From Thermoanaerobacterales bacterium (GTDB taxonomy: Bacteria; Bacillota; Thermosediminibacteria; Thermosediminibacterales; Tepidanaerobacteraceae), in the NCBI GenBank assembly GCA_012840135.1, contig DUMA01000032.1, positions 62,001 to 126,000 on the forward strand: DNA of 64,000 nucleotides, in the 5' to 3' direction. The number at the start of each line of letters is the position of its first letter. Position 1 is the first letter of the stretch. Positions 1 to 64,000 of the stretch are shown one piece after another. The notes under the pieces were generated by a model. The model was not told the origin of the DNA. It did no database searches and saw only the letters and a program-made list of their open reading frames with translations. Made by a program: the position numbers and the translations under genes.

Positions 1-730
1 CCAGGGCGCATATGAAAAGGCTGACGGTCACCAGCTGCTTTCCCAGTACATCCAGACGCCGCTGCAGCGGTGTCTCTTCATCTTCTATATTGCCCATCAT
101 GCCTGCAATCTTGCCCATCTCGGTGTCCATGCCCGTTTCGGTCACCAGCATCCTACCGCGGCCCGAGACTACAAGGGTGCCCATAAATGCGAGGTTCTTT
201 CTGTGTATCTTCATCTCAGCTTCTTCCCCTGGCTTTATGGTCTTTTCCACCGGCACTGATTCCCCGGTCAATATGGATTCATCCACAGAAAGCCCCTCGG
301 CCTCAATGAGTTCTCCATCGGCAGGCACCCGGGCCCCGCTTTCCAGAAGTACTATATCCCCCGGAACGACATCCTTAGCCGGAACAACCTTGATTTCCCC
401 ATCCCTCAAAACCTTCGCCACAGGTGCTGCCAGTTCCCTCAAGGCTTGAAGGGATTTTTCGGTCCTGTATTCCTGAATGAAACCCAGGAAGCCATTAACG
501 AGGATGATGGCGGTGATAGCTATGGCATCAGCCACCTCTCCCAAATATGCGGATATAGCCATGGCGCCTAAGAGGACAAGGGTTATGAAATCCGTAAACT
601 GAGTAATGAAAATTGAAAAGGCTGATATCTTTTTTACTTCCTGTATCTGGTTTTCTCCAAAAAGCTTTTTCTTTAAGGGTACTTCGCGGCTGGACAATCC
701 TTTATGAAGGTCTGTGTCAAAGTATTCCAT
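1..730 (-). CDS. Calcium-type P-type cation ATPase, N-terminal part (runs off left edge)
   Basis: About 243 N-terminal residues of a P2A-type (SERCA/PMCA-like) cation pump that would export Ca2+ or a similar ion using ATP. Visible in order are a short cytoplasmic N-terminus, an M1-M2 hydrophobic pair (around residues 40-85), and an actuator domain with the family motif [10 protein letters not shown]. The phosphorylation (DKTGT), nucleotide-binding and later membrane parts lie outside the window. The ATG start is preceded by GGAGGGGATTTTTT, a strong ribosome site. The gene diverges from the LysE-family gene to the right. P2A membership is inferred from the N-terminal region; the ion is not proven. 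Confidence 0.85.
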
Positions 731-984
731 AAAAAATCCCCTCCGCCCGGTTTGTATTACATTTAATTACTTATGCCCGGTTTCTGGGGATTATGTCTAA
801 AACATCAGTTTCAATTATGAAATCATTCGTATCACAGGGCTTCTATAGGGTCCTTGTAAGCTACCCGCTTGGGTTGTATTTTTATAATTATTTTGGTCTT
901 ATATATTCAAAAAAGTTTATATGTAATATAATATATCTAACATCCTGGGGTATATATCAAACTTGTTCAATTGGAGGGTCTGCC

Positions 985-1626
985 GTGAATCTTTCATCAA
1001 TTTTTATTACCGCCTTTCTTGTGGGATTATCCGGAGCCATGATGCCAGGACCTCTAGTCACCATAGCCCTCAATGAGTCGCTAAAAAGTGGCCTTGGAGC
1101 CAATCTACTGGTGTCATCAGGCCACGCCCTCATGGAAGCCCTTCTGGTACTGGTGCTGGCTTTAGGCCTGGGAAGTATGCTTAACCAGCCTTTTATTATG
1201 GGATTTATTGGCATCATAGGCTCCCTTTTTCTTTTCAAAATGGCCTTTGATATGGTCCGGGATGTACACCTGGGTAAAATAAGCCTTGATATGAAAGCAT
1301 CCCCCGGTTCATCCCGCAACTTCGGCCCTGGCCTTTCGGGAATTTTTGCCACCATCTCCAACCCTTACTGGTTTCTGTGGTGGGTGACCATCGGGTCAAA
1401 TTATGTGGCTCTCTCATTAAAAAATGGCATGGCCGGAATTTTATCTTTTTATTTCGGCCATATCCTCTCAGATTTCTCCTGGCTTTTCATAGTCGGCACA
1501 ATGGTAGTTACCGGAAAAAAATTCATAAGCGATACGGTATACCGTAGTCTGATATTAATAATGGGCGTCTTTTTGGGGATATTGTCAATGTATTTCCTGT
1601 ACTCAGGGATAAAATTCCTGTCCTGA
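985..1626 (+). CDS. LysE/RhtB-family amino-acid exporter
   Basis: A 213-residue membrane protein of the LysE superfamily, which exports amino acids or related small metabolites. The N-terminus carries the family signature GLSGAMMPGPLVTIA, followed by about six hydrophobic segments; length matches the family (about 200-220). The open frame extends 64 codons upstream, but that part lacks family similarity and contains a TATAAT-like box at 927-932. The GTG at 985 has a GGAGGG ribosome site at the right distance and starts exactly where the signature begins, so it is preferred. The gene converges with folD, two bases apart. Substrate cannot be told from sequence. Confidence 0.85.
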   Translation: MNLSSIFITAFLVGLSGAMMPGPLVTIALNESLKSGLGANLLVSSGHALMEALLVLVLALGLGSMLNQPFIMGFIGIIGSLFLFKMAFDMVRDVHLGKISLDMKASPGSSRNFGPGLSGIFATISNPYWFLWWVTIGSNYVALSLKNGMAGILSFYFGHILSDFSWLFIVGTMVVTGKKFISDTVYRSLILIMGVFLGILSMYFLYSGIKFLS

Positions 1627-1628
1627 CT

Positions 1629-2468
1629 TTACTTCCGGCAGGCTTCCACCAGTTGTTTTAAAAGCACCATGGTGGTGACGGCACCGACTCCCCCTGGAAC
1701 GGGTGTTATGGCAGAGGCCAGTTTCTCCACTTCTTCATACAGGACGTCTCCTACCATCCTGCCATCTTTGAAGTTTATGCCCACGTCTATTACTACAGTT
1801 CCGGGGCTAACCATATCCTTTGTCACCATTTCGGCTTTTCCTGCGGCGGCTATCAAGATATCCGCCCGCTTTGCCTCTTTTGCAAGATCTCTGGTCCTGG
1901 TATGGCATATGGTGACTGTGGCATTTTGTTTTAGAAGCATCATTGAAAGCGGCCTTCCTACCACCATGCTCCTGCCGATGATGACCGCCCGCTTTCCTTC
2001 AACGGATATTTGATAAAAATTCAATATTTCCATAACCGCCCGGGCGGTACACGGCGAAAAACCGGTAATATCGCCAGCAAAGACTTTAGCTATGTTTTTA
2101 GGGGTCATACAGTCTATATCTTTTGCAGGGTCAATAATTTCTGCAATCCGCTTTTCATTAATCTGAGAAGGCAGGGGCTTCATGATGATGTACCCGTGAA
2201 TATCCCTGTTTTCATTTAATTCCAGTATCTTTTTTTCAAAGTCATCCTGGTTTATGCCCGCCGGAAATTTAAAGATACTGCAGCCCGCCCCCAGAGTCTC
2301 GCAGCGCTTTTTTGCACTATTGGCGTAGGAAAGAGAATCTTCCTCGTCCCCCACCAGCACGATACCCAGGGTGGGAATAACACCCTTTGATTTTAATATA
2401 TCAATTTCAACCGTTATATCCTGCTTCAGTTTTTGTGCCACAGCCTTGCCGCTCAGAATTTGCACCAT
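1629..2468 (-). CDS. folD: Methylenetetrahydrofolate dehydrogenase/cyclohydrolase
   Basis: A 279-residue bifunctional FolD, converting 5,10-methylene-THF to 10-formyl-THF with NAD(P)+ in one-carbon metabolism (in acetogenic or syntrophic clostridia also part of the Wood-Ljungdahl methyl branch). Seen are the catalytic SYxxxxKK segment near residue 50, the Rossmann motif GRSMVVGRP, and the C-terminal TPVPGGVGAVTTMVLL. The usual QLPLP motif reads MKPLP here, the DVDG segment reads DIDC, and PCTP reads PCTA, placing it in a divergent FolD branch. ATG is preceded by AAAGGGTGATTCT. It has its own sigma-A-like promoter and appears monocistronic. Confidence 0.95.
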   Translation of the reverse strand: MVQILSGKAVAQKLKQDITVEIDILKSKGVIPTLGIVLVGDEEDSLSYANSAKKRCETLGAGCSIFKFPAGINQDDFEKKILELNENRDIHGYIIMKPLPSQINEKRIAEIIDPAKDIDCMTPKNIAKVFAGDITGFSPCTARAVMEILNFYQISVEGKRAVIIGRSMVVGRPLSMMLLKQNATVTICHTRTRDLAKEAKRADILIAAAGKAEMVTKDMVSPGTVVIDVGINFKDGRMVGDVLYEEVEKLASAITPVPGGVGAVTTMVLLKQLVEACRK

Positions 2469-2545
2469 AGAATCACCCTTTATTTTAAAATTACATGTAA
2501 AACCGACAGGTAGAATTTTTATTACGAACTGTCGTCGCTACAAAT

Positions 2546-2574
2546 ATTATCCACCATAAAGACTTTATTGTCAA
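2546..2574 (-). promoter_or_regulatory. Sigma-A-type promoter of folD
   Basis: On the minus strand TTGACA (2574-2569) is followed after 17 bases by GATAAT (2551-2546), about 80 bases upstream of the folD start. Near-consensus spacing and boxes make this a good vegetative promoter prediction. Confidence 0.7.
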
Positions 2575-2748
2575 TTTTTTACTAAAAAGGGTTAAAAGGA
2601 AAAAATTAGCAGTGTTATAATGCATAAAACAAAAAATGAAGGAAAATAGCAAGTTCTATCTTTAAAAAACATGAAACTTTTTTGGTTTTTTTTCGTCTAT
2701 ATGTATGGGAAAAAATAGCATAAAAACCGGAAAAGGGAGGGGATCTTT

Positions 2749-3298
2749 TTGAAAAAATCGATAGCACTTGCTGTATTTACAGTTATACTGGTATTATGTG
2801 CAATAGGGCTTGCCGTGGTACTGTGGACTTACCCTTCACTAATTACTTCTGACATAAAAAAAACTGACGATATGGAGTCACAGATCCCGGCTAAAAATGG
2901 GCAGGATGGTCAAAAACCGGATGAGGGCAAGGCAAGCAATGGACAATCTCCCGGTGAACAGCAGGAAAAAGAAATTGATACTTCAAAAATAGGCATAGCC
3001 GGGATATCCCTGGGAGACCCCAAAGATAAGGTGAAAGAGTATTTAGGTGATGATTACAAAGAAACTTATCAAGAAGAAGGCGGATATTTCGGCGAATCGT
3101 ATTATATATGGGATTATAGTAGCAAGGGAATCACCTTCATTATAGGAAAGGACTCGGGGATGGTCCTGGAAATAGAATTGACCGGCAAGGATCATATTCG
3201 ATTTTGATAAAGACGACGGTTCGCTGGTGAACGGAAAGATTCAATCTGATTCTAAAGTTGAGATGATAAAACTCACAAGTTCTATGTTTATGGATTAA
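2749..3298 (+). pseudogene. Small membrane-anchored protein with apparent C-terminal frameshift
   Basis: I do not recognise the family. From the TTG at 2749 (ribosome site AGGGAGGGG) the frame encodes 152 residues: an N-terminal hydrophobic segment (about 5-28), a Gly/Gln/Asn/Pro-rich linker (about 45-75), and a small globular part ending in GMVLEIELTGKDHIRF. A second frame picks up without a gap at about 3197 and runs 33 codons (FDFDKDDGSLVNGKI...) to a TAA at 3296. Its composition looks coding, suggesting a one-base change near 3197 or a sequencing error. The intact product would be about 185 residues, probably an extracytoplasmic anchored protein. It is followed by a bidirectional terminator. 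Confidence 0.5.
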
Positions 3299-3391
3299 TA
3301 GTTTTCGGTTTTTTGAGAAGTATTTTTAAGAGAGAATTTTTTATTATGTAAAGAATGCTTAATACTTTTGCACAAATATCGCTAAGAATTA

Positions 3392-3430
3392 AAAGGGTCT
3401 TGAATATATAAAAATATATCAAGGCCCTTT
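3392..3430. terminator. Bidirectional rho-independent terminator
   Basis: AAAGGGTCTTGAATATAT pairs with ATATATCAAGGCCCTTT across a four-base loop, with T-rich sequence outside each arm. It lies between the converging gene at 2749 and ilvE, so it can end both transcripts. Confidence 0.75.
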
Positions 3431-3476
3431 CTTCTATTGCGACAAATCGTATATTGCAGAACAATAATTTATATTC

Positions 3477-4361
3477 TTATTCCTCGGGATATATTTTTTC
3501 CCCATCGTTTTTTATGAGTTCCTTGAAAGCAACAAGAATCCGCTTTGTTACCGGTCCCGGTTTACCATCACCTATCACCCTGCCATCTACTTTTACTACC
3601 GGAATGGCTTCGGCAGCGGTCCCTGACAGGAAGCATTCATCGGCGGTGAATACTTCATAGCGGGTGAACAATTTCTCTTCAACTTTTATACCGAGCTTCT
3701 GGGCAGATTCGATAATGGCATTTCGTGTAATTCCTATCAGCAATCCTGCATAGGTCGGAGGAGTGATGAGGACTCCGTCTTTTACTATAAATATATTGTC
3801 CCCGGTACACTCCGCCACATAGTTATCGACATTCAGTATTAAAGCTTCAGGAACTCCCGCAAGATTGGCTTCTATCTTTGCCATAATGTTATTGAGGTAA
3901 TTCAATGATTTCATCTGGGGATTCACCGCTTCAGGAGGATTGCGGCGGGTAGCGGCCGTTATTATTTCCAGACCTTCCTCGTACATTTTGTCGGGGTACA
4001 GCACTATTTTGTCGGTGATGCACACGATAGTAGGTTTGCGGCACTTTCTGGGATCGAGGCCCAGGTCTCCCTCCCCCCTTGAAACCACCAGCCTGATGTA
4101 AGCATCCCTCAATTGATTCCTTCTGAGCGTCTCCAGCACCACTTCGATCATCTGCTGCTTCGTAAGGGGAATATCGAGCATTATCGCTCTTGCACCGTTA
4201 TACAATCTGTCGATATGCTCTTTCAGCCTGAATACCCTGCCGTCATAGGCTCTTATGCCTTCAAACACACCGTCTCCGTATAAGAACCCGTGGTCAAACA
4301 CCGATATTCTGGCTTCTTCTTTTGGAAAATACTCCCCGTTCACGTAAACCTGTATACTCAT
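3477..4361 (-). CDS. ilvE: Branched-chain-amino-acid aminotransferase
   Basis: A 294-residue fold-type IV PLP enzyme that transaminates the 2-keto acids of valine, leucine and isoleucine with glutamate. Visible are the N-terminal VFDHGFLYGDGVFEGIRAY signature, the catalytic-lysine segment MKSLNYLNNI, EALILN, and the phosphate-binding FLSGTAAEAIPV near the C-terminus. The ATG has a GGGAGG ribosome site. It follows the second ilvB gene after 159 bases on the same strand and probably shares its T-box-controlled transcript. D-amino-acid transaminase is a related alternative, but the context favours IlvE. Confidence 0.93.
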   Translation of the reverse strand: MSIQVYVNGEYFPKEEARISVFDHGFLYGDGVFEGIRAYDGRVFRLKEHIDRLYNGARAIMLDIPLTKQQMIEVVLETLRRNQLRDAYIRLVVSRGEGDLGLDPRKCRKPTIVCITDKIVLYPDKMYEEGLEIITAATRRNPPEAVNPQMKSLNYLNNIMAKIEANLAGVPEALILNVDNYVAECTGDNIFIVKDGVLITPPTYAGLLIGITRNAIIESAQKLGIKVEEKLFTRYEVFTADECFLSGTAAEAIPVVKVDGRVIGDGKPGPVTKRILVAFKELIKNDGEKIYPEE

Positions 4362-4433
4362 CAGAGAAACCTCCCAATTTTTATATTTGATGCGGATGTA
4401 AATCGTTACAGCCTGTGATTAGCAAATGCCAAA

Positions 4434-4457
4434 GGTACCGTAGAGTGAAGCCAAAAG
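4434..4457. repeat. Fragment of the dispersed repeat found at 23770
   Basis: CCGTAGAGTGAAGCCAAA (4438-4455) is identical over 18 bases to 23788-23805, which is the left end of a 194-bp inverted-repeat element. Only the terminus is present here, in the gap between the second ilvB and ilvE. Confidence 0.55.
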
Positions 4458-4520
4458 GCTTTTTTCATCAAAACAAATATGGTAAATTTAAAATAATACT
4501 TTTTTGACAACCTGTCAACA

Positions 4521-6200
4521 TCAATCTAATCCTATCATATTGCTGATGGGCATTCCGGGGGGCACCATGGGCATCACCATTTCGTTGGGATCAATCCTGA
4601 CATCGATCACCACCGGTTTATCCAGATCTATGGCCTTGCTCAATGTCTTTGCCACCTGTTCCCTTTCGGTTATTCTAAATCCGGCTGCCCCGCAGGCTTC
4701 GGCAAGCTTTACGTAGTCGGTGCCTTCACCCAGTTCCGAGTGTGAAAATCTCCTGTTGTAAAACATTTCCTGCCACTGGTGCACCATCCCCAGAGTGCGG
4801 TTGTTGAAAATAACGTTTATCACCGGTATGTTGTAACTGGCAGCAGTAATCAGTTCATGACAGTTCATTTCAAAACTGCCGTCTCCCGCTATGTTGAACA
4901 CTATTTTATCCGGCCTGCCCAGCTTTGCTCCAATTGCTGCAGGAAGGCCGAACCCCATGGTTCCCAGTCCTCCTGATGATATGAAGCTTCTTGGATTTTT
5001 AAATTTGTAAAACTGTGCAGTCCACATCTGATGCTGCCCTACTTCGGTGGCTATTATTGCCTCACCGGCAGTTATCCTGCATATTTCTTCTATCACAAAC
5101 TGAGGTTTCAGTCCTTTATCACAGTATTTAAGGGGATAGGCCTGTTTCCATGCGTTTACCGTTTCAAGCCATGGCTTGCGCTTTTTGCTGGATACAAGCC
5201 CTGTTATCTTTTCCAGTATGTTTTTTACATCACCCTGAAGCGCCAGGTGAATATCCACATTTTTGCCCAGTTCCGCCGGATCTATGTCTATGTGGATTAT
5301 TCTGGCCTTTGGTGCAAAAGACTCCACCTTGCCGGTAACCCTGTCATCAAAGCGGGCCCCTGCGGCGATAAGCAGGTCGCATTCCGTAACCGCCATGTTG
5401 GCGTAAGCTGTGCCATGCATTCCCAGCATTCCCAGGCAGAGGGGATGTTCCGACGGGAAACCGGTGATCCCCATCAAAGTAGTTACAACGGGTGCCTCTA
5501 CTTTTTCGGCGAACTTTAAAAGCTCCATATTTGCTCCTGAAGTTATTATCCCGCCGCCGGCATAAATGACCGGCCTCCGAGCTTCATCTATCATCTCTGC
5601 CGCCTGTTGCAGTTTTTTTTGCTGGCCTTCAGGAATCGCCTGTTTTGAAGTATATGAAGCCACAAAGCCGTTAACATCTTTTTTCACCGTCTTTTCATTT
5701 ACTTCTCCGGCCATGATATCTTTCGGTAAATCCACCACCACCGGCCCTGGTCTTCCGGTAGTGGCTATCAGGAAGGCTTCCTTGACCTTTTTCACAATAT
5801 CGTCTTTATCTCGCAATATAAAGCTGTGCTTGGTTATGGGAAGGGTAACGCCGGTGATATCCACTTCCTGAAAGGAATCCTTCCCCAAAAGGTTCAGTGG
5901 CACCTGGCCGGTAAAAGCCACCATGGGTATCGAATCCATGTATGCATTGGCAATGCCGGTAACAAGATTGGTGGCACCGGGACCAGACGTGCTCAGTGCC
6001 ACTCCCACCCTCCCTGTGGCTCTGGCATAGCCATCGGCAGCATGAGCGGCTCCCTGTTCATGTACAGTCTTTATATGTCGTATCTTTTTGTTGCCGTAGA
6101 GGGCATCATAGATCGGCAGGGCGGAGCCTCCGGGAAAACCGAAAATGGTGTCCACACCCATTTCTTCCAGTGTCTTTATCAAAAGCTCTGCACCGGTCAA
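4521..6200 (-). CDS. ilvB: Acetolactate synthase catalytic subunit, second copy
   Basis: A TPP- and FAD-dependent acetohydroxyacid synthase large subunit (about 559 residues) that condenses pyruvate with pyruvate or 2-ketobutyrate. Seen are the N-terminal FGFPGG and the activating-glutamate segment HEQGAAHAADGYAR, plus the Mg-TPP motif beginning GDGSFEMN near residue 435. No regulatory-subunit gene lies beside it; the only ilvN is in the other operon. The upstream GTG at 6209 has no spaced ribosome site, whereas the TTG at 6200 follows AGAGGTGAGGATT and begins at the conserved TGAEL, so it is preferred. It is preceded by its own T-box and followed by ilvE. Confidence 0.93.
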   Translation of the reverse strand: MTGAELLIKTLEEMGVDTIFGFPGGSALPIYDALYGNKKIRHIKTVHEQGAAHAADGYARATGRVGVALSTSGPGATNLVTGIANAYMDSIPMVAFTGQVPLNLLGKDSFQEVDITGVTLPITKHSFILRDKDDIVKKVKEAFLIATTGRPGPVVVDLPKDIMAGEVNEKTVKKDVNGFVASYTSKQAIPEGQQKKLQQAAEMIDEARRPVIYAGGGIITSGANMELLKFAEKVEAPVVTTLMGITGFPSEHPLCLGMLGMHGTAYANMAVTECDLLIAAGARFDDRVTGKVESFAPKARIIHIDIDPAELGKNVDIHLALQGDVKNILEKITGLVSSKKRKPWLETVNAWKQAYPLKYCDKGLKPQFVIEEICRITAGEAIIATEVGQHQMWTAQFYKFKNPRSFISSGGLGTMGFGLPAAIGAKLGRPDKIVFNIAGDGSFEMNCHELITAASYNIPVINVIFNNRTLGMVHQWQEMFYNRRFSHSELGEGTDYVKLAEACGAAGFRITEREQVAKTLSKAIDLDKPVVIDVRIDPNEMVMPMVPPGMPISNMIGLD

Positions 6201-6225
6201 AATCCTCACCTCTTTATGTGATGAT

Positions 6226-6521
6226 AAAAAAACAAACCCTTCACCTCTGTTAAAGGGGCGAAGGGTCTCGCGTTACCACCCTGATTCATTCATACCTTGC
6301 GATATGAACCTCAGCAGGTACGGGGCTTTTGGCCCGATACCCGGCCGTTCTAACGGTGGCCAATTCCCACATGGGACCCGGCCAGGACTACTTTCTCTTC
6401 ACCCTGGCAGCTCCGAGATGATTTTCACGAGAATCTTCCGGCATCGGTTCTCACCTGCCCCGACTCTCTTTGGCCGGACAGTTTCTGCTACTCTTCTCTT
6501 CATAGCTTTTTATGATTATTG
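6226..6521 (-). promoter_or_regulatory. T-box riboswitch for ilvB-ilvE, specifier probably ATC (Ile)
   Basis: The minus strand reads as a full T-box leader: a stem I region with AGAGAG and GGTGAGAACC elements, the antiterminator signature AGGGTGGTAACGCGAGACCC (around 6265-6284), and a terminator (CCCTTCGCCCC paired with GAGGTGAAGGG, then TTTGTTTTTTT) at about 6226-6266. In the specifier loop, GTGAAAATCATCTCGGAG suggests ATC (isoleucine) as the codon; CTC in the same stretch is the alternative. Uncharged tRNA would stabilise the antiterminator and allow ilvB and ilvE expression. Confidence 0.9.
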
Positions 6522-6527
6522 ACGTAA

Positions 6528-6556
6528 ATTATAACATTAAATCGGGTCGAATACAA
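6528..6556 (-). promoter_or_regulatory. Promoter of the T-box-ilvB-ilvE unit
   Basis: Minus-strand TTGTAT (6556-6551), a 17-base spacer, then TATAAT (6533-6528), directly upstream of the T-box and only about 17 bases past the end of leuB. This makes ilvB-ilvE an independently started unit. Confidence 0.7.
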
Positions 6557-6572
6557 TACTTCAATGAAACTT

Positions 6573-7640
6573 TCAAATAAAATTTACAATTATATCTCCC
6601 ATCTCGCCGGTAGTAACCACTTTACCTGCGCCTGTTTTTATGTCCGAAGTCCTGTAGCCTTCAGCAAGAGCCCTGCTCACCGCCCGTTTTATGGCATTCG
6701 ATGCTTCCAGAGCTCCGAAGGAGTATTCCAGCATAAGGCTTGCGGACAATATGCAGGCGATGGGGTTGGCCCTGCCGGTACCCGCAATGTCCGGTGCGGA
6801 GCCGTGAGTGGGCTCGTACAGGTAAGGCTTTTTATCTCCCAGGCTGGCCGATGGCAGCATGCCTATGGAGCCCGTCAGCACCGCGGACTCGTCGCTGAGT
6901 ATGTCTCCAAAGGTGTTTTCGGTGAGGATTACATCAAACTGTCCGGGGTTCACCACCAGTTGCATGGAGCAATTGTCCACGTACATGTGGGTAAGCTCTA
7001 CATCGGGGTATTCTCTGGATACCCTTTCAACTACTTCCCGCCAGAGCCTGGAAGTGGCCAGCACATTGGCCTTATCCACAGAAGTTACGCGCTTTTTTCT
7101 GTTTCTTGCGGCCTTAAAAGCTACATGTGCCACCCTCTTTATTTCTTCCTCGGTGTATACCATTGTATCCACGGCCCGAACCACTCCGCAAGTTTCCTCC
7201 CTGCCCTTCGGAGTGCCGAAGTACAATCCTCCCGTGAGTTCCCTGACAATGAGGAGGTCAAGGTCTCTGATGATTTCCTGTTTTATCGGAGATGCATTTA
7301 TGAGGGGAGGAAATAAGATGGCCGGTCGCAGATTTGCATAAAGGCCGAAATGTTTTCTCAAGTCCAGGATTGCCTTTTCGGGTCGCAGATGGCTGCTCAA
7401 TGCATCCCATTTTGGACCTCCCACCGCGCCGAACAAAATGGCATCACAATTTTCGCATAAGTTTACAGTGGTCTCGGGCAGGGGAACGCCGTAAGCATCT
7501 ATGGCGGCACCGCCTACCAGACCTTCGTGGAATTCAAAGTCGAAGCCGAATTTTTTTTCTATTTTCTTGAGGACCTTTCCTGCCTCGGCCATAACTTCGG
7601 GACCGATGCCGTCTCCTGCCAGGAAAGCTATCTTATACAT
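6573..7640 (-). CDS. leuB: 3-isopropylmalate dehydrogenase
   Basis: A 355-residue NAD+-dependent oxidative decarboxylase converting 3-isopropylmalate to 2-ketoisocaproate in leucine synthesis. Motifs include [11 protein letters not shown] at the N-terminus, [10 protein letters not shown], the metal and substrate region [16 protein letters not shown], and [12 protein letters not shown]. The frame extends eight codons further upstream, but the ATG at 7640 overlaps the leuD stop, begins at the conserved N-terminus, and has AAAGGCGG upstream. It is the last gene of the ilvBNC-leuACDB operon. Confidence 0.97.
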
Positions 7641-8133
7641 TTCGGTTTTCCGCCTTTCTGGCATAGTTTAACAGGCCCTGTGCCTGTATGATGCCTTTAA
7701 TAAAATCAGGAAAAGGCATGGCAGTATAGATACCGCCCGACGTCAGATTTTTTATGACGCCTGTATCGGTATCTACCTCCAGTTCATCTCCTGCTTTTAT
7801 AGAATCTACAGCTTCCTCGCACTCCAGTATTGGAAGCCCTATATTTATCGAGTTCCTGTAAAAAATCCTGGCAAAGGATCTGGCAATGACACAGCTTATT
7901 CCGCTGGCCTTTATGGCAAGCGGCGCATGTTCTCGGGAGCTGCCGCATCCAAAATTCTTGCCGGCGATTATTATGTCACCGGCATTTATTTTTTTAGAAA
8001 ACCCGGGGGCTACATCTTCCATGCAGCGAGATGCCAACTCTGCTGGATCGGTAGTATTCAGATAGCGGGCCGGAATGATAACATCAGTGTCGATATTGTC
8101 ACCGAATATCCATGCCTTACCTTTGTATATCAT
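7633..8133 (-). CDS. leuD: 3-isopropylmalate dehydratase small subunit
   Basis: A 166-residue swivel-domain subunit that joins LeuC to isomerise 2- to 3-isopropylmalate. It shows the family pattern [15 protein letters not shown] and [17 protein letters not shown]. The short length and the lack of a C-terminal extension match the HacB/LeuD2-type two-subunit enzymes found in clostridia and archaea. The start ATG overlaps the leuC stop (ATGA) and has GGAGGTGG upstream, so LeuC and LeuD are probably translationally coupled. Confidence 0.96.
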
Positions 8134-9398
8134 ATTTTCGCCACCTCCTCGGGATGGGCTATCCTGCCCTTAACGGCCGAAGCTGCAGCCACCGCCGGGC
8201 TGGCCAGGTATATCTCACTTTCGGGATGTCCCATGCGCCCCACAAAATTTCGGTTCGTGGTGGAAACAGCCCTTTCTCCTTTTGCGAGAATCCCCATATA
8301 TCCTCCAAGGCATGGGCCGCAGGTGGGAGTACTTACGACAGCACCGGCTTCTATGAAAATTTCTATGATTCCTTCTGTTATCATCTGCCGGTAAACATTT
8401 TGAGTGGCCGGGATGACTATAAGTCTTACATCGGGATGTACCTTATGGCCTTTTATGACTTTCGCAGCGATGCGCATATCTTCGAGCCTGCCGTTGGTGC
8501 AGGAACCTATCACCACCTGGTCGATGGAAATATTCCCCACTTCAGAAATACCGACGGTGTTTTCCGGCAGGTGCGGCAGGGCTATTTGAGGCTCTATTTT
8601 CGATACATCGTAATCGATGATCTGGCAATATTTTGCATCATCATCGCTTCTTAATATCTCAAAATCCCTCTTTGCCCTTGCCTTTGCATATTCGATGGTA
8701 ATATCATCGGGCTCCATTATGCCGTTTTTGCCTCCAGCTTCAATGGCCATGTTGGTCATGGTGAACCTTTCATCCATGGTAAGGTTCTTCAATGCATCGC
8801 CTGTAAATTCCATGGCTTTATACAGGGCTCCATCCACTCCAATATCACCTATGGTGTACAGTATGAGATCCTTGCCGGTAACCCATGGATTCAGTTTGCC
8901 GTGGTAGATGAACTTTATGGTTTCTGGAACCTTGAACCAGCATTTCCCCGTCATCATGGCAAAAGCTAAATCAGTGCTGCCCACACCGGTGGAAAAAGCC
9001 CCCAGAGCCCCGTAAGTGCAGGTGTGGGAATCGGCGCCCACTACCAGGTCGCCGGGCAGGACTATGCCCTGCTCCGGCAGCAGGGCATGTTCCACACCCA
9101 TTCTTCCAACTTCATAGTAATGTACAATCTGCTGTTCTTTTGCAAAATCCCTCAGGGTTTTGCATAACCCGGCGGATTTTATATCTTTATTGGGGGCAAA
9201 ATGGTCGGGAATTAAAGCTATTTTTTCCCTGTCAAACACCTTTTTGCCGCCGGCTTTTTTAAACTCTTCTATAGAAACTGGGCCGGTTATATCATTGGCC
9301 AGGGCCAGGTCCACGTCGGCCATGATGAGTTCTCCAGGCTCTACGAATTCCTTATGGCAGTGTCTGGCGAGTATCTTTTGAGTTATAGTCATTCCCAT
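8130..9398 (-). CDS. leuC: 3-isopropylmalate dehydratase large subunit
   Basis: A 422-residue aconitase-family [4Fe-4S] subunit. Key segments are [18 protein letters not shown], the cysteine motif VIGSCTNGR, and [10 protein letters not shown], which carry the three cluster-binding cysteines. The size and sequence resemble the shorter HacA/LeuC2 type rather than the E. coli type. A GTG at 9407 overlaps the leuA stop, but the ATG at 9398 has a better-spaced GGAAGGTG site, so the latter is taken. LeuC2-type enzymes can be confused with homoaconitase or methylsuccinate enzymes; the leu operon settles the role. Confidence 0.95.
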
Positions 9399-9403
9399 TT
9401 TTT

Positions 9404-10924
9404 TCACCTTCCGTTGCCATTGTTCCAGAGGGTTTTGTTCAGTGCGTTGGTGTAAGCCAGGGCACTGGCCTCTATGATATCGGTGCTCAATCCTCTTCCG
9501 GTAAATAATCTGCCATCTTTTTCTATCTTGACTATGACTTCACCCATGGCATCTTTTCCGCTGGATACCGATTTTATGGAATAATCCACGAGCTTGCAGT
9601 CTATATTGCAGGCCCTCTCCAGGGCTTTATAGGTGGCATCGATAGGTCCATCTCCGGTAGATGCCTCCTCCACGCTTTTTTCGCCTATTTTAACTTTTAC
9701 GGTGGCCGTAGATATTATCTTGTTGCCGCTGGAGGTTTGAAAATACTCCAGAGTTATAAGCTGAGGTATCTTCAAAACCTGATCTTCCACCAGAGCTTCG
9801 ATATCTTTATCGGTGATTTCCTTTTTCTTATCTGCCAGATCCTTAAACCTCTCAAAGGCTTTATTCAATTCCTCATCGGATAATTCATATCCCATTTCCT
9901 TCAGCCTCTGGGCAAAGGCGTGGCGGCCTGAAAGTTTGCCGAGCACCAATCTGTTGGAAGAAAGCCCTATGGACTCCGGTGTCATGATCTCGTAAGTAGA
10001 CTTTTCCGACAGGACCCCATGCTGATGTATGCCCGATTCGTGAGCAAAGGCATTGGCTCCCACTATGGCTTTATTGGGCTGGACATATATGCCCGAAAGA
10101 GTGCTAACCAGCTTGCTGGTGCGGTATATGTGCTTCGTATCGATGTTAAGGTTGACATTGTATATATCTTTTCTGGTAACAAGGGCCATGACTACCTCTT
10201 CAAGGGCAGCATTCCCCGCCCGCTCGCCAAGTCCGTTGACGGCACACTCAATCTGGGTTGCACCGTTTTCTACGGCGGCCAGGGAATTGGCCACCGCCAT
10301 GCCCAGGTCGTTATGGCAGTGGACACTGATTTTCACCTTATCCATTTCCGGTACTCTTTCCCGCAGGGTTTTTACCAGGTTACCGAACTCTTCCGGCGTG
10401 GAGTACCCCACCGTATCGGGTATGTTAATGACCGTAGCTCCAGCCTTTATAGCGGCAGAAAACAACTTGCATAGAAATTCCACTTCGGATCTTGATGCGT
10501 CTTCTGCCGAAAATTCCACATCCTCTACGTAAGATTTGGCTCTTTTTACGGCTTCTACCGCTGCTTCCAGCACCTGTTCTTCGGTCATCTTCAGTTTGTA
10601 TTTCATATGAATGGGAGATGATGCAATAAAAGTATGAATGCGGGGCCTTTCCGCCGGTTTTACGGCTTCGGCGGCCCTGTCTATATCTTTAAAGTTTGCC
10701 CTGGCAAGGCCTGCTATAACGGGACCCCTTACATTCTCAGCTATGGTTTTTACAGCATTAAAGTCTCCATTTGATGCTATAGGAAAACCGGCTTCTATGA
10801 CATCTACCTGCAGTTTTGCCAGCTGTTTTGCAATTTCCAATTTTTCTTGGGAATTCAGCGACACCCCGGGCGATTGCTCTCCATCCCGCAGGGTGGTATC
10901 GAATATCTCAACCATTCTGGACAT
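9404..10924 (-). CDS. leuA: 2-isopropylmalate synthase
   Basis: A 506-residue enzyme condensing 2-ketoisovalerate with acetyl-CoA, the committed leucine step. It shows [13 protein letters not shown] at the start of the TIM barrel, the metal-binding [14 protein letters not shown], the GLGERAGNA loop, and a C-terminal LeuA dimerisation/allosteric domain (about 380-506), the usual site of leucine feedback inhibition. The ATG is preceded by AAAGGAGG. It is separated from ilvC by 80 bases containing a long perfect hairpin. Confidence 0.97.
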
Positions 10925-10945
10925 TTTGCATGCCTCCTTTCCTCA

Positions 10946-10984
10946 GGAATAGTAGAAATTAGTAAAGCCAATTTCTACTATTCC
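10946..10984. promoter_or_regulatory. Perfect 15-bp intercistronic stem-loop between ilvC and leuA
   Basis: GGAATAGTAGAAATT (10946-10960) is exactly complementary to AATTTCTACTATTCC (10970-10984) around a 9-base loop. No T-run follows on the minus strand; instead the leuA ribosome site does. It is therefore not a simple terminator, but may be a processing or stabilising element within the operon mRNA. Confidence 0.75.
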
Positions 10985-11004
10985 CGCCTCCAACCTCTCA
11001 CTTC

Positions 11005-12509
<1,505 letters not shown>

Positions 12510-12514
12510 GGGCT

Positions 12515-14179
12515 TCATCCTCCTATCATTTCATTGATGGGCGAGCCATTCAACACCATAGGATAAACATTTTCATATATATCCACCATGCATTCCAGCA
12601 AGAAACATCCCTTTTCTGCAATGAGCCGGTCTATCGCTCCGGGCAGTTCATCGCGGCTTTCTATCCTCATGGCCGGTATCCTGTAACTTTCAGCCAGTTT
12701 GACAAAATCTGGCACGAAACCGAAATATACCTGGCTGTAACGTTTTTTACAGTAAAATTCTTGAAGCTGCCTTACCAGGCCCAACCCCTGATTGTTAAAA
12801 AGGATCATTTTGATAGAAAGATTGTTTTCAACAGCGGTGGCCATCTCCGCCAGGTTCATCTGGAAGCTGCCGTCACCGCATATGTTGATTACTGTCTCGT
12901 CAGGTTTTGCAAATTTAGCCCCTATGGCAGCGGGTAGACCGTAACCCATGGTCCCGAGGCCGCCAGAACTGATAAAGGTGCGTGGCTTTATAAATCTGTA
13001 ATACTGTGCCACCCACATCTGATGAGAACCAACTTCCGTAGTTATTATGGCATTGCCGGCGGTCCTCCGGGAGAGCTCTTCTATGATTTCCTGGGGACAT
13101 AATTTATTCTTTTTGTCGTAAGTGAATGTGTTTTTCTTAAGTTCAGCGATGCGCTCGTTCCACTCGGTGGGCTGTTTTTGGTGAACTTCCTTCAATATTT
13201 CTTCAAGAACCCGTTTTACATTACCCACGATGGGAATATCTGCCTTCACGTTTTTCCCTATTTCTGCGGGATCTATGTCTATGTGTATTATCCTTGCTTT
13301 CGGTGCAAACCCTGCCACCCGGCCCGTCAGGCGGTCGCCGAATCTCGCTCCGGTGGCAATTACCAGGTCTGATTCCGTAACAGCCCTGTTAGCATAGGGC
13401 GTGCCGTGCATACCCATCATCCCCAGTGAAAGGGGATGGTTTTCCGGAAAAGCGCCTATTCCCATCAGCGTAGTAGCTACAGGTATCTGGGCCTTTTCAG
13501 CAAGTTCCATAAGTTCTTGCTCCGCACCGGAAGAATTGACTCCCCCTCCCGCACAGATGACGGGTCGAAGAGCTTTATTGATGGCTTCCGCCGCTCTGGA
13601 AATCTGAAGCGGATGGCCTTCATACTTTGGTTTATATCCCCTTAAAGTGATCTGTTCAGGGTATTTGAATTCTATTTTTGTTTCGGCTACATCCTTTGGC
13701 AAATCAATGAGCACAGGCCCGGGTCTTCCGGTGGAAGCAATATAAAAGGCTTCCTTTACAATGCGGGGTATATCTTCTGCTCTTTTCACAAGATAATTGT
13801 GTTTTGTAAAAGGTGCCGTAGCGCCCGTAATGTCTACTTCCTGAAAAACATCCCGCCCGATCAGGCTTGTGGAAACCTGGCCTGTTATGGCGACTACAGG
13901 TATAGAATCCATGTAGGCAGTTGCAATACCCGTTACAAGATTTGTGGCTCCTGGTCCCGATGTGGCCATGCATACTCCGACTCTGCCCGATACTCGTGCG
14001 TAACCGCTCGCAGCATGGGCTGCAGCCTGTTCTGAGCGGGTAAGGATATGTTTTAGCTTCTTGGCATGGAAAAGAGAATCGTATACAGGAAGTATAGCTC
14101 CTCCTGGATACCCGAATACTACCTCTACACCTTCCATTTCCAGAGACCTGATTAATGCTTCTGCGGCAGTAATTTTCAT
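12515..14179 (-). CDS. ilvB: Acetolactate synthase catalytic subunit, first copy
   Basis: A 554-residue TPP/FAD/Mg2+ enzyme at the head of the ilvBNC-leuACDB operon. Motifs include FGYPGGAILPVYD, the catalytic-glutamate segment SEQAAAHAASGYAR, and the TPP motif starting GDGSFQMN. The reading frame continues 33 codons upstream into the T-box, but those codons are RNA structure. The ATG at 14179, preceded by AAGGTGGTG, matches the family start. It is clearly homologous to the copy at 4521 yet divergent throughout, so the duplication is old rather than recent. Confidence 0.95.
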   Translation of the reverse strand: MKITAAEALIRSLEMEGVEVVFGYPGGAILPVYDSLFHAKKLKHILTRSEQAAAHAASGYARVSGRVGVCMATSGPGATNLVTGIATAYMDSIPVVAITGQVSTSLIGRDVFQEVDITGATAPFTKHNYLVKRAEDIPRIVKEAFYIASTGRPGPVLIDLPKDVAETKIEFKYPEQITLRGYKPKYEGHPLQISRAAEAINKALRPVICAGGGVNSSGAEQELMELAEKAQIPVATTLMGIGAFPENHPLSLGMMGMHGTPYANRAVTESDLVIATGARFGDRLTGRVAGFAPKARIIHIDIDPAEIGKNVKADIPIVGNVKRVLEEILKEVHQKQPTEWNERIAELKKNTFTYDKKNKLCPQEIIEELSRRTAGNAIITTEVGSHQMWVAQYYRFIKPRTFISSGGLGTMGYGLPAAIGAKFAKPDETVINICGDGSFQMNLAEMATAVENNLSIKMILFNNQGLGLVRQLQEFYCKKRYSQVYFGFVPDFVKLAESYRIPAMRIESRDELPGAIDRLIAEKGCFLLECMVDIYENVYPMVLNGSPINEMIGG

Positions 14180-14206
14180 TGTGTACACCACCTTACCCGT
14201 TTTTTT

Positions 14207-14488
14207 GTAAAAACAACCCCCTCGCCCCGAGAAAACATTCTCCCAGGGACGAGGGGGGAGTTTACCCCGTGGTACCACCCTGCTTTGCCTTGTCTTGCGA
14301 CTTCGGCCTCAGGAAGTAGAACGGACTACTTCATTTTAACGCTTATAAGCGGCGCCGGACTACTGATATTTCGCCCGGGCTGTTCAGGAGCGAGCATAAA
14401 ATGGCAACCTCAGACCGGCTTTCACCTTCCCCGGCTCTCTTTGCTTTAGTCTCCATTTTCCTCTCCATCATTACATTTACGGATATTG
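14207..14488 (-). promoter_or_regulatory. T-box riboswitch of the ilv-leu operon, specifier probably CTC (Leu)
   Basis: The minus-strand leader has stem I elements (AGAGAGCCGGGG, AAGGTGAAAGCC), a specifier region ATGCTCGCTCCTGAACAG in which CTC (leucine) fits, the antiterminator signature AGGGTGGTACCACGGG (around 14263-14282), and a terminator made of CCCCCCTCGTCCC against GGGGCGAGGGGG followed by TTGTTTTT (about 14207-14258). Leucine starvation would raise uncharged tRNA-Leu and open the operon, as in other ilv-leu T-boxes. Confidence 0.92.
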
Positions 14489-14494
14489 ATATGT

Positions 14495-14522
14495 ATTTTA
14501 TCATGCTTTCGAACAATGTCAA
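14495..14522 (-). promoter_or_regulatory. Promoter of the ilv-leu operon
   Basis: Minus-strand TTGACA (14522-14517), 16-base spacer, TAAAAT (14500-14495), immediately upstream of the T-box leader. Confidence 0.75.
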
Positions 14523-14578
14523 TACCTTATATGTTAAATTTTTGTTAACAAACAGTCTTTTTTAGCTTTTCCCACACC

Positions 14579-16324
14579 TCATTTCACATCGACTTTTCCC
14601 CTGTAAACGAGGCCCCGCTGGGCATCCATGGTTATCTCATCTCCGGTTGTCAGCAGTTCGGTGGCTCCCTTGGCTCCAACTATAACGGGTATATTCAGCT
14701 CAAGACCCGCTATGGCGGCATGGGATGTCAGACCGCCTTCCTCAGCTATAATTGCCGCCGAGCGTTGCAAAGTCTCCATTAAATCCTTGTCTGTGGCCGG
14801 AACAACCAGAATGGAACCCGCCGGCATTATCATGGCTTCTTTTGCGTTCCTTGCTACGAAGGCCGTCCCGCTAATAGAGCCGTTGCCGATGCCGGTGCCT
14901 CTTAAAAGCACATCGCCCACAATATGCACTCTTATTAAGTTGGTGGTGCCCGTCACGTTTGCGGGGGCGCCCGCAGTAATTACCACCATATCTCCTTTCT
15001 GCACCAGGCCAGATTTTAAAGCCCCTTCTACCGCTTCTTTGAACATCTCGTCAGTGGATCGGGTATCCTCCACTTCCAGCGGCCATACACCGCGCACTAT
15101 CTGCAGCGTCCTTGTAACCTTTTGTCTGGGGGTAACTGCAATGATGGGGACCTCGGGCCGAAACTTGGCCACAGCCCTGGCCGTATACCCGGATTTTGTG
15201 GATGTTATAATAGCTTTTACTTCCAGGTCCCGAGCGATAGAGCATGTGGCATGGCTTATAGCGTCAGTAATAGTTTTTATTGCAGAAGGTTCTTTCCTCT
15301 TTTTTAAACTAATAGAATCTTCGGCTTTTCTTGCTATTTTGACCATCATTTTAACCGCTTCCACCGGATAATGGCCGGCGGCCGTTTCGCCTGAAAGCAT
15401 GATGGCATCGGTACCGTCGAAAATGGCATTGGCCACATCGGTGGCTTCCGCTCTTGTTGGCCTTGGGTTTCGTATCATCGAGTCCAGCATCTGAGTTGCC
15501 GTGACAACTGGCTTGCCTGCTTCATTACATTTTTCTATGATATATTTCTGGACCAAGGGCACTTCCTCAACGGGTATCTCCACTCCCAGATCTCCCCGAG
15601 CCACCATTATGCCGTCTGACACGCGGATGATTTCATCGATATTGTTGACACCTTCGCGATTTTCTATCTTTGCTATTATGTGGACATCACTGGCGCCGTT
15701 TTCTTCCAGAATCTTTCTTATCTCGAGCACATCTGAAGCCTTTCTTATAAAGGAAGCCGCTACAAAGTCAATGTCCATACTTATGCCAAATAGCAGATCT
15801 TCCACATCTTTGCGGGTCACCGCAGGTAGGGGAAGGGACTTGTTGGGAATGTTTACACCTTTCTTATCGCTGATTTCTCCGCCGTTTATAACAGTACATA
15901 CTACCCTGTCTGAATCTACTCTCTTGACTTCTAATTCTATAAGGCCGTCGGCCAGCAATATCCTGTCACCTCTGGTTACGAGTCTGTTCAAACCGTCATA
16001 GGTGACATAAACCATGTTTTCATTTCCTTCTACAGGCACCAGCGAGAGCGCAAATTCCTGGCCTTCCTTCAAATATACTTTTCCATTTTTAAAGGTGCCA
16101 AGTCTTATCTCAGGCCCCTTGGTATCCAGCATAAGGGCTATATTGGCTCCCATTTCCCGGGCAGCTTCCCTCAGGTTGTTAATCCTTGCCCTGTGTTCAT
16201 CATGGCTCCCATGGGAAAAATTAAGTCTTGCTATATTCATCCCTGCCGATATCAGCTGGGATATCACCTCTTTACTTTCACTAGCCGGCCCAAGTGTGCA
16301 TATAATTTTAGTCTTAAGCACCAA
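14579..16324 (-). CDS. pyk: Pyruvate kinase with C-terminal PEP-utilizer-type domain
   Basis: A 581-residue glycolytic enzyme converting PEP and ADP to pyruvate and ATP. The canonical part (about 1-470) has the N-terminal TKIICTLGPAS, the active-site IARGDLGVEIP-like segment (reading MVARGDLGVEIP) and the potassium/ADP region. The last about 105 residues form a phosphohistidine-swivel domain with the motif EGGLTSHAAIAG, an extension known in many bacilli and clostridia. No in-frame ATG is usable: the start is TTG (16324, after AGGAGAG) or the next codon GTG. It follows pfkA by 12 bases, forming a glycolytic pair. Confidence 0.95.
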   Translation of the reverse strand: MVLKTKIICTLGPASESKEVISQLISAGMNIARLNFSHGSHDEHRARINNLREAAREMGANIALMLDTKGPEIRLGTFKNGKVYLKEGQEFALSLVPVEGNENMVYVTYDGLNRLVTRGDRILLADGLIELEVKRVDSDRVVCTVINGGEISDKKGVNIPNKSLPLPAVTRKDVEDLLFGISMDIDFVAASFIRKASDVLEIRKILEENGASDVHIIAKIENREGVNNIDEIIRVSDGIMVARGDLGVEIPVEEVPLVQKYIIEKCNEAGKPVVTATQMLDSMIRNPRPTRAEATDVANAIFDGTDAIMLSGETAAGHYPVEAVKMMVKIARKAEDSISLKKRKEPSAIKTITDAISHATCSIARDLEVKAIITSTKSGYTARAVAKFRPEVPIIAVTPRQKVTRTLQIVRGVWPLEVEDTRSTDEMFKEAVEGALKSGLVQKGDMVVITAGAPANVTGTTNLIRVHIVGDVLLRGTGIGNGSISGTAFVARNAKEAMIMPAGSILVVPATDKDLMETLQRSAAIIAEEGGLTSHAAIAGLELNIPVIVGAKGATELLTTGDEITMDAQRGLVYRGKVDVK

Positions 16325-16336
16325 TGCATCACTCTC

Positions 16337-17508
<1,172 letters not shown>

Positions 17509-17512
17509 AAGT

Positions 17513-20500
17513 TCAGGCCTCCTTTGTATCAATTTGTATTGATTTCTCATCACCATATATAAAATTGACACCCAGGTTGTTATACAAAAACTCAAGATTT
17601 TCTTCAGAACAATTCATACCGGTTTGCAGCAAAAAGCTTCTGTCCTGCTCCTGAAAGTACGCCACGACCCTGGTCCGGCCGGGGTGAGACTGGATAAAAT
17701 CCTTCAATTTTTGTAAATCCATCTCATTTTGGTTAATTGCTACCACCAGTACTTCTTTCTGGTTTTCACAGGAAGATATTTTTTCAAATGAAGTTATTTC
17801 TTCGGCGATTATTTTGGGCAACTCATCCTCTTTGAAATTAACTCTTCCCTTTATTATAACCTTTGAGTCCGGCCGAAGCAGGCCATGGTATCTTTCATAG
17901 GTCTGAGGAAACACAATGATTTCCATGGAACCCGTCAGGTCTTCTAGATTTATAAAGGCCATTATTTTTTCACTTTTTGTAGCTTTTGTCCTTACACCCG
18001 TTATAATGCCTCCTACCACCACCTGAAGATTATCTTTATTGTCCTCCTCATATAAATTTTTACTACAAAAAGTTGTCACGTTCAAGAGCTGTTTTTCAAA
18101 TTCCTGAAGGGGATGACCGCTTATATAAAGGCCCAGCATCTCCTTTTCCATGGCTAAAAGTTCCGCCTCAGGATATTCGGGGATATCGGGCAAGATATCA
18201 TCCGCAGGAGCCGGGCCATCGACAATGTCAAAAAGAGAAATCTGATCTTTCATTTGTTTTTCCTGTTTCTGAACCCGGCTTAAAACCCCTTCATATACCT
18301 TTAAAAGCTGTGATCGCCTTGCACCCAGAGAATCCATGGCTCCGCTCTTTATAAGGCTTTCCAGGACCTTCTTATTTAATTCTCTCGAAACTCTTGCTGC
18401 AAAATCCCAAAATGAAGAAAACCTTCCCCCGTTCTTTCTTTCCTCGATGATGGCTCTGGCCACCCCTTGGCCCACATTCTTTACGGCGGTAAGCCCAAAT
18501 CTTATCTTATCGCCAATGACCGTAAAAGTGTCAAAACTCTCGTTAATATCGGGCGGCAGAACATTAATGCCCATATGACGGCATTCATTCACATAAAAAG
18601 CGATCTTATCGCTGTTGTCCATGACACTGTTCAAAAGGGCAGCCATGAATTCCACCGGATAGTGGGCTTTCAGGTATGCTGTTTGATAGGCAATGACGGC
18701 ATAGGCTGCAGTATGGGCTTTGTTGAACCCGTAACCTGCGAAATAGGAAATATCATCAAAGATTTTGGCTGCCGTCTCCCTATCGATATTATTCTTCACA
18801 CACCCTTCGATGAAGGAAGCCCTCTGGGCATCCATGACATCCTGTTTTTTCTTTCCCATGGCTTTTCTGAGGATATCAGCCTGCGCCAGCGAAAAACCGG
18901 CCAGTTCCTGAGCTATCTTCATGGCCTGTTCCTGATACAGTATTATGCCGTATGTTTCAGACAGAATGGGTTTTAAAAGTGGATGAAGGTAATTTATAGA
19001 TTTTGCTCCATTTTTGCTTTTTATAAAATCTTCCGCTGCCCCGCTGCCAAGGGGCCCGGGCCTGTACAGGCCTATAATGGCTATGACATCTTCGAACACT
19101 TCGGGTTTCAATTCCTTGAGCAGATTTTGCATTCCGCTGCTCTCCAGCTGAAAAACTCCGGCTGTATTGCCCTGGCTCAACATCTCATATACCTTTTTAT
19201 CGTCAAGGGGCAACCTGTCAAGATTTATCTCCACATGGCGGGTGTGGCGGATAATATTGAGGGCATCTCGTATAACCGTGAGGGTCCTCAGCCCCAGAAA
19301 ATCCATTTTCAAAAGGCCCAGTTCTTCCAGGGCAGTCATGGTATACTGAGTGGCTACGTTTGAGTCGCCCATTTTGTGCAGCGGCACATGTTCCACCAGG
19401 GGGTCTTTTGATATGACAACACCTGCGGCATGGGTAGAGGCATGTCTGGGGAAGCCTTCCAGCGCCCTTGCTATATCCAGAAGCTTTCTCACCCTGTCTT
19501 TTTCTTCATAAAGTTTTTTCAGTTCCGGATTCAATGTCAGGGCACTGTCGATGGTTATTCCGAGCTCCATGGGAACCATCTTGGCTATGGTATCCACTTC
19601 TCCGTAAGGATATCCCAGGACCCTGCCTACATCACGTATAGCCGCCCGGGCGGCCATGGTCCCAAAGGTTACGATTTGTGCCACTTTATCCTCGCCGTAT
19701 TTTTTTACCACATAATCGATAACTTCCTGTCGCCTTTCATAACAAAAATCCACATCGATATCGGGCATGGTTACCCTCTCGGGATTTAAAAACCGTTCAA
19801 AGAGAAGATTGTATTTAAGCGGATCTATGTTGGTGATGTGAAGGCAGTATGCCACAAGGCTGCCTGCGGCCGACCCCCTGCCCGGCCCTACCATTATCTG
19901 ATTTTTCCGGGCAAAGTTTATGAAGTCCCATACAATAAGAAAGTAGCTGGAATATCCCATCTTTTTGATCACATCCAGTTCATATTCCAGCCTCTGTCTG
20001 ATTTCAGAAGTAATGCTCCGATAACGCTCCGCCAGACCTTCATAACATAGCTTTTCAAGATATTCATCCTGAGTAAATCCTTCAGGCACCTGGTAAACGG
20101 GCAGATGCATGGTTTTAAAGTCCAGTTCCACGTTGCACCTTTCAGCGATTTTGCATGTATTTTCCACTGCCTCCGGTATGTATGAAAATAAATCCTGCAT
20201 TTCCTCCGATGATTTCAAATAAAACTCATCGGTGGGAAATTTAAGTCTTGCTTCATCTTCCAAAGTCTTGCCTGTTTGAATGCACAGCAAGACATCATGT
20301 ACCGGCGCATCTTCTTTTAAAATGTAATGGACATCGTTGGTTGCCACAAGGGGGATGCCCGTTTCCCTGCTGAGAGCTACAAGATCGCTGTTTACCTTTT
20401 TCTGATCCAGTATGCCGTGGTCCTGTATTTCCAGGTAAAAATTATTTTCACCGAAAATCTTACGGTATTCCAGAGCTTTCTCCCGGGCTTTTTCATACTC

Positions 20501-20950
20501 TCCGTTTAAAAGAAGCGTCGGAATTTCCCCGGCCAGGCAGGCGCTCAGCGCTATCAACCCTCCGCTGTATTTCCTTAGCACCTGCATGTCCACCCTGGGT
20601 TTATAATAAAAGCCCTTTGTAAATCCCAGAGAAACAAGCTTCATTAAATTTCTATACCCTTCCATATCCCTGGCCAGCAGCACAAGGTGATACTGATCGT
20701 CATCTATCCCTGCCTGAGTGTCGGCCATGGTACGTTTTGCCACATATACTTCACAGCCTATTATAGGCTTTATGCCATGGGATTTCATGGCTTTGTAAAA
20801 ATCCACAACTCCGTACATGACGCCGTGGTCGGTAATGGCGGCGCTCCTGGCCCCCATATCCGCCAATCTTTTCGCCAGACTCTCTATTTTGCATGCGCCA
20901 TCGAGCAGGCTGTAATTTGTATGAACATGAAGGTGGACAAAATTGGCCAT
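17513..20950 (-). CDS. dnaE: DNA polymerase III alpha subunit, DnaE type
   Basis: A 1145-residue replicative polymerase. In order: N-terminal PHP domain (HLHVHTNYSLLDGACKI, with AAITDHGVMYG), the family-C palm with the catalytic PDIDVDFCYERR near residue 400, the fingers/tau-binding region, a helix-hairpin-helix region around 800-870, and a C-terminal OB-fold (about 985-1065). In Firmicutes DnaE usually works beside PolC, mainly in lagging-strand primer extension; PolC is not in this window. The ATG is preceded by AGGTAGGTG. The neighbouring pfkA/pyk arrangement is a typical clostridial order. Confidence 0.97.
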   Translation of the reverse strand: MANFVHLHVHTNYSLLDGACKIESLAKRLADMGARSAAITDHGVMYGVVDFYKAMKSHGIKPIIGCEVYVAKRTMADTQAGIDDDQYHLVLLARDMEGYRNLMKLVSLGFTKGFYYKPRVDMQVLRKYSGGLIALSACLAGEIPTLLLNGEYEKAREKALEYRKIFGENNFYLEIQDHGILDQKKVNSDLVALSRETGIPLVATNDVHYILKEDAPVHDVLLCIQTGKTLEDEARLKFPTDEFYLKSSEEMQDLFSYIPEAVENTCKIAERCNVELDFKTMHLPVYQVPEGFTQDEYLEKLCYEGLAERYRSITSEIRQRLEYELDVIKKMGYSSYFLIVWDFINFARKNQIMVGPGRGSAAGSLVAYCLHITNIDPLKYNLLFERFLNPERVTMPDIDVDFCYERRQEVIDYVVKKYGEDKVAQIVTFGTMAARAAIRDVGRVLGYPYGEVDTIAKMVPMELGITIDSALTLNPELKKLYEEKDRVRKLLDIARALEGFPRHASTHAAGVVISKDPLVEHVPLHKMGDSNVATQYTMTALEELGLLKMDFLGLRTLTVIRDALNIIRHTRHVEINLDRLPLDDKKVYEMLSQGNTAGVFQLESSGMQNLLKELKPEVFEDVIAIIGLYRPGPLGSGAAEDFIKSKNGAKSINYLHPLLKPILSETYGIILYQEQAMKIAQELAGFSLAQADILRKAMGKKKQDVMDAQRASFIEGCVKNNIDRETAAKIFDDISYFAGYGFNKAHTAAYAVIAYQTAYLKAHYPVEFMAALLNSVMDNSDKIAFYVNECRHMGINVLPPDINESFDTFTVIGDKIRFGLTAVKNVGQGVARAIIEERKNGGRFSSFWDFAARVSRELNKKVLESLIKSGAMDSLGARRSQLLKVYEGVLSRVQKQEKQMKDQISLFDIVDGPAPADDILPDIPEYPEAELLAMEKEMLGLYISGHPLQEFEKQLLNVTTFCSKNLYEEDNKDNLQVVVGGIITGVRTKATKSEKIMAFINLEDLTGSMEIIVFPQTYERYHGLLRPDSKVIIKGRVNFKEDELPKIIAEEITSFEKISSCENQKEVLVVAINQNEMDLQKLKDFIQSHPGRTRVVAYFQEQDRSFLLQTGMNCSEENLEFLYNNLGVNFIYGDEKSIQIDTKEA

Positions 20951-20959
20951 TTATAACAC

Positions 20960-22258
20960 CTACCTGTCGATAACCTTTACGGAAAGCAGAGATTTCGCCA
21001 CCAGCTTGCCTCTGTGGTATACGTTTACTTCGGCCTTGCCGGATTTTCTTCCCATATCTATTATGTCCGCCGTAACTTCTATTTCTTCTTCCAGTTCAAT
21101 AGGCTTCGAAAAATATACCGTAAAGCTATCGGGCACCGTCTCCAGCCGCTTCTGACTTCTGAAAGCTTCAAATCCCGCATTGGCCATAACCGTCATCAAT
21201 GCTCCGCAGCTGGCTACACCGTAAGGGTTTAACATTATGGGCCCCGTCTTGCCGCGCATCCTTACGCCTTTTTCGGTCTTTGACAATAAAAACCGGCTCA
21301 TTACCATCCCATCTATGGTTTCACCTATCTGCGGCTGAAAACTCAGGTTCTGCAGCGCCTTTATGGCATCCTGGCGGGTAATAACACCTATAAGCTTTTT
21401 ATCCTCTACTACAGGAATAAGTTCAATCCCTTCCCAGACCATAAGGTGAGCGGCATGGGCAACGGGCGTGTCCTGACCCACGACCACAGGATTCTTGCTC
21501 ATAACATCCCTTATAGGTATGTTATCCTGTAATCCCGCTATATCATTGGTGGTGGCAATTCCCACCACCTTTTTGTCTTCATCCACTACCGGAAATTTGC
21601 TGTGATGGGTTTTTTTTAGAAGCTTGCGCCAATCGCCGACGGTGGCATTTATGTCAAGATAATCGGGCTCTTTCACCATGGCATCCTTAACCCTTATTAC
21701 ATCTTTCCTCACCAGCAGTTTGTAAAGAGCCCTGTTTATGAAAGTTGCCACGGTAAAGGTATCATAAGATGAAGAGATGAGCGGCATATTGACACTGTCC
21801 GCAAGTTTGATGACTTCTTCATCAACATTGAACCCTCCGGTTACCAGGACCGCGGCTCCCATCTTAAGGGCCAGCATCTGGGCATCCTTGCGGTTGCCTA
21901 CTATCAGCAGACTTTCCGGTTCGATGTAATGCGCCATTTCTTTAACCTCCATGGCGCCTATTAAAAACTTGTTGAGGGGTTTGTAAAGTCCTGCCTTTCC
22001 GCCCAGTATACTGCCTTCCACAATATTCACGACCTGGGCAAAAGAAAGTTTCTCAATAGCTTCATCGGTTTTCTTTTCTATGCGCACGGTCCCTATCCGC
22101 GGCATGGTGCAGACAAAGCCTTCCAGCTGAGCATCTTTTATCGCCCTGTAAGCAGTGCCTTCGCTGACCTCGAGTTCCTGAGCCAGTTGCCTTACCGAAA
22201 TCCTTGAGCCCACTTTTAAATTTTTTATATAATTTATTATCTGCTCATGCTTTGTCAT
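20960..22258 (-). CDS. YtoI-like regulator: HTH, DRTGG, CBS pair and hotdog domain
   Basis: A 432-residue multidomain protein. Residues 1-60 form a winged-helix/GntR-like DNA-binding segment (SVRQLAQELEVSEGTAYRAI), 65-180 a DRTGG domain, 195-305 two CBS repeats (nucleotide sensors, with VVDEDKKVVGIATTNDIAG and VVEDKKLIGVITRQDAI), and the C-terminal 110 residues a hotdog thioesterase-like fold. The architecture matches B. subtilis YtoI, of unknown role. It probably senses an adenine nucleotide and an acyl thioester. ATG follows GGAGG; dnaE starts nine bases downstream, suggesting cotranscription. Confidence 0.88.
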   Translation of the reverse strand: MTKHEQIINYIKNLKVGSRISVRQLAQELEVSEGTAYRAIKDAQLEGFVCTMPRIGTVRIEKKTDEAIEKLSFAQVVNIVEGSILGGKAGLYKPLNKFLIGAMEVKEMAHYIEPESLLIVGNRKDAQMLALKMGAAVLVTGGFNVDEEVIKLADSVNMPLISSSYDTFTVATFINRALYKLLVRKDVIRVKDAMVKEPDYLDINATVGDWRKLLKKTHHSKFPVVDEDKKVVGIATTNDIAGLQDNIPIRDVMSKNPVVVGQDTPVAHAAHLMVWEGIELIPVVEDKKLIGVITRQDAIKALQNLSFQPQIGETIDGMVMSRFLLSKTEKGVRMRGKTGPIMLNPYGVASCGALMTVMANAGFEAFRSQKRLETVPDSFTVYFSKPIELEEEIEVTADIIDMGRKSGKAEVNVYHRGKLVAKSLLSVKVIDR

Positions 22259-22390
22259 GATTTCCTCCGCACATATGGTTACATCCCTTTATTAAAAACT
22301 TCTGCCTCGAACTTTTGTTTTTGCAGAAAAGGGGCGTTTTCACACAATTGCCTGGGTCAAAACGAGCTGCCCCGTAACCCTTTGATTAAT

Positions 22391-22414
22391 TTAAAAGCTA
22401 CCGTCCCGGTAGCC
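22391..22414 (-). terminator. Terminator after the HPr gene
   Basis: The minus strand reads GGCTACCG-GGA-CGGTAGCTTTTAAATT: an 8-bp GC-rich stem followed by a short T-run, seven bases past the HPr stop. It ends the PHP-rapZ-yvcK-whiA-HPr operon. Confidence 0.7.
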
Positions 22415-22420
22415 TTCAAA

Positions 22421-22687
22421 TTATTCTTCTCCGAATTTGCTCTCAATGAGTTCGATGAGTTTTGCCACAGCTTCTTTTTCATCGTCTCCCTGGGCTGAAA
22501 GGGTGATCTCGGTGCCCTGGCTTACTGCAAGAGACATGACACCCATTATGCTTTTGGCATTTACCTTTTTCCCATCTTTCTCGATAAAAATCTCGGATTT
22601 AAATTTGTTGGCGGTTTGTACGAATAAAGCTGCGGGTCTTGCGTGTAAACCTGTTTTGTTTTTGACTGTAACTTTTTGTTCAAACAT
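22421..22687 (-). CDS. ptsH: HPr-family phosphocarrier protein
   Basis: An 88-residue HPr fold protein. The active-site histidine is present at position 15 (TGLHARPAA) and the regulatory serine at position 46 (AKSIMGVMSL). In bacilli the gene after whiA is usually crh, which lacks His15; here both sites are kept, so the protein can in principle carry PTS phosphate as well as act as a CcpA co-regulator after Ser46 phosphorylation. The ATG overlaps the whiA stop and has GGAGAAG upstream. The ptsH symbol is by similarity; a regulatory-only role is possible. Confidence 0.85.
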   Translation of the reverse strand: MFEQKVTVKNKTGLHARPAALFVQTANKFKSEIFIEKDGKKVNAKSIMGVMSLAVSQGTEITLSAQGDDEKEAVAKLIELIESKFGEE

Positions 22688-23645
22688 GATTTTCTTCTCC
22701 TTTCATTGACTGTAAATTTTCTACAATACTTTCTATTCTTTTTAATCTATAACTGATACCGGACTTACCTAAAACTGGACTTGTCATCTGGCCCAGTTCT
22801 TTAAGGCTCAGGTCCGGATATTCAAGCCTTAATTCCGCCACCTGCTTTAAATTTGCAGGCAAATCATCAAAAAGATTATGCTGCTTTAGAAAATTTATGC
22901 ATTCAATCTGACGCACAGCGGCGTCTATGGTTTTGTTTAAATTTGCAGTTTCACAGTTTACCATGCGGTTTACGCTGTTTCTCATTTCCTTTATTACTCT
23001 TATTTCTTCAAATTTGAGCAGGCTGTCACTAGCTCCCATTATCCCGAGCAAATCCGCTATGTTGTTGCCATCCTTCAAATATACCATGTGGTTGTTCTTT
23101 CTTTCCATAACTTTCGAATTCAATCCGAAACTGTTTATGAGCCTGGAAAGCGCACCGGCCTGCCATTTGCCGGTGGTAACAAATTCCATATGGTATGGTC
23201 CCTTAGGGTCGCTAATTGACCCGCTTCCCAGGAAAGCTCCCCGCAGATATGCCCGCCTGCAGCAGCGTTTTTTGACAATTTTTGGATTTACAGAGTCTTT
23301 AAACCTGACTCTATCTTCATCATTGCTCAGTATGCCCAGCTCTTTAAGCAAATTCCGGGATTCCTCCAGATTTACGGATACTACATACAGGCTGTGGTTT
23401 TTTAAAAAATTGTTCTTTCTGATGACTACCTCCACAGGAGATTTTACATGCTTTTTGAGCAGTTTAAATGCTTTCCTGGCAGTAGAGGCATGTTCCGTTT
23501 GAATCTGAAGCATTGCTTTGCCCGTTCCGCCCGCAATCTTTATGCTTCCTGCCATGCGAATAAGAGAGGCCAGCTCTGCTTTCTGGCAACATGTATTTGA
23601 AGCGATCCGGGCAAGCTCCTCCTTCACTTCATACGAAAAGGACAT
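22680..23645 (-). CDS. whiA: WhiA-type DNA-binding regulator
   Basis: A 321-residue protein with an N-terminal LAGLIDADG-derived domain (degenerate catalytic residues; RRAYLRGAFLGSGSI region) and a C-terminal helix-turn-helix (YPDLSLKELGQM...GKSGISYRLKRIE). WhiA regulates sporulation septation in actinobacteria and affects division and chromosome segregation in Bacillus. The ATG at 23645 is preceded by AGGTGG and starts at the conserved SFSYEVKEELAR; a second in-frame ATG seven codons upstream lacks a ribosome site. Normally adjacent to yvcK, it is here separated from it by about 350 bases containing a repeat element. Confidence 0.93.
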   Translation of the reverse strand: MSFSYEVKEELARIASNTCCQKAELASLIRMAGSIKIAGGTGKAMLQIQTEHASTARKAFKLLKKHVKSPVEVVIRKNNFLKNHSLYVVSVNLEESRNLLKELGILSNDEDRVRFKDSVNPKIVKKRCCRRAYLRGAFLGSGSISDPKGPYHMEFVTTGKWQAGALSRLINSFGLNSKVMERKNNHMVYLKDGNNIADLLGIMGASDSLLKFEEIRVIKEMRNSVNRMVNCETANLNKTIDAAVRQIECINFLKQHNLFDDLPANLKQVAELRLEYPDLSLKELGQMTSPVLGKSGISYRLKRIESIVENLQSMKGEENHV

Positions 23646-23769
23646 AATGCCACCTGCCTTAGACATAAATGTTTATTCTACAAAAAAATAAAAATACCTT
23701 CTGCTAAAAAGGAAAAATATTTTTTCTTTATTTATCTTTGATATTGGTAAAAACTCCGTCGTTTGTGGC

Positions 23770-23963
23770 TTGTGACAGTCAATGGCACCGTAGAGTGAAG
23801 CCAAAGACATTTTTAAGCTCGAAACGAGCGAAGCATGGGCGGCATGCATGGATGCATGACGGCCGGCATTGAAGCAGGACGCCGAATTGCCGGCGCAACC
23901 CTGCAAGCGAAGGAGCGAGCTTTAGAACGTCTGGCTGAACGGTCAGGTGCCAGTCCGTCACAA
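23770..23963. repeat. 194-bp terminal-inverted-repeat element (MITE-like)
   Basis: The element begins TTGTGACAGTCAATGGCACC and ends GGTGCCAGTCCGTCACAA; these arms are imperfect inverted repeats. The inside has smaller palindromes (GCTCGAAACGAGC, GCATGCATGGATGCATG, GCCGGCATT...GCCGGC) and no convincing coding frame. A partial copy (about 80 bp) is at 57143 and one terminus is at 4434. It sits between yvcK and whiA in an operon that is otherwise tightly packed. No target-site duplication was clear. Confidence 0.7.
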
Positions 23964-23991
23964 ACACTTAAAACGACTTTTTATACTCAAA

Positions 23992-24933
23992 TCATCTTTT
24001 TATTATTTTCATAATAACTCTTGCCAATTTCTCAGGGCTATGGCGGACCACATCAGTATAATTCAAAATATCCGCCTCTATAACATTATAACCTATTTCT
24101 TTAATTTTTTCACTATCGCAAATTACAGGTTCAGCTCCATCAGCCAGATATCTGCATAGCAATTTTTCCGGCACTTTTCCCGAATTGATAACCACGTATT
24201 CCAAAAGGTTGCGGCAGGAGTGTTCAATGACCGCGCTGACATGGTCGTATGCGGTGTAACCTGTAGTTTCCCCGGGCTGAGTCATTATATTTACCACATA
24301 TATCTTTTTTGCGCGGGAATGTGAAATGCTTTTTACAATGTCCTTTACGAGTAAATTGGGAATCACACTGGTATATAGGCTCCCGGGGCCCAGTATGATA
24401 GCATCGGCTTTTTCCACCGCTTCCAGTGCTTCTTCCATGGGTCTTGCATCTTCCGGCTTTATTTTGATGCGCCTTATCTCTCGCCTGGCCCGAGGAATGT
24501 TGGATTCCCCGCATACGGTGCTTCCGTCGCGGTATTCGGCTTCCAGAACAACGTCATCCAGGGTGGATGGCAGTACCCTTCCCCTCACCGCCAGCACTTT
24601 GCTGGATTCCTTTATGGCCAGTTCAAAATCTCCCAGCATTTCAGTCATGGCAGCAAGAAATATATTTCCAAAACTGTGTCCTTTGAAAGAACCTGACGCA
24701 AACCTGTATTGAAACAGGTTCTCCATGAGAGGCTCCGTATCGGCAAGAGCCAGCAGGCAGTTTTTTATATCGCCCGGTGGGGGAATCTTTAATTCGTCCC
24801 GGATGATCCCGGAACTCCCGCCGTCATCGGCCACGGTTACGATGGCGGTTATGTTGCAAGTATATTTCTTAAGACCCCTCAGAAGATTCGGAAGACCCGT
24901 ACCTCCACCAATACACACAATTTTAGGATTCAC
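23992..24933 (-). CDS. yvcK: Gluconeogenesis factor YvcK/CofD-family protein
   Basis: A 313-residue CofD-like fold protein ([19 protein letters not shown] at the N-terminus, [16 protein letters not shown], and [15 protein letters not shown]). YvcK is needed for growth on gluconeogenic carbon and for cell shape and cell-wall homeostasis in B. subtilis, binding UDP-sugars; it lacks known catalytic activity there. The likely start is a GTG eight bases after CGGAG, inside the 3' end of rapZ, giving an 11-base overlap. Longer starts (up to 24960) exist without support. Confidence 0.92.
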
Positions 24934-25810
24934 TTGATTCACTCCGATCTTTATCAACATCTCTGTGGTCTACTATTACTTTATGATGAGCGGTTTTAAG
25001 CTGTGCCGCAAGCTCGTTGGCTATGGCAATAGACCTGTGCCTTCCGCCCGTACAGCCTATGGCTATTACCAGTTGAGATTTGCCTTCTTTAATATAACAC
25101 GGAATAAGAAACTCTATCATATCGTGCAGTTTTTCTAGGAACTTCCTGCTTTCCGGCCATCTCATCACATAATCTCTCACTTCCTGATCTTCGCCTGAAA
25201 GCGGTCGGAGTTCATCCACATAAAAGGGATTCGGTATGAACCTTACATCAAAAACCAGGTCCGCATCAAGAGGTATGCCCTGTTTGAAGCCGAAAGATAC
25301 TATATTTATCAGAAGAGGTTCTTCTCTTCTGGGTTCTATAAAATTTCTGACTATCTCTTCTTTTAATTGTCCCGGAGCCTTATAGGAGGTGTCGATTATG
25401 CAATCAGCTTCTTCCTTTAATTTAGCCATTTTTTTGCGCTCGGAGATTATACCCTCAACAATGCGGCCTTCCGGAGCCAGCGGATGGCGGCGCCGGCTCT
25501 CTTTAAATCGTTTTATCAAGACCTCGTCGGACGCTTCCAGAAATAGAATTTTGTATGAATACCCTGTATCCCTCATGGTTTTTAAGCTTTCAAAAAGATT
25601 GTCAAAAAAATCTCCGCCCCTTATGTCTATGACAAGAGCTATTTTATTTATTCTTTTCCTGCTTTCCCGGCAGAGTTCGGCAAAGGTGGGTATCAAAGCG
25701 GGCGGCAGGTTGTCCACGCAAAAATAGCCGTGGTCTTCAAATACTCTCAATGCAAGGGTGCGTCCGGCACCTGAAAGTCCTGTTATGATGATGAATCTTA
25801 TGTCCTCCAA
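24923..25810 (-). CDS. rapZ: Nucleotide-binding adapter RapZ/YvcJ
   Basis: A 295-residue P-loop protein: Walker [16 protein letters not shown] near residue 10, [12 protein letters not shown], and a C-terminal half with [20 protein letters not shown] and [10 protein letters not shown], the conserved RapZ C-domain. In E. coli RapZ directs RNase E to GlmZ; in Bacillus YvcJ binds GTP and affects competence. The start codon is TTG, with GGAGGTG seven bases upstream. It follows the PHP gene by four bases and overlaps yvcK, so the three are cotranscribed. Confidence 0.93.
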
Positions 25811-25814
25811 TTTT

Positions 25815-26555
25815 TCACCTCCTTATCTCTGCAGCGTTTATTATATCATCTTCGGTAAGGCCGGCTTTTTCCGCTATCTCGATTCCCCTTCTCAAATCCC
25901 CCACATCCGCAGGCCGGTGGGCGTCACTGCCTATGGCGAACTTAACACCGTAACTCTTTGCTATTTTCACATATTCCACCGTCATATATCCGTGCCCGGC
26001 ATTTATCTCCAGCGCCGTGCCGCATTTTACCGCAGCCAGCGCAAGAGATGCAGTATCTACGGGCAGGTGCAGACCGGGATGTGTGATGATGGCGATCTTA
26101 TGGTTTTCTATTGCTCTCATCAGAGCAATGGTGTTTTGCCGGAGGACCTTTTCTTTCAGGGATTCCACGTGCCGCTGCAGCATATTTTCCACCAGCAGGT
26201 GGTAACCGTCCCTGAGACTTTCAGTCCACACCATGGGATGAAGTCCTGCCATGACATAATCCAGCTCATTCAGCACCTTTTCGGGAATATCCAGGTCGCC
26301 GTCAAGGCTTATGATATTAGCTTCACAGCCCAATAATATGCTTATGCCGGTGTAAATCCCCTTCAAATGCTCAACCTCATCCCTCATTCTGGCAAAATCA
26401 TCAAGTACAGTGCCAATGCCGATGTTAGCCGGTCCGTGCTCCGATATGCCTATGGCCGACAATCCCTTCTTTACGGCTGCTTCTACATTTTGCCTCACAG
26501 TTCCGGTACCGTGGCTGTATCTGGTGTGCGTATGAAAATCCGCCCATAAATTCAT
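25815..26555 (-). CDS. PHP-family phosphatase/phosphoesterase (YcdX-like)
   Basis: A 246-residue PHP domain protein. Metal-ligand motifs are in order: [12 protein letters not shown] (residues 4-15), SEHGP, GCEAN, HP in [13 protein letters not shown], and the C-terminal [11 protein letters not shown]. This is the three-metal phosphoesterase fold; YcdX-like members act on small phosphorylated compounds. The frame extends 77 codons upstream, but those translate a repeat-containing intergenic segment; the ATG at 26555 has AGGAGGAATCGT. It heads the rapZ-yvcK operon. Confidence 0.88.
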
Positions 26556-26600
26556 ACGATTCCTCCTGAACATGCAAATCCTTCTTAATCCGACTTCCGA

Positions 26601-26715
26601 CATCTGACCTCTGACTTCTGTTATAAGGAGGTGCGTCCCCTTCCCTTTCAATTTGGGGACGTTCCTCCGCCTACCACAGAGGAATACCCTTGAAAAGGAG
26701 GTGCGTCCCCTTTCC
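26601..26715. repeat. Dispersed GGGGAC-type intergenic repeat, copy 1
   Basis: Contains two direct copies of AAGGAGGTGCGTCCCC (26625-26640 and 26695-26710), a GGGGACGTTCC segment in inverted sense between them, and a flanking GACCTCTGACTTCTG stretch. Related pieces in opposite orientation lie at 30569-30721. It looks like a REP/BIME-type palindromic unit; no coding sense. Confidence 0.65.
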
Positions 26716-26837
26716 TTATTATAGTATATATTATACACAAAATCTATTTTTTTGATTTCTTTTTGTTTGTAAGCAGGAATTGACAAAAAAACCGTAGAAT
26801 TTATTTATAAACTGCAATCAGCCTGAGGAGTGATATA

Positions 26838-27908
26838 TTGAAAATTACGAAAATAGAAGCTGTTACCATTGAAGTCCCGATGAAAAAGCCTTTCAGGGTG
26901 GCATATGGGACAACCTCGGTAGCCAGAAATATAATAGTCTATGCCTACGGCGAAAACGGGATGACGGGAATTGGCGGCACCGCCGGTCCCGTAAAGGTCA
27001 CGGGCGACACTCTTGAATCCATAAAATACGTCATAAATGAAGTTCTGGCACCGGCCATTGTCGGATCGGACTCGACGGATATGGAGAAGATAACAGCGGT
27101 AATGGACAGCGTCATAGTAAAAAACACCGCTGCAAAGGCTGCGGTGGATATGGCCCTGTACGACCTGACGGCAAAATCAGCAGGGATACCCCTTTATAAA
27201 CTTCTGGGCGGATATAAAAAAACGCTGGAAACCGACTATACCCTGGGCATCGATGAACCTGAAATCATGGCTTATGAAGCCATGGAACTTAAAGACAAAG
27301 GTTTCAAAACCCTTAAAGTTAAGGTCGGGGAAAATACGGTTAAAGACATTGAACGCATAAAAAACATCCGGAAAGCTGTAGGTTATAACATCAAAATACG
27401 GATCGATGCCAACCAGGGGTGGAAAACCAAGGAAGCTATAAGGACCATCAAAGCCCTTGAAGAATACGATATTGAACTAGTGGAACAGCCGGTTCCTTTC
27501 TGGGATATAGACGGCCTTGCAAAAGTGACCAGGAGCGTTGATGTCCCCATCATGGCCGACGAGGCTTGCCATACCCCCCAGGATGCCCTTATGCTCATTA
27601 AAAGGGAGGCGGTGGACCTCATAAATATTAAGCTCCCCAAGTGCGGCGGGATTTTCAGGGCGCTTCAGATAGCCCACATAGCCGCCAGCGCCGGCATGGA
27701 ATGCATGATAGGATGTATGGTGGAAACGCGTGCCAGCATACTTCCCGCTGTACATCTTGCATGCGGGGTAAAGAATATAACAAGGGCCGATCTGGATTCG
27801 GCCATGTATTTAAAAGAAGATCCGGTAATAGGTGGCGCCACAGTGGAAAACGCCATGTTTACTTTAGGCGACGAGCCCGGCACCGGAGTAAAAACGGTAA
27901 GTATTTAG
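26838..27908 (+). CDS. Enolase-superfamily enzyme, probable dipeptide epimerase or muconate-cycloisomerase-like
   Basis: A 356-residue MLE-subgroup enolase-superfamily member. Signature residues are seen: KxK in TLKVKVGE (catalytic Lys pair, about 160), the metal ligands in IRIDANQGW, VEQPVP and IMADEAC, and the second lysine in INIKLPKCGG. Such enzymes abstract an alpha proton next to a carboxylate; L-Ala-D/L-Glu epimerases, o-succinylbenzoate synthases and cycloisomerases share this. The C-terminal GCMVET with a DLDS segment fits dipeptide epimerases best. TTG start after GAGGAG. First of a three-gene plus-strand operon. Confidence 0.85.
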   Translation: MKITKIEAVTIEVPMKKPFRVAYGTTSVARNIIVYAYGENGMTGIGGTAGPVKVTGDTLESIKYVINEVLAPAIVGSDSTDMEKITAVMDSVIVKNTAAKAAVDMALYDLTAKSAGIPLYKLLGGYKKTLETDYTLGIDEPEIMAYEAMELKDKGFKTLKVKVGENTVKDIERIKNIRKAVGYNIKIRIDANQGWKTKEAIRTIKALEEYDIELVEQPVPFWDIDGLAKVTRSVDVPIMADEACHTPQDALMLIKREAVDLINIKLPKCGGIFRALQIAHIAASAGMECMIGCMVETRASILPAVHLACGVKNITRADLDSAMYLKEDPVIGGATVENAMFTLGDEPGTGVKTVSI

Positions 27909-27931
27909 TATAACAGCCCGGAGGTATCCGC

Positions 27932-28654
27932 ATGATAAACACACTACTTTTTGATCTTGACGGAACATTGCTTCCTGTCGACACTGATGAATTTGTAGGC
28001 AGCTATCTTAAACTTCTTTCATCAAAACTTATGAAGTGGATAGAACCCAGCGATTTTGTAGAAAAGCTCATGTCGTCTACTTATGTTATGATGCATAATC
28101 TAGATCCTTCAAAAATCAATAAGGACGTGTTCTGGGAAGACTTTTCCCCTAAAATGCCCTTCAATAAAAAAGAAGAGTTGTCTCCCATTTTTGACGAGTT
28201 TTATGAAAAGGATTTCCCCACCCTCTCGAGCATCGTAAAGAAAAGCCCTGTATCCGCTAAGATTTTGAATACAGCCCTTAAAAAGGGTTATGACCTGGTA
28301 ATAGCCACGAGCCCTATTTTTCCGGAAAGCGCCATATACGAGCGGTTGAGATGGATAGATGCGCTGGATTTCCCATACAAGCTCGTGACCACCTATGAAA
28401 ACATGCATTTTTCCAAACCTCATGTGGAATACTACAGCGAGATTCTCGAAAGGATTCAAAAAAAGCCCGAAGAGTGCATGATGATAGGCAACGATGTGGA
28501 GGAAGACATGGCAGCCGGCTTGCTTGGAATCAAGACATATCTCGTCACTGACTATTTGATCAACAGGAAAAACCTTGAAATAAAGTGCGATTATACCGGA
28601 TCATTAAGCGACCTTCTTGATTTTGTGGAAAAAATGAAGGAGGTAAAAATATGA
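27932..28654 (+). CDS. HAD-superfamily hydrolase
   Basis: A 240-residue HAD phosphatase: motif I LLFDLDGTLLP at the N-terminus, motif II in VIATSP, motif III lysine in SKPHVEYY, and motif IV MIGNDVEEDMAA, so all catalytic residues are present. The large helical insert after motif I indicates a C1-cap. Substrate unknown. ATG is preceded by GGAGG; the stop overlaps the next gene (ATGA), so it is translationally coupled with the YlbF-family gene. Confidence 0.87.
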   Translation: MINTLLFDLDGTLLPVDTDEFVGSYLKLLSSKLMKWIEPSDFVEKLMSSTYVMMHNLDPSKINKDVFWEDFSPKMPFNKKEELSPIFDEFYEKDFPTLSSIVKKSPVSAKILNTALKKGYDLVIATSPIFPESAIYERLRWIDALDFPYKLVTTYENMHFSKPHVEYYSEILERIQKKPEECMMIGNDVEEDMAAGLLGIKTYLVTDYLINRKNLEIKCDYTGSLSDLLDFVEKMKEVKI

Positions 28655-29001
28655 ACGTGTACGACCTGGCCCATGAACTGGCCAGAGCTTTAAGCCAGTG
28701 TCCCGAATACCGTGAGTTCAGCAGGGCAAAGGAGGAGCTGGAAAAGGACCCTCAGGCAAAAAATATGCTAAAAGATCTGAGGACAAAGCAGCTGGAAGTG
28801 GAAGCCTTAAAACTTTCGGGGAAACCCGTGGATGAAGCTGTAAAAAACCTGGAGAACCTCTACAACATAGTAAGTTATAATTCTTTGTTAAGGCAGTATA
28901 TGGAAGCCGAAGCCCGGTTTGCCGTTTTAATGGCAGACATTCAGAATATAATTGCAAAAGCTGTAGGATTGGATTTTAACCTGGATGAATCAAAAGAGTA
29001 A
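28651..29001 (+). CDS. YlbF/YmcA-family protein
   Basis: A 116-residue, mostly helical protein of the Com_YlbF family (DUF964): heptad-rich segments around YREFSRAKEELEKDPQAKNM and LLRQYMEAEARFAVLMADIQ. In B. subtilis, YlbF, YmcA and YaaT form a complex that modulates RNase Y-dependent mRNA processing and Spo0A activation. Which paralogue this corresponds to is not clear, so no symbol is given. Overlaps the HAD gene and is followed by a terminator. Confidence 0.85.
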   Translation: MNVYDLAHELARALSQCPEYREFSRAKEELEKDPQAKNMLKDLRTKQLEVEALKLSGKPVDEAVKNLENLYNIVSYNSLLRQYMEAEARFAVLMADIQNIIAKAVGLDFNLDESKE

Positions 29002-29015
29002 AAGTACAAAAAATC

Positions 29016-29040
29016 AGCAAGCCCTGGTTCTGGGCTTGCT
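29016..29040 (+). terminator. Terminator after the ylbF-like gene
   Basis: AGCAAGCCC-TGGTTC-TGGGCTTGCT stem-loop followed by a short A/T-rich tail, 15 bases past the stop codon. T-run is weak (TAAAAATTTAATT). Confidence 0.65.
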
Positions 29041-29166
29041 TAAAAATTTAATTAAAAAAAAAGGAGGTAGAAAGCGGTTTGAAATTCAGTGGATGTTTAT
29101 ATATTAGCATGTTTTTATTAAGGTAGTGTTAAAAAAATATTAACTTATTGTTAAAAAAGTAACTTT

Positions 29167-29445
29167 TTACGGTAAATTTATTTCCTTTTCATAATACTTC
29201 AGCTTGTCCCTCAGTTCCCTGATGACCCTGTCGGTATCGTTGTCCGATGCCGCTATAACCGGCTCATCGCCAATAGTGTTTTTGATTCTTACCAGATCCT
29301 CGTTGCTCTGATCGATGACATACGCATCCACATCTCTAAAATCCGCAGTGGTGAGTTCCACCGTCTGGTATCCTTTTTCCCGAAGTGCATCCATTATGTT
29401 ATGCAGAGAATCATCTACCGCAATCAAAAAGCTCATGCAGCCCAT
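29167..29445 (-). CDS. UPF0180 (YkuS-like) protein
   Basis: A 92-residue protein of the UPF0180 family: IAVDDSLHNIMDALREKGYQ at the N-terminus and DVDAYVIDQSN in the middle match the B. subtilis YkuS pattern; the C-terminal helix is longer than usual. Function unknown in any organism I know. ATG follows AGGAGG closely. It lies alone, upstream genes being on the same strand but separated. Confidence 0.7.
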   Translation of the reverse strand: MGCMSFLIAVDDSLHNIMDALREKGYQTVELTTADFRDVDAYVIDQSNEDLVRIKNTIGDEPVIAASDNDTDRVIRELRDKLKYYEKEINLP

Positions 29446-29502
29446 CGTACCTCCTGATATTTTTTTATACTGCCGATTTTATTATCTGCTTTTTCGGCTC
29501 TT

Positions 29503-30474
29503 TTATGCCTTTGTTGCAGGAGCATAATGACTTAATATCTTGCTTACTTCGTCATATATTTCCTGTCTCAAACTCTGAGGTTCCAGCACTTCTGCCTGGC
29601 TTCCGTAGCCCAGAATCCATCTCTTTATTTCCATAAGGCCGCTCACTCTGGCCGAAAACAATATGGTTCCATCCTTTTCTTCAATAATCTTCTGGGTGGG
29701 CAGCCACTGCATTTCCCTCACCAGTCTGGATGCCGGTGGAAAAAAGCGCACCAGCACATCCACTTCTTCTCCCCGAGTAATCTGCCATGAATTTTTAAGG
29801 TATTCCCTCAGCGAAAAACCTTTTTTAATTTTAAAGGATTTCCCGGTTTCATCGATGGATTTTATGCGATCAACCCTGAATATTTTGACTTCTTTTCGCC
29901 AATGGCAAAACGCTATGAGGTACCATGCTCCGCTTTTATAAATCAGATGGTACGGATCAAGGGTCCTCCATTTCACCTCATCCCTGCTCAGGGTATAATA
30001 TTCGACATTAATGCTCTTTTTTTCGGAAATGTTCTTTTCAATGATATAAAACATGTTTTCCCATAACCTGGTCTTCAATGATTCGATTTCATAAGATATG
30101 GAGGAAATTTTTTCCGATGACATGGTAATCTCTTCTTTGGCCAGGGTATTTTTTAATTTGGAAAGGGCAGTTTTAAAGTCCTTTTCAAACATAAAACCGT
30201 TTTTCTTTACAAGTATTTCGCCTGCAAAAAATAATACGGCAATCTCTTCCGGAGTTAATTTGGGGGCTTTAAAATAAAAATCTTTGGAAATGTAAAATCC
30301 CCCGTACCGGCCGGGTTTTGATTCTACAGGAATATTTGCGGTCCTGAGAGATTCTATATCCCTGTATACCGTCTTCAAGTCCGTTTCAAGTATATCCGCC
30401 AGTTCCTGAGCTTTCACAAGACTGCGAGCTTGAAGGTGCATGACGATATCCATCATCCGGGAAAATTTGCTCAT
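29503..30474 (-). CDS. WYL-domain transcriptional regulator
   Basis: A 323-residue YafY/DeoR-like regulator: N-terminal HTH (SLVKAQELADILETDLKTVYRDIESL) followed by a WYL domain (about 145-220: AWYLIAFCHWRKEVKIFRVDRIKSI) and a C-terminal WCX segment. WYL domains bind nucleic-acid or small ligands and often control DNA repair or defence genes; here no defence genes are next to it. ATG with GAAAGGAG upstream. Transcribed away from the methyltransferase gene. Confidence 0.88.
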   Translation of the reverse strand: MSKFSRMMDIVMHLQARSLVKAQELADILETDLKTVYRDIESLRTANIPVESKPGRYGGFYISKDFYFKAPKLTPEEIAVLFFAGEILVKKNGFMFEKDFKTALSKLKNTLAKEEITMSSEKISSISYEIESLKTRLWENMFYIIEKNISEKKSINVEYYTLSRDEVKWRTLDPYHLIYKSGAWYLIAFCHWRKEVKIFRVDRIKSIDETGKSFKIKKGFSLREYLKNSWQITRGEEVDVLVRFFPPASRLVREMQWLPTQKIIEEKDGTILFSARVSGLMEIKRWILGYGSQAEVLEPQSLRQEIYDEVSKILSHYAPATKA

Positions 30475-30568
30475 AAGTCGGCACTCCTTTCATCGTTTTA
30501 AAATTCGCTAAAAAAAGGCAAATTCCTGCAGAAAGTCTGATAAAAAATGGTATAATAGGTTAATAGGT

Positions 30569-30721
30569 AAGGGGACACACCTCCTTTTAGCAGAGGTCAG
30601 AAGTCAGAGGTGAGAGGTCGGATCGTGTTGGATCCGCCGTAATGAAAATCCCTTCTATCTGACCTCCGATTTTCCGATATCCGGCTTCCGCTATATAAGG
30701 GCAGGTGTAGGAACGTCCCCA
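30569..30721. repeat. Dispersed GGGGAC-type intergenic repeat, copy 2
   Basis: AAGGGGACACACCTCCTTTT (30569-30588), then AGAGGTCAGAAGTCAGAGGT, and a terminal GGAACGTCCCC (30710-30720). The modules match the copy at 26601 in inverse orientation. It fills the divergent gap between the WYL regulator and the RlmI-like gene. Confidence 0.6.
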
Positions 30722-30748
30722 TCGAATAATTTTTCCCGGAGGTTTGGC

Positions 30749-31921
30749 ATGGCAAAAATTATTTTGACAAAAAATCGGTCTAAAAGGATTGAACAGGGTC
30801 ATCCATGGGTATTTAAAACAGAAATTGAGAGGATAGAAGGCGGGTTTAATCCCGGCGACATTGTTGACGTGCTCAATTTCAAAGGGAGATTTATCGGCAG
30901 GGGTTATTTTAATCCAAAGTCCCAGATTGCCGTGAGATTTTTAACATATAATGAAGGCGAAATTATAGACCGGAATTTTTTTAAAAAGAGAATTCTGGCA
31001 GCCTTAAGATACAGAGAGAGTCTGGGATATTCCAGGAGCTTCAGGGTTGTGTACGGCGAGTCTGATTTTCTTCCTGCCCTTATAGTGGACAAGTTTGAAG
31101 ACATTCTTGTCATTCAAACGCTGTCTCTGGGTATTGACAGGTTTAAACCCACCATTGTGGATGTATTGAGAGAAATTTTCAATCCTCGGGGAATTTATGA
31201 AAGAAACGATGTTCCAGTGCGCGAACTGGAGGGATTACCGCAACAAAAAGGATATTTGTATGGTGAGTTTGAACCGATTGTTGTTATTGAAGAAAACGGT
31301 CTGAAGCTCTACGTAGATGTGGAAAAAGGCCAAAAGACCGGATATTTCTTCGATCAAAAAGAAAACCGCCGCGCCATCGCGCCGCTGGTAAAAAATGCGG
31401 AAGTGCTCGAATGCTTTTGTTATACGGGATCCTTTGCCCTTTGCGCAGCCCGTTTCGGTGCGAAAAAAGTGCTGGCTTATGACGCTTCCTACGAAGCCGT
31501 GGAAATCGCGAAAAAAAATGCCGAAATCAACAATCTGTCTCATATATGTCATTTTTTCGAGGGCAATGCCTTCGATGTACTGCGCCGGTTCTACGATGAA
31601 GAGCGAAAGTTTGATGTGGTCATTCTGGACCCGCCTGCCTTTGCCAAAAACAGGCACGCCCTGGAAAATGCCGTGAGGGGGTATAAGGAAATAAACCTGA
31701 GAGGCCTTAAACTGCTAAAACCCGGAGGTTATCTCGTAACATCTTCATGTTCCCATCATGTAAGCGAAGCCCTTTTCTGGGAAATAATCCAATCGGCCGC
31801 CTTTGACGCAAGGTTAAAACTGCGACTCGTGGAAAGCAGAACCCAGGCCAAAGACCACCCAATACTGGTGCCTGCGGAGGAAACCAGGTATTTGAAGTTT
31901 CTCATGCTTCAGGTGTTATAA
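30749..31921 (+). CDS. RlmI-like class I SAM-dependent rRNA cytosine methyltransferase
   Basis: A 390-residue protein with an N-terminal PUA domain (RIEQGHPWVFKTEI, about 10-75), an EEHEE-type linker, and a Rossmann methyltransferase domain: CFCYTGSFALCAARFGAKKV (SAM site) and VILDPPAFAKN, with TSSCSHH near the C-terminus. This arrangement is that of RlmI/YwbD, which makes m5C in 23S rRNA. Position specificity is not readable, so no symbol. ATG after CCGGAGG, and a terminator directly follows the stop. Confidence 0.9.
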   Translation: MAKIILTKNRSKRIEQGHPWVFKTEIERIEGGFNPGDIVDVLNFKGRFIGRGYFNPKSQIAVRFLTYNEGEIIDRNFFKKRILAALRYRESLGYSRSFRVVYGESDFLPALIVDKFEDILVIQTLSLGIDRFKPTIVDVLREIFNPRGIYERNDVPVRELEGLPQQKGYLYGEFEPIVVIEENGLKLYVDVEKGQKTGYFFDQKENRRAIAPLVKNAEVLECFCYTGSFALCAARFGAKKVLAYDASYEAVEIAKKNAEINNLSHICHFFEGNAFDVLRRFYDEERKFDVVILDPPAFAKNRHALENAVRGYKEINLRGLKLLKPGGYLVTSSCSHHVSEALFWEIIQSAAFDARLKLRLVESRTQAKDHPILVPAEETRYLKFLMLQVL

Positions 31922-31948
31922 AAAAGCTCCTGGCAGGAGCTTTTTTTG
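31921..31948 (+). terminator. Terminator after the RlmI-like gene
   Basis: AAAAAGCTCC-TGGC-AGGAGCTTTTTTT, a perfect stem with a strong T-run beginning at the stop codon. Confidence 0.9.
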
Positions 31949-32045
31949 ATAATCATCCGTGAAACGAAATCATATGCGGGATTTTTCAAAAAAGCGTCTA
32001 CTTGATAAATTAAATATTTTTCTATGAGTTTCTTTCTTTTTTTAT

Positions 32046-33532
32046 CTATTGTTTGGCACTGCTTAATCTGCGCTTTATTTCCTGACCGGTGGTAGTTACA
32101 GCAAGGCCCCCAAGGCCCGTACACCGCAGATCTCGAGGTAACATTTTTCCTACCTGGTACATAGCCTGTATTACCTCGTCAAGGGGAATTACAGGATAAA
32201 CACCGGCTAAAGCCATATTAGCCGAAGCAACCGCATTCACAGCCGCCATGACATTTTTACCGAGGCACGGGACTTCCACAAGTTCGGCCACCGGATCGCA
32301 TATTAGATACAGTAAATTTTGAAGGGCTATGGAAGCCGCGGCAACACCCTGTTCTGCGGTTCCCCCTGCCAATTGGACAACACCCGCTGCGGCCATGGCC
32401 GAAGCGGCGCCGCACTCTGCCTGGCATCCACAGACCTCGGCCGCAAAGGTGGCCTGTTCGGCTATTAATACACCTATACCACCTGCCGCAAGTAGTGCTT
32501 TGGCCTTCTCATCATCACCAAGACCCATGGTTCGGCAGTGCCTAAAACCGCTCCAGGAAGCACACTGCAGGAGCCCGCCGTAGGTGCGGCCACAACTATA
32601 CCCATGGAGCTGTTTACTTCCAGCACTGCCATGGCCCAGGATATTACGGTATTAATCGCCCCTACAGGTATTAGTGTTCCTTTTTCTTCGGCCTTTCCAA
32701 TCAACATGGATTGCGGTCTTAATATGCCCTCCATTTTCATTTTTCCGTCCAAGCCTGTCTGAACCGAAGAAGTCATAATGGTTGCGATTTGCTTCATTTT
32801 AGAAAAGACTTCTTCTTTAGACCATCCGCTTCTTCCAGCTTCATAAAAAGTCGCAATTTCCCAGAGTTGCATATGGTTTTCACGGGCAATTTCAAGCATC
32901 TTCGATGCTGTTCTGAAAGGGACTTCACTCGATCTTCTCGAAATTACCGGAAGCACCGGTGCAACTTGTTTTACCTGAGTTACCTTATTTAACTTTTTTA
33001 ATTCCATTACTGTGGTATCGGGTACGGGCTTTTCTGTCTTAATATTGATTAACCCTCGATTGTCTACTTTTGAAAAATGGCTGTATTGAATATCAACTCC
33101 CATGCTTTCTAGGTTTTTTTTAACATCATCCATCAATTCTTTTTCCGAGTCTTTGAAAAAGACAAAAAGCTCATAAAAATCCCCCGCAACGGAGCATGCA
33201 AATCCATTTATCTCTACTATTTCTACCATGCCGCCCCCAACCGAAAGAGCAGTAAGCTCGACTTTTTCGTCAAATTCATCTATAAGCGTAATCCTGACTG
33301 TGTTGGGATGGTCGGCTTTAAATTTCTTTATTTCAAAAACCACATCGATGCCCTGCCTCTGTGCTTCTTCCAGAGAATAGGGGATTCTGGGGTCTCCGGG
33401 ATCCCATCCCAGCAGGCCGCTCACAAGACCCTTATCGCTTTTTTGACCTTTATAGGTCATTGCAAAGGACCCATTTGATTCAAATTCTGCCGTAACCTTT
33501 TTTAGCCTGCCTTGCACAAGCTGCATGGCCAA
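32046..33532 (-). pseudogene. L-serine dehydratase, frameshifted and N-terminally truncated
   Basis: A single-chain [4Fe-4S] L-serine ammonia-lyase that would deaminate serine to pyruvate. The frame from 33532 encodes a beta-type part (SNGSFAMTYKGQKSDKGLVSGLL) and most of the alpha domain to GSCSVLPGAVLGTAE; the rest, with AAEVCGCQAECGAASAM and EVPCLGKN, is in another frame starting MGLGDDEKAK. GAACCATGGG at about 32527 seems to have lost one base (GAAGCC expected). The N-terminal SSSHT signature of the beta domain is absent, and stops precede 33532. Both defects make an active enzyme unlikely. A UPF0597 fragment lies upstream. Confidence 0.8.
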
Positions 33533-33685
33533 TTTTCTTATTCTACATTATCAAGCCTGCAAACACCAAGAATATGTTGGCTGACAGTCCACAAAACTAA
33601 AAAGGTCAAAGCCAAATAACTTAATACTACTCCATGAACTCACGGAAAGCACAGATGGAATTCCTAAACTAAGGACATTAATAAC

Positions 33686-34176
33686 TTAATCAGCTTTTTT
33701 CCCATACGAAGAGAAGACAATATCGTTATTAATGCCCACCTCCACAATATTTGAATAGTCATTGGCAATAATAGCATAAGCTTTATATTTATCAGCAAAA
33801 ACCTCGGCTTTGATGTAAAGTGGATCTGGTGTATCTTCGTATTTAACTTGCACAACATTATTGGATATGAGAAGTTCAGCCTTGGCTATTTTTTCATCAT
33901 CTACATAGTCTAAAATATCAAGCCCTTTCTCGCTTCCGTTAATAACAGCTCCTAATGCTGCTGCAATATGTAATCCTCTTTTTCCAGTACCTGGAACCCC
34001 AACACTGATACCGTTTTATATACATTTGGGCTTACAGTAATATAAATTTTATCAGGGAGTCTGCCTAATTCTTTTACGGCCCTGGATACGGCAAGACAAA
34101 CAGCACCAGGGTCTGTACATCCGGTGGATTTTTCTATTTCTTGTTTTAATACATTTATCAAGATTTGTTTATTCAC
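33686..34176 (-). pseudogene. UPF0597/L-cysteine desulfidase-type protein, N-terminal remnant
   Basis: From ATG 34176 (MNKQILINVLKQEIEKSTGCTDPGAV, with the conserved GCTDP) the frame breaks after SPNVYK. In the next frame similarity continues GISVGVPGTGKRGLHIAAAL down to IVFSSYGKKAD and a TAA at 33686. The break is in AAAACGG, where AAAAACGG (one more A) would restore the frame. The family is about 420 residues; only about 165 remain, so the C-terminal two thirds is lost. UPF0597 proteins are related to serine dehydratase alpha and cysteine desulfidases, matching the neighbouring pseudogene. Confidence 0.75.
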
Positions 34177-35061
34177 TATTAGCTCCTCCTGTTGTTTTTC
34201 TTATTTTATAATTCACCATTTATTTAGCAATTCTTCTGTGATATTTTGCAATTTTGATGGAAAATTAAATAAGTTTAAGCTTTGTTTCAATTAGTTATCT
34301 TTGACTTTTTAATTTTATCTTTAAAAAAATAACTCCCGATCAGTCGGGAGTAGAGACTGTCGACAAAGTTGTCGTTGCAGTCTGTTTTTTTTACAAAAGG
34401 TCACTAGCATTGCATAAAATTTTTTAAAAGTCAAGTAAAAACTTGGTATACCTTAATATACCATATATGATAATTTATGGAAGTATCATTTTTTCTCTTA
34501 TGTTAATAGGAGCAACCGCCTATGGGTAGTCCTTTTCCACATTTTGTCATTGTATTTAGTTAAATTATTGGATCGTAACTTAGCTAAGGTCATATGAAGA
34601 AGGATACGTTGCCCGGAGGTCGTTATCACCCAAGCACAAAGTAGTCTTTCTTGGGTATCGCGATTTTACTACTTGGTGGTATTCTGTTCATAGGGTCCGA
34701 CTCCTCTCTTTTGATATTGTTTTTCATTTACCGATATTAATTAGAGGTCTCGGACCCATTTTCCTCCTTTCCAATTTACTTTTACAGACATTATAAGACA
34801 TCAAGTCTTATTAATCTGGGTATAGATAAAAACCTTCTTTTAATACTTATAAATAATAAAAGGTCTATGATTCTATAGAAGAATTTTGAGAACTTTAAAA
34901 TAAGAAATATATTATTTACATACATTTAAAAACATTAAGGAATTAAAAAAGGCAATTAAAAAATATATCTATTTTTTATAACAATGAGCGATTATAAGAG
35001 AAAACTAAATGGAATGACATATTTAGAATATTACAATTGCTATCTTGAATATATCACTTCA
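34177..35061. other. AT-rich non-coding stretch
   Basis: About 0.9 kb without a supportable gene. It holds an ACTCCCGATCAGTCGGGAGT hairpin near 34333-34352 and a more GC-rich 34.5-34.75 kb block. On the minus strand that block has short frames with good ribosome sites (for example 21 codons beginning MNRIPPSSKIAIPKKDYF); these look like remnants of something larger, which I cannot name. Confidence 0.5.
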
Positions 35062-35094
35062 TAAAAAAGATTGAATCCCATTAGGGATTCAATC
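35062..35094 (-). terminator. Terminator after the ene-reductase gene
   Basis: Minus strand: GATTGAATCCC-TAAT-GGGATTCAATC, a perfect 11-bp stem, followed by TTTTTTA. It lies about 95 bases past the stop of the gene at 35190. Confidence 0.85.
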
Positions 35095-35189
35095 TGAAAA
35101 CTTCTTGTTTTTTTGACCAATTAATTGAAAGGAAGTAGTTTAGATATTTTTTTAACAAACCCTTCTAATAAAGAAAAGAGTAGAACAAA

Positions 35190-37115
35190 CTACAGTTTTA
35201 AACCGACCTGAAAACCATCCTGAATTGCATCCAATGCATTGCTGGTCTTGACAGCACCGCCTATAGTATAAACCTCTCTGCAGTATGCCCTTGCTTTATC
35301 TTCCAATGTTTTATTGGGTTTATAGCCGAAAGCCAAAACTATTGTGTCAGCAGGAAGGGTAAACCGGTTACCTTTACTTTCACAAACAACGCCATTATCC
35401 GTGATTTCAACTACTTTTGTATTTGTATATTGTTTTACACCGTATTTGTTCAAGATATTGGTCAGTTCGATTGTCTGTACCGGATCAAGTTCTTTCAGAA
35501 TTTCCGGAAGCATTTCAACAATGGAAACTTTCTTTTCTTCCAATGCAAGGGCTGCAGCCGTTTCTCCACCGACTTCACCGCCGCCGCAAACAACAATTAA
35601 ATCCTTGGTCGGTACTTTACCTAAAAGGACATCTTCTGCAAATACAACGTGATCTTTGTCAATGCCTTTGATATTTGGTTTTACTGGGACACCACCAGTA
35701 GCAAGGACGATTGCATCCGGATTAACTTCCTTTATTAATTCTTCAGTGACTGTTGTATTTAATTTTATCTCGACGTTCAGTTTCTTTAACTCATTGCGGA
35801 TCCAAGAAACAAAGTTTGAAAGTTCACCTTTGCATGGAGGGTAGGCAGCAGATTTGAACTGTCCGCCAATATCGTTTCTCTGCTCATAGACGGTAACCCT
35901 ATGACCGCGTTTTGCAGCAATCATTGCAGCTTCCAGACCGCCAGGGCCTGCGCCGATGACCATTACGTTTTTCGGCTCTTCGACTTTTGTATAATCAGTT
36001 TCATATTCGTGACCAATTTCCGGATTGACGAGGCAAGTGATACTTCTGCCCTTAAGGAGCTGCATGACACATCCTTGTAGACAGCCGATGCAGTAACGAA
36101 TTGATTCAAAATCGCCCATTTTCGCTTTCATCGGAAGATAAGGATCAGCTAATGAACCACGGCCCATACCTACAAAGTCTGCTTTTCCCATACTTATGGT
36201 GGTGTCTGCCATCTTAGGTTCGTTGATACGGTTAACAGTAATGACTGGAATACTGACAACCCTTTTCACTTCTGCTGCAAAATCAGTAGTCCATGCGTGT
36301 TCCTGATACATGGTAGAAACAATGCCTTTATTATAGTTACCGTAAACACCGCTGGAAACATGGATACCATCAAAACTCATTGATTCGATTTCCCTTGCAA
36401 GGACAAGGGTTTCTGCCATGGTCCTGCCCCCTTCAACCCGTTCTTCACCGGAAATACGGACGATAACGGGGAAGTCGTTACCTACTTTGCTGCGTATGTC
36501 AGCAATTACTTCTTTTAGAATACGAATTCTATTTTCAAAACATCCCCCATATTCATCTGTACGTTTGTTGGCATAAGGAGAAAGAAATTCTGCAAGTAGA
36601 TAGCCATGTGCAGCATGGACTTCAACACCGTCAAAACCTGCTTTCTTTGCACGCAGGGCAGTATCACCAAATTGACCGACAATTTCATGGATTTCGTCGA
36701 CCGTCAGCTCACGCGGAAGATCACGACACCATGGGCATGGGATTGCAGAAGGAGCAACCGGCTGAACACCGCCATTAACAAAGTGGCTGGTCTGTCTTCC
36801 TGGATGATAAATCTGGCAGAAAATTTTGGAATCATATTTGTGGATAGTATTGGTTAAACGCCTGTTGCCTTCTATTTGTTCATCATTGTACAAGCCAGCT
36901 ATGAACTGGTAGCCTTTTGCATTCGGATTTACCGCGTAGTCTTCGGTAATGATTAAACCCCAGCCGCCTTTTGCCTTTTCTTCATGATATTTTATGAAGC
37001 GATCGGTGAGGGTACCATCTTCGTTGCAAAAGTTTGTAACCATTGCTGTAACTACCAGCCTGTTGGGAATGACGCAGTTGTTTATTTTTTGTGGAGTAAA
37101 TAGTGCCTTTAACAT
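35190..37115 (-). CDS. Old-yellow-enzyme-family FMN/FAD/[4Fe-4S] ene-reductase (2-enoate or BaiCD/BaiH-like)
   Basis: A 641-residue NADH:flavin oxidoreductase of the 2,4-dienoyl-CoA reductase/2-enoate reductase type. The N-terminal TIM barrel (1-360) binds FMN (LFTPQKINNCVIPNRLVVTAM; HAAHGYLLAEFLSP), the cysteine cluster YCIGCLQGCV...C binds [4Fe-4S], and the C-terminal half has two Rossmann motifs (VIGAGPGGLEAAMIAAKRG and VVCGGGEVGGETAAALAL). It reduces activated C=C bonds; the substrate is unknown. ATG at 37115 follows AAGGAGG by eight bases. A MerR regulator upstream and a MerR-type promoter between them suggest substrate induction. Confidence 0.9.
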   Translation of the reverse strand: MLKALFTPQKINNCVIPNRLVVTAMVTNFCNEDGTLTDRFIKYHEEKAKGGWGLIITEDYAVNPNAKGYQFIAGLYNDEQIEGNRRLTNTIHKYDSKIFCQIYHPGRQTSHFVNGGVQPVAPSAIPCPWCRDLPRELTVDEIHEIVGQFGDTALRAKKAGFDGVEVHAAHGYLLAEFLSPYANKRTDEYGGCFENRIRILKEVIADIRSKVGNDFPVIVRISGEERVEGGRTMAETLVLAREIESMSFDGIHVSSGVYGNYNKGIVSTMYQEHAWTTDFAAEVKRVVSIPVITVNRINEPKMADTTISMGKADFVGMGRGSLADPYLPMKAKMGDFESIRYCIGCLQGCVMQLLKGRSITCLVNPEIGHEYETDYTKVEEPKNVMVIGAGPGGLEAAMIAAKRGHRVTVYEQRNDIGGQFKSAAYPPCKGELSNFVSWIRNELKKLNVEIKLNTTVTEELIKEVNPDAIVLATGGVPVKPNIKGIDKDHVVFAEDVLLGKVPTKDLIVVCGGGEVGGETAAALALEEKKVSIVEMLPEILKELDPVQTIELTNILNKYGVKQYTNTKVVEITDNGVVCESKGNRFTLPADTIVLAFGYKPNKTLEDKARAYCREVYTIGGAVKTSNALDAIQDGFQVGLKL

Positions 37116-37155
37116 GTACAAATCCTCCTTGTTTGTTTTTTATTTCACAAGAATG

Positions 37156-37186
37156 ATTATATAGTATGAAGAAACTATAGACTCAA
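37156..37186 (-). promoter_or_regulatory. MerR-type promoter and operator of the ene-reductase
   Basis: Minus strand: TTGAGT (37186-37181), an overlong 19-base spacer, TATAAT (37161-37156). The dyad TATAGT-N8-ACTATA (37160-37179 on plus) is centred in the spacer. A 19-bp spacer with a centred dyad is the hallmark of MerR-activated promoters. Confidence 0.75.
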
Positions 37187-37191
37187 GTCCT

Positions 37192-38013
37192 TTATTTCTT
37201 ATTTACGGGAATCTGCACTTCGAAATAACGGCAATAACGTTTGCTTTTATGCACACGTACAAGTAGTTTCCCGATAACGTCACCGCAAATTTTATAATTA
37301 CTAGTTTGCAAATATTCCATTATGGGATTGAACAGTTTTAAAGATAAATTACCTTTATCGCCGGCATTGATAATAGTGCAAATGCAAAGCTGTGATGGCA
37401 CAAACTTTACGGACTCATTTACCGGGAGTTTTAAAATATCAGCATATTTCTTCTCTGTAATCAGCGACCATTGAATACGGTCAACTGTATTTCGGTTTAT
37501 CAGATCTTTCAAAGTAACATGTAAGCCAAACTCTACAAAAGGCAGAAAATTCATCCATTCAGAAAACAGTGGATTTGTACTATCAAGCTCTTCATATTGA
37601 TCTCCTTGGCTGCTGAGATAAATAAAATACAACTGTTCCGGTATTTTTTTAATCCAGAAATTTCCTTCATTCAACTCTACAGTTTCAAGACTTGAACGAT
37701 ATTGCTCAATTTTCTCATATAGCAGCGTATTGTAACGGATCTCATCATTGATCCTATTTTGCTTTTCATCTATCTTCTGCAGAAAAAAGTCCAAAGACTC
37801 AGCGTGTAAGATTTTAGAAATATCCTTAACCGATATATCAAAGCTTCTGTATTTCATACACTCCATCAAAAAGAAAATATCCCAAGTTTCATAAATACGA
37901 TATTTACTGTCCGCTTTTCGGGAGGGCTTGATTATATTCTGTGATTCGTAAAACCGGATCGTTTCCACCGACATATTTAAGAGCTTTGACACCTCGCCAA
38001 TCTTTAAACTCAT
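37192..38013 (-). CDS. MerR-family regulator
   Basis: A 273-residue regulator. Residues 1-70 form the winged helix (LKIGEVSKLLNMSVETIRFYESQNIIKPSRK), followed by a coiled-coil dimerisation helix (about 78-115) and a C-terminal ligand-binding domain resembling GyrI/effector-binding folds. ATG at 38013 has AAAGG nine bases upstream. It most likely activates the ene-reductase gene 76 bases downstream through the promoter at 37156. The effector is unknown. Confidence 0.87.
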   Translation of the reverse strand: MSLKIGEVSKLLNMSVETIRFYESQNIIKPSRKADSKYRIYETWDIFFLMECMKYRSFDISVKDISKILHAESLDFFLQKIDEKQNRINDEIRYNTLLYEKIEQYRSSLETVELNEGNFWIKKIPEQLYFIYLSSQGDQYEELDSTNPLFSEWMNFLPFVEFGLHVTLKDLINRNTVDRIQWSLITEKKYADILKLPVNESVKFVPSQLCICTIINAGDKGNLSLKLFNPIMEYLQTSNYKICGDVIGKLLVRVHKSKRYCRYFEVQIPVNKK

Positions 38014-38206
38014 CAAAATCATCCTTTCTAAAGTCTGTAGTTTCTGCAGGCTTTATTTTTTATTTATTGTTTTAGTCTTATTATAAAATCGTGAAAGGAC
38101 ATTCATCAAGATTACTACAAAAAGCAATAGTTTTGATGATTAAACGTCTGAAAGACGTCAAAACTTTACGAATGAGGCAAGTTTTTAGTTTGAGTCAAAA
38201 GCAAAG

Positions 38207-39700
38207 CTAAGCCGCAGTACGAGGTATTTGTCGCAATTCAGAATCACGCAAAAGAGCATCAATGGCCAAATCTACCTGGTGCAGGGCACTGGTAAGTGAC
38301 TTCGGCATTGCAGTCTCAGGCTTCGCATCAATAGCCCATGAGGCTTGACCGAATATGCGACAATCAAGTTTGGCAAAGAAAAGTGCGACTTTCCGGCCAT
38401 GTGTGGTAAGAATATAGCGGTTTGTTCTGGGCAGACGCACAATGAGCCCTTTTAGCCTGAGACGCCGGAGATCGTAAGTCATCTGATTGGCCTTGTAGGA
38501 GGTAACATCCGCTCCCAGAAATGTAGCTACATGAGAACGCAAGCTTTCATTGGTAAATCCATCGACCGTATGTATAAACAGCACAAGTGCTAGGAAGAGT
38601 GCACGCGTGCGCGAGTCTCCAAAGCGAAGGCCCGGAGCCCGCTGACCGTCTTTGGTGACGGTAGGCTGTACGACATGATCTAGAGTTGCCTGCGTCAGCC
38701 CGCACGTTGAGGCGGTCTGTTGGGCATCTAAAAGACGTCGATTGATGTTGCGGCCTATCTTTTGAAGATAGCCGAAGTTGCGCAGGCCTTTGTTTATGTG
38801 AAAGTCACCAGGGTCGTTAATGGTGGTTTCTGTTCTAAGAGCATGATTTTCTTTGAAGTACTGTTTGACTTGGGAGTGTTTATATTCAATATGAAGGCTT
38901 GGTAATACACCATGCTGGATGACGCGTGTCCGGAACCTGCTGGGCGTATTCTTCCTGATGTGCTGACCAAAGATCAGTTGTACATGATCTGGCCTCCCCA
39001 GATCAAGATTGTCCCGGATTACATTTTCAAAGAACTGTCTTCCTTGTGCTGGTTTGGCAAAAAACCTGTGTCATGCTTATCTCCATCTGCCAAATGGAGA
39101 GCTCTGGCCGGTAGCCGCAAGCCATTTCTTGTTGGGTTAAAGGATAAGGCAGATGTGGTAGCCAACGGTCAAAGAAAGCCTGGATTTGTTCAGGCCCCAA
39201 AGAATCTCAGATCGCTTGCAGCCGTTCGGGGTCTTGACAGCTTTTGAAGCCATTGTCTAAAGATTCAAAGGGAATACCGGCATGAATCAATTGTTTCTTT
39301 GCCCATTCGTGCCCATTAAGATAAACTTTAATTCCATATATGGTGCATAGCTACAGACTTTGATGAAAGCTGGTCCGAATTCACGGTCTTGTATGTAGTA
39401 ATAGTATAGTGGTTGACTGCTACACTCTGACGATCCGAGTGGAAATCAATGAAACCCAGTTCTGTAATCTTTTTGGTTGCCTTGAAAGCAGAGGCTTTTT
39501 AAACTGGGCAACGCCGATAAATACTACACCTTCTTCAGCTTTAAAGTTCCGGCGTTGTTCCAGAGCTATTTCATCTTTGCGCTGACCTCGTTTGAATTCT
39601 ATGATAGGGATGGAGTTTTCCGTAGCGAATTTCTTAACGTTGAAGCGGAATTCTTCGCTGATCTTGCCAAGCAAAGCTGGTGAAGGGATAGGTTGATTTC
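38207..39700 (-). pseudogene. Shattered copy of a widespread uncharacterised gene family
   Basis: Read on the minus strand, similarity to one long protein (about 480 residues) runs through several frames. In order: ATENSIPIIEFKRGQRKDEI, EEGVVFIGVAQ, GFIDFHSDRQSVAVNHY, YYYIQDREFGPAFIKVCSY, IKVYLNGHEWAKKQL, LDNGFKSCQDPERLQAI, an in-frame TGA near 39207, EQIQAFFDRWLPHLPYPL, FFENVIRDNLDLGRPDHVQL, and a clean stretch from 38980 to 38207 ending in a winged-helix-like MTYDLRRLRLKGLI. I recall such proteins as common multi-copy hypotheticals in bacteria; function unknown to me, possibly mobile. At least three frameshifts and one stop make it inactive. Confidence 0.75.
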
Positions 39701-40202
39701 TATGTTTGGTAAGAAATGTGACAAGGTGGCCGCCAGTCTGAAGTGAGGGAATATATCCGTTAAGGTAGATACGGTCTATACACTCAACTTCTAATGTAAC
39801 GTTGTCTTTAAGCAGTTCTGCTACGGTTTGCATAAGTATATCCTCCTTCGGTTGGGTCCCTTCCATAAGCACTTGACCGCTGGTGATGCAGTAATTACAC
39901 TCATCATTTTCTATGATGGTCACCGACATCATAGTAAGACCAATATGGCATTGGAATACCACGTATTTATCTTTTTGAGAATGCAAAAATAAGCCGTTGC
40001 ATTCCATACATTTTTGATAACCTCGAGGGCTTTCAATGATATATTTGCAAAAATCAGTAAACAATCGGAAGTTAAAAGCAAAGACAGATCGACCATGGTT
40101 ATCGATAAAAGAAATAGACTGGCCTGTTATAGAAGTGAAAGTGCTATCAACTTTCTCCATTAATTTAAACAGATTAGACTCCGATGATGACATCTTTTTC
40201 AC
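39420..40202 (-). CDS. PocR-domain protein with a foreign C-terminus (chimeric)
   Basis: A 260-codon frame. Residues about 10-165 form a PocR sensory domain (FTDFCKYIIESPRGYQKCMECN, and DECNYCITSGQV), normally the N-terminus of an AraC-type or histidine-kinase regulator that binds small ligands such as propanediol. From about residue 185 the sequence is instead the N-terminus of the broken family at 38207 (NVKKFATENSIPIIEFKRG, EEGVVFIGVAQ). No DNA-binding or kinase output domain follows. So it is probably a non-functional fusion, although it is open. GTG 40202 or ATG 40193 are both possible starts. Confidence 0.6.
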   Translation of the reverse strand: MKKMSSSESNLFKLMEKVDSTFTSITGQSISFIDNHGRSVFAFNFRLFTDFCKYIIESPRGYQKCMECNGLFLHSQKDKYVVFQCHIGLTMMSVTIIENDECNYCITSGQVLMEGTQPKEDILMQTVAELLKDNVTLEVECIDRIYLNGYIPSLQTGGHLVTFLTKHRNQPIPSPALLGKISEEFRFNVKKFATENSIPIIEFKRGQRKDEIALEQRRNFKAEEGVVFIGVAQFKKPLLSRQPKRLQNWVSLISTRIVRV

Positions 40203-40454
40203 AATCCTTGTTTCATCTTTTTAAGAGAAAAGAATTGCTATTGCTTCACGTTCGGCCCTTCAGGACAAGACTTTGCCTTCAAGTTCCTACACCACCCACC
40301 TACGGTGGGACTCCTACCTCACGATAGACACCTTTGTCGCTTCGCTAACGGTTGTTGCTGCCAGCCCCATAGTAGACCCTATGGTCCATACTGGCATGCA
40401 TAAAGCACCGCTTTTTGGCAGTACATCCTAAAAGCGGTATTTGTCTACATTCTG

Positions 40455-40478
40455 AAAAGCTCCCGATGGGAGCTTTTT
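40455..40478. terminator. Bidirectional terminator-like hairpin
   Basis: AAAAGCTCCC-GAT-GGGAGCTTTTTCC: 10-bp perfect stem with A- and T-runs on the two sides. Confidence 0.7.
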
Positions 40479-40494
40479 CCTAGTTTCAGGCAAA

Positions 40495-40598
40495 GCCCGC
40501 ATGTATTATTCCGCTACGGACAAGCTCGCACGCCGTTGGCGGCAGCGGAGCTGCCGATGGCTGAGCGAAACAAGTCCCGCTCCATAATACATGCGGGC
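40495..40598. repeat. 104-bp unit bounded by perfect 15-bp inverted repeats
   Basis: GCCCGCATGTATTAT (40495-40509) is exactly complementary to ATAATACATGCGGGC (40584-40598). The inside is GC-rich with a GGCAGC-GGA-GCTGCC hairpin. It could be a MITE or a cruciform-forming unit; no second copy was seen in this window. Confidence 0.65.
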
Positions 40599-40621
40599 TA
40601 AGTGCTTTTGTCAACGGTCTG

Positions 40622-40646
40622 AAAAAACTCCGGATAGGAGCTTTTT
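40622..40646 (-). terminator. Terminator of the mgtE pair
   Basis: Minus strand AAAAAGCTCC-TATCC-GGAGTTTTTTC, beginning at the stop codon of the downstream mgtE copy. Confidence 0.7.
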
Positions 40647-41992
40647 CATGCCTTTAAAATCCATGTGGCGGTGCTGAAATATATGAAAAGGCCCATTATA
40701 TCCAGGGCTGTAGTGACAAAGGGACCGGCAGCCACTGCAGGATCGCGCCCCAGCCGGTGCCATAAAAAAGGTACAAGCGTACCCAGGATGGTCGCCAGTG
40801 TAAGGTTGAAAGCCATAGCTATCCCCACCACAAAACCAAGAACGACTTCTCCTTGCCATATATATGCTATCAGGGCAATTATGGCACCGTTTATAGCTCC
40901 GAGGATGATGCCCACCATCGCTTCCCGCAGCACATTTTTCCAGAGGGAAGCAGGATTAATTTCGCCTGTGGCAAGGCCCCGGACCACAATGGCCGCAGAC
41001 TGGGTCCCAACATTGCCACCCATATCCATGAGCACCGGTATGAAAAAAGACAGTGCCACCAGAGCCTTGATGGTATAGGAAAAACTGTTTATAACGCCAC
41101 CGGAAATGATTTCTCCCGCTACCGCCACCAAGATCCACGGAAGCCTCCTTTTAGCCCTCATCCACGGAGAACTCTTCCATGTATCAAGTTTTTCATCGGA
41201 ACCAGCCAGCTTGAGCATATCCTCAGTAGCTTCTTCTTCCACCACATCCATTACATCATCTACGGTGACGATGCCCAGCAGAACATCATTGTCATCCACC
41301 ACCGGCAGTGCCAGAAAACCGTATTTTTTTATGAGTTTTGCCACATCCTCCTGGTCCATGGAAGCCTGCACTTTTTTAACTTCTGTGGACATAAACTCCC
41401 CTATGGGCTTTTGAGCAGGAGCCAGTATCAAATCCCTTAAAGAAACCACCCCTACCAGTCTGTTCATAGAATCCACGGCATACACATAGTATATGGTTTC
41501 CGCATCCGGGGCAAGTTCGGAAAGCCTATTCAGCGCTTGCTGGGATTGCATATCTACCGAAAATGCTATATATTCTGTGGTCATCAGGCCCCCGGCAGTA
41601 TTTTTGTCATAGGAAAGAAGACCCTTTACATCACTTTGCTGTCTTGTTTCAATCAAAGACAAAATAATATTCTTTTTTTCTTCGGATAATTCACCCAGAA
41701 AATCCGCCAGATCGTCCGATGACATCTCATTTAACAACTGAAAGGCGTACCTGGGGCTGATATTCGTCAAAATAAAGAACTTTTTTTCAACATCAAGTTC
41801 GGTAAGAACCTCCAGTGCCGCATCAAAATCTATAACTTTAAAAAATATAATGCTTTCACGGTCTGTCAGTTCTTCAAAAACTTCGGCAAGGTCCACGGGA
41901 TGCTGTTCCTGTATTATGGTTCTGAGGCTTTTTATTGCTTTTTTTGATATGAATTCCTTTATCTTTTTTACATCCAAAGTCCCCTGTCGCAT
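40646..41992 (-). CDS. mgtE: Magnesium transporter MgtE, downstream copy
   Basis: A 448-residue Mg2+ channel/transporter. Cytosolic N-domain (1-125), CBS pair (about 130-250, with GIVTVDDVMDVVEEEATEDM), a connecting helix, and a C-terminal five-helix pore domain with the selectivity motif DMGGNVGTQS. The N and CBS domains bind Mg2+ and close the pore when Mg2+ is high. A GTG three codons upstream overlaps the ribosome site; ATG 41992 is eight bases after AGGAGG. It follows the other mgtE by a dozen bases and shares its M-box leader. Confidence 0.93.
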   Translation of the reverse strand: MRQGTLDVKKIKEFISKKAIKSLRTIIQEQHPVDLAEVFEELTDRESIIFFKVIDFDAALEVLTELDVEKKFFILTNISPRYAFQLLNEMSSDDLADFLGELSEEKKNIILSLIETRQQSDVKGLLSYDKNTAGGLMTTEYIAFSVDMQSQQALNRLSELAPDAETIYYVYAVDSMNRLVGVVSLRDLILAPAQKPIGEFMSTEVKKVQASMDQEDVAKLIKKYGFLALPVVDDNDVLLGIVTVDDVMDVVEEEATEDMLKLAGSDEKLDTWKSSPWMRAKRRLPWILVAVAGEIISGGVINSFSYTIKALVALSFFIPVLMDMGGNVGTQSAAIVVRGLATGEINPASLWKNVLREAMVGIILGAINGAIIALIAYIWQGEVVLGFVVGIAMAFNLTLATILGTLVPFLWHRLGRDPAVAAGPFVTTALDIMGLFIYFSTATWILKA

Positions 41993-42004
41993 GTTTTCCA
42001 CCTC

Positions 42005-43384
42005 CTAATGGCCCGGCCAAAAGCTTGACCCAACGGACAATTGTGGAAGAAAGGCCATGGAACAGGTAAAGTATATAATAAGGGTGCACACATCCACCAC
42101 TGTGGTAATAAAAGGTCCTGAAGCCACCGCAGGGTCTATTTTCAAAAAATTGAACAACACTGGTATCAATATACCTATAAAAGCGGAAAACATCAAGGCA
42201 ATGCCCATGGAAATACCTACCGACACGCCGAGATGGATGTTTTTCTGCCATACAAAAGCCACCGCAGCAAGCACCAGACCGCAAACTATCCCCACATTGA
42301 GCCCTGCCAGGGTTTCCTCCTTGATAAATACGGTAAGATTTTTTCTGTTCAATTCTCCGGTGGCAATACCCCGGACGGCCAGAGCCAGAGATTGAGTCCC
42401 GACGTTGCCTCCGGTGGCCATTAGCACCGGTATGAAGAAGGCTACTGCTACAACGGACTGCAATATGCTTGAATACCCATTTATAACCATACCTGAGAGT
42501 AGGTCTCCAAAAAGGCAAACCACCAGCCAGAAAATTCTTTTTTTAGAAGCGCCCCAGATGCTGGAAGTAAGTACCACATCTTCTTCAGGAGAAATACCCG
42601 CCATTTTATGAATATCTTCCGTATCTTCCTCTTCTATGACATCCAGTGCGTCATCCACCGTAACAATACCCAGCAAGCGATTCTGGCCATCCACCACCGG
42701 AACGGCCAGCAGCGAATATTTTGATATGATTTTTGCCACTTCCTCCTGGTCAAGGCCCACATCAACAGAAACCACTTTTTTATGCATCAACTCCCGGATT
42801 TTTTTATGCCTCGGGGCACTTATAAGCTCCCTGAGGGAAAGAACTCCCATGAGATGCTTTGCTTCATCCACCACGTACAAATAATAAATGGTCTCCGCAT
42901 CCTGCCCGAACTGCCTGATAACATCTATGGCATCGCTGACGGAAATGTCCGGAAACAGATAGACAAAATCGGTGGTCATAAGGCCGCCGGCAGTATCCTC
43001 GGCCATCTTCAGCAGGTTTTTTAATTCATCATAGTAGGAACTGGGTAGCCTTGAAAGCAGCTTTTCCACCTGCTGGTTGGGCATTTCCTGAAATAAGTCG
43101 ATTATTTCATCCACCGACATGTTTTCCAGGATTTTAACTATTTCAGCTTCTGTCATGTCTTCCATAAACGGCAGCCTTTCGGATGGTTCCAGTTCTTCCA
43201 AAACCTCAGCCGCTTTTTCGGTATCCATCAGTCGTAAAAAAACCTTTTTATTCACATTTTTAATCTCTCCAAGCATTTCGGCTATATCCGCCGGATGAAG
43301 CTTGGCCAGTATGGTTTTTATCTCTTCATTTTTTTTATGAACCAAGAGATGTTTTAATAGAAGAATATCCTTTTTTGGCAGCAT
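42005..43384 (-). CDS. mgtE: Magnesium transporter MgtE, M-box-proximal copy
   Basis: A 459-residue MgtE with the same plan: N-domain (1-130), CBS pair (about 140-260; GIVTVDDALDVIEEEDTED), and a transmembrane domain with MATGGNVGTQSLALAVRG. It is clearly diverged from the downstream copy, so this is an older tandem duplication that may give a heterodimer, since MgtE is dimeric. ATG is preceded by GGGAGGGG, whose first bases follow directly on the stop of a short leader frame. Expression should depend on the upstream Mg2+ riboswitch. Confidence 0.95.
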   Translation of the reverse strand: MLPKKDILLLKHLLVHKKNEEIKTILAKLHPADIAEMLGEIKNVNKKVFLRLMDTEKAAEVLEELEPSERLPFMEDMTEAEIVKILENMSVDEIIDLFQEMPNQQVEKLLSRLPSSYYDELKNLLKMAEDTAGGLMTTDFVYLFPDISVSDAIDVIRQFGQDAETIYYLYVVDEAKHLMGVLSLRELISAPRHKKIRELMHKKVVSVDVGLDQEEVAKIISKYSLLAVPVVDGQNRLLGIVTVDDALDVIEEEDTEDIHKMAGISPEEDVVLTSSIWGASKKRIFWLVVCLFGDLLSGMVINGYSSILQSVVAVAFFIPVLMATGGNVGTQSLALAVRGIATGELNRKNLTVFIKEETLAGLNVGIVCGLVLAAVAFVWQKNIHLGVSVGISMGIALMFSAFIGILIPVLFNFLKIDPAVASGPFITTVVDVCTLIIYFTCSMAFLPQLSVGSSFWPGH

Positions 43385-43397
43385 TTTTTCCCCTCCC

Positions 43398-43487
43398 TTA
43401 CTGGAAGGTTCTCTTACCCGAGGCGGTAAGATAAACCTCCGTTTTTATTTTATTTTTTCGGTATCTACTACCTGGATCAGGGTCCAT
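43398..43487 (-). CDS. Putative MgtL-like leader peptide before mgtE (29 codons, starts MDPDP)
   Basis: Between the M-box terminator and mgtE, an ATG (43487) with AGGGGG seven bases upstream opens a 29-codon frame: MDPDPGSRYRKNKIK then TEVYLTASGKRTFQ and TAA (43398). The stop touches the mgtE ribosome site (TAAGGGAGGGG). The start resembles the Salmonella MgtL leader, which begins MEPDP; such alternating acidic/proline starts are known to destabilise ribosomes at low Mg2+. The frame spans a hairpin just before mgtE. Translation and role are inferred; chance similarity is possible for five residues, but place and function coincide. Confidence 0.5.
   Translation of the reverse strand: MDPDPGSRYRKNKIKTEVYLTASGKRTFQ
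43401..43439 (-). promoter_or_regulatory. Stem-loop just upstream of the mgtE ribosome site
   Basis: Minus strand GGAGGTT-TA-TCTTACC-GCCTCG-GGTAAGA-GA-ACCTTCC: two 6-7-bp helices separated by a small symmetrical bulge. It lies wholly inside the leader frame and ends four bases before the mgtE Shine-Dalgarno, so ribosome position on the leader would decide whether it forms. Confidence 0.6.
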
Positions 43488-43509
43488 CTTATCGCCCCCT
43501 TTTGATTAA

Positions 43510-43545
43510 AATTAAAAAACCCTTCCTGAAAGGAAAGGGAATAAA
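43510..43545 (-). terminator. Expression-platform terminator of the M-box
   Basis: Minus strand CCCTTTCCTTTCAGGAAGGG followed by TTTTTTAATTTT. It follows the M-box aptamer and should form when Mg2+ is bound. Confidence 0.8.
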
Positions 43546-43549
43546 CTTT

Positions 43550-43705
43550 CCCCTCGTCAACGGTTTTAGCACTGAGCGACTTTGGAAAGCTTGTTTCCAG
43601 CCACATTAGATTTGACCTTAATCCGGCCAAATCTGTTGACCCATTGGTGTCTCTCGACATTTCCGGGCAGTGGCCTGTATTCGCACAGGAGCCTCACCTA
43701 ACAGG
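43550..43705 (-). promoter_or_regulatory. M-box (ykoK-type) Mg2+ riboswitch
   Basis: The minus strand holds the conserved M-box core in order: GTTAGGTGAGGCTCCT, CAGGCCACTGCCC, GAAATGTCGAGAGACACCAA, TGGGTCAACAG, TAATGTGGCTGGAA, GCTCAGTGCTAAAACC and GACGAG. These are near-identical to known M-box aptamers upstream of mgtE in Firmicutes. Mg2+ binding favours the downstream terminator. A 71-codon frame that crosses the aptamer is not a gene. Confidence 0.95.
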
Positions 43706-43736
43706 AAGAAACGAGCTTTTTTCTTTTGTTAATTCT

Positions 43737-43764
43737 ATTTTAATACCATCAAAGAATATGTCAA
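43737..43764 (-). promoter_or_regulatory. Promoter of the M-box-mgtE transcript
   Basis: Minus-strand TTGACA (43764-43759), 16-base spacer, TAAAAT (43742-43737), about 30 bases upstream of the aptamer. Confidence 0.75.
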
Positions 43765-43770
43765 GAGAAA

Positions 43771-43803
43771 AATGAGAGGCATTGTCCTGGACAAACCTCT
43801 CAT
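43771..43803 (-). terminator. Terminator of the Gln-rich protein gene
   Basis: Minus strand ATGAGAGGTTTGTCC-A-GGACAATGCCTCTCAT followed by TTTTCTC. The stem is long with one small bulge; it separates the coiled-coil gene from the mgtE promoter. Confidence 0.75.
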
Positions 43804-43826
43804 TTCCCCATCGTTTTTATTACTTA

Positions 43827-44399
43827 TTACTGAAAGTACCGGGAGGCAGTTTCCTGAGCCCTCTGAGCTATCTGGGCCTGTTCCTGAGCCTTTTGGGCCT
43901 GCTGTAGAGCCTGCTGCCCCGTCTGCTGAACCTGCTGCTGGGTGTTTTGAACTTGCTGCTGCGTATTTTGAACCTGCTGCTGAGTGGTCTGGATCTGCTG
44001 CATGAACTGCTGCATTGGATTTTGCTGGTTCAGCTGCTGAAGCTGTTTTGCAGACTGGTCCAGCAACTGATTCATCTGATAGAATATCTGGTTTGCCTGA
44101 ATGCTCTGCTGGGCTTGAGTCAGGGCATTTACTGCTTGCTGGATAGCCTGGCTTACCTGGGTATCCGTCTGCTGCTGCTGGGTTTGAGCCTGGTTCTTTA
44201 ACTGGTTCAACAACTGCTGGAACTGCTGGGAAGCTTGCGTCATTTGAGTCTGAGTACCTCCTTGTACCGGCTGTCCGGCTCCGACCATGCTTGCATAGTA
44301 GGTACCGGTGCTTCCGAGTCTATTGTCCAGTTCCTGTGAAACCTCAGCGTCCACTTTTTTCTCCAGTAAATACTCTTTTAAATCTTTTCTGTGTGCCAA
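43827..44399 (-). CDS. Gln-rich coiled-coil protein
   Basis: A 190-residue protein, not recognised. The first about 50 residues are mixed (HRKDLKEYLLEKKVDAEVSQEL, GTYYASMVGAGQPVQ); the remaining 140 are strikingly glutamine-rich and predicted helical, with three tandem TQQQVQN-type heptads around 140-160. No signal peptide or membrane segment. Start is TTG with GGGGGTG upstream. The segment QQAVNALTQAQQSIQANQIFYQ is shared with the neighbouring coiled-coil protein. It could be a spore-coat or filament component, but this is a guess from composition only. Confidence 0.75.
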   Translation of the reverse strand: MAHRKDLKEYLLEKKVDAEVSQELDNRLGSTGTYYASMVGAGQPVQGGTQTQMTQASQQFQQLLNQLKNQAQTQQQQTDTQVSQAIQQAVNALTQAQQSIQANQIFYQMNQLLDQSAKQLQQLNQQNPMQQFMQQIQTTQQQVQNTQQQVQNTQQQVQQTGQQALQQAQKAQEQAQIAQRAQETASRYFQ

Positions 44400-44488
44400 A
44401 TTAGCACCCCCTAAAAAAATCGTCTTCCTATATTAATATTCCCCTTTTAAAAACGGTTTAATATATGAAATTTTTTCAAATGATTATT

Positions 44489-45124
44489 TCAGTGTATCAT
44501 ATCATCTATGGATTTGCTCAGCTCATAGAAAACTCTTCTTTGCTGCAGGTTTTGCTGAGCCGTATTCAATGCTTCGATGGCCTGCTGCAATGCCCCCTGC
44601 AAATTCTGAACCGCGGGATTTGCCGAACCGGTCAAATCGGCCTGTGCCGAAACCGGAATATTGTTTATTTCAGTTTTTAATTGGTTTTCGAGGTTTTTAT
44701 AATTTATTGCAAATTGCCGGGAAGCGGTATTGAACTCATCCATATACCTGGAGAGCTCTTGAGAAAAATGTGTTAAATCATCATTTATTTTTTTGACACC
44801 TTCCATAAGGGCCATGCGCTTTTTAGAAATCTGCTCCTGCCTTAATTTGGCATTGGAACCGTCTACCCATCTTGCCAGGATACTCTGGTTTTGTTCGATG
44901 TCCATTTCAATCTGTTTTAATGTGTTATCTATATCGTTTTTAAAAGTAAGTAAATTGTCCTGTATATTTTTAACCAGGTTGGATACATTTGTAAAATTTG
45001 TCTGACTCTGTTTAAAAAAATTTTCCAGGCCGATGTTTTGCTCGGAAAAAGCGTCGGGAATAGCCTTTATATTGTCCAAAAAAGGCACCTCCATTTTTGA
45101 ATTTCCGAGATATATTATTGCCAT
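44489..45124 (-). CDS. Coiled-coil protein, partner of the Gln-rich protein
   Basis: A 211-residue, highly helical protein, not recognised. Long heptad stretches (about 35-150) are followed by a short low-complexity linker and a C-terminal helix ALQQAIEALNTAQQNLQQRRVFYE, whose pattern matches the middle of the next gene's product. No signal sequence. The ribosome site before ATG 45124 is weak (AATTAAGA); an internal ATG at residue 11 is the alternative. Lies 89 bases upstream of the Gln-rich gene on the same strand, so the two are probably one operon and may coassemble. Confidence 0.75.
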   Translation of the reverse strand: MAIIYLGNSKMEVPFLDNIKAIPDAFSEQNIGLENFFKQSQTNFTNVSNLVKNIQDNLLTFKNDIDNTLKQIEMDIEQNQSILARWVDGSNAKLRQEQISKKRMALMEGVKKINDDLTHFSQELSRYMDEFNTASRQFAINYKNLENQLKTEINNIPVSAQADLTGSANPAVQNLQGALQQAIEALNTAQQNLQQRRVFYELSKSIDDMIH

Positions 45125-45201
45125 TCTTAATTATTTTTCTGCATGATTTTTTCCGCGTTCCATATATTTCTATATAAAAGGCAATTCACGCCCTTACAAA
45201 A

Positions 45202-45252
45202 ACGCCATTCAACCCCCAAAATACGCCAGTTAGGGTGCAAAATACGCCAGTT
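45202..45252. repeat. Three ACGCCA direct repeats, possible insertion-sequence end
   Basis: ACGCCA occurs at 45202, 45223 and 45244, exactly 21 bases apart, mostly within CAAAATACGCCAGTT. Spaced short terminal repeats of this kind resemble IS21-family ends. No transposase is beside it. Confidence 0.45.
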
Positions 45253-45340
45253 GCGGTACGCCGGCAGGAAATATAAAACGAATAGAGAATACATAAAGTA
45301 AAAAATAGCCAAAACATACAAAATTATAGAAGGAGGTTAT

Positions 45341-45662
45341 ATGGATAAATTTGATAAAAAGAACATCATCATCTTCATACTGGTGGCCATAGTGTTCATA
45401 TTAGGAAGTGCTTGGCATAAACCTTGTACGCATGCAGAACATAAATGCAAAAAATACAATGACAAATTACTTTTTTGAGCTCTTGGCATCCTTTATTTTC
45501 GGAATACTCATAAGTATTCCAAATATGATCCAAGAGTTGAAGAAGGGAGGAAAGATAGCCTTTGATTTAAGCAAAGGAGTAATGTTCATTCTTCCTTCCC
45601 TAGTGCTAATTATTATCGAATCTCAGTTAATTTATGGATCATTATTCTTTGATCCCTTATGA
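45341..45662 (+). pseudogene. Small two-segment membrane protein, frameshifted
   Basis: From ATG 45341 (ribosome site GGAGG) the frame reads MDKFDKKNIIIFILVAIVFILGS and then leaves the hydrophobic pattern, stopping after 45 codons. One frame over, from about 45408, it continues INLVRMQNINAKNTMTNYFFELLASFIFGILIS and a second or third hydrophobic segment to a stop at 45662. Together they make a plausible about 107-residue integral membrane protein; a single base near 45408 (GGAAGTGCTTGG) separates them. Family not recognised. It could be a sequencing artefact. Confidence 0.5.
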
Positions 45663-45702
45663 ACAAAAATAGTGCCTCTCAGTATCCGGAAGTTAGAAAT
45701 TA

Positions 45703-45736
45703 ATAAAATCCCTGCTGGATACAACAGGGATTTTAT
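45703..45736. terminator. Bidirectional terminator
   Basis: ATAAAATCCCTG-CTGGATACAA-CAGGGATTTTAT, a 12-bp perfect stem with A/T runs on both flanks, between the converging membrane-protein and protease genes. Confidence 0.8.
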
Positions 45737-45753
45737 TATACTTTTATTAACAT

Positions 45754-46584
45754 TTATTTTTTCTCGCTGCTTTTTCTTTCGTAAGGGATGGGCACATAGT
45801 GGACCGATGGGCGCATCTGCGCTGTCTGGGGGTAAAGGTCCATCAATTTGTATATTTCTTCGGGCAGGTCGGTGGAAACTGTGAGGCCCATGTTTTTCAG
45901 CTCTTCAGCGGAAATGGGGTAATCATGGGTCCAGCGGCCTTCAGTAAAAATCCTGGCAAGTTCTTTTGCCTTATCTTCTTCCATGCCGTTGCCCCGCAAG
46001 ATCATATATACGTTTTCCCGGACCTGGTGCATGGCTTTTTCTGCCACATCTGCCAGTATCAGCGTTTCATCGTCAATTTTTTCAATGGGCTTTTGAGCAA
46101 TCACCCTAAGGATGGAAGCTGCGGGATAATTGCCCAGTTGGGGATCTACAGGCCCTAAAACCGCATTTTCATCCATCACTATCTCATCACAGGCCAGGGC
46201 AATCATGGTGCCGCCGGACATGGCATAATGTGGAACAAACACAGTAACCTTTGACGGATGTTTCATTATGGCATGGGCAATCTGTTCTGCCGCCAGCACC
46301 AGGCCTCCCGGTGTATGCAGGATGATATCTATGGGCATATCGTCGGGGGTCATTCTTATGGCTCGAAGCACCTGCTCCGAATCCTCTATGTTTATATACC
46401 TGCTGATGGGAAGGCCCAGCAAGCTCAAGGATTCCTGGCGGTGTATCAATGTTATGACTCGAGAGTTGCGCTTTTTTTCTATTTCTCTAATGAGTCTAAG
46501 GCGCGCTATCTCGATTTGCCTGTGTCTGAACAATGGAATAAACGAATATATAAGGAAAATCAGCCAGATGATATTCCAGAACAT
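45754..46584 (-). CDS. Membrane-anchored ClpP-fold serine protease (SDH family)
   Basis: A 276-residue protein with one N-terminal membrane helix (about 2-18), a charged linker, and a ClpP/SppA crotonase-like domain: IDIILHTPGGLVLAAEQIA (oxyanion glycine pair), then the serine nucleophile in YAMSGGTMIALACDEI, and VLGPVDPQLG. It belongs to the serine dehydrogenase proteinase (SDH) group; biological substrates are unknown. The catalytic domain probably faces the cytoplasm. ATG after AGGAGGTG. Next gene upstream is the Cof phosphatase, 62 bases away. Confidence 0.87.
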   Translation of the reverse strand: MFWNIIWLIFLIYSFIPLFRHRQIEIARLRLIREIEKKRNSRVITLIHRQESLSLLGLPISRYINIEDSEQVLRAIRMTPDDMPIDIILHTPGGLVLAAEQIAHAIMKHPSKVTVFVPHYAMSGGTMIALACDEIVMDENAVLGPVDPQLGNYPAASILRVIAQKPIEKIDDETLILADVAEKAMHQVRENVYMILRGNGMEEDKAKELARIFTEGRWTHDYPISAEELKNMGLTVSTDLPEEIYKLMDLYPQTAQMRPSVHYVPIPYERKSSEKK

Positions 46585-46646
46585 AAATTCACCTCCTGTA
46601 ACAATGATCTGAAGATAGAGTCAAGAGGTTATCACCGCAGTCATCC

Positions 46647-47483
46647 TTAGAGGTCTTCCAAACTAATCTTTTCCTGCGGAACAATGAACTTGTTTACAAT
46701 GTCTAATAGACCGTTTTCACAGTTTGTAAGGGTGATATATTTGGCATGCCCCTTTATATGTTCTGTCGCATTGCCCATGGCTATACCCAGACCGGCATAT
46801 TTCAGCATGGATACATCATTGTAACCGTCTCCTATGGTGATCACTTCGGTGCTGTCAATTCTAAACGCATCAGCCAGAAACTTTACGGCACTGCCTTTGC
46901 TTACCCCTTTTAAATTGATTTCCATATGGCTTTCCTCGGCAAGACTTACCTCAAAGTTTTGTTCCAACTTGAAAAGCAGTTCTGCAGGGACTTTTACAAC
47001 TTTTGATACATCGCCTACAGCGAACACCTTATAAGAACTCAGGTTTTTTTGTTTCACATAATCTATCATGTCATGCACTACATTACATTCTATGCCTTCG
47101 CACTGATTAATGTACCACCGGGTTCTTTCGTTAAACCTTTCTACCTTTATAGTTTCATTTTCATATACGATTACTTCATACCCCCATTCTTTTAAAAGTT
47201 CTATAAGTTCTATAAGTTTTCCCGGTGGAATGGGCCTTTCTAGGATTCGGTGCCGGGTATAAATGTCTATTATAAGAGCACCGTTGTAACATATAAGAGG
47301 AGCATTTATCATAATTTCCCGGGCAATAGATTCTGCCCTTGCCAGCATGCGCCCGGTGGCAATGGTGATAATAAATCCCCTTTTTTCCCTCAGGACGGCC
47401 AAGATTTTTTTTGTTTCTTCCGGCACCTTACCCTCACTGTCCAGCAGTGTACCGTCGATATCAGTCACAAGCATGTGGTACAT
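46647..47483 (-). CDS. Cof-type HAD phosphatase
   Basis: A 278-residue HAD IIB (Cof) family hydrolase: motif I LVTDIDGTLLDSEG, motif II in IITIATGR, and C-terminal TIGDGYNDVSMLKYAGLGIAMGNA. The cap between about 85 and 190 is of the C2b type. Family members dephosphorylate sugar phosphates, PLP or similar metabolites; substrate not assignable. ATG after GAGGGGG. It starts 12 bases past nadE, implying cotranscription. Confidence 0.9.
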   Translation of the reverse strand: MYHMLVTDIDGTLLDSEGKVPEETKKILAVLREKRGFIITIATGRMLARAESIAREIMINAPLICYNGALIIDIYTRHRILERPIPPGKLIELIELLKEWGYEVIVYENETIKVERFNERTRWYINQCEGIECNVVHDMIDYVKQKNLSSYKVFAVGDVSKVVKVPAELLFKLEQNFEVSLAEESHMEINLKGVSKGSAVKFLADAFRIDSTEVITIGDGYNDVSMLKYAGLGIAMGNATEHIKGHAKYITLTNCENGLLDIVNKFIVPQEKISLEDL

Positions 47484-47495
47484 AAAAAACCCCCT

Positions 47496-49445
47496 CTATT
47501 CCAAATCTTTCACCCAGATGCTGTTATCTGCGTCGCTGGGCATACGCCAGTCTCCCCTGGGCGAAAGGCTAATGCTCCCCACCTTGGGACCATCCGGAAG
47601 GGCCGACCTCTTAAACTGCTGGTTGAAGAATCTGCGATAAAAAATATTCAGCCACTTTTTAATCGCTTCGGGCTCATATTTATCCTTAAAGGCGATGGTG
47701 GCCAGGAACAGTATTTTTCTGGGAGCCATGCCGTATCGTACGGCATAGAACAGGAAAAAGTCATGAAGTTCGTAGGGGCCTACTTCTTCCTCAGTTTTCT
47801 GGCGGATGTGGCCCCCTTCATCCGGTGGAAGCAGTTCGGGACTAATGGGTGTATCGATGATTTTATAAAGCACTTGCCGCGTCCTTTCGTCCGCAATATT
47901 TTCAGCCACCCACTTTACCAGAAATCTCACCAGGGTCTTAGGGACTCCGCAGTTGACACCGTACATGGACATGTGGTCACCGTTATAGGTGGCCCATCCC
48001 AGTGCCAGTTCCGACAAATCCCCGGTCCCTACCACCAGACCCCCCATCCTGTTTGCTATATCCATGAGAATCTGGGTCCTCTCCCGGGCTTGCAAGTTTT
48101 CATAGGTTACATCATGCACGCTGGGGTCCTGGCCTATATCCTTCATATGCTGAAGGCATGCGGGCCTTATGTCGATTTCCCGGATGTTTACATTTAAAGA
48201 TTTCATAAGCTCAATGGCATTCTGGTATGTCATGTCCGTCGTTCCGAATCCTGGCATGGTGATCGCTTCTATATTCTGCCGAGGAATGCCCAGCATGTCA
48301 AAGGTCCTTGCCGTAACGAGCAGTGCCAGCGTGGAATCCAGACCCCCGGAGATGCCCAATACCGCTTTTTTCGATCCCGTATGCTCCAGCCTCCTGGCAA
48401 GACCTGTAGTCTGAATGTTGAATATCTCTTCACACCGGGTGCTGACGGTGGCCGGGTCCTCCGGAACAAAGGGGTGCGGATCTATGGTCCTGTAAAAATT
48501 TCCGGTATCATTTATCAATATTCTTTTAGTAAAATCAAACTCCACAAATCTATACTTCCTGCGGTCCGTCTCCATGTCGTAGTCATCGGCAAAACTCTTG
48601 TTGTAATGCCTTTCGGCCAGGAGTCTTTCTACATCTATTTCTGCATAGATGATGGTATTATCCCGGCCAAACCTTTGGGACTCTGCAAGTATTATGCCGT
48701 TTTCCGCAATGAGGCAGTGGCTCCCGAAAACAAGATCGGTCGTGGACTCATGGACATTGGCTCCTGCATATATGTATCCGCTGATGCACCTGGCGCTCTG
48801 CTGCTCAACCAGCTTCCTCCGGTATTCCGCTTTTGCCACCAGCTCATTGCTGGCGGAAAGATTTGCGATGATATTGGCACCGCTCAACGCAAGATAGGAA
48901 CTGGGAGGAATGACGGCCCAGAGATCTTCACATATCTCTATGCCCAGCGTTATATCATACTTACTATTGCGAAACAACAGATGGCCAAAAGGAATGGTAT
49001 GGCCTTTAAGTTTGATTTCTGAAACCGCCTTGCTTATCTCATGGCCCGACGTAAACCATCGCTTTTCATAGAACTCTTTGTAGTTTGGCAGGAACATCTT
49101 TGGTACGATACCCAGAATGCTCCCCCGCTGAATCGCCGCTGCGCAATTAAATAACCTGCCGTCTATGGAGATTGGAAGGCCCACCGCTGCTAGAATATCA
49201 AGATCCTCGGTTTTATCCAGGAGTTCAAAAAGAGCGCTTTCGGCTTTTTCCAGGAGTTTTCTTTGTAAAAAAAGGTCGCCGCACGTATATGCCGTTATGC
49301 ATAGCTCAGGAAAAACTATGATGGCTGCTCCCATTTCATCGGCCCTTCGCATCATTTGTTCTATTTCGTTGATGTTATAATCGGTGTTTGCTACCTTAAG
49401 CTTCGGCGATGCCGATGCAACTTTAATAAATCCGTAATTTTCCAT
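47496..49445 (-). CDS. nadE: Glutamine-dependent NAD+ synthetase
   Basis: A 649-residue two-domain enzyme making NAD+ from deamido-NAD. The N-terminal nitrilase-like glutaminase domain (1-280) has the Glu-Lys-Cys triad (Glu in VFPELCITAYTCGD, Lys in VPKMFLPNY, Cys in GIEICEDLW). The C-terminal synthetase (about 320-649) has the P-loop-like LGISGGLDSTLAL and GTGDLSELALGWATYNGDH. An ammonia channel between domains is known for this family. ATG after AAGGGAAG. It lies downstream of the rhamnose locus but is separated by a terminator. Confidence 0.96.
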   Translation of the reverse strand: MENYGFIKVASASPKLKVANTDYNINEIEQMMRRADEMGAAIIVFPELCITAYTCGDLFLQRKLLEKAESALFELLDKTEDLDILAAVGLPISIDGRLFNCAAAIQRGSILGIVPKMFLPNYKEFYEKRWFTSGHEISKAVSEIKLKGHTIPFGHLLFRNSKYDITLGIEICEDLWAVIPPSSYLALSGANIIANLSASNELVAKAEYRRKLVEQQSARCISGYIYAGANVHESTTDLVFGSHCLIAENGIILAESQRFGRDNTIIYAEIDVERLLAERHYNKSFADDYDMETDRRKYRFVEFDFTKRILINDTGNFYRTIDPHPFVPEDPATVSTRCEEIFNIQTTGLARRLEHTGSKKAVLGISGGLDSTLALLVTARTFDMLGIPRQNIEAITMPGFGTTDMTYQNAIELMKSLNVNIREIDIRPACLQHMKDIGQDPSVHDVTYENLQARERTQILMDIANRMGGLVVGTGDLSELALGWATYNGDHMSMYGVNCGVPKTLVRFLVKWVAENIADERTRQVLYKIIDTPISPELLPPDEGGHIRQKTEEEVGPYELHDFFLFYAVRYGMAPRKILFLATIAFKDKYEPEAIKKWLNIFYRRFFNQQFKRSALPDGPKVGSISLSPRGDWRMPSDADNSIWVKDLE

Positions 49446-49502
49446 AACTTTCTTCCCTTCAAACTTTATCCCAGTTGGCTTTGTTTTTCTGTTACAATTA
49501 CC

Positions 49503-49537
49503 TTAAAAAATTAAGGGCAGCATTTCTACTACCCTTA
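49503..49537 (-). terminator. Terminator of the rhamnose operon
   Basis: Minus strand TAAGGGTAGTAGAAATGCTGCCCTTAATTTTTTAAGG: a 6-bp TAAGGG/CCCTTA closing stem with a long loop and T-run. It lies in the 360-base gap between rhaB and nadE, which otherwise shows nothing coding; the nadE promoter is presumably also in this gap. Confidence 0.55.
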
Positions 49538-49807
49538 TGCACATAAAGACATTTATGCATTCAGTTTTTCCTCCTGGTATTAAAATCTTCATGCCGTATT
49601 TCTAAATCAGGGTGATATGCCGTTATCATCCAAACTTTATTTTATCCAACCGCACAAACTATATGAGTTTAATTTCATTATATATTTACCATTTTACTCA
49701 GTCAAGAATTTTGAGTAAAATTATTTTCTTGTGTTATGCAACTCCCATGTTTTATGAGTCAAGATACTGGCCATTGCTTGCTTTTGTACTTGCTTTATAT
49801 CTTCATT

Positions 49808-51229
49808 TTATTGCTTTGTATATTTTTTCTGAGTTATGGAATTTTTCACGATTTCCCGACCCTGAGAAAGGTCTTTTATTTCTCCCAGGGCCATGAGCTG
49901 TGCCAGAATGTTTCCAAGGGCGGTGGCTTCTACGGGCCCTGCCAGCACAGTCTTGCCGGTTATATTGGCGGTGTGCTGGCATAAAAACTCATCCTGGATG
50001 CCGCCACCGACCATGTTGATGATATCTATGGTCCTGCCGGTTATTTTTTCAAGATCGGATATCCTGGCCTTGTATTCCCGGGCAAGACCGTTATATACGG
50101 CTCTGGCGATCTCTCCTATATCTTCGGGTTCGCCCTGACCTTTATTTTTGCAGTACTCCCGGACCGCCGAAGCCATGTTTGTCGGAGCCAGGAAGCTCTT
50201 ATCGTTGGGATCGATTATGAAGCTGTCATTTTTAGCCGTGGCGGCGGCCTTGCTTATCTCACCGTATCCCACATCGATTCCATGTTCCTGCCAGTGTTTT
50301 TTGAGCTGCTGGATCATCCAGAGGCCATTTATGTTCTTTAAAAATCTTATTCTGCCTTCCAGGCCGCCCTCATTGGTGAAGTTATTTTTTAAGGAGTTTT
50401 CATTCACTATGGGTTCTTTGCTTTCTATCCCCAGCAATGACCAGGTGCCGCTGCTTATGTACGCACAGTTTTCTCCTTCGAGGGGTGTCGCGGCAACGGC
50501 AGAAGCGGTATCATGACTTCCCACCGACATCACAGGCACGTCCGAAAGACCCGTCTCCTCCTGGATGCCTTCGGTCAGCTTACCTATTATATGGCCGGGC
50601 ATCATTATCTTCTGAAGTATGTTTGCGGGTAAGGATAATCTTTCCAGCATCTTTACAGCCCAGGTTTTTGAATGTACCTCCATCATCTGGGATGTTGAAG
50701 CGATGGTGTATTCATTAAATCTTTGTCCGGTCAAGTAGAAATTGAAGAGATCCGGCATGAAGAGGAGTGCATCGGCTTTTTCCAATATGTACGGCCTGAA
50801 TTTTAAGTCAGCATAAAGCTGGTACAGAGTGTTTAATTGTAAATACTGTATGCCGGTGACTTTATATATTTCTTCAAAGGATATGATTTTTTCTACATCG
50901 TCAATTATGTTATCGGTCCTATTGTCCCTGTAATGAATGGGATTTGATAAAAGGTCTCCATTTTTATCGATCAGGCCATAATCCACACCCCAGGTATCTA
51001 TTCCAATACCGGATATTTCAATTCCTTTGGACGCCGCTTTTTTAAGTCCATTCTTAAGTTCGTGAAACAATCTCGGAAAATCCCAGTAAAACCTGCTACC
51101 TATCCTCACAGGGTCATTGGGAAACCTGTGGATTTCCTCCAGTTCAATTTTGTTTCCATCGAACTGGCTGAGGATTATTCTACCGCTGGATGCTCCGAAA
51201 TCGGCGGCAAGATTATATATCTTAGCCAT
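49808..51229 (-). CDS. rhaB: Rhamnulokinase
   Basis: A 473-residue FGGY-family kinase that phosphorylates L-rhamnulose at C1. Seen are the N-terminal phosphate loop LAADFGASSGRIIL, GIGIDTWGVDYGLID, MPDLFNFYLTG, SVGSHDTASAVAATP with ISSGTWSLLGIE, and the C-terminal INMVGGGIQDEFLCQ. These are RhaB rather than xylulo- or glycerol-kinase signatures. The frame continues 25 codons upstream without family similarity; ATG 51229 follows GGGAGGGG. Last gene of the rha operon. Confidence 0.94.
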   Translation of the reverse strand: MAKIYNLAADFGASSGRIILSQFDGNKIELEEIHRFPNDPVRIGSRFYWDFPRLFHELKNGLKKAASKGIEISGIGIDTWGVDYGLIDKNGDLLSNPIHYRDNRTDNIIDDVEKIISFEEIYKVTGIQYLQLNTLYQLYADLKFRPYILEKADALLFMPDLFNFYLTGQRFNEYTIASTSQMMEVHSKTWAVKMLERLSLPANILQKIMMPGHIIGKLTEGIQEETGLSDVPVMSVGSHDTASAVAATPLEGENCAYISSGTWSLLGIESKEPIVNENSLKNNFTNEGGLEGRIRFLKNINGLWMIQQLKKHWQEHGIDVGYGEISKAAATAKNDSFIIDPNDKSFLAPTNMASAVREYCKNKGQGEPEDIGEIARAVYNGLAREYKARISDLEKITGRTIDIINMVGGGIQDEFLCQHTANITGKTVLAGPVEATALGNILAQLMALGEIKDLSQGREIVKNSITQKKYTKQ

Positions 51230-51300
51230 ATCATGCCCCTCCCGATTTAAGTTTAGTTTTAAGCGAAGAAAGGAATTATCAATTAATATATTTACTGCAT

Positions 51301-52338
51301 TCAAGGATTTATCACGACTCGCAGTCCTTCATGGCTCTCGGCCACTTTATATCCTTCGAGGATATCGTCCAGGCAAAATCTGTGGGATATGTATCTCCCG
51401 ATTTTTATTGCTCCTGATCCAATGAGATCCAGAGCTTTCCTGTGATGGCCGGGTGATGCCCCGTGGGAACCGTGGACGAACACTTCCCTATAATGAATAA
51501 TATTCGTATCCATTGTCACCATGGATTTATTTCTGGGTAGGCCCCCGAAGAAGTTTACCCTGGCCCTGTTTCCCGCCATCTTCAAAGCCTCTGCCTGGGC
51601 TTCGGGGGAAGAATTGGCCACTATCACCACATCGGCGCCCTGGTCTCCGGTCTCTTCCAGGACTCTGGATACTGCATTTTCTTCAGAAGAACAGATGTAG
51701 ACATCAGCCCCGAATTTTTTAGCTATTTCAAGCCTGGGCCTGGATCGCTGGACCATGATGATTTTCGTTGCGCCCATGTGCCTTGCAACTTCTATCATCA
51801 TACAACCCACGGGCCCTGCCCCTATGATTACCACCGTATCGCCAAGTTTTATATTGGAAAGCTCCAGGCCGTTTAGCACACAGGCCAGGGGTTCTGCCAG
51901 GGCCGCTTCATCGTAGGATACATTGTCGGGAATCTTATGTATCGGGCCGTAATTTACCGCAAGGCTATTCAACGCCACATATTCCGCAAATCCTCCCGGA
52001 AACTGATATCCCAGGGCATAATTTATATGACAGATATTGCCCATGCCGTTTTCACAATATCTACATTCACCGCAGGGTATATCTCCACCCATGGCTACCC
52101 TGTCTCCGGGTTTGAATCTGGTGACTTTTGGCCCCACTTCCACTACCTCGCCGGCGATCTCGTGGCCCAGTATCTGCGGGGGTTTTACCCTTTTGTTGCC
52201 ATGATGGAATATCCTGATGTCCGAACCGCAGATGGCACATGCTTTTACTCTTACCAGGACACCATTTTCATCTATTTTGGGCACCGGAACATCTTTCACT
52301 TCAATTTTCCCGATGTCTTCAAAAACGGCGGCTTTCAT
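51301..52338 (-). CDS. Zinc-dependent medium-chain alcohol dehydrogenase
   Basis: A 345-residue MDR-family dehydrogenase. The catalytic zinc site is in ACAICGSDIRIFHHG and GHEIAGEV, the structural-zinc four-cysteine lobe in GDIPCGECRYCENGMGNIC, and the coenzyme motif is IIGAGPVGCMMIEVAR. It resembles sorbitol/L-threonine dehydrogenases. In the rha operon it could reduce lactaldehyde to 1,2-propanediol or oxidise a polyol; the exact substrate is not readable. Overlaps or abuts its neighbours (12 bases to the SDR gene), so it is cotranscribed. Confidence 0.87.
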   Translation of the reverse strand: MKAAVFEDIGKIEVKDVPVPKIDENGVLVRVKACAICGSDIRIFHHGNKRVKPPQILGHEIAGEVVEVGPKVTRFKPGDRVAMGGDIPCGECRYCENGMGNICHINYALGYQFPGGFAEYVALNSLAVNYGPIHKIPDNVSYDEAALAEPLACVLNGLELSNIKLGDTVVIIGAGPVGCMMIEVARHMGATKIIMVQRSRPRLEIAKKFGADVYICSSEENAVSRVLEETGDQGADVVIVANSSPEAQAEALKMAGNRARVNFFGGLPRNKSMVTMDTNIIHYREVFVHGSHGASPGHHRKALDLIGSGAIKIGRYISHRFCLDDILEGYKVAESHEGLRVVINP

Positions 52339-52349
52339 TTCATATCCTC

Positions 52350-53174
52350 CTAACCCCGAGACTTCCCGCCGGTGATGTTGTAGGTAACGCCGTGTATATA
52401 GCTTGCCCTATCGGATGCCAGAAAGCAGACAAGGTCGGCCACTTCTCTCAATGTTCCCACTCTCCCCAGAGGGATGGATACTTTCTCATAGCTTTTTCTC
52501 AGTTGTTCCACAGTTATTCCGCGGGTGTATGCCAGTGCCTCCTCATAGGCTTCCGTCCTCAAAGCGGTCTTTTCCAGGATCCCCGGCGCCAGGGCTACGA
52601 CCCTTATCCCGTATTTCCCCAGTTCTTTTGCCCAGGACCTGGTAAGGGAATAAAGAGCGGCCTTGGTAGCGGCATAGCAGCTCTGGCCTTCGGAACCTTC
52701 AAGCCCGCTTTCTGAGCTCATATTGATTATGACCCCGCTATTTCTTTTAATCATTTCCCTGGCTGCCGCTTGTGCGCACAGGAAGGCGCCTTTCTGGTTT
52801 ATGGCCACCATAAGGTCAAATTCTTTTTCCTTCAGTTCATATTTACCCTTCGGGTCCATGGGGTCCACCAGCAACCGGGGCAGATTTATGCCGGCGTTGT
52901 TGACGAGAATATCCACTCTGCCGAACTTTTCAACGACCTTTTGCACCATATTTTCTACGCTTTGAGCATTTGTCACATCCACCTGAACAAACATATGATT
53001 TTCAGAGCCGCCGCACAGTTCATTTAAAACTTCATGCCCCGCCGGGTTTACATCGCATACCACCACATGCATCCCTTGCTCCGCCATCTCTTCGGCCACG
53101 GCTTTCCCTATCCCGGAAGCGCTGCCGGTAACGATGGCGACTTTGCCTTCAAGGCCAAGCCATGATTTTTCCAT
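52350..53174 (-). CDS. SDR, SorD-like (sorbitol-6-phosphate 2-dehydrogenase type)
   Basis: A 274-residue short-chain dehydrogenase: TGSASGIGKAVAEEMAEQG (coenzyme), NNAGINLPRLLVD, catalytic Ser in NMSSESGLEGS and YxxxK in CYAATKAALYS. The segments GSEGQSCYAATKAALYSLTR and GILEKTALRT and the GGKSRG end closely recall SorD of sorbose operons, which oxidises D-glucitol-6-phosphate to fructose-6-phosphate. No PTS is present, so the native substrate here may differ. The upstream in-frame extension is rejected; ATG 53174 follows TTGGAGG. A RhaW-type lactaldehyde dehydrogenase role is an alternative. Confidence 0.87.
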   Translation of the reverse strand: MEKSWLGLEGKVAIVTGSASGIGKAVAEEMAEQGMHVVVCDVNPAGHEVLNELCGGSENHMFVQVDVTNAQSVENMVQKVVEKFGRVDILVNNAGINLPRLLVDPMDPKGKYELKEKEFDLMVAINQKGAFLCAQAAAREMIKRNSGVIINMSSESGLEGSEGQSCYAATKAALYSLTRSWAKELGKYGIRVVALAPGILEKTALRTEAYEEALAYTRGITVEQLRKSYEKVSIPLGRVGTLREVADLVCFLASDRASYIHGVTYNITGGKSRG

Positions 53175-53317
53175 ATTAATGCCTCCAATCTTACATAAAA
53201 ATATAAAACAGAATATCACCCGTACATCTGAAAAGCTATACGCCGGTTAAACTGCATGTTATGCTAACTTCGCCATTTGCCTCTCAGCCACAGAAACCAT
53301 TTACATTAAATTTTTCA

Positions 53318-54604
53318 TCACCTGTCGCTTAAACCTATTTTTTTAAATATCTGAATCCTTTCTTCCAAATCTGGATATTTTTTTATGGTTTTTTGTGAAA
53401 ACATGCCGTCTTCGATATCCCGAGTGGCAGCTTTTTCATGCCCTATAAGCGCCCATGTGGAATCGACAAGGTTTCGAAAATCGGGTTTTTTATAGGCGTC
53501 GCAGATAAAAGGTTGTCGCGGAGAATTTATATCTTCGCCACTTATCTCAAAGAATCCGTACTTTTTGCAGAGAGCCTTCAGTCTTGCAAGCTGTTGGAGA
53601 CTGTTCCTGGTGGGCATATAAGTGATGGCTTTAAATCCCGCATCCTTTAACACCTCAAATAGCTCTTCCAGATAGCCGTCCTCAAATTTCTGAGCTCTTT
53701 TATCTCCGGTGACGGAGTCTTTTACATCCCCCAGGTACGCATACGCCGGGATGGCCCCTACCTCATCCGCCATTTTAATAAAATCTTTCACGTCCGGGCA
53801 TTCACCGGTGGCGTTAATATAAAAGAATGATGTGTCGCTTTTCAACACTCCCAGTACATCGTAGAGATAGTATTCGTTTTCCAAATCCAGCAGGTATTTT
53901 TCATTCTTTTCGCTAACGGGCAATTTCATTTTTGTTTTTAAAAACTCCAGAAGCTCAGAACCTCTACCGAATTTTTCCGTCAATTTTTTTGCCAGGGCAA
54001 AAAGTATATGCCTTTCGGTTATGCTTCCTCCTTCATTATTTTTGGAAAGAGGAACAATATCTTTATCAAAGTCCAGTTTAATGCCCGATGGGGCCATAGT
54101 ACCGTTTATCTTTTCTACCATCAGCCGGTTTCGCTTGTTTCTTTCTTCCTTATAAGGTTCAATAAATGCTTTTACTTTATTTATCTGAGTATGAGGAATA
54201 CCGTGTAGAGTCACATACGCTATATCATTCTGATCTGGGTTGTTTATTTTTCTCCCTTTTAAGGGTGTCCGGGAAAAATCCGCCCTGCATTCCATCCCTA
54301 TGGTAGTAGCTATGCCTATTATATTGCCCGCTTCTATGAATTCCGGAACGCCGCTTACGGTATCATGATCTACAATGCCGCACGTGGCAAGGCCGGCATT
54401 ATATGAGGCCCATACGGCTTTAGCGGGGGAATAGGGTGAAAAGGAATAGAAGGTGTGAATATGGTTGTTCACGCAATCGCCTGTCTGGGACCGCAATATG
54501 CAGCCATTTTCAATGGCTTCTGCAAGTTTCCTAAGATTTTCAAGTCTTATGTTTAAATCCTCATTATTAAGTTCCTCAATATACCGCTCATATTTCTTTT
54601 CCAT
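53318..54604 (-). CDS. PHP-domain metal-dependent hydrolase
   Basis: A 428-residue protein. After a helical N-terminus (1-55) comes a PHP domain with metal-ligand motifs CVNNHIHTFYSFSPYSP, GIVDHDTVSG, IGMECRADF, TLHGIP, and further ligands in the C-terminal half (GEDINSPRQPF); a helical insert lies around 150-260. The family is a phosphoesterase fold, often dephosphorylating sugar phosphates or polyphosphates, but this subgroup is not characterised as far as I know. Place between sorE- and sorD-like genes suggests a phosphorylated sugar substrate. ATG 54604 after AAAGGA. Confidence 0.8.
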   Translation of the reverse strand: MEKKYERYIEELNNEDLNIRLENLRKLAEAIENGCILRSQTGDCVNNHIHTFYSFSPYSPAKAVWASYNAGLATCGIVDHDTVSGVPEFIEAGNIIGIATTIGMECRADFSRTPLKGRKINNPDQNDIAYVTLHGIPHTQINKVKAFIEPYKEERNKRNRLMVEKINGTMAPSGIKLDFDKDIVPLSKNNEGGSITERHILFALAKKLTEKFGRGSELLEFLKTKMKLPVSEKNEKYLLDLENEYYLYDVLGVLKSDTSFFYINATGECPDVKDFIKMADEVGAIPAYAYLGDVKDSVTGDKRAQKFEDGYLEELFEVLKDAGFKAITYMPTRNSLQQLARLKALCKKYGFFEISGEDINSPRQPFICDAYKKPDFRNLVDSTWALIGHEKAATRDIEDGMFSQKTIKKYPDLEERIQIFKKIGLSDR

Positions 54605-54654
54605 GATATTCCTTTGCTCCCATATATATATTTCATATGACGTGGCACGGGTTT

Positions 54655-55920
54655 TTATTTTATTGGTTTGGCATTTGCCAGCAGATACCTTTCCGCTTCG
54701 GTGCACCACAGACTATTGTTGTTTTCCACAATATCGGCAAGTTTTGCAAAAAGCGGGTCCGTCTTTCCCTTTTCCCGGAAATCCGAAATAGCCGTAAGTT
54801 CCATTTCGATGTTGGTATAGATAAGCTTTTTGCCTCCGGGTATTTTGGGGAGATTCAAGGTGGTCTCCACCACACAGTTGAGCCCTCCCACGTGAGTTAT
54901 CATTGCTGCCGGGTTTATGAGACCTTTTTCCATCAGTTGCAGGGATTCAATCATGTCATCGGTATTGCCTCCGCTGGTGCCAACTACATGAGTGGAGTTG
55001 TAGTGCACGTTGTAGAAATTAAACTCCGCAGAAAAAGCGGGATTGGTGGGGCCTGCAAAGAAATTGAGGCATCCATCCCTGCCCAGGATTTTATCGGCCA
55101 TCTCCACCACGGGTTTTACAGGCGCAAACACGAAGACATCACTGTAGCCTTTTCCGCCGGTGAGGTCCACCAAGTATTTATCCACGTTTTCGATGCCGGC
55201 AGTGTTTATATATTTGAGTTCCACACCGTTTTTGGCGGCTTCTTCCACGGTGATGATCCGGGCTGCCCTGGCAAGTCTTGCATCATCGATGTCGGTCACT
55301 ACAAGGAATCGAGGTTTTCTCGGACCATGGATGGCATAATCCACCGCCCCCAGCCCCATGGGGCCTGCCGCCCCCAGCATGGCCATATTGCCGCCTTCTG
55401 CAATGCCCATGTGATGCACATAAGAACCCTGGACGGTGTGGTAGCTGGCATGAAAGGCTCCCACTATGCAGGACATGGGTTCGGATAAGGACCCGTAAAA
55501 ATAGGCTTCACCTTCGTAAGTCAAAAGGCAGTTCATCTCCATAACTTCATTGGGTATGATTATATATGTGGCATCCCCCCCTATATACTGGAAGGAATAT
55601 CCCGGTGCCGCAAGAGTTCCTCTATAGTTCAGCGCCGGCTGAACGGTAAACTTCTGACCGGGTTTGAATTTTAGGCTCCACTTTTTCCCTACTTCCAGAA
55701 TTTCACCGCAAAATTCATGTCCGATGATGACGGGTCTTTTGTCTATATCTTTCGGAACCCTCTTGTGTTCCGGTCCCTGCACCGCCGCCTTGTATGAAGA
55801 CATGCAAAGGCTATCCGATACAATGTGGGCCAGGATTTCATCGTCTTTTATGGGCGGCAGCTCAAATTCCTCAAGCCTGAGGTCATTTTTCCCGTATAAT
55901 CTTACTGCTTTTGTCTTCAT
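54655..55920 (-). CDS. Zinc-binding dehydrogenase, SorE-like (L-sorbose-1-phosphate reductase type)
   Basis: A 421-residue MDR-superfamily protein, longer than ordinary alcohol dehydrogenases. Seen are SDSLCMSSYKAAVQG, GHEFCGEILEVGKKW, QPALNYRGTLAAPGYSF, EPMSCIVGAFHASYHT and the coenzyme loop LGAAGPMGLGAVDYAIHG. This matches SorE, which reduces L-sorbose-1-phosphate to D-glucitol-6-phosphate. In this locus the physiological ketose-1-phosphate could instead be L-rhamnulose-1-phosphate or a by-product of rhamnulokinase. ATG 55920 with AAGGAGAGG; the 32 codons upstream lack similarity. Confidence 0.85.
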   Translation of the reverse strand: MKTKAVRLYGKNDLRLEEFELPPIKDDEILAHIVSDSLCMSSYKAAVQGPEHKRVPKDIDKRPVIIGHEFCGEILEVGKKWSLKFKPGQKFTVQPALNYRGTLAAPGYSFQYIGGDATYIIIPNEVMEMNCLLTYEGEAYFYGSLSEPMSCIVGAFHASYHTVQGSYVHHMGIAEGGNMAMLGAAGPMGLGAVDYAIHGPRKPRFLVVTDIDDARLARAARIITVEEAAKNGVELKYINTAGIENVDKYLVDLTGGKGYSDVFVFAPVKPVVEMADKILGRDGCLNFFAGPTNPAFSAEFNFYNVHYNSTHVVGTSGGNTDDMIESLQLMEKGLINPAAMITHVGGLNCVVETTLNLPKIPGGKKLIYTNIEMELTAISDFREKGKTDPLFAKLADIVENNNSLWCTEAERYLLANAKPIK

Positions 55921-56034
55921 GCAAATCCTCTCCTTGCAGAATATGTTTTGATTAACATCGATTCCAGCATAGAAAGCCGTTTTATTTGCCGGAGACGGCC
56001 CGGCACCTTTGCTCATCCTGCCTCTGGTGGAGAA

Positions 56035-57087
56035 TTAACTTCTTTTTATCAAGGCTTTACGGTATTTTTCGCTCTCCCAGTTTTTGATGAATCCGATCTC
56101 TTCGGGCGTCATTTTCTTTATGGGAAGTCCTTTTTCTTTGATATTTTTCAAAACATAAATATATGCAAGTAGAGTTTCTTCCATGGTAAGAGCTTCCTGA
56201 AAAGAAGTCCTATAAGTTATTTCTCCGGTTTTTGTGTTGATATTCAGTTTATTTTCATTATTATCCAGCGAGATGTTATCGTTCAGATAAACTAATTGAT
56301 CCGGGTATAGGGCATTTTTATCAAAAAAATCAGAGGAGATGCTGTTATTTTTAAAGAAGTCTTTTAGATATGCGGTGCGGCTCATAAAAATGTCGTCGTC
56401 GATCTTCTCAACAAGGATCTCCGGGTAAGGTTCCATTAGTTTTAAGAATTTCTTTATAGACCCGTTTACATCCTCATGGAGTCTTATGACTTCCTCACGT
56501 CTATCGGAGTTTACTATGAGGCCGTGATTTTCCATAAATATAGCTTTTGGAAACTTTCCGCCGCTTTTCATGTGGCGCTCCAACGCTTCCCGTATCTTGA
56601 GAGTAAGAGCAAAACCCGGATTTACATATGGAATCCAGAGGAAACAATAGGGCTTGCCGGAAAATATCTCCCGGATGATTTCTTCACCCTTTTTGCTGCA
56701 GCAGAGGATATTAACATAGACCGCATGTGAATGAATCACATATTTTTGTAAAATCGAATGAAAGCCCGCTTCCACAGAAGGTCTGAGTTCCTTTAATCCT
56801 TCAACTTTAACTACACTCTTTTTCAAAAAAGCAGTGCTGTCTTTTTCATAGTCAATACCGGAATCCAAATCCGCCCGGTCAAAATAGTCTTTAATATCTT
56901 TGTAATTTACCACTACGAATCCTTCGCTTCTAGTCACCTGCTTCAGTTTATAGCCCGAAGCCTTAACCGCCATAAGCTCATCATTTAGTTTTACCGAAGT
57001 GTTGCCTCCGCCCCCCTGCACCATGTCTGGGGAGTTGCCCACGGCCCGGGATATGATCTCGAGATCCTGAAAGGCAGCATCATTCAT
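56035..57087 (-). CDS. Class II aldolase, probable rhamnulose-1-phosphate aldolase
   Basis: A 350-residue zinc aldolase/epimerase-family protein. GGGGNTSVKL binds substrate phosphate, Glu106 precedes the metal site, His119 and His121 (VIHSHAVYVN) and His188 (MENHGLIV) are the zinc ligands. It resembles the aldolase half of the bifunctional RhaE/RhaEW protein, which cleaves L-rhamnulose-1-phosphate to DHAP and L-lactaldehyde; here the dehydrogenase half is absent, as in a split version. ATG 57087 with AAAGAAGG upstream. L-fuculose-phosphate aldolase is the main alternative but the operon favours rhamnose. Confidence 0.82.
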   Translation of the reverse strand: MNDAAFQDLEIISRAVGNSPDMVQGGGGNTSVKLNDELMAVKASGYKLKQVTRSEGFVVVNYKDIKDYFDRADLDSGIDYEKDSTAFLKKSVVKVEGLKELRPSVEAGFHSILQKYVIHSHAVYVNILCCSKKGEEIIREIFSGKPYCFLWIPYVNPGFALTLKIREALERHMKSGGKFPKAIFMENHGLIVNSDRREEVIRLHEDVNGSIKKFLKLMEPYPEILVEKIDDDIFMSRTAYLKDFFKNNSISSDFFDKNALYPDQLVYLNDNISLDNNENKLNINTKTGEITYRTSFQEALTMEETLLAYIYVLKNIKEKGLPIKKMTPEEIGFIKNWESEKYRKALIKRS

Positions 57088-57142
57088 GGGATTACCTTCT
57101 TTCCATTTAAAGTTATTCGTGTAAAAAGTCGATTCTGGTGGT

Positions 57143-57222
57143 TGTGGTCTGGCACCTGACCGTTCAGCCAAACGCTTTAAGCCGCTCCTTCGCTCTGCAG
57201 GGGTATGCCCGTAATTCGGCGT
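57143..57222. repeat. Partial copy (about 80 bp) of the 194-bp inverted-repeat element
   Basis: TGTGGTCTGGCACCTGACCGTTCAGCC... through AATTCGGCG aligns with the reverse complement of the right half of 23770-23963, with a few mismatches and small gaps. It fills the gap between rhaI and the aldolase gene, inside the operon. Confidence 0.65.
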
Positions 57223-57234
57223 GTAAATGCAGTC

Positions 57235-58449
57235 CTACTCCCAGCCCTTGCCGCCTATGCCTCTTTCAAGCTTCTTTTGTTCATAGCCGCTCTCAAGGTA
57301 TGCTTTCATGGGATCTGGAGCGAGACCCATTTCCTCCCTGATATTTTCCAAAAGCGGCCTTACATCAGTCTCAAAGGCTTCCCTCACCAGGGCTTCTGCC
57401 CCTAAGACATCACCATTTAGTTGACGTTCCTTCAAATGTTCCCTGTCCACTAAAAGCGCTTTCGCATAGGCCGTCTGAACATTCAAAACCGAACGTATCA
57501 TGGCAGGAACCTTGGGTTCGATGTTGTGGCTCTGGTCTATCATGTACGCCACATTTTCAGCAGTCTTTTTTGTCTCGGGGCTGCAGGCTCCCGCCACCAG
57601 TTCTTTAAAAATGAGGAAGAGTTCATAGGGATTTATGGAACCTACTATGAGATCGTCATCCCCGTATTTTCTGTTGTTGAAATGGAAACCTCCCAGTTTG
57701 CCCTCATCCAGCAAAAATGCCACAATGTGTTCCACGTTGGTCCCCTGGGGGTGGTGCCCCAGGTCCACCAGCACCTGAGCTTTTTTGCCTATTTTTGTAG
57801 CAAAGGTGTACGCCATGCCCCAGTCTGCTATATCCGTGTGATAAAATCCCGGCTCGTAAAATTTATACTCTATGAGCATCCTCATATCGTCATCCATGGC
57901 AGCATCGAGCTCGGCCAGGCTTTCCTCCATCCAGTGCTTTCTATCTCTGAAGTCCCCCTGCCCCGGATAATTGGTGCCGTCGGCAAACCACAGGCTCAGG
58001 ATCTTTGAATCGACCGCCCTTGCGATTTCCACGCATTCTAGCATGTGGGCCACCGCCTTTTTTCTGACTTCAGGATTTGCATTGCACACGCTGCCGAATT
58101 TGTAGTCATCTTCCTGGAAAAGATTGGGGTTTACAGCGCCGATTTTAAGCCCGAGACTTTCGGCGAATTCTTTCACTTCACTGTAGTCATCAACCTTGTC
58201 CCAGGGTATATGTATGGCTACGTAAGGGCAGATGCCCGTATATTTATGCACCTGGGCCGCATCTTCCAGCTTCTCAAACAGGCTTCTGGGCACTCCAGCC
58301 TGTTTGAACACCTTGAACCTGGTCCCCGAATCCACGTAGCCCCAGGATGGAGTCTCAACCCTGAAGCTTTTAATCATCTTTTTGACCCATTCTACATCGA
58401 TGCCTTTATCCCTTTGCCTCTCTTCCCATATTTCATATTCTTTAGACAT
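57235..58449 (-). CDS. rhaI: L-rhamnose isomerase (RhaI type)
   Basis: A 404-residue TIM-barrel metal-dependent isomerase converting L-rhamnose to L-rhamnulose. Characteristic segments are [51 protein letters not shown] (metal/substrate region), [42 protein letters not shown] and [15 protein letters not shown]. The set fits the RhaI group (Pseudomonas stutzeri/Thermotoga-like, broad substrate) rather than E. coli RhaA. ATG 58449 follows AAGGAGG. First enzyme gene after the regulator. Confidence 0.93.
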
Positions 58450-58473
58450 TATCAAAACCTCCTTAATCTTTTT

Positions 58474-58511
58474 AATGAGTCAGTGAGTCATAGTACGGTT
58501 CTCCGACTCAT
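58474..58511. repeat. GAGTCA-type palindromic repeat, copy 1
   Basis: AATGAGTCAGTGAGTCATAGTACGGTTCTCCGACTCATCAT: palindrome arms ATGAGTC/GACTCAT with a central CGGTTCTC. A closely similar unit is at 58829-58855. Confidence 0.55.
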
Positions 58512-58618
58512 CATATTATGCATGGTTATAAGGCAACATTTTGAACACGCGCTTTAGGGATATCCTTCTTTCGGTTGACGTCCGACTTCGACCACTACTT
58601 GCTGCAAAAACCGCCCGA

Positions 58619-58825
58619 TTATTGTTTAAACTCACTTTGACCCGCTGGTAAGGATTTAATCACTTGCTTTAAATCACATGCCGCACCAGCTACACCGCCG
58701 GTTTCATCCGGCCTTGGAGCCACTATAATTTCTATGCCCAGTTTTTTTAATTCATCCAGCTCATCTTTCGGTGTGCCCGCATCCGTTATTATCTTATTTA
58801 CTGCTGTCACCGGAGCTACTGTTAT
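58619..58825 (-). pseudogene. Duplicated 3' end of the DeoR gene
   Basis: Encodes TVAPVTAVNKIITDAGTPKD...LKKLGIEIIVAPRPDE and then a C-terminal DETGGVAGAACDLKQVIKSL not present in the first copy. It repeats the last about 45 residues of the DeoR protein just upstream. It has no start region or DNA-binding domain. Most likely a paralogue remnant or the original 3' end displaced when the repeat at 58829 inserted. Confidence 0.65.
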
Positions 58826-59649
58826 TAATGAGTCAGGTGACGGTTCTCTGACTCACCAAAACTTTCATTGTGGACTTCACCTGGCCCCAGCGCCACTATA
58901 ACTTCCACACCCAGTTTTCTTAATTCATTTACCTCTTCTTTAGGCGTTCTGGCATCCGTTATAATCTTATTTACCGCCGTTACCGGAGCCACAGTTGACA
59001 GTGCAGCCTTCCCAAATTTATCGTGATCCACCAGCAAAACAGTCTCCTTTGCTGCCTTCAACATCTCCTGCTTGACTTTTGCCTGAAGTTCCGTGGACTC
59101 GGTTATACCTTCATCCAGAGTTATGCCTTTGCAGGAAATGAAAGCCTTTCTGATGTTATAGTTTGAAAGTGCAATTTCCACCAAGGGCCCTACGAAGGAT
59201 AGGGTCCTGGGCTGTAATGTCCCGCCGGTGCATATCACCGTAATATCTCGATTACCTTCCAATGCCATGACTACTTTTATGGCATGGGTAATCACTACAA
59301 TGTCCTTTTTTTCTTTCAAAAAATGTACAAACTGCAGCGCTGTGGTGCTGGCATCCACCGCTATGACATCACCCGGCTGGACCAGTTCTGCCGCAACTTT
59401 TCCAATACTTTGTTTTTCCAGCCGGTTTTTCATGTTTCTGATATAAAAAGCCGTCTCTTCCTGAACCTGTTTTATATTGTAAGCACCGCCGTGGGTGCGC
59501 TTTAAGTAGCCCTTGCTCTCAAGATATTCTAAGTCCCGACGAATGGTTTCCTCCGTTACCTGGAATATTTCGCTTAATTCAGTAACTTTTGCAATGCCCC
59601 TTTCGTTTAAATGTCTGATAATTTCCTGTCGCCGTTCCTCCGGTCGCAT
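58825..59649 (-). CDS. DeoR-family transcriptional regulator of the rhamnose locus
   Basis: A 274-residue sugar-responsive repressor. N-terminal HTH (RRQEIIRHLNERGIAKVTELSEIF and VTEETIRRDLEYLESKGYLKRTHGG), then a DeoR sensor domain with IAVDASTTALQFVHFL and CKGITLDEGITESTELQAKVKQEM, VLLVDHDKFGKAAL. The last about 10 residues (ending ENRHLTH) are encoded by the palindromic repeat at 58829-58855, so the true C-terminus has been altered. ATG 59649 with AAGGAGG. Probably controls rha genes in response to rhamnulose-1-phosphate or a related ligand. Confidence 0.9.
   Translation of the reverse strand: MRPEERRQEIIRHLNERGIAKVTELSEIFQVTEETIRRDLEYLESKGYLKRTHGGAYNIKQVQEETAFYIRNMKNRLEKQSIGKVAAELVQPGDVIAVDASTTALQFVHFLKEKKDIVVITHAIKVVMALEGNRDITVICTGGTLQPRTLSFVGPLVEIALSNYNIRKAFISCKGITLDEGITESTELQAKVKQEMLKAAKETVLLVDHDKFGKAALSTVAPVTAVNKIITDARTPKEEVNELRKLGVEVIVALGPGEVHNESFGESENRHLTH
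58829..58855. repeat. GAGTCA-type palindromic repeat, copy 2, inside the DeoR 3' end
   Basis: TGAGTCAGGTGACGGTTCTCTGACTCA: outer arms TGAGTCA/TGACTCA. Shares TGAGTC...CGGTTCTC...GACTCA with 58474-58511. Confidence 0.6.
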
Positions 59650-59954
59650 GGCTCGCCTCCTTTGAATGAAACCTTTAAAAATGTGCATTGTTGTGATGTT
59701 TCTATTATTTTCACATATATTTATATTCTATAAATGAGCAAAAAATCCTCTTGATTTTTGGGATATCAAAAAAATTATTTTTGTTATCAATAATCTTTTA
59801 TTTGGAAAATAAGCTTTAAATTCATAGCTGTACTCTGATCTTTGCTTAAATAATAGCTGTATTGCAAGCACCTAAGGAACGTTGCGGATGCTGTATCATA
59901 ATCTTCCTGTTTAAATTAGGCCAGAGTTGTCAGGAGATTTAAAAGGTATATTTA
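59650..59954. other. Intergenic region upstream of deoR
   Basis: About 300 AT-rich bases upstream of the DeoR gene, likely holding its promoter and operator. A TATAGA/TATAAA-like stretch lies near 59720-59745, but no convincing promoter or cre site could be assigned. Confidence 0.35.
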
Positions 59955-59989
59955 TTAAAAGCGAGCGCCTGGCCGGCACCCGCTTTTAA
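59955..59989 (-). terminator. Terminator after rhaM
   Basis: Minus strand TTAAAAGCGGGTGCC-GGCC-AGGCGCTCGCTTTTAA: near-perfect stem with T-rich 3' arm and a weak T-run, 38 bases past rhaM. It separates the transporter-mutarotase unit from deoR. Confidence 0.65.
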
Positions 59990-60026
59990 AATGTCTATAT
60001 CCAAAAAAATTATATGTGTCTCGAAA

Positions 60027-60353
60027 TTACTCAAGATAAAATACTTCCCTCATCGGCTTTATGGGTTCGGGTTCATTAAAATCAAAGGAGCCTTCCACCA
60101 TCTTCGATGTTATAGCATTCCATTTTTGACACACTTCACTTTTTGCAATATATTCAAAGGCAGCTTCCACATCATCACATTCAAAACAATAAAAAAACTG
60201 ATTCCCATTCTGGAATATGGAGTAATTTTTTATGCCGGCCCTGCTGTGTTCTTCTAAAATTTCAGGCCACGGGTCAAGATGCATTTTTACGTATTCGTCA
60301 AGGTATTCTTTTTTTATCGTCCAGGTCCAAGCAAATTTATTGCTTTTTTTCAT
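60027..60353 (-). CDS. rhaM: L-rhamnose mutarotase
   Basis: A 108-residue DUF718/RhaM-family protein, interconverting alpha and beta anomers of L-rhamnose. Family traits are the N-terminal FAWTWTIKKEYLDEYVKMHLDPWPEI (Tyr/His active-site region), AGIKNYSIFQNGNQFFYCFEC, and a C-terminal PMREVFYLE. ATG 60353 is preceded by TTGGAGGTATACT; 17 codons upstream are not conserved. It is the last gene of the transporter operon and supplies the right anomer for RhaI. Confidence 0.9.
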   Translation of the reverse strand: MKKSNKFAWTWTIKKEYLDEYVKMHLDPWPEILEEHSRAGIKNYSIFQNGNQFFYCFECDDVEAAFEYIAKSEVCQKWNAITSKMVEGSFDFNEPEPIKPMREVFYLE

Positions 60354-60423
60354 AGTATACCTCCAATGAAATGCCTCCTCCAAACATGAAGTTTGGGGAG
60401 GCAAATTAAAACTTATTTATAAA

Positions 60424-61515
60424 TCAATATACGTTCTTCCATTCTTCGATATTGTTTTTGTCAAATTTGAACGGATCGCCGAGCATGATTTCCGTTCCAT
60501 CTCCAACCTGAATAACTTCTCTCTCCCCGAGTTTTCCTGCAGTAAATTTTTCTCCGGCTTTACCGGTTATTTCTCCCTTCACCAGCGCATTAGCAGCCCA
60601 TCCGGCTAAATACCCCAAATCAATAGGGTTCCACAAATACATCCACGGGCAAACTCCACTCTCAATGTATTCCGCCATTTCACTCGGCAAACCAAGACCC
60701 GTCAGGAACACCTTGCCTTTTAGACCTTTGTCTGTAAGAACCTTGCCTGCAGCAGCTATGCCAACAGTGGTAGGCGCTATAATTGCTTTAAGATTAGGAT
60801 AGGATTTTAGGAGTCCTTCGGTTTCAGACACACTCTTGTCCCGTAAGTCATCGCCGTATGCAACCTTTACAAGTTCCATCTTTGCGTACTTGGGATCTTT
60901 TAATTCCTCTTTCATCCATTTGATCCATGTATTTTGATTGGTAGCCTGCGATGTAGCACTTAAAACCGCTATCTGACCCTCTCCACCAATCATTTCATAT
61001 GCCGCCTGTATCTGTATTCTTCCGATTCTTTCCGGATCTGCCTGCTGAATATGCACCATGCGGCTTTTTGCATTAACAGCCGAATCCAGAGAAAGTACCT
61101 TTATACCTTCATTCATGGCTTTTTGCAGAGCGGGCTGCAGTGCATCGGGATCATTTGCAGAAATGGCTATTGCATTGACCTTTTGGGCGATAAGTTCTTC
61201 GATCATCTGAATTTGGGCTTCAGCAGTCGGTTGATCAGGCGCTTTTACAATAGCTTCGTTACCGTCCTCTTCAACGGCAGTCTTGAAGCCATCCGCCATT
61301 TTTTCCATAAAAGGATTTCCTGTGCTCTTGACTATTAGAGCAATTCTCATTTTTTCTGCTTTTGCTCCCCCCTGAGGTTCGCTTTGCCCGGAATTTTGGT
61401 CCGAGCCCTGTTGTTTAGAATCTTGTCCGGAGCTCTGTGATGCGTTTTGACCACATCCAGCCAGCAAAGACATGGCAATCGCAAGAACCAGGAAGATAAC
61501 CAGGGCTTTTTTCAT
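60424..61515 (-). CDS. rhaS: Rhamnose ABC transporter substrate-binding lipoprotein
   Basis: A 363-residue periplasmic-binding-protein-like (ribose type, PBP1) lipoprotein. The N-terminal signal peptide ends in the lipobox LLAGC (Cys21), followed by a Gln/Ser/Gly-rich linker (22-55), then the two-lobed domain with KSTGNPFMEKMADGFK, QPTAEAQIQMIEELI, AISANDPDALQPAL and SLDSAV. It resembles RhaS proteins of rhamnose transporters; specificity follows from context. ATG after AAGGGGG. Anchored outside the membrane. Confidence 0.88.
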   Translation of the reverse strand: MKKALVIFLVLAIAMSLLAGCGQNASQSSGQDSKQQGSDQNSGQSEPQGGAKAEKMRIALIVKSTGNPFMEKMADGFKTAVEEDGNEAIVKAPDQPTAEAQIQMIEELIAQKVNAIAISANDPDALQPALQKAMNEGIKVLSLDSAVNAKSRMVHIQQADPERIGRIQIQAAYEMIGGEGQIAVLSATSQATNQNTWIKWMKEELKDPKYAKMELVKVAYGDDLRDKSVSETEGLLKSYPNLKAIIAPTTVGIAAAGKVLTDKGLKGKVFLTGLGLPSEMAEYIESGVCPWMYLWNPIDLGYLAGWAANALVKGEITGKAGEKFTAGKLGEREVIQVGDGTEIMLGDPFKFDKNNIEEWKNVY

Positions 61516-61581
61516 TTTACCTTTCCCCCTTTTATAATTAATTTTATATACAAACAGTTTTTTAACTGTTGTATATCAAAA

Positions 61582-62580
61582 CTAAAACTTATTTATAAAT
61601 TTTATATTTTTTGTATTTATTTTTAAATTTGGTATCATAACAGCAAATATTAGCAATAAGCCTATAATTATTAACAATTCTTGAGAAGGAACATTTATTA
61701 AGCCTAGTCCGTATCGAAGAAAACCGATAAGGAAAACCGATATTATCGGCCCTATGATTCTTCCTTTCCCTCCGGCAGTGCTGATACCACCGAGGACCAC
61801 CATGGCAATTACATCCAGTTCATACCCTATAGCGACGTTCGGTCTCGTGCTTCCCATCCTTGAAGTCAAAAACAATGCTGTAACGGCCGACATAAAACCA
61901 GTAAGAGTATAGATTATAACTTTTATTTTATCTACTTCCACCCCCGAAAAACGGCAGGCAGTTATATTGTTCCCCATCGCATAGACACGCCTTCCGAAGG
62001 TCGTCCTGTGAAGCAGCAGGCCGAAAAGAATTGCAAAAATTACAAATACTATTAATATTAGCGGTATACCCCAAATTTTTCCCCATCCCAGGAATTGATA
62101 CCATGTTGGAAATTTGCCTGCAGCCTGGTCTTTAAGTATTATATAAGCAATTCCCCGGTAAATTATCATTGTAGAAAGCGTGACAATCACCGCCGATAGT
62201 TCCTTGAATTTTACTATGAGATATCCGTTTATAAAACCGCAAACGGTTCCCACCAAAAGGCATATAATCATTGCAATTACCATAGATACTCCATGGTTGT
62301 AGATAACAGCCATAATTACTGCCGACAGAGCTACTGTTGAAGCTACAGATATATCAATATCGCCGAGTATTATGACAAAGGTCATGGGAAGGACGATAAA
62401 TGCCTTGTCAAGAAAAGCCATTGTCGCATCAAGCAACTGTGCTGCATCCAGGTAATACGGAGACAAATTTGAATTTATTACATTTATAACAATGAAGATT
62501 AGAACAAGCATCCATTCCCATTGGAAGAAAAAATTTCTCAGACTAATTTCCTTTTTTGTAATAATGCTTTTATGCTCCAC
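61582..62580 (-). CDS. Rhamnose ABC transporter permease (second)
   Basis: A 332-residue ribose/CUT2-type permease with about nine hydrophobic segments, including GDIDISVASTVALSAVIMA and VVLGGISTAGGKGRIIGPI, the family's conserved cytoplasmic loop. It probably pairs with the upstream permease as a heterodimer (RhaP/RhaQ style). GTG start; the GGAGG site is about 12 bases away and overlaps the end of the preceding gene, so translation is coupled. Confidence 0.88.
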   Translation of the reverse strand: MEHKSIITKKEISLRNFFFQWEWMLVLIFIVINVINSNLSPYYLDAAQLLDATMAFLDKAFIVLPMTFVIILGDIDISVASTVALSAVIMAVIYNHGVSMVIAMIICLLVGTVCGFINGYLIVKFKELSAVIVTLSTMIIYRGIAYIILKDQAAGKFPTWYQFLGWGKIWGIPLILIVFVIFAILFGLLLHRTTFGRRVYAMGNNITACRFSGVEVDKIKVIIYTLTGFMSAVTALFLTSRMGSTRPNVAIGYELDVIAMVVLGGISTAGGKGRIIGPIISVFLIGFLRYGLGLINVPSQELLIIIGLLLIFAVMIPNLKINTKNIKFINKF

Positions 62581-62583
62581 GGC

Positions 62584-63591
62584 TTATATTTTCCTCCTTA
62601 TAAGGTTGTTTCTATCAACGCTTCTTTTTACAAGGGCATTTATTATCACGGCAACAAGGATTATAATACCCTGAATTGCCTGCTGCCAGAAGGGGGAAAC
62701 GTTAACAAGGGGAAGGGCATTGTTCAATATTCCCAACAGAAGTGAGCCTAGTATTATACCGGATATTTTCCCCGAACCTCCCGCTATATTTACACCACCC
62801 AGGACGCAGGCTGCGATAACGTTCATCTCATAACCCATGGCAGTATCTCCCTGGGCTGAAGCAAATTTTGAAACCCATAGCACGCCTGCAAGACCCGCAA
62901 GTGCTCCCATAATTGTATAAACCATCCACAGAATTTTTTCATTGTCAATCCCGCTGATTTTTGCTGAATCGGGATTGCTCCCCACAGCATATATCTGTCT
63001 TCCGGTTCTTGTGTAATTTATAAAGTAGAAAAATACGATATAAATAACGATGGCAATAAAAATCAGAGTATTAATTCCAAGGATTTTGCCAGTTGCGATC
63101 GCTTTAAAGCTTGCGGGCATCTGATTTGCGCTAACCCATCTGCCATTGCTGACCATGTATGTCAGACCTCTATACACATTCATCATGCCCAGTGTGGCAA
63201 TAATCGGAAGAATAGATGTTTTTGATACAAGAAACCCAATAATTCCTCCGCATACGATACCTACTGCCGTTCCAAGTAACATTGTTGTTATGGGTGACAT
63301 ATGTGGATTGCTGCTTACTGTCAATGCTGATATCATGCCAGCCAGCGCCAGTGTTGCCCCTATCGAAAGATCAATTCCCCTTGTTATTATTACAAGCATC
63401 ATACCTACTGACAGAATACTCAGGATAGCGGTGTTTTTTATCATATCGTTGATATTTTCCATCGTTAAAAAGCTCGGATTGCGCAATTGTACAAAAACAG
63501 CAAGTATAATTATAAATCCCAGTAATCCCAATTCTCTGAACTTTGCAAAGCTTAAAATTCGAGATTTTTTCTCCAAGATTATTTCAGCCAC
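62584..63591 (-). CDS. Rhamnose ABC transporter permease (first)
   Basis: A 335-residue CUT2-family permease: ITRGIDLSIGATLALAGMIS and CVLGGVNIAGGSGKISGIIL are the conserved segments, with eight to ten membrane helices. GTG at 63591 lies seven bases after GGTGG; a second GTG two codons upstream (63597) is possible. Sits 112 bases after the ATPase gene and three bases before the second permease. Confidence 0.88.
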   Translation of the reverse strand: MAEIILEKKSRILSFAKFRELGLLGFIIILAVFVQLRNPSFLTMENINDMIKNTAILSILSVGMMLVIITRGIDLSIGATLALAGMISALTVSSNPHMSPITTMLLGTAVGIVCGGIIGFLVSKTSILPIIATLGMMNVYRGLTYMVSNGRWVSANQMPASFKAIATGKILGINTLIFIAIVIYIVFFYFINYTRTGRQIYAVGSNPDSAKISGIDNEKILWMVYTIMGALAGLAGVLWVSKFASAQGDTAMGYEMNVIAACVLGGVNIAGGSGKISGIILGSLLLGILNNALPLVNVSPFWQQAIQGIIILVAVIINALVKRSVDRNNLIRRKI

Positions 63592-63703
63592 ATCCACTCC
63601 ACCTTTTATACTTTATTCTGTAAAACTATTTACAGCCATTTATTTTGATTTTTTATTAATAATATCTTCTTAAAGCGCTATATAAATTTCCCAACCTTAA
63701 GAC

Positions 63704-64000
63704 TTATAAAACTTCAGCAATTCTCTGATGAATCCTTTTCGTTATAGCCGCCTCCATGATCTTTTCCTGGGTTGCCTCTTCCCTATCGAATTCACCGGTG
63801 ACCCTGCCCTCATGCATCACTATTATCCTGTCGCTCATGCCCAGAACTTCCGGCATTTCTGAAGAGATCATGATGATTCCGAACCCCTGGCAAGCCAGGT
63901 CGCTCATTATTTCGTGTATGGCCGCCTTTGAGCCTACATCGATGCCTTTTGTCGGTTCATCGAGGATAAGTACCTTAAGTCTGGCAGCCAGAAGCTTTGC
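63704..64000 (-). CDS. Rhamnose ABC transporter ATPase, C-terminal part (runs off right edge)
   Basis: About 98 C-terminal residues of a ribose-type (RbsA-like, two-NBD) sugar ABC ATPase. The Walker B and D-loop region [20 protein letters not shown] is followed by the H-loop-type segment [21 protein letters not shown] and a tail ending IAEVL. Only the second nucleotide-binding domain's end is inside the window. It energises the two permeases just downstream. Confidence 0.9.

Follow-up and report, generated by a model that had tools for sequence, protein, structure and literature searches.

A candidate mgtQ-like leader-peptide attenuator beneath the M-box riboswitch of mgtE in a Thermoanaerobacterales bacterium

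In the 64,000 nucleotides of Thermoanaerobacterales DNA analysed here (the whole stretch, hereafter the window), the Mg2+ transporter gene mgtE is probably controlled by an mgtQ-like leader-peptide translational attenuator, which lies beneath a transcription-terminating M-box and would turn mgtE on at low Mg2+. The separate parts of this reading differ in strength: judged by sequence and comparison, the leader ORF is real, conserved and functional-looking, and the same grounds give its conserved start, the alternative pairings, the covariation of one of them (1:2) and the predicted release of the mgtE Shine-Dalgarno sequence (SD); an mgtQ-like attenuator is very likely the mechanism class; and Mg2+ is, by analogy, the likely signal read by the leader. 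Textbooks treat M-box riboswitches as Mg2+ switches with a single input; in this case the cell probably reads the Mg2+ level twice on one message. With more reserve, we lean towards a wider view, in which the Firmicutes hold a phylum-wide class of Mg2+-reading leaders (M-D-x-[D/G]-P). Such leaders would serve every major family of Mg2+ transporters, whether placed beneath an M-box or alone, and would act through at least two routes, release of the SD and a second intrinsic terminator; where an M-box is present, Mg2+ would then be read by the RNA during transcription and afterwards by the ribosome during translation.

All elements of the locus lie on the minus strand, in the 5' to 3' order promoter-like site, M-box, terminator, leader SD, leader ORF, mgtE SD, mgtE and a second mgtE. 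The promoter-like site of the leader transcript (TTGACA-16-TAAAAT, 43737-43764) matches the consensus at 11 of 12 positions, a match expected about 0.7 times by chance in the region. The M-box (ykoK leader) Mg2+ aptamer RF00380 at 43542-43712 is the sole match to this family in the genome, and its covariance model score of 143.8 bits (E 1.5e-32) stands well above the gathering score of 44. It is followed by an intrinsic terminator (43514-43538; stem 43538-43520, T run to 43514, fold -9.8 kcal/mol), an expression platform placed ahead of a gene with MgtE domains, so that aptamer and terminator together make a standard member of the family; the Rfam family, however, covers the aptamer alone, whereas here a putative leader-peptide attenuator follows the terminator. 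Elsewhere in the window, a T-box leader was found at 6251-6512 of the minus strand (109.7 bits).

The leader ORF (43398-43487) runs from an ATG through 29 amino acids, MDPDPGSRYRKNKIKTEVYLTASGKRTFQ, to a TAA stop, and its first five codons (43473-43487) give Met-Asp-Pro-Asp-Pro, an acidic/proline start whose conservation emerges from the relatives and from the census described below. The sequence upstream of the ATG reads AAAAGGGGGC, the leader SD being GGGGGC (43494-43499), which is kept in relatives. The stop codon (43400-43398) directly abuts the mgtE SD GGGAGGGG (43397-43390) and lies 13 nt from the mgtE ATG at 43384. The preliminary description of this DNA was accurate on each of these points: the exact coordinates of a 29-codon frame with a ribosome site between the M-box terminator and mgtE, its Met-Asp-Pro-Asp-Pro start as seen in the translated frame, and the contact of its stop with the mgtE SD. 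The mgtE gene itself (42005-43384) encodes 459 amino acids with the Pfam domains MgtE_N, CBS (twice) and MgtE, and a second, tandem mgtE of 451 amino acids (40646-42001) begins 3 nt downstream, probably on the same transcript. The tandem pair (40646-43384) is retained in several relatives.

Four segments of the leader RNA can be assigned to two alternative sets of pairings. Segment 1 (43478-43498) comprises the leader SD, the start codon and codons 2-3, and its pairing with segment 2 (43420-43441, in the 3' half of the leader ORF) is supported by both folding and covariation. Segment 2 pairs either with segment 1 (OFF) or, through 43440-43425, with segment 3 (ON; 43403-43418, of which 43418-43404 pairs with segment 2). 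The 3' end of segment 3 (43408-43403) is an anti-SD to segment 4, the mgtE SD at 43390-43397, of which 43396-43391 is hidden in the unmasked fold. For the window leader, the fold of lowest energy combines 1:2 and 3:4 (-40.3 kcal/mol, z -4.2 against shuffles), while with segment 1 masked a 2:3 hairpin is predicted (-24.4 kcal/mol) and the mgtE SD leaves its anti-SD pairing. When a ribosome was modelled along the ORF, accessibility of the mgtE SD rose from 0.01 to about 0.4 at codons 0-2 and was 0.03 from codon 4 on.

These pairings suggest the following course of events. At high Mg2+, M-box terminators end most transcripts, and here this would happen ahead of the leader; in transcripts that pass the terminator, the leader would set whether mgtE is translated. 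With the leader start free of ribosomes, 1:2 and 3:4 would pair and the mgtE SD would be hidden, while a ribosome held at the MDPDP codons, or repeatedly starting and aborting on them, would mask segment 1, allow 2:3 to form and free the mgtE SD. When Mg2+ is low, ribosomes should be destabilised by the acidic/proline start and mgtE turned on; at adequate Mg2+ the ribosome would traverse the ORF and clear the start region, and 1:2 and 3:4 would re-form. Both the translation of the leader ORF and the direction of regulation are inferred, and Mg2+-dependent drop-off in these bacteria is assumed from E. coli and Salmonella. The two-layer sensor proposed in the preliminary description fits the order of M-box terminator, leader and mgtE, its second layer depending on that Mg2+ control of drop-off, an extrapolation.

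The nearest mechanistic relative is the mgtQ leader of Salmonella (Asp2, Pro4, Glu5), for which it has been shown experimentally that 2:3 replaces 3:4 and frees the mgtB SD, and in which Asp2 and Glu5 destabilise the ribosome (PMC8092293). The window leader shares with it a short ORF with an acid at codon 2 and a nearby acid and proline, ahead of a Mg2+ transporter gene, as well as, by prediction (with covariation for 1:2), stems 1:2 and 3:4 alternating with 2:3, the transporter SD being hidden in 3:4 and freed by an abort near the start. The two also differ, since mgtQ is an 8-codon ORF situated between two genes in an enterobacterial operon, with mgtB as its target, whereas the window leader has 29 codons, lies in the 5' leader of a Firmicute mgtE behind an M-box, and includes its own SD and start codon in segment 1. 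Moreover, such leaders are too short for sequence homology, and the likeness should be read as one of working, not of membership. In E. coli MgtL, low-Mg2+ drop-off at EPDP keeps mgtA transcription on (PMC11282234), and the MDPDP start does match the [D/E]PDP N-terminus that MgtL places ahead of a Mg2+ transporter gene, the likeness behind the initial label "MgtL-like"; MgtL, however, acts on mgtA by Rho-dependent transcription termination, with neither an M-box nor sequestration of the transporter SD, whereas the modelled anatomy of the window points to SD sequestration, as in mgtQ. The case suggests that Firmicutes, too, evolved or retained the nascent-chain Mg2+ sensing known from MgtL and mgtQ of enterobacteria.

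Two further systems are related in part. The mycobacterial Mbox-uORF (rv1805A) is likewise a short conserved frame that separates an M-box from the genes downstream, but that uORF is itself regulated by the M-box through its SD, with Rho, and its peptide has been described as specific to mycobacteria, no acidic/proline sensing being proposed (PMC12810186). The literature searched, whose coverage excludes most subscription papers and preprints, held no report joining an M-box to a destabilising leader peptide, which within that coverage agrees with the initial statement that no such combination was known. In translational attenuators of the ermC type, a leader ribosome masks segment 1, so that 2:3 forms and the SD of the gene is freed; there the ribosome is stalled by an antibiotic, in contrast to the Mg2+-linked destabilisation proposed here.

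The locus is no isolated case, as was seen in a census of 150 M-box loci (96 non-redundant) taken from the relatives and from 398 genomes of the phylum. When ORFs between M-box and gene were selected by SD strength alone, a strong-SD leader ORF was present in 49 of the 96 non-redundant loci; 37 of these 49 (76%) had Asp or Glu at codon 2, and 26 (53%) combined the codon-2 acid with a proline at codons 3-5, as opposed to 8-16% and about 1%, respectively, in the controls (dinucleotide shuffles, ORFs of the same leaders lacking an SD, and main-gene N-termini). The consensus is M-D-x-[D/G]-P. Leaders with acidic starts precede mgtE, corA, nramp-related and P-type ATPase genes, whether an M-box is present or not, and span about 34 family-level groups by hand count, the nramp-type label being given for likeness to the NrmT genes that PMC4072509 links to M-boxes and not from a domain search. 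If about half of the M-boxes of the phylum feed a second, ribosome-based switch, published M-box reporter work may have missed a layer; furthermore, dozens of natural variants (MDPDP, MDAGP, MDSGP, MDDPD, MEDPYP) could define what triggers ribosome drop-off at low Mg2+.

The census also bears on what these leaders sense. After Asp2, the most regular residue is the proline at codon 5 (30 of 52 non-redundant leaders), encoded by CCT in 25 of the 30, as against 28% CCT in main genes; CCT triplets over codons 3-7 occur 35 times in frame (offsets 6-18) and once out of frame (offsets 7-17), and codon 2 favours GAC, opposite to the genomic preference. These biases at codons 5 and 2 indicate a nucleotide-level constraint overlaid on the amino-acid constraint, and part of the codon-5 conservation may be at the level of RNA or tRNA. 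It could be argued from the regular, strongly CCT-biased proline, from the glycine that replaces Asp at codon 4 in many leaders (MDAGP, MDSGP) and often stands for the second acid, and from the proline-responsive leader mgtP described in the Salmonella mgtCBRU operon (PMC8092293), that the same attenuator answers another signal, its Asp/Gly-Pro start reporting charged tRNA-Pro, EF-P/ABC-F activity or the general state of translation. We regard this as unlikely, given that all the leaders ahead of genes of clear function stand on Mg2+ transporters, of unrelated families, that no feature is stronger than the acid at codon 2 (76%), and that many leaders contain one proline only.

The RNA of the other loci was modelled in the same way. 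Masking of the leader start was predicted to release the gene SD at or above the 90th percentile of shuffles in 22 of 50 non-redundant loci, and in 19 of the 29 whose leader stop lies 5-60 nt from the gene, a group defined after the data were seen; in G001 and G052 it failed to free the gene SD in the model. The 1:2 pairing was stronger than in shuffles (p<=0.05) at 31 of 51 loci, compared with 3 of 52 in the control, which used the start of the main gene. Among 18 leaders of two families, 1:2 showed 6 double-change cells (compensatory changes from U-A to C-G and from G-C to A-U), a value as high being reached in 0 of 500 shuffles, a test that related sequences can inflate; its cells were paired in 87.9% of cases, against 37-49% in slid controls, which preserve relatedness, a comparison that favours structure derived from one sequence. 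For the 3:4 helix, an 11-sequence alignment held no covariation and is uninformative, as is to be expected where one side is an SD and therefore fixed.

The same data allow simple translational coupling to be weighed, in which reading through to the leader stop would open the anti-SD hairpin and feed mgtE, the N-terminus merely tuning initiation on the leader. Such coupling would suit the leader stop of the window, which touches the mgtE SD 13 nt from the ATG, and some relatives in which the SD is also predicted to open when the ribosome has reached the later part of the ORF. It is nevertheless quite improbable: among mgtE relatives the stop is not conserved, its distance to the gene ranging between -8 and +31 nt, coupling has no need of a conserved, covarying pairing of segment 1 that conceals the leader start, and the importer would be off at low Mg2+, contrary to the logic of the M-box.

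The close relatives were compared both at the peptide start and in the RNA beyond it. A DNA search with the post-M-box region, together with a search with the M-box family, covered 101 relatives and recovered the leader from the genus itself and from the greater part of the family; it is conserved in relatives of the class as well. The frame was retained in 10 of 12 same-family relatives, its codons following GAC CC[TGA] G[AG][TC] CC[TA]; in the remaining two (G004, G009), the M-box precedes a different gene and the leader is absent. Starts such as MDPDPGSKYKK, MDPDPSRYVLK, MDPDPSRCFIK, MDPDPSRHFLK, MDPDPSQYLIK, MDPDPSHSPKN and MDPGPSSRYLL keep MDPDP or MDPGP through synonymous changes, N-terminal conservation being limited to five or six residues, after which the peptide drifts or shifts frame. 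The check set out in the preliminary description, a conserved short frame with an acidic/proline start and synonymously biased change after the terminator, thus has a positive outcome among close relatives and also at far greater distance. No variation occurs at the A of the Asp2 codon among the 18 leaders from both families, half of which leave it unpaired, and codons 4-5, mostly outside the 1:2 pairing, are still kept as GR(C/T) CC(T/A). In G001, segment 2 is retained as RNA (AGAGGTTTATCTTACCGCC) yet read in another frame, as KRFILPP instead of EVYLTA (G002 likewise reads it in another frame), which argues for selection on the peptide at its beginning and, past that point, on the RNA. That the peptide is a functional small protein with a trans effect on MgtE or the membrane, as the conserved N-terminus might otherwise suggest, is very improbable in view of this drift beyond the first five or six residues, the frame shifts in G001 and G002, and the occurrence of the same start ahead of unrelated transporter families. 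Short as 29 codons are, a chance ORF in the spacer can practically be dismissed, being refuted by the relatives, the excess of such starts among SD-selected ORFs, the in-frame CCT and the 1:2 pairing with its covariation. A scan of the bacterium's own genome with a strict motif gave no second copy, the window's own SD GGGGGC also failing that pattern, and in Peptostreptococcaceae (L040, L045-L048) mgtE was found to have no such leader in a contig scan with mgtE (11 loci).

The leader is also found apart from the M-box. Seven members of a sister family (G013, G015-G020) have no M-box and carry mgtE leaders starting MDADPSN or MDAGPSN with the same switch, which shows leader and switch to be a separable module; an Rfam search of the M-box-free leaders detected no M-box. 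Upstream of mgtE in this family (L172, L174, L180-L185), a terminator-like hairpin with a T run lies between promoter and leader, and in G015 the upstream sequence GATGCGAG could pair with the 5' arm of the hairpin, CTTCGCAT; possibly a shorter sensor took the place of the M-box. Other M-box-free mgtE leaders begin MDGNP, MDPDS, MDGDS, MDPLP and MDSHS. A scan of the 398 genomes for an SD followed by M-D-x-[D/G]-P, blind to gene identity, gave 14 matches, 9 of them leaders of Mg2+ transporters (7 M-box leaders and 2, of corA and mgtE, with no detected M-box); the other 5 look like chance, a reversed control pattern giving about 9 chance matches.

Finally, where more than 60 nt separate the leader stop from the gene, or the two overlap, SD release is, for the group, not predicted. 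At six loci with such a distant leader (L125, L136, L138, L140, L153, L157), an intrinsic terminator lies 56-92 nt past the leader stop, an arrangement that resembles the trp-type attenuator; L125, L136, L138, L140 and L157 form a group with two terminators in series, the second apparently controlled by the leader. At five others (L062, L063, L074, L084, L052), leaders with acidic starts extend tens of nt past the start of the transporter gene, in a frame other than its own, their starts including MEVDSVP, MDVPWHP, MEYDDWDP and MESDDD, and this overlap with the gene start is a possible third output.
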